From Gemmatimonadota bacterium (GTDB taxonomy: Bacteria; 4572-55; J002), in assembly GCA_003697105.1 (NCBI GenBank), contig RFFQ01000105.1:1-32279 (forward strand): a stretch of DNA of 32,279 nucleotides. Direction: 5' to 3'. Below, piece after piece: positions 1 through 32,279 of the stretch. Each line of letters begins with the position of its first letter. Positions within the stretch are counted from its first letter, which is position 1. Under the pieces are notes generated by a model that was given only the letters and a program-made list of their open reading frames with translations, had not been told where the DNA came from and did not search any database. Position numbers and translations under genes: made by a program.

Positions 1-489
1 CGCTAAAAACTCGTCTTCCAGCGCCGGTTGTTCACTCTCCGCTGCCAGAAATTCATCTTCCAGCGCCGGTTGTTCTGCCTCCGCTGTTAAAAACTCATCT
101 TCCAAAGCCAGGGGCTCGCTTTCCACCGCTAAAAACTCATCTTCCAGTGCCGGTTGTTCTGCCTCCGCTGCCAGAAATTCATCTTCCAGTGCCGGTTGCG
201 CCGCTTCCACCGGAGGAGCAGGTTCTGCCTCAAAAAACTCATCTTCCAGTGCCGGTTGCGCCGCTTCCACCGGAGGAGCAGGTTCTGCCTCAAAAAACTC
301 ATCTTCCAGTGCCGGTTGTTCACTCTCCGCTGCCAGAAATTCATCTTCCAGCGCCGGGGGCTCGCTTTCCACCGCTGGGGAGAGTTCGACATCGAAAAAC
401 TCATCTTCTAATAAAAACGAATCGTCTCCCACCGATTCAGTTACCGGCTCTGAGGGCGCCACATCAAAGAATTCATCCTCTAGTGGTGA
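1..489 (-). repeat. Acidic LEDEF(F/L) tandem repeat tract in the Hpt protein
   Basis: Read on the minus strand, ten copies of the motif LEDEF followed by F or L are visible, the last cut by the window edge. They are separated by 7-15 residues rich in A, E, P and Q; the common unit is 14 residues (42 bp) and two units are 20 residues (60 bp). The composition suggests a disordered acidic linker with regularly spaced aromatic/aliphatic anchors. The tract may continue to the left. Confidence 0.9.
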
Positions 490-3165
490 CGTGCTAGGTG
501 TTTGCGCCTGAACAGCATTCATCCATGCTTGAATTTGTTGGAGAAGTTGGGGTGCATCAATGGACATTCCTTCCAAACCGTCCACTAATTGCCCCAGTGC
601 TTGGGTAGCCTGTTCCAATGTTGGAAGATTAGCGGCGGTGATCGTCAGTTCACCCTCTATCGCACTTTTGATTGTGTTTCGGATGGCAGACGCCGCGTCG
701 GAAATCCGCTTGAGGTCCAGCATGGCGGCGGAACCCATCAAGGTATGCAACGCCCGTTGTATTTTTTCCAGTGGCTCAGAGTCTGTCAGGTTAGCTTGCA
801 ATACGACCAGTTGCTGTTGAACGGTTTCCAGATGGTCGCGGGCTTCTGCCAAAAAGAAACTGAGTACTTCCGGTGTCAACTGGGGTTCTGACGGAGGTGT
901 GACACCGGGTTCTGCGGGGAGAGGTGCCAGCGTTGGAGCTTGCCCGAGGGCGGCAAACCGGTCTCGAATCACCCCATAAATAGAGGGTTCATCCACCGTT
1001 TCACCTTCGAGTTGGCCCAGTAGCGTGGTGATGGTTTCTGCTCCATCCCGCAGGGCTTCCGCATAATCGATATCCAACATCAACGTACCGGACTCCACCT
1101 GTTTGAGGGTGTTCTCCATCAGGTCGGCAATGCGGGCGATATATTCTAATTTTTCGTGTTCGGCGCGATGTTTAATGGTAACTACCGCTTGGATGGCTTT
1201 GTGCAAAGCCGCCTCGGAACGTTGCATCTCATAGCGGGACATCTGGCCGGAAAACTCGCGAATCTGTTCCAAAAAGTAGCCCAATATGCTATCTGCCGGA
1301 ATGGCGGGTTTTGGTGGTGGCGGTGTTTCTATCTCATGTTCGACGAGCAGGTCGCCAGTTGGAGCAGGTACTGGCTTGGCTACTTCGAGATCGGTTGGAA
1401 CGGGCATTCCGATCATCTCGAAGCGTTCGCGCATGAGTTTCATAATTTCAACATCATCGACTCGCTCACCCGTCATAGAGGAGAGAAAGGTGATAAACGA
1501 TTCCCCACAATCGTGAAGCAAGTCTGTGACATCCGGGTTCAATTCCATCTCACCCGTTTGTAATTTCTCAAACAAGGCACGCACGATTGCCGTCAATTGG
1601 ACGAGTGACGTCATCTGAACACCTTGTGCCCCTTCATGGAGGTACGCCAAATGCTCGTAAATGGCATTCAGATTTTCCGGGTCGAGGGGGTTACCCTGAA
1701 ATAGTTTTTCCGAGTAGCCTTGCACGTGGGTTAATGCTTCAGACAAGAACTCACCCGGAGCGATGGTCGATGCGGTGGAAGCGGTCTCTTCCGGAGCAGA
1801 CATCGCTTCAAATGAGGGAGCTTCGGAGGCTTCTGGTGGGGTGATCAGGATATCCTCACCGGTGCCATCCAGAGTGATGAACGCTTTTCGGACCGTCGAA
1901 ACAACGTGGTCTGGATTGATCTCTTGCCCAGCAAGGGCGGAGAGAAGCGAATTTAGCCCAACTTTCACCTGTTGCATCGCTCGCGCCAACCGGTCATCAT
2001 AGATGCGCGTGCCATTTTTCAGATCATCCAGAATCGGGGAAAGAAGGTCACACACTTCCACGACAGCACTTTGATCGGCACGGATCGCCCCTTCTCGAAG
2101 TTCCGTAACATGCTGGATGGCGTTATCTAAGCTACTATCATCAAAAGGGTTATCTCGATACTGCTGGAGTTGATCCGTGAACATTCGCACAAAATTTAGT
2201 CCTTGATTCAAAAATGTACCAGTACCGGCATCTGCCGTACTAAAATCACCCCCGAAAACATCACCGGAAGGCGGTGCAGAGCCGGTTGGGGCGGGTGGCG
2301 CGGTATCTGCAGAAAAATCAAAAAAGTCGGTATCCATCGCCACGGGCGGGGTTTCGATTTCCTCCATAATATGAAGCGGGAGATCGCGCATTTGTTCCCG
2401 CAGGGCATCGATCAACGCGGCATCATCAACTTGTTCGCCCAATAAGCCGCCTAACATGGAAGTAACAGACTCCATCACATCCCGCAAGAACATATCAATG
2501 TCATCACGGAGCGAAATCATCCCCGTGGAGAGGGCATCGCTCACTTGGCGGGCAAAGTTTGCCAGCGTGGCAATGCTGTTCATACCATATTCTTGGGCAG
2601 AGTTTAATAACTGTGTCGCGATAACCTGCATTTGAGCGGCATTGTGGAGTTCGGTAGGATTTTCCCGAAGAGCGGCTAAAGTCTCGGTAAATTCCTTGAC
2701 GGAGGATAATATTTGTGGGAGTGCGGTATTTTTGCTGGCAGCACCGGCAGTGCCGGAATGCGCACCGCTAGTCTGCTGCCTGAGAAGTTCAAGCGTATGT
2801 TCCCGCACCTGAGCGGGGTTTACAGATAAGTCTTCACCCAGAGCATGTTCCATCAAACGGAGCATATTGTGCTGAACCTGAGCCATCACCCGAACAGCGT
2901 GGTCATCTGCCGGAATGTGTCCGTGCCGAATATGGGTGATATATGCCTCCAATTCGGCCATCACGTGTGCCACATCCGTGAAATTAAACGAATTGGCAGA
3001 TTCCTGAATTGACCGGCAGTTCGCTTCAATGTGTTCGATCAGTAGCATATCATTGGGTAAGGATTGCAACTGATCGAGCAACCCACCCAACTGCTCAATT
3101 TTTTCTTTTACTTCCACCACAAAGAAGCCAGAGATGAGGTCTGAGCCCTGATCCAGTTCAGCCAT
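1..3165 (-). CDS. ChpA/PilL-like multi-Hpt histidine kinase, N-terminal part (runs off left edge)
   Basis: Open reading frame of 1055 codons without a stop, from an ATG at 3165 to the window edge; the C-terminus is missing. About six helical modules of 110-150 residues resemble Hpt domains. Only the last (about residues 770-880) has a proper phosphotransfer motif, H807-T-L-M-G-S-A. The matching position in the earlier modules is not histidine. Several modules end in a similar 'GExVDD...R..F' segment, which suggests internal duplication. Proline/acid-rich linkers separate them, and the last about 160 residues are an acidic LEDEF repeat. In ChpA/PilL proteins such arrays precede a CheA kinase core and a receiver, which would lie beyond the window; in that family they control type IV pilus motility. 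The start is supported by GAGG upstream and by a promoter at 3259-3287. No stop or frame change seen. An FimL-like protein without a kinase core is the alternative. Confidence 0.8.
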   Translation of the reverse strand, partial: MAELDQGSDLISGFFVVEVKEKIEQLGGLLDQLQSLPNDMLLIEHIEANCRSIQESANSFNFTDVAHVMAELEAYITHIRHGHIPADDHAVRVMAQVQHNMLRLMEHALGEDLSVNPAQVREHTLELLRQQTSGAHSGTAGAASKNTALPQILSSVKEFTETLAALRENPTELHNAAQMQVIATQLLNSAQEYGMNSIATLANFARQVSDALSTGMISLRDDIDMFLRDVMESVTSMLGGLLGEQVDDAALIDALREQMRDLPLHIMEEIETPPVAMDTDFFDFSADTAPPAPTGSAPPSGDVFGGDFSTADAGTGTFLNQGLNFVRMFTDQLQQYRDNPFDDSSLDNAIQHVTELREGAIRADQSAVVEVCDLLSPILDDLKNGTRIYDDRLARAMQQVKVGLNSLLSALAGQEINPDHVVSTVRKAFITLDGTGEDILITPPEASEAPSFEAMSAPEETASTASTIAPGEFLSEALTHVQGYSEKLFQGNPLDPENLNAIYEHLAYLHEGAQGVQMTSLVQLTAIVRALFEKLQTGEMELNPDVTDLLHDCGESFITFLSSMTGERVDDVEIMKLMRERFEMIGMPVPTDLEVAKPVPAPTGDLLVEHEIETPPPPKPAIPADSILGYFLEQIREFSGQMSRYEMQRSEAALHKAIQAVVTIKHRAEHEKLEYIARIADLMENTLKQVESGTLMLDIDYAEALRDGAETITTLLGQLEGETVDEPSIYGVIRDRFAALGQAPTLAPLPAEPGVTPPSEPQLTPEVLSFFLAEARDHLETVQQQLVVLQANLTDSEPLEKIQRALHTLMGSAAMLDLKRISDAASAIRNTIKSAIEGELTITAANLPTLEQATQALGQLVDGLEGMSIDAPQLLQQIQAWMNAVQAQTPSTSPLEDEFFDVAPSEPVTESVGDDSFLLEDEFFDVELSPAVESEPPALEDEFLAAESEQPALEDEFFEAEPAPPVEAAQPALEDEFFEAEPAPPVEAAQPALEDEFLAAEAEQPALEDEFLAVESEPLALEDEFLTAEAEQPALEDEFLAAESEQPALEDEFLA
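181..300 (-). repeat. Exact 60-bp tandem duplication inside the LEDEF tract
   Basis: Bases 181-240 and 241-300 are identical by eye. Each encodes one 20-residue unit (LEDEFFEAEPAPPVEAAQPA). The flanking units are diverged 42-bp versions, so this pair looks like a recent slippage or unequal-crossover event that kept the frame. Confidence 0.95.
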
Positions 3166-3189
3166 TTTGTATTACCTCAATGTAATCAT

Positions 3190-3214
3190 AAAAAATCAGT
3201 CGCAACCATGCGAC
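3190..3214 (-). promoter_or_regulatory. Terminator-like hairpin in the leader of the Hpt gene
   Basis: On the minus strand GTCGCA-TGGT-TGCGAC (3214-3199) forms a 6-bp stem with a 4-nt loop. It is followed by TGA and six T (3195-3190), ending 24 nt before the ATG at 3165. It lies between the promoter and the gene, so it could act as an attenuator. A further GTCGCA copy sits at the predicted transcription start (3249-3254). The stem is short, so termination may be weak. Confidence 0.45.
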
Positions 3215-3258
3215 AGCTAAGAAAACATGGGCGATATGAGATATAAGATGCGACTAAT

Positions 3259-3287
3259 ATTTTAGCAAAGTACGGAAATATTGTCAA
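3259..3287 (-). promoter_or_regulatory. Sigma70-type promoter for the Hpt gene
   Basis: Minus strand: TTGACA (3287-3282), 17-bp spacer, TAAAAT (3264-3259). The predicted start is near 3252, giving a leader of about 87 nt. The -35 is a perfect match and the -10 differs from TATAAT at one position. Confidence 0.75.
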
Positions 3288-3435
3288 TTAGATTTTTCCA
3301 CTTCACCTAACGGTTTAAGTCTATTAGAATAACTGTATTATTTTAGGAGACCTACCGTATAATTCATTCACAGGCGGCTTCAACATAAAACAAAAGCAAC
3401 TTACTGAAAAATCAGTAGAAATGGGCAATTTTTTC

Positions 3436-3464
3436 TTGACTTTTCACACGGAATCCGATAGAGT
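3436..3464 (+). promoter_or_regulatory. Sigma70-type promoter for the NIF3-family gene
   Basis: TTGACT (3436-3441), 17-bp spacer, TAGAGT (3459-3464), with a predicted start near 3471. It lies inside the upstream extension of the open frame that begins at 3421, which argues that translation starts at 3529. Confidence 0.65.
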
Positions 3465-3528
3465 GATTTCATATTGTGTCCACTCATCATTTATCACCTT
3501 GAATTTATACGGCGATAGGGGGGTTTCC

Positions 3529-4281
3529 ATGCTTCGCGATACGCTTGTCAGTTATTTGGATGAATATTTACGCCAGTCGGAAATTGCCGATATTTCGCAA
3601 AATGGATTACAAGTAGAGGGTGCGGCGGAAGTTCACAAAATCGCCGTCGCCACAGATGCATGTTTGGAATCCTTTGAAAAAGCGCGTGACGAAAACGCCC
3701 AGATGTTATTGGTGCATCATGGCTTATTTTGGGGGCACCCCGTATTGATGACCGGACGCCATAAAAAACGATTTAAGGTATTGCTGGATAACGAAATTTC
3801 GCTATACGCCTCCCATATCCCGCTAGATGTCCATCCTGAAGTGGGGAACAACGTCCAATTAGCAAAAGAACTTGAGTTGACCGTCACCGGAACCTTTGGC
3901 GAATTTAAGGGAACCCCTGCCGCACTCTCCGCACGAATGCCGCGCCCCACCCCATTAAATGAGATGATCGAGATTCTCAATGATAAACTGAATACCACCG
4001 TCCATGCCACCGCATTTGGGCCGGAGACCATCCGCACCGTTGGGATTTGCTCTGGAGATGCCATCAATTTAGTGGAAGAAGCCGTTAATCTCAAACTCGA
4101 TCTATTCATCACCGGTGAAATGAGCCACGTCTTTTACCACACAATCAAAGAACGTGCGATGAACGTGATCTACGCCGGACATTATGCCACCGAAACTCTC
4201 GGCGTACGAGCTTTAGCAGAACATCTGGCGGAACGCTTCGGCTTTGAGACCGTGTTTATCGATATCCCCACCGGCATGTAA
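3529..4281 (+). CDS. NIF3/YbgI-family dinuclear metal-binding protein
   Basis: The 250-residue protein has the full set of family metal ligands: H63-H64 in VHHGLFWG, H96 and D100 in HIPLDVHPEVGNN, and H218/E222 in GHYATE. The family forms toroidal hexamers with two metal ions per subunit. It has been linked to GTP cyclohydrolase I-like activity or metal handling, but its cellular role is unsettled. The frame is open back to 3421, but I place the start at 3529: a G-rich Shine-Dalgarno (AGGGGGG) lies just upstream, a promoter lies in the extension, and 250 residues beginning MLRDTLVSYL fits the short form of the family. It is a single gene between a divergent and a convergent neighbour, probably monocistronic. 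Confidence 0.92.
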   Translation: MLRDTLVSYLDEYLRQSEIADISQNGLQVEGAAEVHKIAVATDACLESFEKARDENAQMLLVHHGLFWGHPVLMTGRHKKRFKVLLDNEISLYASHIPLDVHPEVGNNVQLAKELELTVTGTFGEFKGTPAALSARMPRPTPLNEMIEILNDKLNTTVHATAFGPETIRTVGICSGDAINLVEEAVNLKLDLFITGEMSHVFYHTIKERAMNVIYAGHYATETLGVRALAEHLAERFGFETVFIDIPTGM

Positions 4282-4286
4282 ACACG

Positions 4287-4305
4287 CCATGATGGCGGAT
4301 CATGG
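4287..4305. terminator. Hairpin between convergent genes
   Basis: CCATGAT-GGCGG-ATCATGG gives a perfect 7-bp stem with a 5-nt loop in the 33-bp gap between the NIF3 and tricorn-like stop codons. There is no strong T-run on either side, so it may only be a weak bidirectional terminator. Confidence 0.4.
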
Positions 4306-4314
4306 CTCATTGCC

Positions 4315-7300
4315 TTATTTGTCTTTTGGGAATGGGGGGACGGGGGGTAGGTTATATTCACCTTGAGTTTTCAATTCTTCCAAAATGACTTCAATCGCCG
4401 TGTCAAGTTGGTCATCGATCCCTAAAAATTCACGGTGGGGGTCGTTGTGAACTTCGATATCGGGGTCAACGCCGTAACCTTCGATAATCCATTCCCCTTC
4501 GGTACTGTACGTGGCGTTTTCCGGCTTGGCAAGGCGTCCCCCATCGATCAAACGAGAGGTACCATACATTCCCACAACACCCCCCCACGTGCGGGTACCG
4601 ATGAGTTTGCCCAAGTTATGTTTCCGAAATCGATACGCGAAAAGATCACCATCCGACCCCGCTAGCTCATCAACCAAACAAACTTTGGGACCCATGAGTA
4701 TCGCCTCCGGTGATGGGCTGGGCATCCCGTTACGGGGATAACGGATGACCTCCAATTCCCGCCGTAACCGTTCAATAATCATCGGCGAAACATTGCCGCC
4801 ACCATTGCCCCGCACATCTACAATCAACGCTTTTTTATGGAGTTGCGGGTAAAAGTATTTAGCAAATTCAATCAAGCCGCGTCGCCCCATATCCGGCAGA
4901 TGAATGTAACCCACTTTGCCTTCCGTTGCTTCATTAACATGGCGGATGTTCCCCTCAACCCAATTGTAATAGTACAAGTTATTTTCGTAACGGATGGGCT
5001 GCACAACTACCTCCCGTGCGCCGGCTTCGGTAGGTTCGCTGTTCACCGTTAAGGTGACCTGCTTCTCCACCGTATTCAACAACATTTGGTAGAGATTAAC
5101 CTTGTTTTGGGTGGAACGCCCATTGACCGCGAGCAGATAATCCCCCTCATTTACCTCCACACCAACCTCCGTTAGGGGTGAACGCAACGGGGGATTCCAA
5201 TTTTGCCCAGCTAAAATTTTATCAATTTGATAATAACCGGATGCGGCATCAAACCGAACATGTGCCCCCAATAACCCAACGGGAACAGATTTGGGTTGGG
5301 GTGAATCCCCGCCCCATACATACGTATGACTGGTGTTGAGTTCACCGATCATCTCACCGATAATGTAGGTCAAATCGGCACGGTGATTGACATGATCCAC
5401 CAACGGTTGGTATTTGTTGCGTACCGCTTCCCACGGGACACCGTGCATCCCGGGGTCGTAAAAATGCTCGCGCATAATGCGCCACGCTTCATAGTAAATT
5501 TGTTGCCATTCGGCGTGCCGGTCAAGCGTCATCTCCATATCCGAAAGGTCAAGAGTATTCTCAAAATTAACGGTGCCTTTGGGTGCATCAATAATAGCGT
5601 ATTGCTGATTCCGGTTGACCAGCATTTTCTTGCCGTCGGCAGAGAGTTCAAAACCGTCCACCTCGCCTAAATGCTGCTCTTCTTGCTTTGCTAAATCGTA
5701 AAAATAAAGATGATTTTCATCCGTGTGCCGGTAATACCGGATGTAATAAACACCCCCTTTAGCGGGCGCAATCTGGCGATAGGTGCCGGCATCAACCGGC
5801 AAGCCAATCACCCGCTCCGAGATGCGCTCCGGGTCAATATCCACCGGCGGTTCACCGGTGAGGGTGGAATCCTCGATCACCGTCAAGGTCGTATCTTTTT
5901 CCGTGATGTCAATTGCATCCAATGGGTACGGTTCAGGTGGATTATTCTCCTTGACCTCCACCTCATCACTTTGGGGTTTGAAGGGCGAATCCGTGGCGGT
6001 TGATAGGGTTACCAAATAGACCTTTTGCATGTCCTGATAGGCATGATTCCACTCCGTCCAGCTATAAATCGGTTTGAAATCCCGATTTGAGATAAAATAA
6101 AGATATTTCCCATCGGGGCTAAATGCCGGTTGGGATGAGGCATACCACTCACTGGTAACCGGGTAGGTTTCACCGCTATCGACATGATACAAATAGACTC
6201 GTCCCATGCCGGCTTCCTCCTCTGGAGTGCTGTACGTCACCCAGCGGCTATCCGGCGACCACCCGTAATTCCAAAAACGCCACAACTTGGATTGCGCAAT
6301 GGTGGTGACCTCCTTTGTCTCTATATCCACCATTTTTAGCGTAAAATTCCGGTCTGCCCAGAGCAATTTTTGGCTATCCGGTGACCAGATGGGGGTGTAT
6401 TTGTAGGACCGGTCTCCGTGGGTGAGTTGCACCGGTTCACCCAATCCATCTTGCGAACGGATGTAAATTTCGTCTTCTTGGGTTTCATCGGAGATGTAGG
6501 AAATCCATTTGCCATTGGGTGACCACTTCGAATCACGCTCGTGTACGCCGGAGGTTTGGGTCAGGTTGCGGGTGGGACCGTGTTTGGCAGGTACCGTAAA
6601 AATTTCGCCACGTGCCCCAATCAAGGCACGCTTGCCATCGGGGGCAATTTCGTAATTGGTGATCCACTTTTTGACATTGATAATCTCCGCGCGCCCTCCG
6701 ATCCGGTCTTCCAGAATGGTGACCGGCACTTTAGCGGTCGTTTCGGTCTCCAGATCAAAGCGATAGATGTAGCCACCGTACTCAAACACGATGGATTGTT
6801 CATCTGCCGACGGAAACCGGATGTCAAACTCGCTGAATTCCGTCAATTGACGGGTTTCGAGGGTGTTCAGGTCATACACAAACAGATTCATCCGCTTGTC
6901 CGCCGTCCGGTCAGAGACAAAGTAGATACGAGTGCCAATCCACATAGGACTATGGTCATGATCCGCATTTTGCGTGAGGTTGACCGATTCTCCCGTAGCA
7001 AAATCAAAAATATAAATGTCATCCACCATGCCTCCCCGGTAACGCTTCCAAGTGCGGAACTCGATCATCCGTAGGGTATATGCCAACTGCGTTTTATCTG
7101 GGGAATACGAGCCATATGCCCCCCGCGAGAGTGGTAACGCCTCCGGTAGATGCCCTTCCATATCCACCAGATAAAGCCGGGAGCGGTCTGCATCATACGT
7201 CTCAAATGCGGAACGAAAAATCACCGTTTGATCATCCCGCCAACCCATTACCAGATTACCCGACCTCGATTCTGTGTACGTCAGGCGTTTAGGCACACCA

Positions 7301-7590
7301 CCGGTAGCAGGCATCACATAGACTTCACCGTTACCATCGTATGACCCGGTAAAGGCAATCTGGCTGCCATCTGGGGAGAATCGGGCAAAATACTCATACC
7401 CGTCATGGGTCGTCAGTTTGCGGGCAATACCCCCTTCTGCCGGCACAGTGTACAAATCTCCGGCGTAGGTGAAAATCAGTTGGTTATCATGAATCGCCGG
7501 ATAGCGTAGCAAGCGGGCGTCTTCCTGCGCGGTAACCCGGACGGCTACCAGACAGAACAAGATGAGAAACAACCGGGAGAATCGGGACAT
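4315..7590 (-). CDS. Tricorn-like protease, secreted S41-family peptidase
   Basis: 1091 residues with a signal peptide (about 1-21, ending VTAQ). It follows the tricorn layout: N-terminal PD40/WD40-like beta-propeller repeats to about residue 560 (many 'SPDG' turns), a linker and C1 region, a PDZ domain (about 770-860) and a C-terminal S41 catalytic domain. Tricorn active-site elements are visible: S-H in NTSHTYVWGG (about 752), S-D in ELAGSDGD (about 980) and a Glu in IIEGYGVDP (about 1035). By homology it cleaves peptides that enter through the propellers; the signal peptide puts it in the periplasm or outside, unlike the cytosolic archaeal enzyme. The ATG at 7590 has AAGGA upstream. No break seen. 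It is the sole gene between a convergent gene and a terminator. Confidence 0.93.
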   Translation of the reverse strand: MSRFSRLFLILFCLVAVRVTAQEDARLLRYPAIHDNQLIFTYAGDLYTVPAEGGIARKLTTHDGYEYFARFSPDGSQIAFTGSYDGNGEVYVMPATGGVPKRLTYTESRSGNLVMGWRDDQTVIFRSAFETYDADRSRLYLVDMEGHLPEALPLSRGAYGSYSPDKTQLAYTLRMIEFRTWKRYRGGMVDDIYIFDFATGESVNLTQNADHDHSPMWIGTRIYFVSDRTADKRMNLFVYDLNTLETRQLTEFSEFDIRFPSADEQSIVFEYGGYIYRFDLETETTAKVPVTILEDRIGGRAEIINVKKWITNYEIAPDGKRALIGARGEIFTVPAKHGPTRNLTQTSGVHERDSKWSPNGKWISYISDETQEDEIYIRSQDGLGEPVQLTHGDRSYKYTPIWSPDSQKLLWADRNFTLKMVDIETKEVTTIAQSKLWRFWNYGWSPDSRWVTYSTPEEEAGMGRVYLYHVDSGETYPVTSEWYASSQPAFSPDGKYLYFISNRDFKPIYSWTEWNHAYQDMQKVYLVTLSTATDSPFKPQSDEVEVKENNPPEPYPLDAIDITEKDTTLTVIEDSTLTGEPPVDIDPERISERVIGLPVDAGTYRQIAPAKGGVYYIRYYRHTDENHLYFYDLAKQEEQHLGEVDGFELSADGKKMLVNRNQQYAIIDAPKGTVNFENTLDLSDMEMTLDRHAEWQQIYYEAWRIMREHFYDPGMHGVPWEAVRNKYQPLVDHVNHRADLTYIIGEMIGELNTSHTYVWGGDSPQPKSVPVGLLGAHVRFDAASGYYQIDKILAGQNWNPPLRSPLTEVGVEVNEGDYLLAVNGRSTQNKVNLYQMLLNTVEKQVTLTVNSEPTEAGAREVVVQPIRYENNLYYYNWVEGNIRHVNEATEGKVGYIHLPDMGRRGLIEFAKYFYPQLHKKALIVDVRGNGGGNVSPMIIERLRRELEVIRYPRNGMPSPSPEAILMGPKVCLVDELAGSDGDLFAYRFRKHNLGKLIGTRTWGGVVGMYGTSRLIDGGRLAKPENATYSTEGEWIIEGYGVDPDIEVHNDPHREFLGIDDQLDTAIEVILEELKTQGEYNLPPVPPFPKDK

Positions 7591-7660
7591 GATACATCCT
7601 TTCTTAAATCGAAGGTTTGTGCTAACAAAACGGTGAGCATAAGGAAGGCAAGATGTTCAA

Positions 7661-7696
7661 TCAATAAAAACGGCGAGGGGGGTTACCTCCTCGCCG
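7661..7696 (-). terminator. Intrinsic terminator after the CsgG/FlgO-like gene
   Basis: Minus-strand transcript: CGGCGAGGAGG pairs with CCCCCCTCGCCG (7696-7671, 8 uninterrupted pairs plus 2 after one mismatch), followed directly by TTTTTATTGA (7670-7661). It lies 35 bases past the stop of the 7732-8382 gene and separates it from the tricorn-like gene. Confidence 0.8.
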
Positions 7697-7731
7697 ATAT
7701 AATTGCTATTGTACCCACGAACAACACCAAA

Positions 7732-8382
7732 TTAGTTTTGAACAGGCGTGCCGGAACTGCCAGCACCTTGTCCAAACAGATTTTCCACCGTGAATGCCAC
7801 TGCCACCAGCGCAATAATCCCCACCAAAATTTTTGCCTGTCCGGTCGGAATGTCGTCCCGGACATCCAATTGATTTTGGTACAAGACCTCCTGATTATCG
7901 GTTTGATGCACGGAAAAGGAGAGGTTGATCGCCCGGCGTTCCGGATCGGGCTGGACTTCTGGGTATAAAAAAGCATCGACGTCCAAAATATGACCCAACT
8001 TTTCCCGGTCGGTTGGGCTATCCAAGCGGCGGCTTTGCGGCGCGTCTTCCGGTGGCAGGTATTGCACTACCCGGCGAAGCATGTGATTATCCACAATCCG
8101 CTCAAATCTGCCCGAAGCTTCCAGAGACTTTAAAATCCGCGATTGAACATATTCATGATCATACTGGGTGGCTTGCCGTCCCTTGACACTCAGTAGGGCA
8201 ATACTGTTGATCTCATCTGGAATCGTTTCCACAAGATTCGTAATTAACGATTTAACCCCATCTTCCACAGACGGCAAGGTTTCATCTACCGGTTGTTGGG
8301 CAAATGCCGGTAAATGGAAGGTGCTGATCAGAAAAACTATCGACATAAAAACCAGAAATGATTTATTTTGATGCAAGAACAT
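7732..8382 (-). CDS. Secreted envelope protein, possible CsgG/FlgO/LpoB-like fold
   Basis: 216 residues. The signal peptide runs to about residue 28 (LPAFAQ). The middle (about 60-170) resembles the CsgG/FlgO/LpoB type: a beta strand 'INSIALLSVKG', a helix 'YVQSRILKSLEASGRFERIV', then 'LGHILDVDAFLYPEV', where FlgO-like proteins have 'lg..l.aDavl.G.v'. A hydrophobic helix near 185-203 could be a C-terminal membrane anchor, which is unusual for that group. The start has a textbook AAGGAGG seven bases upstream. It is single and ends at an intrinsic terminator. The fold is inferred from pattern only and I do not recognise a specific gene. Confidence 0.7.
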   Translation of the reverse strand: MFLHQNKSFLVFMSIVFLISTFHLPAFAQQPVDETLPSVEDGVKSLITNLVETIPDEINSIALLSVKGRQATQYDHEYVQSRILKSLEASGRFERIVDNHMLRRVVQYLPPEDAPQSRRLDSPTDREKLGHILDVDAFLYPEVQPDPERRAINLSFSVHQTDNQEVLYQNQLDVRDDIPTGQAKILVGIIALVAVAFTVENLFGQGAGSSGTPVQN

Positions 8383-8445
8383 TCGTCCTCCTTACATTGT
8401 GTAGTAAAATTGCCGTAAAATTGAGTTGGGGCGGAGAAGTTTTGT

Positions 8446-8474
8446 ACCCTAATGCGATCTGTAAGAAAACGCAA
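8446..8474 (-). promoter_or_regulatory. Possible promoter of the CsgG/FlgO-like gene
   Basis: Minus strand: TTGCGT (8474-8469), 17-bp spacer, TAGGGT (8451-8446), ending 64 bases before the ATG. Both boxes are weak matches; spacing and position support it. Confidence 0.35.
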
Positions 8475-8493
8475 GCTAAAAGTGAGTGGAATC

Positions 8494-8847
8494 ATGAAAA
8501 TTCAAAATTTTTATACGGATGTACCAGAGGGGCACATCCCGGAAGAGCTTTTTCAGGTTTGGGTTGAGCTGCCACACCTGAAGTTGGAACGCATCATCTC
8601 AACCGGACACGCAACACCACCGGGAGAGTGGTACGATCAAGCATGGGCGGAATGGGTAATGCTGCTACAAGGGCAAGCGGTACTCCGTTTTGCGGATGAT
8701 CCAGAACCGGTACACTTGCGACCGGGAGATTATCTGTTGATTCCCCCCCACTGCCGCCACCGGGTGGAATGGACAGACCCGGAGCACGTCACCCTTTGGT
8801 TAGCCGTTCATTTCCCGGCTAATTCGTTCCATCCAAAAAATACATAA
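8494..8847 (+). CDS. Small single-domain cupin protein
   Basis: 117 residues from the ATG at 8494. A cupin barrel is visible: 'PPGEWYDQAWAEWVMLLQGQAVLRF' carries cupin motif 1 in the E-W-V-x-x-L-x-G form, and 'LRPGDYLLIPPHCRHRVEW' is motif 2 with a PHCRHRV metal-site segment. The 'WYDQ..AEWV..LQG' pattern is typical of a widespread family of uncharacterised small cupins, so substrate and reaction are unknown. The frame stays open to an ATG at 8452, but the 8494 start (MKIQNFYTDVP) matches the usual family N-terminus. The last 29 bases overlap the convergent DUF255 gene. Confidence 0.85.
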   Translation: MKIQNFYTDVPEGHIPEELFQVWVELPHLKLERIISTGHATPPGEWYDQAWAEWVMLLQGQAVLRFADDPEPVHLRPGDYLLIPPHCRHRVEWTDPEHVTLWLAVHFPANSFHPKNT

Positions 8848-10678
8848 CAGCAAGGGCGTATGCCGCCGTCATATTCAATTGTTCAGCTTCCAGATACCGT
8901 CCACCAAAGGCATGGAGCGCCCGTTCCGCGCGCAATTTATAGGTGGCGTCGTCGCTGAGACGGCTTAAGTCAACCAGTGCCATGGCGGCTTCCGCATTAT
9001 CGATCATATCCTTTTCTGGGTAGCGGAGCTCACCGATAGCATGTTGCGGTGGTTGGATGTCCACATAGCCACCGTAATTGGTCTTCCGAAAACGGCGCTC
9101 CATCTCCTCCGCAATTCGTTTGGCGATAGTGAGGTATCGCTTCCGCTCGCGACCCTCCGTAGATTGAGCGACATCCAACACTGCCCGCAGGAGATAGACA
9201 TGATCCGTAAATTGCGGGATTTGGGTGCAATTCCCAGACGTTAGCACGGTATGGCGCACCCCGTTTGCTTCATCAAATGCCGCATCAAGTACGAAGTCCA
9301 AAGTTGCCTGTGCGAACGCCGTACAATCGGGGCGCTCCAGAATGTCACCGGCGCGCTGGTAAGCAGAAATTAACCGGGCGTTTGTTTCGACAAAAAGGGT
9401 ACTATCCACGGGGGGCGCTTCCCGTTGGAGCCGGGCATCTAGTAGTTTGGTTGCCGCACTGAGCACTTGCTGAGATACCGTTTGCACATCGATATTCAGC
9501 GTTTTTGCAATCTCCTCATACGGGGACGCGATATAAAGCACGTTACGGTTGGGGACATCGGGCATTTCTCCTCGATTTTGAATATCAAAGTAGAGTTCCA
9601 CCGCCCGCATTTCTTCCGGCAGAAGCACTGCCGCCGCTTCGCCTCGCCGCCAGGTGTAATATTCGCCATTGTCCCGGTCGTTCCGGTCGGCGGCTTGGCT
9701 ACTGTAAAAGCCGGGCATGTTCCGGCGCGAGAGGGTCATCCCCAGATAACGTACCACGCCTTCCGCCACCGAACGGTATCGCTCATCGTGCAACAGCTCG
9801 CCGGCATCGCCATAGACACGCAACATCTGAGCATTGTGCCTACCCAACTTTTCAAATTCCGGTAAAATCCAATCTCGTCCGGAGCAATACCGGTGGAATC
9901 CTCCACCGAGATGATCATGGATACCGCCATCCGCCATCGCATCCAAGGTTTGACGGAGCATTTTAATGGCTTGGACATTTTTCGTCCGGTCATAGTATGC
10001 CAGCAAAAAGCGCAAAACATAAGGTTGGGTAAATTTGGGCTGGTCACCAAACCCCCCGTTCACCAGATCGAACTCGGAGCGAATTAGTTTGAACGTTTCC
10101 TCCATCACCGTTTCATCAAAATTTCCAAAACTACTTTGGAATTTGCGCCGCATTTGGGTGCGTTTGGCGCGGTATTCTGGGATTTTATCGTAGATCGCAT
10201 CCTTATCACGCTCATAACTTTGGGCAATTCGTTGTAATTCCCGTAGCATTTGCGTGGGGGGATAGTACGTCCCCCCGGCAAGAATCTCACCGGTCGGCGT
10301 TAAAAAGATGGTGGAAGGATAACCGCCCATATTGTAACGCCGGTTAACGTCCGGGTAACGGTCACTATCCACGTTCACGGCGATAAAATTCTGCTGAACA
10401 AACGCCGTGATCGTCGGGTCTGTGTAGGTGGTACTTTCCATGACCCGGCACCAGTGACTCCAGGTATTGGTGAGATGTAACAGGACGGGCTTATCTTCTT
10501 GCTTGGCATATTCAAAGGTGGAATCTGACCAATACCGCCAGGTAATCATCCCTTGTTCGGCAGTCACCTGTTTTTCACTGGTGGAGAAATTTGTCTGGTG
10601 GGAGGGTTGGTTCTGACACCCGCTAAACCAAAGCATGATTCCGAGGGTCATCCACCGTGTGAGTCGAAAGACGCTCAT
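8819..10678 (-). CDS. DUF255/YyaL-type thioredoxin-fold lipoprotein
   Basis: 619 residues. A lipoprotein signal ends in FSGC (C21). Residues about 42-160 form the thioredoxin-like DUF255 domain, and the rest resembles the alpha/alpha six-hairpin barrel of YyaL/SPATA20 proteins. The family's usual CHWCHVM is here S74-H-W-C77-R-V-M, so only the second cysteine remains and a dithiol redox reaction is unlikely. Canonical YyaL proteins are normally cytosolic, so the lipobox is also unusual. The start codon overlaps the rarA stop (ATGA), so the two are translationally coupled. The substrate of the family is not known. Confidence 0.85.
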   Translation of the reverse strand: MSVFRLTRWMTLGIMLWFSGCQNQPSHQTNFSTSEKQVTAEQGMITWRYWSDSTFEYAKQEDKPVLLHLTNTWSHWCRVMESTTYTDPTITAFVQQNFIAVNVDSDRYPDVNRRYNMGGYPSTIFLTPTGEILAGGTYYPPTQMLRELQRIAQSYERDKDAIYDKIPEYRAKRTQMRRKFQSSFGNFDETVMEETFKLIRSEFDLVNGGFGDQPKFTQPYVLRFLLAYYDRTKNVQAIKMLRQTLDAMADGGIHDHLGGGFHRYCSGRDWILPEFEKLGRHNAQMLRVYGDAGELLHDERYRSVAEGVVRYLGMTLSRRNMPGFYSSQAADRNDRDNGEYYTWRRGEAAAVLLPEEMRAVELYFDIQNRGEMPDVPNRNVLYIASPYEEIAKTLNIDVQTVSQQVLSAATKLLDARLQREAPPVDSTLFVETNARLISAYQRAGDILERPDCTAFAQATLDFVLDAAFDEANGVRHTVLTSGNCTQIPQFTDHVYLLRAVLDVAQSTEGRERKRYLTIAKRIAEEMERRFRKTNYGGYVDIQPPQHAIGELRYPEKDMIDNAEAAMALVDLSRLSDDATYKLRAERALHAFGGRYLEAEQLNMTAAYALAVMYFLDGTN

Positions 10679-12018
10679 GGCTGTTCACCCCGTTTTTTCT
10701 GGCGTAATCGATTCCAATAATCGAGCCGTTTTTTGATTTCTCGCTCGAAACCACGCTCAATTGGGTGATAAATTGTTGTGCCATGTAGATTTTCTGGGAG
10801 ACAATCCATTGCAGTCACCCCGTCGGGATCATTATGAGCATATTGATAATCTTTGCCGTATTGAAGGTGCTTCATTAGCGTTGTGGGGGCATTCCGTAGA
10901 TGCAAAGGAACCGGTTGGGCGGAGGTTTCTAAGGCGAAACGCCGGGCACGATCATAGGCTTGATAAACGGAGTTGCTCTTGGGGGCCGTTGCGAGATAAA
11001 TAACCAATTGGGCGAGGGCATTATTTGCTTCCGGCATACCGATGAAGTGGGTTGCTTGCTGGACACTCACCGCCAATATCAGTGCTTGGGGGTCGGCATT
11101 GCCTATATCTTCTGAGGCAAACCGGATCAACCGGCGCACGATGTAAAGTGGCTCTTCTCCAGCTTCTAACATCCGTGCCAGCCAATACAATCCGGCATCG
11201 GGATCGCTGTTACGAAGACTTTTGTGCAAGGCAGAAATCAAGTTATAATGTTCTTCGCCGGTTTTGTCATAGAGCAATGTTTTCCGTTGAGCGGCATTTT
11301 GAACGTGGGCTAACGTCAATATTAATCGATTATCTTCGGTCGGTTTGGCGGTATTCAGCGCAATTTCCAGCAGATTAAGTGCGGTACGGGCATCCCCATT
11401 GGCAATTTGCACCATAAAATGAAGTGCCTTTTCTTCAATTTCAATGGACTGGGATCCAAATCCGTTTTTTTCATCGCGAATCGCACGTTCCACGATGGTT
11501 TGCAGGGCGGCTTCGTCCAGCATATTCAACGTAAACACCCGTAATCGGGAGAGCAACGCCGAATTGATTTCAAACGAGGGATTTTCGGTGGTTGCACCAA
11601 TAAGGGTGACCGTTCCTTGTTCCACATGGGGCAGGAGTGCATCCTGCTGCGCTTTGTTAAAGCGGTGAATCTCATCGATAAATAGAATCGTGCGCGTATT
11701 CGACATTTTTAGCCGTGCTTGAGCCGCTGCCACAATTTCCCGGATGTCTTTCACACCTCCTAGTACGGCACTGAACGGTATAAAAACGCTTTCGGTAACA
11801 TTGGCGATAATATGGGCGAGGGTTGTTTTGCCGGTGCCTGGTGGTCCCCAAAAGATCATTGAACTGATATTATCCTGATCGATCATCTGGCGTAAAACGT
11901 TGCCGGGACCTAACAGATGATCCTGACCGACAATATCGTCTAAGCAGTGGGGTCGCATTCGATCTGCTAACGGTTTCACCAACGGATGGTCTTCGGAACG
12001 CCGGTCGAAAAAATCCAT
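10675..12018 (-). CDS. rarA: Replication-associated recombination protein A (RarA/MgsA AAA+ ATPase)
   Basis: 447 residues, the normal family length. Walker A is GPPGTGKT at 58-65, Walker B is [10 protein letters not shown] at 111-120, and sensor 1 is [10 protein letters not shown] at 141-150. The N-terminus ([17 protein letters not shown]) is typical, and the C-terminal part matches the RarA tetramerisation region. RarA acts at stalled replication forks and single-strand DNA ends in the cytoplasm. The ATG at 12018 has AAAGGTG upstream. It is first in a two-gene unit with the DUF255 lipoprotein. Confidence 0.95.
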
Positions 12019-12051
12019 GACAACACCTTTGGTTGGAAGTCAATTAGGGGG

Positions 12052-12080
12052 TTGCATTTCCTCAAAAAATACCATAGTAT
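12052..12080 (+). promoter_or_regulatory. Promoter for the KdsC-like gene, overlapping the rarA promoter
   Basis: TTGCAT (12052-12057), 17-bp spacer, TAGTAT (12075-12080), with a predicted start near 12087, 40 bases before the ATG at 12127. Confidence 0.55.
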
Positions 12081-12094
12081 GAGGCAATTGTCAA
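12066..12094 (-). promoter_or_regulatory. Promoter for rarA, overlapping the KdsC-like promoter
   Basis: Minus strand: TTGACA (12094-12089), 17-bp spacer, TATTTT (12071-12066), with a predicted start near 12059. Its -10 lies next to the opposite-strand -10, and the two promoters occupy the same 43 bp. Confidence 0.6.
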
Positions 12095-12126
12095 TTTCTT
12101 ATCCCTAAATGTGGAGACGGAGCAAA

Positions 12127-12651
12127 ATGAATATCAAACTGTTTGTGATGGATGTGGACGGGGTGCTGAGCGATGGTATTTACATTGGCGAGAACGTGAG
12201 CACTGGGGGAAAAATTGAATTCAAACGCTTTAGCCCCAAAGATGGACAAGCGATTAAAATGATGGCAGATGCCGGTATTGAAGTGGCGATCATCTCAGCT
12301 CGACGCTCTCAAGCCGTCGAACAGCGTGCCCGAGAATTGAAAATTGCCCATGTATATTTGGGTGTCGAAGATAAGCGCCACAAATTAAACCAGCTAATGG
12401 CAGAACTGAATGTTTCAAAAGATGAAACCGCCTATGTCGGGGATGATTTCGGGGATTTACGGGCAATGCAAATTGCCGGAATACCCGTTGCCCCCGCAGA
12501 TGCCGCCGCAGAAGCAAAATTAATTGCGGAAAGCAACCCCAATGGCTTTGTAACCCACGCCCCCGGCGGTCATGGCGCCGTACGAGAAGCCATCGAACGT
12601 ATCCTGCGCGATATGGGCATCTGGACACAGGTGATCGCCAAATGGATGTGA
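12127..12651 (+). CDS. KdsC-like HAD phosphatase (3-deoxy-D-manno-octulosonate 8-phosphate phosphatase family)
   Basis: 174 residues, a cap-less C0-type HAD enzyme. Visible motifs are D9-x-D11-G-V-L-S-D-G (motif I with nucleophile and acid), IISAR (motif II), a lysine in the KRHKL segment (motif III) and YVGDDFGDLRAM (motif IV). The 'DVDGVLSDG' and 'FSPKDGQAIKMM' stretches are typical of KdsC, which releases phosphate from Kdo-8-P during LPS inner-core synthesis, usually as a tetramer. No kdsA, kdsB or kdsD is adjacent, so a related sugar-acid phosphatase is possible. An in-frame ATG at 12109 exists, but GGAG sits 4-10 bases before 12127. Confidence 0.88.
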   Translation: MNIKLFVMDVDGVLSDGIYIGENVSTGGKIEFKRFSPKDGQAIKMMADAGIEVAIISARRSQAVEQRARELKIAHVYLGVEDKRHKLNQLMAELNVSKDETAYVGDDFGDLRAMQIAGIPVAPADAAAEAKLIAESNPNGFVTHAPGGHGAVREAIERILRDMGIWTQVIAKWM

Positions 12652-12661
12652 TAGCATGGTT

Positions 12662-12692
12662 GGCAATGAATAATGATCATTAGCTAATTGCC
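12662..12692. terminator. Possible bidirectional hairpin between convergent genes
   Basis: GGCAAT (12662-12667) pairs with ATTGCC (12687-12692) around an inner palindrome TAATGATCATTA. No T-run follows, and the right arm overlaps the transporter stop codon, so it is weakly supported. Confidence 0.25.
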
Positions 12693-13988
12693 CACGGTAA
12701 ACGGTTCATCCATCAGTTTTTTGACGTCCACAAGAGCCAGTAGTATGAAGCCAATAATGAAAAAGGCAAGTAAAGCTAAAATTGCCGGACGGGATGAGCC
12801 GGTCATTTGCCGCACCACCCCAAACATGAACATCCCGAAGATACCGGAAAATTTGCTGAAGACGGAGTAAAAGCCGTAAAATTCGCCAGCGGCTTCTACC
12901 GGAATGATGGCACCATAAAGTGAACGGCTTAGAGATGCCGTACCACCCATTACCACACCGACAATAACGCCTAATACCATAAAACCGGCGGCATTCTGGA
13001 GATAATATGCATAAACCAGTACACCGCACCAGACCACTAGGGAGATCATCAACGCCGATTTTGCCGAGATTTTCTCACCGAGCCAACCAAAAAAGAAGGC
13101 GCCCCCAAATGCCACAAACTGGATGATCAGCAATGTCACCATGAGGACGGTCGTACTTAAGCCCAACTCGGCGCCGCCGTAAATGGTCGCCATCTTGATG
13201 ACGGTCTGTAAGCCGTCATTGTAAATCATGTAAGCGAATAAAAAAAGAACCAAATGCTTGAAATTTTTAAGCTTACATATAGTTTGCCATGTTCGCTGGA
13301 TGCCAATCTTCAGGTAAGAGAGTTTTGATTCCAAATCCGGCGGGCGTGTTTTCACCGCGGAGGATTCTTTCAACAGCACCACGGTGAACAGCGAAAATCC
13401 AGCCCACCAGAGCGCGGCAGTCAACATCGCAATTTGTGAAGCAAGGGTCTGCGAGATACCGATTTTGGCGTGGAGCGAAATCAGCGCCAGCGAACCGGCA
13501 AAGTGCAACCCCCCGCCCAAATATCCGAAGGCGTATCCTTTACCGGAAACCCAATCTAACTTATCTTCAGAAGCAATTTGGGGGAGAAAAGCATCGTAAA
13601 AGACGTTTGCACCCACAAAGCCCACTTGCGAGAGAAAGTAGAAGACTAACGTCATCCACACATCCCCGCTATTGCAAAAAAAGAGCAATGCCGCAAAAAG
13701 ACTGCCCCCGTAGCAGAATGCCATCAAAAAGCGTTTTTTGGAAGCGGAAAAGTCGGAAATAGCGCCCAAAATGGGTGCTAGCAGAAAAATCACCAACGTG
13801 GCGGCGCTGTTGGCAAATCCCCACAGGCTTTCAGCGGCATAATAATGCCGACCAATCAATACACCCGCCGGGGGAACCACCACTTTCAGAAAAAAAATGG
13901 GCAAAATCGCCACCGCTGTTGTGGTGATGTAGGCGGAATTTGCCCAGTCATACATTGCCCAGCCAAATATCTGTTTTTTATCGTTCAT
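12684..13988 (-). CDS. Atg22/UMF1-type MFS transporter
   Basis: 434 residues, polytopic with about 12 hydrophobic segments. The N-terminus 'FGWAMYDWANSAYITT' is the signature of the Atg22-like UMF1 branch of the major facilitator superfamily. In fungi Atg22 exports amino acids from the vacuole; the bacterial substrates are not known. The ATG at 13988 lacks a recognisable Shine-Dalgarno and overlaps the end of a small open frame by 11 bases, so coupling is possible. It is probably the last gene of the STAS-HAD unit, ending against the convergent KdsC-like gene. Confidence 0.9.
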   Translation of the reverse strand: MNDKKQIFGWAMYDWANSAYITTTAVAILPIFFLKVVVPPAGVLIGRHYYAAESLWGFANSAATLVIFLLAPILGAISDFSASKKRFLMAFCYGGSLFAALLFFCNSGDVWMTLVFYFLSQVGFVGANVFYDAFLPQIASEDKLDWVSGKGYAFGYLGGGLHFAGSLALISLHAKIGISQTLASQIAMLTAALWWAGFSLFTVVLLKESSAVKTRPPDLESKLSYLKIGIQRTWQTICKLKNFKHLVLFLFAYMIYNDGLQTVIKMATIYGGAELGLSTTVLMVTLLIIQFVAFGGAFFFGWLGEKISAKSALMISLVVWCGVLVYAYYLQNAAGFMVLGVIVGVVMGGTASLSRSLYGAIIPVEAAGEFYGFYSVFSKFSGIFGMFMFGVVRQMTGSSRPAILALLAFFIIGFILLALVDVKKLMDEPFTVGN

Positions 13989-14154
13989 CAGCAGTGTGAG
14001 GTATGGAATTGGGGTTTAGGTAGCTTTGTTGCTGGCGAGTGCAGGCATGTAGGGCTGGGGGATGCCATTCTATGCCGTGGCATAGGTTGATGTAGTACCA
14101 TCCAAGCCAGAAAGACTCATTGTGAACGTGACGGGTTTCGGTGTAAAAACGCAT
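13978..14154 (-). CDS. Small open frame of unknown reality (58 codons)
   Basis: ATG at 14154 to TAA at 13978, filling the 173-bp gap between the HAD-IIA and MFS genes. The predicted peptide is rich in Trp, His and Tyr (for example SFWLGWYYINLCHGIEW) and resembles nothing I recognise. It has no Shine-Dalgarno. Its end overlaps the transporter start by 11 bases, which would suit translational coupling. A chance open frame of this length is quite possible. Confidence 0.2.
   Translation of the reverse strand: MRFYTETRHVHNESFWLGWYYINLCHGIEWHPPALHACTRQQQSYLNPNSIPHTADER
14070..14085. promoter_or_regulatory. Perfect dyad CTATGCC-GT-GGCATAG, possible operator
   Basis: A 7-bp inverted repeat with a 2-bp centre, 82 bases upstream of the MFS start. 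A further ATGCCA lies at 14062-14067. The symmetry suits a dimeric repressor site, but I see no regulator gene nearby and no clear promoter around it. It could also be a simple hairpin. Confidence 0.3.
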
Positions 14155-14161
14155 GGAGGGT

Positions 14162-14938
14162 TTAAAGAAGATCGATCAAATCGGCGATAGAATTGATAAC
14201 TAAATCCGGTGAAACGGTAGATTTGCTGACGATATCCTCCCGATATTTACCGGTTTTAACCAGAATACCTTCAATGCTGACACCTTGCGCCCCGCGAATA
14301 TCCGTTTCAATGTCATCACCAATCATGACCACTTGATGCGGTGGCAGCCCTAAATCCTCCAAAGCTGTGCGGAAGAACCGGGGTGCGGGTTTACCAAAAA
14401 TGGTAGCATTTTTATCGGCAGCAAATTCCAATAAGGCGACATACGCCCCAGCATCCAGACAAAGCCCATCGGCACGCCGCCAATACCGGTTTTTTTGGAA
14501 TGCCAGAAGTTCAGCACCGTTCATCAAGCACCGGAATGCTGTGTTGAGCCGCTCATAAGTAAACGCTTCGCCTAAATCGCCTACAACCACGTATGTGGGG
14601 TGCTCATCCTCTTGGCGGATACCGGCAAAATCTGGCAGAAGGGCTTCATTCATCACAAAATGAGCCGAAGCCTCCGGCTGTTGTTGGAGGTGATGCAAGG
14701 CGGCATACGGCGCACTAATAATTTCGTGTTTTTCAATGGGGAAACCCATCCCGGTCAGTTCCGCATGGAGCATATCGCGGGTTTTCCGGGTGGTATTGGT
14801 CAAAAATCGTAAGGCAAACCCTTCTTCGCGCATGGCAGTGATACACTCCACGGCGCCTGCAATGGGCTGCTGATCGATGTAAAGAACACCGTCAATATCG
14901 ATTAGAAATCCAGAAATTAGCTCAAACATCTCACTCAT
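14162..14938 (-). CDS. HAD-IIA phosphatase (LHPP/NagD-like)
   Basis: 258 residues. HAD motifs are D14-x-D16-G-V-L-Y (nucleophile and acid), FLTNTTRK (motif II), the GKPAPRFF lysine (motif III) and VVMIGDDIETDIRGAQ (motif IV). Motif spacing fits subclass IIA with a C2 cap, closest in pattern to the LHPP/HAD-IIA-hyp3 group, which acts on phospho-histidine/lysine or pyrophosphate; the real substrate is unknown. The start overlaps the upstream STAS gene by 8 bases, so the two are co-translated. The nearby M4 could be the true start. The pairing with a STAS protein is suggestive but not explained. Confidence 0.85.
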   Translation of the reverse strand: MSEMFELISGFLIDIDGVLYIDQQPIAGAVECITAMREEGFALRFLTNTTRKTRDMLHAELTGMGFPIEKHEIISAPYAALHHLQQQPEASAHFVMNEALLPDFAGIRQEDEHPTYVVVGDLGEAFTYERLNTAFRCLMNGAELLAFQKNRYWRRADGLCLDAGAYVALLEFAADKNATIFGKPAPRFFRTALEDLGLPPHQVVMIGDDIETDIRGAQGVSIEGILVKTGKYREDIVSKSTVSPDLVINSIADLIDLL

Positions 14939-15350
14939 GGGGTAGATCGATCCCTTCTGACAATGGGTGGTACTGGGTGTAAACGCCGGGAAATTCTAAA
15001 ATACCAACGTATTCAAATATCGGATAGACTTTGCTTTCCCGGTTCAAAACCAGCAACATGGAGGCTTCCTGACGGTGCAACTTTTGGGCAATTTGGGCAA
15101 TGTGCCCCACCCCGACGGAGTTAATATATCCCAGATCGTAAAAATCCAGCACAACCGTTTCACCGGCTTTAACTTTACCGATCCAATCCCCGGCGGGGTT
15201 CGCGATACCGGTAAAAACGGTATCCGCATTAAGCGAATGCAACTCGCCTTTGAACGTGAAGACCACCGCGGTGGGGTATTCCTCCGGCATAACAACTCCA
15301 ACGGTAAGGTCTTCCAAACGGGTGGTTTCCAGTGGTTTTAGTTCCCGCAT
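14931..15350 (-). CDS. STAS-domain protein (anti-sigma factor antagonist-like)
   Basis: 139 residues. The STAS fold shows as strand 'TAVVFTFKGELHSLNAD', then 'GETVVLDFYDLGYINSVGVGHI', with the serine in the position phosphorylated in SpoIIAA-type proteins, and a helix 'AQIAQKLHRQ'. In SpoIIAA-type proteins this binds an anti-sigma kinase in a partner switch; none is visible here. The frame is open to an ATG at 15389, but that codon falls on the predicted transcription start of the promoter at 15396-15424, while the ATG at 15350 has AAAGGGG upstream. I therefore take 15350. It overlaps the HAD-IIA gene by 8 bases. Confidence 0.8.
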   Translation of the reverse strand: MRELKPLETTRLEDLTVGVVMPEEYPTAVVFTFKGELHSLNADTVFTGIANPAGDWIGKVKAGETVVLDFYDLGYINSVGVGHIAQIAQKLHRQEASMLLVLNRESKVYPIFEYVGILEFPGVYTQYHPLSEGIDLPHE

Positions 15351-15395
15351 AAGGTTATCCCCTTTCCCAACGATACGTAAGCGTTTCATTACGGC

Positions 15396-15424
15396 ACTAT
15401 ACCATATCCGCAGGGGGTTGGCAA
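15396..15424 (-). promoter_or_regulatory. Sigma70-type promoter for the STAS-HAD unit
   Basis: Minus strand: TTGCCA (15424-15419), 17-bp spacer, TATAGT (15401-15396), with a predicted start near 15389. It sits just past the stop of the Ig-like lipoprotein gene. It decides the STAS start codon because the longer frame would begin at +1. Confidence 0.65.
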
Positions 15425-15439
15425 GAAAAAAGTCGGCGG

Positions 15440-16819
15440 TTACGGTTTACGTGCCGGTACGGGGAGAAACTTCCATTCCAGAGGGGTTTTTAACGGATTT
15501 CCGGAGAGGTCACAGGCGGTACTGTCCAAGGTGGCGGTGTATTGCACGACCCATTGGAGATATTCCTCGGGTTGAAACCGCAAAATCAGCGGTGTTTCCC
15601 AGTGGAATTTCCCCGGAATAGGCGTATTGCGGGCGGTTTCCTTCAGAGAAAACGCCGCTTCTACCCGGGAGGAATCGACCCATTCGTCAAACGCCACTTC
15701 AACGGTAATATCGATAGCCGCCGGGGTGGCATGAGGGGGTGGAAAAACGCGGACCACCGTGGGAGGGAGCGTGTCGGGTAGGGTTGTGCCCTGAAAACGA
15801 AATCCCCCTGCGGGTAGGTACAATGTATTTCCGGCTAAATCAGTGAGGGTGGTATCCGCAAAAAAAGCATACGTCGTATCCTGCTGCGGTGCGGTCAAAA
15901 AGCGCAGTTGGGTGCGCTTAGGCGGGGATTCCGCCCGGTTATGGAGAAGATACATATCCAGCAACGGTAGTTGCACCCCCAAGGTATCCGTCAGGGTGAA
16001 GGCATGTAGGCTGAGTAGTGAGTCCGCTTGCAATTGCTCGCTGAATTCGACGGTAATCATGCGGTGATGTTCCGCTCGAATCGTGCGGATGTAGGGGTGC
16101 GCGGTATCCGTGATTGCCAATTTAAGCGGTATCCCCGACACCACCGGTTGGTCTGCGGTCAGATGGAGGTCAAGCTCCGTGCCGGCATCAACCCCCCTAT
16201 CAAACACATCATTACGGTTCAAATCTTTAAATATTTCAACGTGATATTGCCCCAAGCGCAGGTAATTCAATTCAAATGTACCGTCTCGCGTGCTTTTGGT
16301 CTGGTAAAGGGGTTCTTCTGTCGAATCGGCTACATCAAACAGCCGGATAGTGGCGGCATTGATGTACCGTTCTTCGCCGAGCAACTTCCCTGAAATACGT
16401 CCGTTATCAAGGATATCGCCGGTAGAAAAGGCGAAGGTAAACACAGAATCTTGACGGACGTTGTGCCGGTCTCGGTAGCCGCTGAGGGTGACGACGTAGG
16501 TTTGATCTTCTCGGAGGGGGGATTTGGGCTGGAGGATATAGGTTGTGCCCATTGTTTCGAGCGTTAATTTACCAAGAGGCGGGGTCGCTTTGATGGCAGG
16601 CAAGATCGATTTGGTACTCAGTTTTTCGCTGAAGGTGATCTCAATTTCCGGCTGGCGCACTACATTACAAGTACCGGGTTTTGGCGAAATATCAATAATC
16701 GTCGGGGGGGTTTCATCCGCCGGACCACCGGGAGGCGCCGCCATACGGGCACAACTGGCCGCCAGTACCACGAGAATACCGGAGAGGAACAGCCGGAGCA
16801 TAAGCGATTCCCATCGCAT
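15440..16819 (-). CDS. Lipoprotein with SbsA-type Ig-like domains
   Basis: 459 residues. A lipoprotein signal ends in LAASC, followed by the 'PPGGPADETPP' linker seen in a common FCB-group family. An Ig-like domain (about 38-135) begins 'PPTIIDISPKPGTCNVVRQPEIEITFSE'. A small CNA-B/SdrD-like repeat follows ('LRLGQYHVEIFKDLNRNDVFDRG', about 140-220). Two further Ig-like parts contain 'VEFSEQLQ' and 'PPTVVRVFPPPHATP'. Likely anchored in the outer membrane; function unknown. Starts at 16819 or, seven codons in, at 16801 are both possible. It is 4 bases from the EIIA gene upstream, in one operon with it. Confidence 0.85.
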   Translation of the reverse strand: MRWESLMLRLFLSGILVVLAASCARMAAPPGGPADETPPTIIDISPKPGTCNVVRQPEIEITFSEKLSTKSILPAIKATPPLGKLTLETMGTTYILQPKSPLREDQTYVVTLSGYRDRHNVRQDSVFTFAFSTGDILDNGRISGKLLGEERYINAATIRLFDVADSTEEPLYQTKSTRDGTFELNYLRLGQYHVEIFKDLNRNDVFDRGVDAGTELDLHLTADQPVVSGIPLKLAITDTAHPYIRTIRAEHHRMITVEFSEQLQADSLLSLHAFTLTDTLGVQLPLLDMYLLHNRAESPPKRTQLRFLTAPQQDTTYAFFADTTLTDLAGNTLYLPAGGFRFQGTTLPDTLPPTVVRVFPPPHATPAAIDITVEVAFDEWVDSSRVEAAFSLKETARNTPIPGKFHWETPLILRFQPEEYLQWVVQYTATLDSTACDLSGNPLKTPLEWKFLPVPARKP

Positions 16820-16823
16820 GACC

Positions 16824-17294
16824 TTAACGACCCTTTAAGCGCTGTTCGTGGGTTTGAAGAATCTCAAATGCTTTCTCCGCGGTGGAAGCTTCCACCAGTT
16901 TTTGATAAAATTCAGGGGTTTCGACTAAACGGGCAATTTGCGCCATTGCCGCAATATGCTCGCTCACATTTTGAAGGGGAGAAACTAGCAAAAATACCAA
17001 ATGTACGGGATTGCCGTCTTTCGCTTGGTAATCAAACCCTTTTTTAGAAATACCGAGGGAGCCAACCAATTTATTGACCAGATTCGTCCGGGCGTGCGGA
17101 ATGGCGACTCCGGGTGAAATGGCAGTATTCATCTTGATCTCGCGGGCTTCAATCTCCTCTAAAATCCGTTGGGGATTTTCAATCCGTTTGGTATCGGCTA
17201 ATCGTTGAACGAGTACCTGAAACACTTCTTTTTTTTGGCGAGTGCGAAGATTGGCATCAATCACATCAACATCAAACAACTGGGTAAGCAACAT
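16824..17294 (-). CDS. PTS EIIA domain protein, PtsN/fructose type
   Basis: 156 residues, one EIIA type 2 domain. The phosphorylatable histidine is H67 in the GVAIPHART motif. The next segment, 'VHLVFLLVSPLQNVSEHIAAMAQIARLV', matches EIIA(Ntr)/EIIA(Fru). No EIIB, EIIC or HPr gene is adjacent, so it is more likely a regulatory EIIA than part of a sugar permease. GGAAAG precedes the ATG. It is transcribed from the promoter at 17358-17386 and followed at once by the Ig-like lipoprotein. Confidence 0.9.
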   Translation of the reverse strand: MLLTQLFDVDVIDANLRTRQKKEVFQVLVQRLADTKRIENPQRILEEIEAREIKMNTAISPGVAIPHARTNLVNKLVGSLGISKKGFDYQAKDGNPVHLVFLLVSPLQNVSEHIAAMAQIARLVETPEFYQKLVEASTAEKAFEILQTHEQRLKGR

Positions 17295-17357
17295 AGGTTT
17301 TCTTTCCGTTTGTAAAATCCTTCAAAATCAGAACATTGTCCAAGTATAAAGGTGACC

Positions 17358-17386
17358 ACACTACGTGAAAACAAAGAGTCTGTCAA
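17358..17386 (-). promoter_or_regulatory. Sigma70-type promoter for the EIIA-lipoprotein unit
   Basis: Minus strand: TTGACA (17386-17381), 17-bp spacer, TAGTGT (17363-17358), giving a leader of about 55-60 nt before the ATG at 17294. Confidence 0.65.
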
Positions 17387-17457
17387 GATTTTTTTAGTTT
17401 CGGATGCCTCACACGATGCTAACAAAACCCCTCCATATTACCGCTAAAGATTAATTG

Positions 17458-17486
17458 TTGACAGGTATCGAATCATGTTATAGAGT
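17458..17486 (+). promoter_or_regulatory. Sigma70-type promoter for the giant surface protein
   Basis: TTGACA (17458-17463), 17-bp spacer, TAGAGT (17481-17486), with a predicted start near 17493. The resulting leader of about 270 nt is long for a single structural gene. Confidence 0.65.
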
Positions 17487-17696
17487 GAATACCTTACCAG
17501 AATGAATGGTGTTGGACGGATGTAAATCTATTTGATTTTTTCGTTGGATTTCAATGGGAAGGAAGTCGCATAATGTATAGTTTGGGAGTGGTGTTCCCAT
17601 GGGTTCGGATGTACTTCTATCGATTACCAACCCCAACGTTCCATGTGATGCGGCAGATGGTGTTGCTCCAGTAACATTTAATTCGGTGTAAACAGA

Positions 17697-17736
17697 CCTT
17701 TCGAGATTAGACGTTCGCGAGAGGTTTTCTTTTTTT
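17697..17736 (+). promoter_or_regulatory. Terminator-like hairpin just upstream of the giant gene's ribosome binding site
   Basis: CCTTTCG (17697-17703) pairs with CGAGAGG (17718-17724), including one G-U pair, and can extend by A-U pairs into the T-run. Loop of 14 nt, then TTTTCTTTTTTT (17725-17736). It sits 15 bases before the AGGAGG at 17751-17756. It could be a conditional (attenuator) terminator or the end of a short leader RNA; the long loop makes it only moderately stable. Confidence 0.45.
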
Positions 17737-17760
17737 CACTCAATGTATTTAGGAGGTTTT

Positions 17761-20700
17761 ATGCGTTATTTTTTTGTGTTTGTCGCGGCTCTAGCACTGA
17801 TGCTGGGTCCGGCATGGGCGGCTGATTTTATTTTAACAACCGCTGATGAACCGGTCGTGGAAGACTTTGCCACATTTGAAGGTGCCGGTTTCGCCCCAGA
17901 ACCCGGAACGGGTCAACTGGATTCCGATAGTTGGATTGCAACCGGGCTTTCCGATGGGGACATGATGTACGGCGGTACGTATGACAGCGGTGATTATGCC
18001 AAAGGGATGTCCGATGGCAGTGTCACCAGTGGCGGAATTTATGCCTTTCATACCGGTGGTGGCAATTATGGCTTAGGTGTCCAGCCGACCGGTAGTGACT
18101 GGTCTCCCGGCACGTTTGATCTGCGCATTCTCAACAGCACCGGTGAAACCTTGACCTCACTAGATGTCAGTTACAACCTGTGGGTCAATAATGATGCGGA
18201 TCGCGGCAATAGCTTTGACCTCTACTATTCCACCGATGGGGAAACCTTTTTGGAAACCGGTCTGACCTATATCTCACCGGAAGCGGCAGATGGTAACGGC
18301 TGGGTATCCAATCCGTTTAGCACCACGCTAGCGGGTCTCACGGTGGATGATGGTAGCTATATCTATCTGCGGTGGCACAGTGATGATATGGTAGGTGGTG
18401 GCTCCCGCGATGAATTCGCCCTTGATGATGTCAGTGTGACCGGTATGTCCGGGCAAATTAGTGGGGCGGTCATCGAAGCCGACCCCGCCAACCTTGACTT
18501 CGGGAGTGTGGATGTGGGAATGTCCGCCACGCTGAGTACCGTTATCTCGAATACCGGTAACCAGACCTTGACGATCAATAGTGTGGAGATTGATAATCCC
18601 GCATTTACCACAGAGGTCAGTGCTCCGTTTACCATCGCTCCGGGGGGTAGTGAGAGCATCAGTGTGACTTATACCGCCAATGATGCCGGTGAAGCGAGCG
18701 GTACTCTGACCCTCGATAATACGTCGATCAATAATCCGATGTTAGGGGTGGACTTGGTTGGATTTGGTGTCCCGACGGTTGTTACACCCATTGGTGATAT
18801 TCAGGCAGACCCCGCCAGTTATGACGGGCAAGTCGTACGGATTGAAGGGGTCGTCACGGCGGGCTCCGGTCTGTTGCACGGTAGCCGTACCAACGTGTTT
18901 GTGCAAGATGATTCCGGCAGCGGAATTATGCTATTTGATTTTAATTTGATCTATCAGACCGAGTTGGTACGCGGTAATGAGGTGCGTGTAGTCGGTGAAG
19001 TGACCGAATACGGCGGTGGCTGTCCCACAACGGAAATCACGAATTTTACGGTGGAAGTCCTCTCCTCTGGTAATCCAGAACCGGCACCTATCGTCTTGAG
19101 TACGGGTGACGCTGGCGGCGCAGACCCTGCCTTGTACGAAGGCACGTTGATTCAATCCGCCGGAATGATCAACGATGTCTTTTATGTCGGCGGTGGTACT
19201 AATATCACCATCAACGATGGTAGCGGGGATGCGGTCTTCCGGGTATGGGACAATACCGGTATTGATTTAGAAAATGTCGAAGTCGGTATGATGGCAACCT
19301 TGACCGGTGTGGCCTCCTGCTTTAACGATGCCCCGCAATATTTACCTGCCTATCAAGATCAAATTGAAATGGAAGCCGTCACCGACCCGCTGATTACTGT
19401 CGATCCGATGAGTATCGATTTTGGTCCGGTGGATGTCGGGGGTTCGGCGGATGCAATAGTGACTATCAGCAATACCGGCGGGGCGACGCTTTCTATCGCC
19501 GGATTGAGTACCGATAATGAGGTCTTCACTGTGGATGTGAGCGCGCCGATTGACATTGAACCGGGGATGTCCACCAATGTGACCGTGACCTTCAGCCCAG
19601 ATATGGCAGATAATTTTACGGGCATGTTGACCATCACCAGCAACGCCGTGAATTCTCCGGTGGTTGAGGTGGCGCTGAGCGGTCAAGGCGTGAATGTGGG
19701 AGATGTACCGGCACTGGTCATCAATGAAATCATGCAGAATCCCTCCATGGTGAGTGATGGTCAAGGCGAATGGTTTGAGCTTTACAATGCCGGTGCGGAA
19801 GCCGTTAATCTGGAAGGCTGGATTGTCCGGGATAATGATGATGACTATTTTGAGATCAGCGGGCTGCTTTCCATCGAACCGGATGGATATTTAGTGCTCG
19901 GTATCAATGCCGATTTTAACACGAACGGCGGTGTTAATGTGGATTATGAATATCCGGTGGAGTTTGGCTTGAGCAACAGCGCCGATGAAATCGTCTTGCT
20001 GATGCCAGACCTCACCGAAGTGGACCGGGTGGAGTATGACGGTGGTCCCGAGTTCCCCGATCCGAATGGAGCGTCCATGTCGTTGATTAGCCCTGCGCTC
20101 GATAACAACGTAGGAGAAAACTGGGCAGAAGCAACAACCCCGTGGGGTGAAGGTACCGACCTCGGAACCCCGGGTGCCCCCAATGACGTCGGCGGTGAGG
20201 GAGTGATTATCACTGTCGATCCGGCAGACCTCGATTTTGGCACCGTTTTCGTCGGTGAAACCGCTTCTGCCACGCTGATGATCACCAATATGGGGACGGC
20301 AACCTTAACGATTTCTGAAGTTGTCATTGATGAACCGGTCTTTTCCACCACCGTTATCACCCCGCTGGAAATTAACCCGGGATCAACCTTCAACATGACC
20401 GTGCGCTTCTCACCGGATGCGGAAGGGGAATTTAGCGGGTCCCTCACGCTGATCAGCAATGCCGATAATGCACCGGAACTGGTCGTGCCGTTAATGGGTG
20501 TTGGACAAGCGGCGCTGGAACCGGTACCGATCAGCGAAATCCAAATGGACCCCGCTTCTTTTGAAGGACAGACCGTCATGATTGAAGGGGTCGTAACCGA
20601 TGGGGCTGGTGTGACCAATGATTTTCGCCTAAATGCCTTTATTCAAGATGATTCGGGCTACGGCATTATGCTGTACAATAGCTCCTTGATTTATGAAACC

Positions 20701-23031
20701 GAACTGGTGCGCGGCAACGAAGTCCGGGTCACCGGAACCGTGACCGAATTTGCCGGCGGTTGTCCGACCACGGAAATTACCGACTTTACGGTAGAAGTGC
20801 TTTCCTCTGGTAATGCGGAACCGGCACCGCTGATCCGTACAACCGGCGAAGCCGGCGATCCGTCCGTGTTGGCGTATGAAGGAACGCTGATCCAATCCAC
20901 CGGGACGATCACGGATGTGTCCGGTACGGGTAATGTCAACATTACGATTGATGATGGCTCCGGTAGCACGGTCTTCCGCGTCTGGGAATCCACTGGCATT
21001 GACCTGAGTGAGGTACAAGTAGGCCGAACGGCAACACTGAGAGGGATTATCTCGTGTTTCAGTGGCAACCCGCAACATCTGCCCGCCTATCAAGATCATA
21101 TTGAAGTGGAAGTCAGTGCCGATCCATTGATTGGGGTCGAACCGGCGGCAATGGATTTTGGCAGTGTGCTTGTCGGTGAATCTGCTGTTGAGATGGCAAC
21201 GATCAGTAACAGCGGCGGTAGCACCTTGACCATCAGTGACATTGCAAGTGATAATCCCGCCTTTACGGTTGATGTTAGCACGCCGATTAATATCGAGCCG
21301 GAAGAGAGTGTAACCGTTGATGTCACGTTTAGCCCCGATATGGCAGGTGAGTTCAGCGGTATTTTGAGCATCACCAGCAACGCGGGGAACTTCCCGGTGC
21401 TGGAAGTCGCCTTAAGCGGGATAGGATATGAACCGGTGGAAATTCGGGATGTGGTCTTCACCGAAATCATGTATAACCCGTCCAGCGAACAAGGTAGCGA
21501 TGAGTTTTATGAATACGCCGAATTGTACAATAATGATACCGAACCGGCAGACCTCTCCGGCTTTGAGTACAAAGATAATGTCGATGACCATATCTTTGTG
21601 TTGCCAGCAGGTACGATTTTACAACCGGGTGAATATTTAGTGCTCGCGGCTAATGCCGATTCGATTCGCGCCTATTACGGGATCGATAATGTGATCGGGG
21701 ATGTGGGCATTGCTTTAAATAATGGCGGCGATGCCGTGCGGCTGTTTGCCCCAGATGGTCAACTGGTAGATGCGGTGACCTTCACGGATGACCCGCCGTG
21801 GCCCGTGGAAGCGGACGGTCAAGGTCCGGCACTGGAACTGATCGATCCCAATCTGGATAATTCGTTGCCGGAAAATTGGACGGTCTGTGCCTTTGGAGGC
21901 ACGCCGGGCATGGAAAACTGCGGCAATCTGGAAACCTATTCGATTTCAGGAATGGTGACGTACGCGCTGGGCGATAATCCACCCGTGCCGGAGGTGATAG
22001 TCTCCAGTGGGGAGTACATGGGCAATAGTGATGCGGATGGAATGTACATGATCACCGGTGTGCCGGCAGGCGAATACACCTTTATCGCCGAACGGACACC
22101 CAGTGTGGACCCGGCACAAGGTATCAGTGCGTTTGATGCGGCACGAGTCGCACAATATTCTGTGGGAAGTTATGATTTTGATGAATATCAACTTATCGCC
22201 GCAGATGTAACCGGTGACGGTAGTATCTCGCCGTTTGATGCCGCCCGAATTGCCCAATACGCCATTCGCTTGCCACAAAGCAGCCGTGCTGGGGAGTGGG
22301 CGTTTCTGCCGGAAAGTTACACCTACGCCCCCCTCGAAATGGATATGGTGGATCAGGATTTCACGGCGATTTTGTACGGCGAAGTAACCGGAAACTGGTC
22401 GCCTTCTGCCGCAGCGCGGGCAAGCAAACACCAAAACGTAGAAATTCGGAATCAGGAAGCCGGTGTCCGCGTGGTTGGCAACCAGATTCAACGAGTTGAT
22501 GAGGTAGATGCGGTGATCGCATTTCAGTTTGTCCTGCGCACCGAGACGGATCCGCAACTGGCACAAAATGTTCCGGCAGATTGGACGTTGATCCACCACC
22601 GGTTTGAAGATGGCACGGTGTCCGTTGCCGCGTTTGGGGTGACTCCCCTCAGCGGTACGGAACTTTTGGATGTCTCCGCAGAGACGGAAATCCTCGCCGG
22701 GCAGATCAATGAACACCCTGCAAAAGTGCTGGCGACAATCCATGTGCCAGAGCAGGTTACTTTGCATCAAAACGTACCGAATCCGTTCAATCCCAAGACC
22801 GCGATCCGGTATGAATTGCCCCAATCGATGGCAGTCCATCTGCAGGTGTATGATGTCGCCGGTCGTTTGGTACAGACCTTACTCGATGGTGCCACCCAAG
22901 CGGCCGGTCAATATACGGTGGAATGGAACGGCACAGACCTAAGTGGGCAACCGGTAAGTAGCGGTCTCTATTTTTACCGTTTGGAAACCGGTGAATTTAC
23001 GGACATGAAGTCCATGATTTTACTCCGCTAA
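17761..23031 (+). CDS. Giant modular secreted protein: ASH, OB-fold and lamin-tail domains, dockerin, NPFNP-type sorting domain
   Basis: 1756 residues. The start at 17761 is set by AGGAGG four bases upstream and a clean signal peptide (MRYFFVFVAALALMLGPAWA). Approximate order: N-terminal beta-sandwich (21-235), ASH/choice-of-anchor D ('DFGSVDVG', 239), OB-fold like that of secreted nucleases (339-540), ASH (541), lamin-tail domain (649), ASH (816), OB-fold (919), ASH (1119), lamin-tail domain (1226), carboxypeptidase-regulatory-like domain (1393), dockerin-type calcium repeats (1446-1503; the second loop DVTGDGSISPFD is canonical, the first degenerate), an unassigned spacer, and a C-terminal domain (1667-1756) starting 'LHQNVPNPFNPKTAIRYELP'. 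That domain suggests export and anchoring at the cell surface. OB-fold and lamin-tail domains often accompany extracellular nucleases, but no nuclease domain is present. A strong terminator follows. Confidence 0.9.
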   Translation: MRYFFVFVAALALMLGPAWAADFILTTADEPVVEDFATFEGAGFAPEPGTGQLDSDSWIATGLSDGDMMYGGTYDSGDYAKGMSDGSVTSGGIYAFHTGGGNYGLGVQPTGSDWSPGTFDLRILNSTGETLTSLDVSYNLWVNNDADRGNSFDLYYSTDGETFLETGLTYISPEAADGNGWVSNPFSTTLAGLTVDDGSYIYLRWHSDDMVGGGSRDEFALDDVSVTGMSGQISGAVIEADPANLDFGSVDVGMSATLSTVISNTGNQTLTINSVEIDNPAFTTEVSAPFTIAPGGSESISVTYTANDAGEASGTLTLDNTSINNPMLGVDLVGFGVPTVVTPIGDIQADPASYDGQVVRIEGVVTAGSGLLHGSRTNVFVQDDSGSGIMLFDFNLIYQTELVRGNEVRVVGEVTEYGGGCPTTEITNFTVEVLSSGNPEPAPIVLSTGDAGGADPALYEGTLIQSAGMINDVFYVGGGTNITINDGSGDAVFRVWDNTGIDLENVEVGMMATLTGVASCFNDAPQYLPAYQDQIEMEAVTDPLITVDPMSIDFGPVDVGGSADAIVTISNTGGATLSIAGLSTDNEVFTVDVSAPIDIEPGMSTNVTVTFSPDMADNFTGMLTITSNAVNSPVVEVALSGQGVNVGDVPALVINEIMQNPSMVSDGQGEWFELYNAGAEAVNLEGWIVRDNDDDYFEISGLLSIEPDGYLVLGINADFNTNGGVNVDYEYPVEFGLSNSADEIVLLMPDLTEVDRVEYDGGPEFPDPNGASMSLISPALDNNVGENWAEATTPWGEGTDLGTPGAPNDVGGEGVIITVDPADLDFGTVFVGETASATLMITNMGTATLTISEVVIDEPVFSTTVITPLEINPGSTFNMTVRFSPDAEGEFSGSLTLISNADNAPELVVPLMGVGQAALEPVPISEIQMDPASFEGQTVMIEGVVTDGAGVTNDFRLNAFIQDDSGYGIMLYNSSLIYETELVRGNEVRVTGTVTEFAGGCPTTEITDFTVEVLSSGNAEPAPLIRTTGEAGDPSVLAYEGTLIQSTGTITDVSGTGNVNITIDDGSGSTVFRVWESTGIDLSEVQVGRTATLRGIISCFSGNPQHLPAYQDHIEVEVSADPLIGVEPAAMDFGSVLVGESAVEMATISNSGGSTLTISDIASDNPAFTVDVSTPINIEPEESVTVDVTFSPDMAGEFSGILSITSNAGNFPVLEVALSGIGYEPVEIRDVVFTEIMYNPSSEQGSDEFYEYAELYNNDTEPADLSGFEYKDNVDDHIFVLPAGTILQPGEYLVLAANADSIRAYYGIDNVIGDVGIALNNGGDAVRLFAPDGQLVDAVTFTDDPPWPVEADGQGPALELIDPNLDNSLPENWTVCAFGGTPGMENCGNLETYSISGMVTYALGDNPPVPEVIVSSGEYMGNSDADGMYMITGVPAGEYTFIAERTPSVDPAQGISAFDAARVAQYSVGSYDFDEYQLIAADVTGDGSISPFDAARIAQYAIRLPQSSRAGEWAFLPESYTYAPLEMDMVDQDFTAILYGEVTGNWSPSAAARASKHQNVEIRNQEAGVRVVGNQIQRVDEVDAVIAFQFVLRTETDPQLAQNVPADWTLIHHRFEDGTVSVAAFGVTPLSGTELLDVSAETEILAGQINEHPAKVLATIHVPEQVTLHQNVPNPFNPKTAIRYELPQSMAVHLQVYDVAGRLVQTLLDGATQAAGQYTVEWNGTDLSGQPVSSGLYFYRLETGEFTDMKSMILLR
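18479..21930 (+). repeat. Two long tandem protein modules (ASH-OB-ASH-LTD twice)
   Basis: The stretches 18479-20210 and 20211-21930 encode the same domain order. The OB-fold parts (about 18775-19370 and 20517-21110, offset about 1740 bp) are clearly similar over their length, with shared pieces such as ELVRGNEVRV and GGCPTTEIT and mostly synonymous third-base changes. This indicates an older in-frame duplication of about 575 codons. The lamin-tail copies have diverged more. Confidence 0.8.
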
Positions 23032-23074
23032 ACGCGGTTTCATGCCACCGGTTTTTGCCGGGTTCAGATATGGA

Positions 23075-23108
23075 CGCGCTATGTTCTTCGGAATGTAGCG
23101 CGTTTTTT
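23075..23108 (+). terminator. Strong intrinsic terminator after the giant gene
   Basis: A 12-bp stem (23075-23086 with 23091-23102, two G-U pairs) closed by a UUCG tetraloop on a C-G pair, followed by six T (23103-23108). It starts 44 bases after the stop codon. Confidence 0.92.
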
Positions 23109-23197
23109 AGTTTGGGAGAAAGACGGACTGCCGGGTAAAATCCGTTTTAAGGGCAGGTAATCATGTAGCACCCTTATAAAAATACGGAAGCGGGGAG

Positions 23198-24514
23198 TTA
23201 TTCCCCACGAAGACATGATGATGTTCTTGTGAACAGGTAGGCATTGGCAATGATCCGGCCACTCACAAAGGCGGTAGTTGCGGCAATAGCCCCAATCGCA
23301 TTGATACCAGAAATCATCACAAATAGAATACTCATCATTCCCACGACTTCGGCAGCGGTTGCAATGGTGATTCCGCCCGTACGTTTGGCATTTACAAGAA
23401 TTGCCCGTTGAAACGCCAACAAAATGGCTAAACCGGGTAAAATGCAAACGATGCGGATCGGGATGCGGGCAAATTCGGTCAGTTCCGGAGTTAACCCGCC
23501 GATACGCTGAAACCAAATGGAAGAGAGCGGGGTATAGCCAATCAATGCGAGCAGGCTCACGGTAATTAGTCCGAGGCGCAAGGCAAATCGGCGTAAGGCA
23601 GGGAAACCTTCATTTTTATCGCCTAAAAAGGTGATTGCCACTTCCTGAAACGCCAATCCCACACTGACAAAAATAAAGGTGGTGGAGTTGATTACCGGAA
23701 GTACTGCGAGAGATTCCAATGCAGACCGGCTTTGCCCCACAAAAAAGGTCACCAGAGGGCGTACTCCCAAAGAGAGCATTGAAGAGAGCGCCAACGGATA
23801 GTAAAACTGGATGATTCCGCGATACGTCAGCGGTTCTGTCGCCGGATTGGGGGCGGTGTAAGCCACGGTGCGCACACTTGACCATGCCATGATGCGGGTG
23901 AAGATGGCTTCCAGCGTAACGCCTGTTGACATTGCGGCGGCACCTAGATACGCTCCGGCAGTATCCGTGAAAAAATAAAGCCCGAGTGCCGTCAACGCCA
24001 TTGAAATAAGCCGGATGACGGTACCATAAGCGACGCGCTGGGTCTGGTTGTTGCGGATCAAAATACCCTGATAAAACCGGCGGTAGCCAATTGCCGCCGG
24101 CCACGGGATGAGCAAAATCAATGTGATGTAGGTCAGTTGGGCAACTTCCGGCGGGAGACCGATCAAGCCGTACATGATCTCCTCAAAAAGGGGTGTGAAG
24201 ATCAGCCCAAGCATCGCTATTGTGATGAGTATCTTCAAGGCGAAAAGGAAATTACGCAATTTGAGGTAGGAGAGCCGGTCTCGCACCAGCGCCACAGAAG
24301 CACTCATGATCATAATGATCGGTGCTTCGATCATCAACCCGAAGGAAAACGCCACCCCGTATGCTGCTAGATTGAATTTCGGTTCAGCGAGGCGGGCAAT
24401 CACGGCGGCAATGAAGGGACCCTCCACCGCCATCATTAACCACGTCGCCGCAAGGGGGCTCCAAAATTTGAAGATCGTCAACTGAGATATAGTATTAGTG
24501 GGTTGGGGATGCAT
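23198..24514 (-). CDS. Polytopic membrane protein, MATE/ANK (MOP superfamily)-like
   Basis: 438 residues with about 12 hydrophobic segments and almost no soluble domain. The opening 'IFKFWSPLAATWLMMAVEGPFIAAVIARL' and the repeated two-bundle pattern resemble MATE exporters and bacterial relatives of the ANKH transporter, which belong with polysaccharide flippases in the MOP superfamily. Substrate unknown. The start overlaps the end of the upstream MFS gene by 20 bases, so the two are co-translated. Location next to a glycan cluster makes a role in export or flipping of a glycan precursor possible, but this is inference. A GGGGA/TCCCC hairpin overlaps its stop codon. Confidence 0.75.
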   Translation of the reverse strand: MHPQPTNTISQLTIFKFWSPLAATWLMMAVEGPFIAAVIARLAEPKFNLAAYGVAFSFGLMIEAPIIMIMSASVALVRDRLSYLKLRNFLFALKILITIAMLGLIFTPLFEEIMYGLIGLPPEVAQLTYITLILLIPWPAAIGYRRFYQGILIRNNQTQRVAYGTVIRLISMALTALGLYFFTDTAGAYLGAAAMSTGVTLEAIFTRIMAWSSVRTVAYTAPNPATEPLTYRGIIQFYYPLALSSMLSLGVRPLVTFFVGQSRSALESLAVLPVINSTTFIFVSVGLAFQEVAITFLGDKNEGFPALRRFALRLGLITVSLLALIGYTPLSSIWFQRIGGLTPELTEFARIPIRIVCILPGLAILLAFQRAILVNAKRTGGITIATAAEVVGMMSILFVMISGINAIGAIAATTAFVSGRIIANAYLFTRTSSCLRGE

Positions 24515-25790
24515 GTTCGATACGCTTTAAGAGAACCTCTCGCCGCTGGTAGTCCAAAATTAGCAGATAATAAAGCACGACTCCGATGCAGTACAATCCT
24601 GCCGTGATCAAAAAAATGCGATAATAGGGCAGATTCATTGCTCGCAAATACTGAAAAATTTTGGCGCTAATAAACCATGAACCACTCCAAATGCTGGACG
24701 TCAATGCGCTAATGAGTTCCTGATTTTTTTCGCCGACATATTTCATCACCAGTTCGCTGGTCATCGGATTTGCCATGTTCATTAGTGGCTGCCGGAAAAT
24801 ATAACACAAAATGGCGACAAAAACGACCCCCGGCACGTCCGCCACCAACTCCGTTAGCGCCATCATGACGAGAAAGAAGATCGAGAGGGCTTGCGAAAGC
24901 GTGATGGCGATCTTATAGCCAAATTTCCGCCGAATGAGGGGGACGGTCAGAGCGGCGCTAAACACCAAAATCGCTGTAGCACTGCCGATTAGACTGAATT
25001 GCTCGGAATCGATCCCAAACACATTGAAGAAAAAAAGGTTGATAAACGGTATCGTCAAGCCTGCACCCACAGCGATCAAGATTGTGGGCACAACGGACTT
25101 AAAAATCAAATCCCAATCGTAATCAAACAGGGAGGTCAAGCCGGTGCGGGTTACCGGAGGCGGCTTTACTTCTTCGATCTTCAATAACAGCGCGGTAGAG
25201 AGTGTACTCAGGATGATGATCACTTTTAAAATGTGGTACTCATCCCAGGGAAACGTGATGCCCAATGCGCTGAAATTACCGAACGAACTCAGCATAGCAA
25301 TGGTGAACCCGGCAATCAACAGGGCAGATGACCATGTGGAAAAATTGAGCGAGATTGATTCGGAGAGTGACGCTTCCGGAGCATTACGCATGATAAACGG
25401 CAGGACGCACACTTGCATCAACATCATCCCGAAGCCCCAGCCAAAAAAGCAACTTTTCAGGAGTAACATATTACCGATCTGCACGGCTTCGATCATCAAA
25501 AGCGAGGATAACGGGATTACAATAGCCGAAATTACAAAAAAAGGCTTGAGCCGCTTGCCTTTGATAAATAGCCCCATCGGGAAGGCAAACAGAAGTACCC
25601 CCAAAAACCGGAAAGACGTAAAATAGGCAATTTGATCGTCAGGGTAGCCCATTTTGCTCATGTAGATGTTTAAAATCAACATGAACGATGAGGTCACTAG
25701 GTGCAGAGTAAGTCCCGATAAGACGAGTAAAAAGATCGGTTGGGGCACATGACGGTACTGCCCAATGATTCGCTTAAAAAAGTCGCGCAT
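24495..25790 (-). CDS. MFS transporter
   Basis: 431 residues with about 12 transmembrane helices; the layout is major facilitator, with a central loop near 'KIEEVKPPPVTRTG'. I do not recognise a subfamily. The frame is open to an ATG at 25865, but the ATG at 25790 (MRDFFKRIIG) has TAAGGAA six bases upstream, and the extension looks non-coding. A probable promoter lies at 25856-25883. The last 20 bases overlap the MATE/ANK-like gene. Confidence 0.85.
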   Translation of the reverse strand: MRDFFKRIIGQYRHVPQPIFLLVLSGLTLHLVTSSFMLILNIYMSKMGYPDDQIAYFTSFRFLGVLLFAFPMGLFIKGKRLKPFFVISAIVIPLSSLLMIEAVQIGNMLLLKSCFFGWGFGMMLMQVCVLPFIMRNAPEASLSESISLNFSTWSSALLIAGFTIAMLSSFGNFSALGITFPWDEYHILKVIIILSTLSTALLLKIEEVKPPPVTRTGLTSLFDYDWDLIFKSVVPTILIAVGAGLTIPFINLFFFNVFGIDSEQFSLIGSATAILVFSAALTVPLIRRKFGYKIAITLSQALSIFFLVMMALTELVADVPGVVFVAILCYIFRQPLMNMANPMTSELVMKYVGEKNQELISALTSSIWSGSWFISAKIFQYLRAMNLPYYRIFLITAGLYCIGVVLYYLLILDYQRREVLLKRIEHASPTH

Positions 25791-25855
25791 ATGTTCCTTA
25801 TGATGGATAAAATGAGAATAGAAGGTTTCGTGGGGCGATCGAGAGGGGGAGAGGA

Positions 25856-25883
25856 AATGTAACAATTAGCGGGGGAAAGTCAA
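25856..25883 (-). promoter_or_regulatory. Probable promoter of the MFS-MATE pair
   Basis: Minus strand: TTGACT (25883-25878), 16-bp spacer, TACATT (25861-25856), in the 116-bp gap between the GT4 stop and the MFS start. It implies the two transporters can be expressed apart from the glycan cluster. Confidence 0.45.
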
Positions 25884-25906
25884 GGTTAAAAGTAGGACGT
25901 AATCGC

Positions 25907-27148
25907 TCAAAACACTTTTTTGGTGCAGAGGTCTTCGATCCATGCCAGATAGCGTTCCAGATGAGTGTTTTCAGACCATAACTGACGGAGGGCTTGGTAG
26001 CCATTTTTGCCGAATTGGTGGCGCAAGGTGTCCTGAGTATAAAGGCGCTTCATCGCTTGAATCAATTCGGCTTCGGTGCGGAAGATCAAACCACCCTGAC
26101 TTTGGTGGACAAGTTCCGGAAGGGGTCCCCGATCCCGCACAATCACCGGTGTTTTGCTGGAAAAGGCTTCCATCACCACAAAACCAAACGTTTCATAAAA
26201 GAGCGAAGGGACAATCAGGGCAACGGCGTGGCGGTACAATTCGATCAACTCGGCGTAACTTTTTAAGCCTAAAAACCGGACATTTTCCAATCCGGCGGCA
26301 ATGGATTTCAACTGTGGCAGGGCGGGACCCGTCCCCGCAACGTGAAGTTCTATCTCTGGAAAATGTGCCATGACGGGGATTACGGTGTGAAAACCCTTTT
26401 CTTTGATCATGCGCCCCACCAGCAAAAAATAAGGACGATGGTGTTCTCCTGATAGTTCCGCGTACGTCTGTTGAACCCACTCTTCCGGTAAGAAGTACGG
26501 CAGATGGATCATGTGAGGGTGGCGGATTCCCCGATCATGGTGCTGGTTGCGGGCATGTTTGCTGGGGAAAATCAGCCCATCCAGATGGGCAAGTGCCTGG
26601 TTAACCCGGTGGAGAGAGCGCCAAAATTGAGGTGGGCGCTTGGCGTAGAGGGTGCAGCGGATACACTGCGGCTGCTGGCAGACTTCCCGATTCAATTTCC
26701 AGAGAAGGCTGAGCGGGCAAGTTAGCCAATGCTCATGTGCCGTCATGATTTTAACGGTTGAAGAAGATAAAGGCAATGCCAGCAGTTCTAAGCCACCAAT
26801 GAGCGAGATATTATGGAAATGCACCACATCAAATCGGGACTGATTCAAAATGTGTTGAACCGGTTGGCGGTATGCACCCAAACCCCCAGTTTGATGAGCC
26901 CATATTTGATTGAGGAGCGGAAATCGTGTTTGTAAGGCATGAAGTTTTAAGCCTGCCGGTGGAGTATACTCCCGGCCCGGATGATCGCCACGCAACACCT
27001 CGTAAGCATCACGGCAATAAATAATTGTGACCTCGTGACCTCGCCGGAGGAGCGCCCGGCTCAAATGATCCACATATCCGGCGTCTCCCCCAAAGCTGTG
27101 TGTGCCAAAAAAAGTGGTAATTAAGCAAAATTTCATGGGAAAATTCAT
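25907..27148 (-). CDS. Glycosyltransferase family 4 (GT-B fold)
   Basis: 413 residues. The N-terminal domain begins 'KFCLITTFFGTHSFGGDAGYVDHL', the usual GT4 glycine loop. The C-terminal donor-binding domain carries 'YFLLVGRMIKEKG' and the EX7E motif, E319 and E327 in YETFGFVVMEAF. A Cys group (C144, C157, C162, C165) in the middle is seen in some GT4 proteins and may bind metal. It transfers a nucleotide-sugar unit with retention; donor and acceptor unknown; cytoplasmic side of the membrane. It lies 3 bases after the GT2 upstream, within one operon. The start could be M1 or M5 (27136); neither has a clear Shine-Dalgarno. Confidence 0.9.
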   Translation of the reverse strand: MNFPMKFCLITTFFGTHSFGGDAGYVDHLSRALLRRGHEVTIIYCRDAYEVLRGDHPGREYTPPAGLKLHALQTRFPLLNQIWAHQTGGLGAYRQPVQHILNQSRFDVVHFHNISLIGGLELLALPLSSSTVKIMTAHEHWLTCPLSLLWKLNREVCQQPQCIRCTLYAKRPPQFWRSLHRVNQALAHLDGLIFPSKHARNQHHDRGIRHPHMIHLPYFLPEEWVQQTYAELSGEHHRPYFLLVGRMIKEKGFHTVIPVMAHFPEIELHVAGTGPALPQLKSIAAGLENVRFLGLKSYAELIELYRHAVALIVPSLFYETFGFVVMEAFSSKTPVIVRDRGPLPELVHQSQGGLIFRTEAELIQAMKRLYTQDTLRHQFGKNGYQALRQLWSENTHLERYLAWIEDLCTKKVF

Positions 27149-27151
27149 GAA

Positions 27152-28045
27152 TTATGGGTCAGGTTTTGATACCAGTGCTTTCCAGCAGGCACGTGCTTCA
27201 CCAAGTATCCATGCGGCTTGTCCGGTAAACTGTACCGGCAGTGTCCACAAAAATCGCCCCATCCAACCACTTTTCACGGTAATAAGCCCGGTTTGTATGA
27301 GCACGTAAAAAGGAAGCAACGGTGAGATTATCAGGTAAAGCACCATTTTTGAGCGTGACCAGCCATAGAATTTGATCCGTTCGCGTAGAAATTCCTGGCC
27401 TCGTATCCAGCGTTCTTGCCAAAGTGATGTCAGATTGCCTTCGTGCCGGTGATAGACAACGGCGCGTGGTTCAAAATAAGGTGGAAATCCCTGCTGGGTG
27501 GCGCGCCAGCTTTGCAACGCATCGCCGGCAAAAATCGACCCGTCGAAGGCACCGAGTTGATCCCACACGCTACGCGAATAGGCGGCATTAGCAGTCGGAG
27601 CAATCGACAGTTTGCCCGCCGGCAAGCCGGGTAATGCCCCAAAAAACTTGCAGAGATGCACACCGTTTTCAAACCAGCTCTTGGTCTGATGACCCATCGC
27701 CACCACAATCACCTGATGACCGTTTTGATAGGCACAGACAAGGCACGTGAGCCAATCCGGGGGATAAGTACAATCCGGATCCGTGAAAACGAGCAGTTCC
27801 CCTTGTGCATGTTCAACTCCGCGATTCCGGGCATCGTGGGGAAAGAGGCGCGTTTTGCTCTGGATAAACGTTACTTCGGGAAATTGTCCGGTGACAATCT
27901 GTGCCGTCCATTCTTCCGGGGAACTGTTGACCACGATCACCTCGAAATCCATAAATTCCTGTTGTTGCAACGATGACAGGCAATCCACAATGGTGTTATT
28001 GGAAAAATAGGCAGGGATAATCACCGAAACGAACGGTTTTTTCAT
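27152..28045 (-). CDS. Glycosyltransferase family 2 (GT-A fold) with C-terminal membrane segment
   Basis: 297 residues. It begins 'FVSVIIPAYFSNNTIVDCLSSL', the standard GT2 nucleotide-binding start, with the DXD motif as D89-P-D91 and the later ED-like acceptor region around 'LGAFDGSIFAGDALQSWRA'. A hydrophobic stretch 'MVLYLIISPLLPFYVLIQTGLI' near 232-255 suggests membrane attachment. It probably adds a sugar to a lipid-linked or surface glycan. The start codon overlaps the upstream stop as ATGA, so it is coupled to the EDH-type gene before it. Confidence 0.9.
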   Translation of the reverse strand: MKKPFVSVIIPAYFSNNTIVDCLSSLQQQEFMDFEVIVVNSSPEEWTAQIVTGQFPEVTFIQSKTRLFPHDARNRGVEHAQGELLVFTDPDCTYPPDWLTCLVCAYQNGHQVIVVAMGHQTKSWFENGVHLCKFFGALPGLPAGKLSIAPTANAAYSRSVWDQLGAFDGSIFAGDALQSWRATQQGFPPYFEPRAVVYHRHEGNLTSLWQERWIRGQEFLRERIKFYGWSRSKMVLYLIISPLLPFYVLIQTGLITVKSGWMGRFLWTLPVQFTGQAAWILGEARACWKALVSKPDP

Positions 28046-29004
28046 TGATTGTTTACCTTTGCGCGGGGAGCATTCAGATCATATCGATTTAAGGCATGTT
28101 CCGCAATCAAAAATTTGTGAATATACCCTATCGCCTCACCCAGCGCACAGACGACAACGTCGATCAGAATTGGGGGTAAGGCGAGCAGACTTTTCCATTG
28201 AAGATCGGGACGATTTCGAAACCCTGAAAATAACCGCCATAAGCGCAGAGCGGGCGCTAACGTCATCACCCCAATACAATATCCCACCCGTTTCAGCTCC
28301 GACAACTGCTTTTGCTTCACTCGATTAACGGCTAAAATATTATGCGCAAAAAAGTGGCATTTCAACATTTCCCATAGATTCTCAAAATTTTCATGGGTGA
28401 CTTCAGCGCGGTCGTCCTGATACATCAACAACCCCTGTTGGTTGCAATATTCCTGCAAGATGAAATCCGGGAAGGGAAGTTGTCCTATCTCCCGTTCGTA
28501 ATCTACTAAAAACGGTCGTTTGTACGAAATATTAAGACTTGCTGTGAGGGTCGTGAGTCCGGCTTTGATAGGCGCACTAAATATTCCGTAATCCGTCAGA
28601 AATTCGGCATAAGCAAAGTAATTTTCAGGGTTGGCACAGTGAAATACATAATTCACCATGACCCACTCTCCGGCTCGATGGGCATCGAGGAGCGCTTCCG
28701 CCCAATGGAGGGACGGGTAGCAATGATCCTCGATAAAAGCGACAACTTCACCCTGCGCAATCCGAAACCCCAAAATTCGAGCCTCCTGAAGCGGCATCTG
28801 TGGTGATTCCCGCCGGTAGCGAATCGGTTGATCTTCAGGTCTGTTCAGTTCCGGTTTGGAGGGCTCTGCCAGATCGACCACGATAATTTCCATCCGGTTG
28901 ATGGCGGTTTGCCGGAGGAGCTGATCCAGCACACGCTGCCCCCGTTGGCGAAGGTCTCCGACGACGATGATCGCGGATAATTCAAGTCGGTGTTGATGTT
29001 TCAT
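28042..29004 (-). CDS. GT2-like glycosyltransferase with EDH motif, copy B
   Basis: 320 residues. GT-A-type opening 'LSAIIVVGDLRQRGQRVLDQLL', then E92-D93-H94 in VAFIEDHCYPSLHWAEA where most GT2 enzymes have DXD. A pair of weak hydrophobic helices lies near the C-terminus. It is a tandem paralogue of the next gene upstream: the first about 100 residues align without gaps, and shared pieces include HFHNILxxNRxK-like and LGEAIGYI/WGESLGYI segments. The acceptor and donor are unknown. The altered metal motif may mean a different metal-binding mode. Gap of 4 bases to the paralogue; ATGA overlap with the ordinary GT2. Confidence 0.82.
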   Translation of the reverse strand: MKHQHRLELSAIIVVGDLRQRGQRVLDQLLRQTAINRMEIIVVDLAEPSKPELNRPEDQPIRYRRESPQMPLQEARILGFRIAQGEVVAFIEDHCYPSLHWAEALLDAHRAGEWVMVNYVFHCANPENYFAYAEFLTDYGIFSAPIKAGLTTLTASLNISYKRPFLVDYEREIGQLPFPDFILQEYCNQQGLLMYQDDRAEVTHENFENLWEMLKCHFFAHNILAVNRVKQKQLSELKRVGYCIGVMTLAPALRLWRLFSGFRNRPDLQWKSLLALPPILIDVVVCALGEAIGYIHKFLIAEHALNRYDLNAPRAKVNNQ

Positions 29005-29008
29005 CGAT

Positions 29009-29968
29009 TCACTTTTTGTCTTTGAGGCGAGGGGTTGAGAGTTCCCAGCGCGTACACCACGTGCTGGCGGATGGCAACCGGTAGATATAACCTAGCGATT
29101 CTCCCCAAGCGGCAATGATATAATCGGTCAGGATCACTGGGAGGGCGGTAAAAAAGTTACCCCATCCCAAGCGCCGACGATGGACAAAAGCCATGAGGCG
29201 TATCAATTTAAGTATCGGTGCGCCGGGGATAACGGCAATGCTGTAAAATAGGCGTCGGGGGAGGCTCCATTGCCACAACTTTGTCCGGTTTGACGCAATA
29301 AGGTGACAGACAATAAAATGGATTTTGACCATATTCGGAAGGTCAATAAAATTATCGTGGCTGGCTTCCGCACGTCCTTCCAAATAAACAGGAATGTCCT
29401 CATGGGCACAATATTCCTGATAGATTACTTCCGGGAAGGGAAGGTCACCATATCGCTGTTCAAAATCAAGTAAAAACTGCTTTTTGAAGGCAATATTGTT
29501 GCACGGTACTCCGGATTGAATCCCTGACGCTGTTGGTGCTTTCGCCATCGCAAAATCAAAAAAGAACGCTTGCCGACTAAGCCAATATTGAGTATTGGCA
29601 TTGTGAAAGGCAAAACCAATGATTGACCAATTGCCAGTCTGATAGGCATCGATCACCGCTTCCGCCCAATTCGGTGATACATAGCAATGATCTTCTACAA
29701 ATGCCACCAAATCACTTTTTGCCAGATGCACTCCCAGCCTTTTCGCGGATGCAAGTGTGAGGTCAGTTGATTCGCGGTGGTAAATTACGCGATCCGGTCG
29801 GCAAATCTGAAGTGGTGCTTCTTCCGGTGGAGCCAGGTCGATGATTATTATTTCTATCGGATCGGTTGTGGTTTGATCTTCCAATGCCCGGATCGACTTC
29901 TGAGCGCGATCTCGTAATTCTCCAATGATCACGATCACCGACAATTTAGGTTTAGGGATTTCCGACAC
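29009..29968 (-). CDS. GT2-like glycosyltransferase with EDH motif, copy A
   Basis: 319 residues, paralogous to the 28042-29004 gene. GT-A-type start 'LSVIVIIGELRDRAQKSIRAL', then E92-D93-H94 in VAFVEDHCYVSPNWAEA, then 'PFPEVIYQEYCAHEDIPVYLEGRAEASHDNF', where copy B has a matching stretch. The start codon is GTG at 29968 with GGAGG nine bases upstream; the overlapping ATG is in another frame. It lies 4 bases after the frameshifted sulfotransferase. Probably two successive, related transfers with copy B, or different specificities after duplication. Confidence 0.82.
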   Translation of the reverse strand: MSEIPKPKLSVIVIIGELRDRAQKSIRALEDQTTTDPIEIIIIDLAPPEEAPLQICRPDRVIYHRESTDLTLASAKRLGVHLAKSDLVAFVEDHCYVSPNWAEAVIDAYQTGNWSIIGFAFHNANTQYWLSRQAFFFDFAMAKAPTASGIQSGVPCNNIAFKKQFLLDFEQRYGDLPFPEVIYQEYCAHEDIPVYLEGRAEASHDNFIDLPNMVKIHFIVCHLIASNRTKLWQWSLPRRLFYSIAVIPGAPILKLIRLMAFVHRRRLGWGNFFTALPVILTDYIIAAWGESLGYIYRLPSASTWCTRWELSTPRLKDKK

Positions 29969-29972
29969 GCTG

Positions 29973-30859
29973 TCATTCCTCCGAAAATATTGACCAGTGG
30001 CTCAGGTCTAAGCCCGTTAATTGTTGAAATTGAATTAAATCGTCTCGATAATAATCGATTAATCGCTGTCGCAGACCATCAGTGATTGCTTGTTTTTTTA
30101 TTTTTTTAGACACGGGTAGATAAAGGATTTTACCCACCTCTCGCCGGAAATCTTCTGACGGAAAAAGACGCAAGGCGATATCCGAATTGCCGATTTTTTC
30201 GAGCTTTACGCCAAGCCGATTCTTCCGGCGTTTATCCTGACGTTGGTACCGCAATTGCCAAAAGTGAGGCGATTTAAACGTGGGATCAACACCCAAAAAC
30301 ATAAATATTTTTTGCAATGTTTCCAGCCGCTGGTGGTAGAGATCATCCGATTTCAGGATCAACATCTGCGATCGATCAAAATGATCCAGATAGGCGCTGA
30401 TCTGCCAAAAATAGCGGGCACGGGAAAGGCAACCTCTGGCATCATCACCGTCCAAGGCACGGAGTATCCATTCATTCAAAGGCAGGTTTGCCCGATTGTG
30501 TGTTTGTTCCTCGTAATATTGGGAGACCAGTCGTGGCAAGGGGTCGCGCACAAGGTAGATTAGCTTGGCATCCGGAATCACCTGCGCGATCCGTTCTGCT
30601 ACACCGGAAAATAACGTGCGGTTACTGTACGCCGGGGAAGATTCACCGTAGATTTTAGCGTTGCTGGTAAAGTGCGATTTGTACCATTTTAACCCCCGAT
30701 TCCAGTTTAGCTCTTTGACAAAAAAGCGGAGTTCCTTGCGCACTGACATCTGGATTTCTGGGTGCTGGCTAAGGTAGTAATACGGGCGGTGGTGCCGCAT
30801 TTTGCCGCCCCGATGATAATCATGTTGGGTAAGTGTCCGTTTTTTTTTCGGAAGATCAT
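29973..30859 (-). pseudogene. Sulfotransferase with a one-base frameshift in its PAPS P-loop
   Basis: The intact body (275 codons from 30800) is a sulfotransferase: 'YYYLSQHPEIQMSVRKELRFF' and the 3'-phosphate-binding segment 'KLIYLVRDPLPRLVSQYYEE'. It lacks the P-loop. The P-loop is present just upstream in another frame: from the ATG at 30859, MIFRKKNGHLPNMIIIGAAK continues as CGTTA and then loses frame at 30783-30785. Adding one base (for example T between 30784 and 30783) restores CGTTALYYYLSQHPEI, a normal family start. The ATG at 30859 is 2 bases after the upstream stop, the right operon spacing. It is therefore a recent loss of function, a phase-variable state or a sequencing error. 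By homology it would transfer sulfate from PAPS to a carbohydrate. Confidence 0.88.
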
Positions 30860-30861
30860 TT

Positions 30862-31878
30862 TTAGTGAAGTTTTGCTTTTAAGTTGGCATAGCGGATCAT
30901 CAAGTGGCTAGGTACCCATTGATGTTTGCAAGTTCTATTCAGACTTTCAAATAGTTTAGTTAGGATGTGGCTTGCCTTCCATGCCAACCGCTGGGTCGAG
31001 GAAATAGGGCGGGTTACACCTTCAATTTCATAGCCGAGCGCGTCCAATTCCGCTTGGGCAACCGACTCAAACAGAATCCGATCCGTCCGGCTCATCTTGG
31101 TTTTCCATTTAAGCGCATTTTGAGAGATGACAGTCTGCTCTGCTACCCGAGGATTCCTACGGGGCTTGAAAAGTCCCGGTGTGTTGTCATAGGGACTGCG
31201 CGTTGGGGTTGTAACCGCATCATTGTAAGGCTCATCTACAAAATCGCAGATGGTTTTCATGATACCCGATACATCCGTGATCAGGTCTTCGTAACGCACC
31301 TGCATATAAGTGCTTGAAGGCAAGGTTTGGCGGGCGTACTCTCCGGCGCGGATAGTCTCTCGCCACAGGAGGGCGGCGGTATAGAGATTACCCAGGGCGG
31401 CGGTATAGAGATTACCCGGACCGGCATGGAACGGTAGCCACGAAAGTGCCACATCGCGCCCGTCACGGTAGATATGGATAACCTTTGCCTGCGGGAAAAT
31501 TTCAACCAGTGTGGGAATGTGCATCACATTCATTGGGGTTTTATCCCCCCAACGGATTTTGCCACGATGAGCCGCAAATGCTCCGTATAACCGGTCGATC
31601 ATCTCGGCAAACCGGCGATCCTCGCGAAAATCTGCCGGGTCAAGGTCTAATTCCCAGCATTTGACCCAGAACAAGTTCAAGATTCGGTTTGCCAGCCGTT
31701 CGGCGTCTGTAGCATCTTTCGGATCACCGAATGCGCGGTAAAATTGGGGGATAAAATTTGATTCCGTAGGAAACGCCAAATGGGGGTGCGATTGGAGTAG
31801 ATCGCGCAACAATGTCGTGCCACTCCGCGGGCAACCAACAATAAAAATGGGGCAGTTTACTTTTTTGGAAAGTGCCAA
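30862..31878 (-). CDS. Sulfotransferase (PAPS-dependent)
   Basis: 338 residues. The PAPS 5'-phosphosulfate loop is CPRSGTT at 16-22, and the 3'-phosphate-binding segment is VIHIYRDGRDVALSW at 133-147. Family context suggests transfer of sulfate to a sugar in the cytoplasm or at the inner membrane. The start is TTG at 31878, with GGAG about 10 bases upstream; no ATG fits before the P-loop. It overlaps the upstream small gene by 22 bases. An exact eight-residue duplication (155-162 and 163-170, GNLYTAAL) follows the 3'-phosphate-binding segment, where one copy would be expected, so activity may be altered. Confidence 0.88.
   Translation of the reverse strand: MALSKKVNCPIFIVGCPRSGTTLLRDLLQSHPHLAFPTESNFIPQFYRAFGDPKDATDAERLANRILNLFWVKCWELDLDPADFREDRRFAEMIDRLYGAFAAHRGKIRWGDKTPMNVMHIPTLVEIFPQAKVIHIYRDGRDVALSWLPFHAGPGNLYTAALGNLYTAALLWRETIRAGEYARQTLPSSTYMQVRYEDLITDVSGIMKTICDFVDEPYNDAVTTPTRSPYDNTPGLFKPRRNPRVAEQTVISQNALKWKTKMSRTDRILFESVAQAELDALGYEIEGVTRPISSTQRLAWKASHILTKLFESLNRTCKHQWVPSHLMIRYANLKAKLH
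31370..31417 (-). repeat. Exact 24-bp tandem duplication inside the sulfotransferase gene
   Basis: Bases 31370-31393 and 31394-31417 are identical. The copies encode GNLYTAAL twice in frame. No third copy or degenerate neighbour is present, so it looks like one recent event. Confidence 0.95.
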
Positions 31879-32204
31879 TTAATAATTTCTCCGTTGATCT
31901 GAAGTGTATCATCATGAATTGTGATGGCAAACGGTTCTCCTGTTAGATTATCCAGCGGTATGTGTTTCATCCCAAGATGGTAACGTAATGCCAGTACGGC
32001 TGATTTTGCCGTTTCTTTGTGCTGGATCAATGGTGTCAGATGGGGGAGACGGCTCCTTAGCAAGCGATAACCCACCGGATTTTCCAACCGCCGTGCCGCG
32101 GCATTCGTTAATTGGCGGTAGTGTTGTTCTAAAATTGTTCGGGCGGATGCCGTTTGATAGCTGGGTCGGCGAACAACCTCAGAACCTGTTTTAAAACTAG
32201 GCAA
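31857..32204 (-). CDS. Small hypothetical protein in the glycan cluster
   Basis: 115 codons from a TTG at 32204; an in-frame TGA lies just upstream, and the next possible starts are inside. It overlaps the preceding gene's end by 8 bases and the sulfotransferase start by 22 bases, as in a packed operon. The protein is basic in the first half (many Arg) and ends in a short beta-like part 'PFAITIHDDTLQINGEIINWHF'. No signal peptide or membrane segment, and I recognise no family. A role as an accessory to the sulfotransferase is only positional inference. Confidence 0.55.
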   Translation of the reverse strand: MPSFKTGSEVVRRPSYQTASARTILEQHYRQLTNAAARRLENPVGYRLLRSRLPHLTPLIQHKETAKSAVLALRYHLGMKHIPLDNLTGEPFAITIHDDTLQINGEIINWHFPKK

Positions 32205-32279
32205 TTTTCTTCAGCATTGGTCTGATCATGCTGATATAAATCATGTTTTCCGTTGTTTTGGGGTCTCGCTCGTAGTCCA
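32197..32279 (-). CDS. C-terminal tail of an unknown gene (runs off right edge)
   Basis: An open frame enters from the right edge and ends at TAG (32199-32197), giving 26 residues ending MIRPMLKKIA. The stop overlaps the next gene's TTG start by 8 bases, matching the operon pattern. Too short to identify. Confidence 0.5.
   Translation of the reverse strand, partial: DYERDPKTTENMIYISMIRPMLKKIA

Follow-up and report, generated by a model that had tools for sequence, protein, structure and literature searches.

What does a terminator-like hairpin do between the promoter and the start codon of a very long secreted-protein gene? The question is raised by a contig of 32,279 nt from a Gemmatimonadota bacterium (the window; its genome is G000 below). 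The protein combines choice-of-anchor D/ASH repeats, an OB-fold, two LTD (lamin-tail) stretches and a dockerin-like stretch, and its C-terminus is a FlgD-like Ig / T9SS type A sorting tail. The features of the locus are collected in Table 1.

The leader and its hairpin

The earlier note had placed about 270 nt between promoter and start codon, and this is confirmed: from TTGACA-17-TAGAGT (17458-17486) the transcription start is inferred at about 17493, which lies 267 nt from the ATG at 17761 and gives a leader of 267-268 nt. By eye, TTGACA with a 17-nt spacer is also found 5' of the Hpt kinase gene, the PTS EIIA gene and a TPP riboswitch leader in another stretch of the genome (L071). The second element of that description, a stem and then a U tract shortly before AGGAGG, was likewise borne out. 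The core stem has 8 bp (A17696-G17703 / C17718-U17725, one G-U), two extra pairs reach into the U tract in the fold, 14 nt lie between the arms, where the fold places two inner pairs, and a 14-nt gap follows TTTTCTTTTTTT.

Table 1. Features of the giant-gene locus (window coordinates)
Feature	Position	Strand	Basis or remark
Divergent neighbour, PTS EIIA type 2 protein	16824..17294	-	gene call and domain match
Sigma-70-type promoter-like site TTGACA-17-TAGAGT of the giant gene	17458..17486	+	10/12 consensus matches
5' leader, ~268 nt (267-268)	17493..17760	+	start inferred from promoter
Possible leader ORF, 33 codons, translation putative	17573..17674	+	codon score; length as by chance
Possible leader ORF, 30 codons, translation putative	17599..17691	+	stop ends 2 nt before hairpin
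Terminator-like hairpin in leader	17694..17727	+	core 17696-17703 / 17718-17725
U tract TTTTCTTTTTTT	17725..17736	+	sequence
Shine-Dalgarno AGGAGG	17751..17756	+	sequence; 14 nt past U tract
1756-aa secreted protein	17761..23031	+	domain matches; N-terminus signal peptide-like by eye
Hairpin 3' of the giant gene's stop codon, likely 3' terminator	23072..23105	+	strong stem -20.8 kcal/mol, short T tail, d = -1.9

Since the neighbouring PTS EIIA gene is divergent, the hairpin was rejected as the terminator of an upstream gene. A downstream promoter for the giant gene was also rejected, no second promoter-like site being detected at the scanner's threshold on the + strand between 17486 and the start codon. 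With a divergent neighbour and no promoter-like site from hairpin to start, transcripts of the giant gene should therefore cross the hairpin.

Terminator strength was expressed as a d'Aubenton-Carafa-type score d. With d = 8.4 the leader hairpin ranks as an intrinsic terminator; when the leader was dinucleotide-shuffled 300 times, five shuffles lay above 0 and none came up to this value. In the hairpin run used for the T-run/AGGAGG places described below it has -13.9 kcal/mol. Folding energy taken by itself sets the segment 17685-17770 only slightly apart (z -1.55, with 10 of 200 shuffles folding equally well). At gene 3' ends of the same genome d exceeded 0 in 36 of 194 cases (20 stretches and the window), and the likely 3' terminator of the giant gene itself has a negative d, so that the score misses some likely terminators. 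A consensus terminator scanner did not list the leader hairpin (2 sites vs 2.6 expected over the whole 2-kb region), probably because of its loop limit of 8. Judged by its sequence score, the hairpin is terminator-grade and more than a product of chance, and it gives the locus one of the features of an attenuator, an intrinsic terminator between promoter and start codon.

Leaders were surveyed in the window and 20 further stretches of G000, a non-random sample of about 9% of the genome picked around sorting-tail genes and places with a terminator before a Shine-Dalgarno sequence. Genes were taken from crude ORF calls with a minimum of 80 aa; small genes in L087 and L069 escaped these calls, and for at least two genes containing an in-frame TGA (L075, L084) the start was set wrongly. 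Among divergent 5' leaders (gap of at least 100 nt, gene of at least 150 aa, n = 48), d exceeded 0 in 3/48 on the sense strand vs 0/48 antisense. These three are the window leader, the TPP riboswitch leader of L071 and L087, where the hairpin is, by eye, the 3' terminator of an acyl-carrier-protein-like small gene below the gene-caller minimum. A simpler hairpin rule returned 5/58 divergent regions in sense vs 0/58 in antisense orientation, and 8/64 vs 1/64 for co-directional regions; the five divergent ones are the window leader, L071, L087, the Hpt kinase gene and L070 1829, whose hairpin overlaps its own promoter. Among divergent sorting-tail genes, one of eight from the G000 sample and one of ten from the genome G001 have such a hairpin near the start, a feature that is thus not general to secreted proteins. 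The pattern TTTTTT, 3-33 bases, AGGAGG, 3-9 bases, ATG gave 41 rows in the genome vs 3 in a backward control; some rows overlap, and loci were obtained for 30 of them, representing 25 distinct places. Five of the 25 show a hairpin of at least -12 kcal/mol in strength ahead of the T run. The TPP leader is among them; the remaining four (L033, L045, L054, L056), with a co-directional gene or a tRNA on their upstream side, are possibly ordinary 3' terminators.

Two further upstream regions, those of 14387 (+) in L073 and 1829 (+) in L070, carry inverted repeats that start within the -10 hexamer, with T-rich sequence after them; these could be operators or very early terminators.

The same layout had been claimed for the Hpt kinase gene of the window. 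A hairpin does exist there (3199-3214, - strand), but it is a poor terminator (d = -24.1 with a 6-bp stem; best in the region -8.8) and the leader is much shorter than that of the giant gene, which leaves a loose likeness. In the Hpt-kinase leader (3199-3214 and 3249-3258, both - strand) GTCGCA occurs twice, at the inferred start and at the hairpin. Both copies can pair with one TGCGAC, and the fold, which began upstream of the inferred start so that part of the arm may be untranscribed, prefers the long-range pairing. This leader is possibly a two-state attenuator or a DNA operator.

Folding of the leader and its short reading frames

The folding energy of alternative structures, a check proposed in the earlier note, spoke for the stability of the hairpin itself and not for a competing antiterminator. 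In the energy model the terminator stem forms at a probability of 0.998. Its 5' arm pairs upstream at a mean probability of 0.19, which 95 of 100 shuffled leaders equal or better, and 94 of 300 shuffles match its best duplex with the leader (-14.4 kcal/mol). The energy model thus revealed no antiterminator in competition with the stem. A mutually exclusive antiterminator is typical of two-state RNA switches, and not every attenuator released by a protein or a ribosome requires one. The TPP leader, used as a control, was likewise non-significant: its 5' arm is paired upstream at 0.73, yet 29 of 100 of its own shuffles match this, which makes the upstream-pairing test weak.

Over the whole leader the folding z was -0.43 (17493-17763), -0.65 (17493-17692) and -0.97 (17493-17740), and the 200 nt ending 50 nt 5' of the start (z 0.08) place the leader sixteenth among 26 measured in this way. 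Lower values come from two spans of 60 nt, one from 17553 (z -2.47) and one from 17673 (z -2.7), the latter including the hairpin. By these energies the overall folding of the leader is ordinary. For comparison, the TPP aptamer alone has z -0.34 and its leader with terminator z -2.03; a low z is hence not required of an aptamer. In the model, the part of the leader 5' of the terminator forms a single closed domain in which the terminator takes no part. The modelled leader shows no two-state RNA switch; termination by default, relieved by a protein, a ribosome or an aptamer that escaped detection, fits better.

These data also bear on whether there is regulation at all, as a leaky stem might simply stabilise the mRNA or cut expression by a constant factor. 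Ordinary folding energy, the lack of a competing structure and a d that is modest beside the TPP terminator (8.4 vs 41.0) would all suit such a stem. We nevertheless regard it as unlikely, given that d > 0 is otherwise nearly absent among divergent leaders, where the other two of the 3/48 are explained.

A ribosome could act through the 30-codon ORF, whose translation would put it on the 5' arm of the terminator and let the polymerase pass. The stop codon of this ORF ends so close to the hairpin that the 5' arm would lie under a ribosome terminating there, and a weak GGAG start signal is present. Its codon score of -1.9 bits stands at about the 95th percentile of random ORFs (-1.9), but under the 5th percentile of real coding slices (1.2); the 33-codon ORF, with -1.3 bits, is similarly placed near the random (-2.2) and below the coding (1.8) limit. 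Moreover, 260 of 500 leader shuffles contain a longest ORF of at least 33 codons, and the 30-codon frame has no run of one codon kind. Control by a leader peptide appears very improbable to us.

Relatives of the leader and the sorting-tail genes

Rfam 15 was applied to 7 of the 20 G000 stretches (125,089 bases), the window and three short spans, and TPP and 2'-dG-II were additionally searched in the whole genome. At gathering score nothing was found in the window, and known Rfam classes were rejected as the identity of the leader. Up to E = 10, the segment 17300-17800 gave PhrS alone, at 9.2 bits vs a gathering score of 37. 6S RNA (RF00013) was rejected as well, its one match in G000 lying at contig C165 and none in the window.

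Promoter and terminator might instead bound a stand-alone gene for a small RNA of about 240 nt, or for a small protein, with the giant gene reached by unregulated read-through. A leader domain that is closed and terminator-independent in the model resembles a free RNA, and terminated small genes before larger genes do exist in this genome (acyl-carrier-protein-like in L087 and ferredoxin-like in L069, both named from sequence by eye, and a tRNA in L072). Against this, the 14 nt from U tract to AGGAGG leave no room for a promoter and none was detected upstream within the leader, so that the giant gene would lack a promoter of its own. The RNA is not 6S, and the PhrS score is far from its threshold. 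As for a small protein, both ORFs have codon scores intermediate between random and coding sequence, and the length of the longest does not exceed that seen in shuffles. We consider a stand-alone gene improbable.

A covariance-model search in related genomes had been suggested as a further check, and it returned no second copy of the leader in 60 genomes or 41 stretches. At the DNA level, too, the leader found itself as sole match among the 60 genomes, of which G001 alone shares the class; in G000 and G001 at E <= 10 it met short chance pieces (E 0.3 to 10) and no second copy. The covariance model, R1, consists of the single leader sequence entered twice. It scored 303.8 bits on itself and at most 16.7 bits elsewhere in the 60 genomes or 22.1 bits in the 41 stretches. 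The other matches span 21 to 196 bases, and at least three of them (L071 13888, L083 8997, L095 2340) lie across the ends of called genes and probably represent ordinary terminators.

A leader common to sorting-tail genes was rejected, as no shared element was seen by eye in 30 upstream regions of 34 such genes in the G000 sample, the remainder being cut by stretch ends. A leader of similar layout occurs in G001 before a sorting-tail gene of 1326 aa (L095); its inferred length is 217 nt, and it has a hairpin and a T run ending 46 nt before the start. This leader was rejected as a relative (alignment score 19.0 vs a mean of 18.9 for 300 shuffles), and it has no Rfam match near gathering score.

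The giant protein itself gave 13 pattern matches and no relative when residues 1-513 were used to scan a collection of genome contigs. Partial matches in G001 reach 49% at best (residues 648-819), and many fall on the sorting tail. A scan for a close relative with a RarA-like protein gave at best 62% identity among the best 80 of a larger number of loci. Matches to the giant protein number 131 in G000 and 181 in G001, counts that include its other domains and come from scoring 150 first-look candidates per genome; they point to large sorting-tail repertoires.

One member of this repertoire is preceded by a riboswitch match. The class 2'-dG-II was found at L070:5882-5956 (-), equivalent to G000:C45:25882-25956, with 65.2 bits (gathering 60), 114 nt before the gene of a 1188-aa sorting-tail protein with Exo_endo_phos nuclease, LTD and PKD domains. 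It is the single match in the whole genome of G000, and G001 as a whole has none. Genes 3' of this class include endonuclease I and ComEC according to the available text of PMC8872408, and a logic of DNA scavenging would fit. Since the match precedes a sorting-tail gene, control by RNA would not be out of place for secreted-protein genes of G000.

Two other sorting-tail genes, in L084 from 3445 (-) and in L075 from 13668 (+), have an in-frame TGA at the start of a CxxC-like motif. The contexts are W-TGA-ATC and W-TGA-VYC, with a thioredoxin-like reading by eye, and from these sequences both are likely selenoprotein genes. Matches to tRNA-Sec over the cut-off lie at G000:C25:11702-11795 (63 bits) and C145:10563-10648 (52 bits); matches to this family also occur in 14/14 control genomes, over the cut-off in five of them.

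An attenuator model and known leaders

The promoter-like site, the leader length, the terminator-grade hairpin, its position and the divergent neighbour are read from the sequence. From these we propose, with about an even chance of being right, that the leader is a promoter-proximal transcription attenuator, which terminates by default until a protein, a ribosome or a ligand releases it. The polymerase would start at about 17493 and make a leader RNA of about 240 nt, and the hairpin with its U tract (17694-17736) would halt most transcription by default. Read-through, which would yield the 5.3-kb mRNA of the 1756-aa secreted protein, would occur where the stem is kept from forming, whether by protein binding, by a ribosome situated on the leader or by some aptamer state invisible to energy folding. 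Termination in the cell, the regulated read-through and the kind of signal are what the model supposes.

The earlier note had gone further and suggested that the leader may be a riboregulator of unknown class. The terminator within the leader is well supported, and a TPP leader of like layout exists in the genome. A class of its own is conjectural, as the searches gave a single copy, the overall folding is ordinary and the energy model revealed no competing antiterminator; the riboregulator reading as such is plausible. That the leader stands for an undescribed class of riboswitch or RNA-binding protein, sensing the state of the cell surface or medium and gating this type IX-type protein by antitermination, seems to us a long shot. 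It is probably an example of leader attenuation, which, resting on one sequence, we do not file as a new class. If the attenuator model is true, cells of a poorly sampled bacterial group use premature termination to decide on the production of an expensive secreted protein, and their leader would be a ready-made reporter for finding the signal. An orphan leader would then join the TPP and 2'-dG-II riboswitches that Rfam matches place before genes of outer-membrane and secreted proteins.

Long leaders are known from other bacteria. In the available text of PMC7366714, 13.5% of the mRNAs of Bacteroides thetaiotaomicron have 5' UTRs of over 100 nt; about 2% of the long ones contain a predicted riboswitch and some have small ORFs reminiscent of attenuation. 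Those 5' UTRs rest on mapped RNA starts, whereas the window leader is known from sequence alone. For Flavobacterium psychrophilum, the accessible portion of PMC9723704 reports structured 5' UTRs, leader-peptide candidates and riboswitches. Searches of open-licence literature by topic rather than by host organism, among them type IX secretion with riboswitches and untranslated regions, brought up no description of the window leader in the available text.

Another parallel is the cap gene of Bacillus thuringiensis, in which, as given in the available part of PMC4933901, a c-di-GMP riboswitch stands before a surface protein gene. Both loci thus place an RNA leader before such a gene; unlike cap, the window leader has no c-di-GMP riboswitch match. 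The family c-di-GMP-I (RF01051) had no match in G000 or G001, nor in any of 14 control genomes, so that its absence is not shown. A likeness also exists within G000, where the TPP riboswitch leader (RF00059, L071 18815-18911) precedes the gene of an outer-membrane protein with TonB-dependent receptor plug and CarboxypepD_reg domains. That leader differs in its recognised aptamer (73.8 bits) and its stronger terminator (d = 41.0), both missing from the window leader. Its order of promoter, inferred 200-nt leader, hairpin with T7, AGGAGG and start codon is common to both, and in this sequence layout the window leader resembles a riboswitch leader of its own genome.
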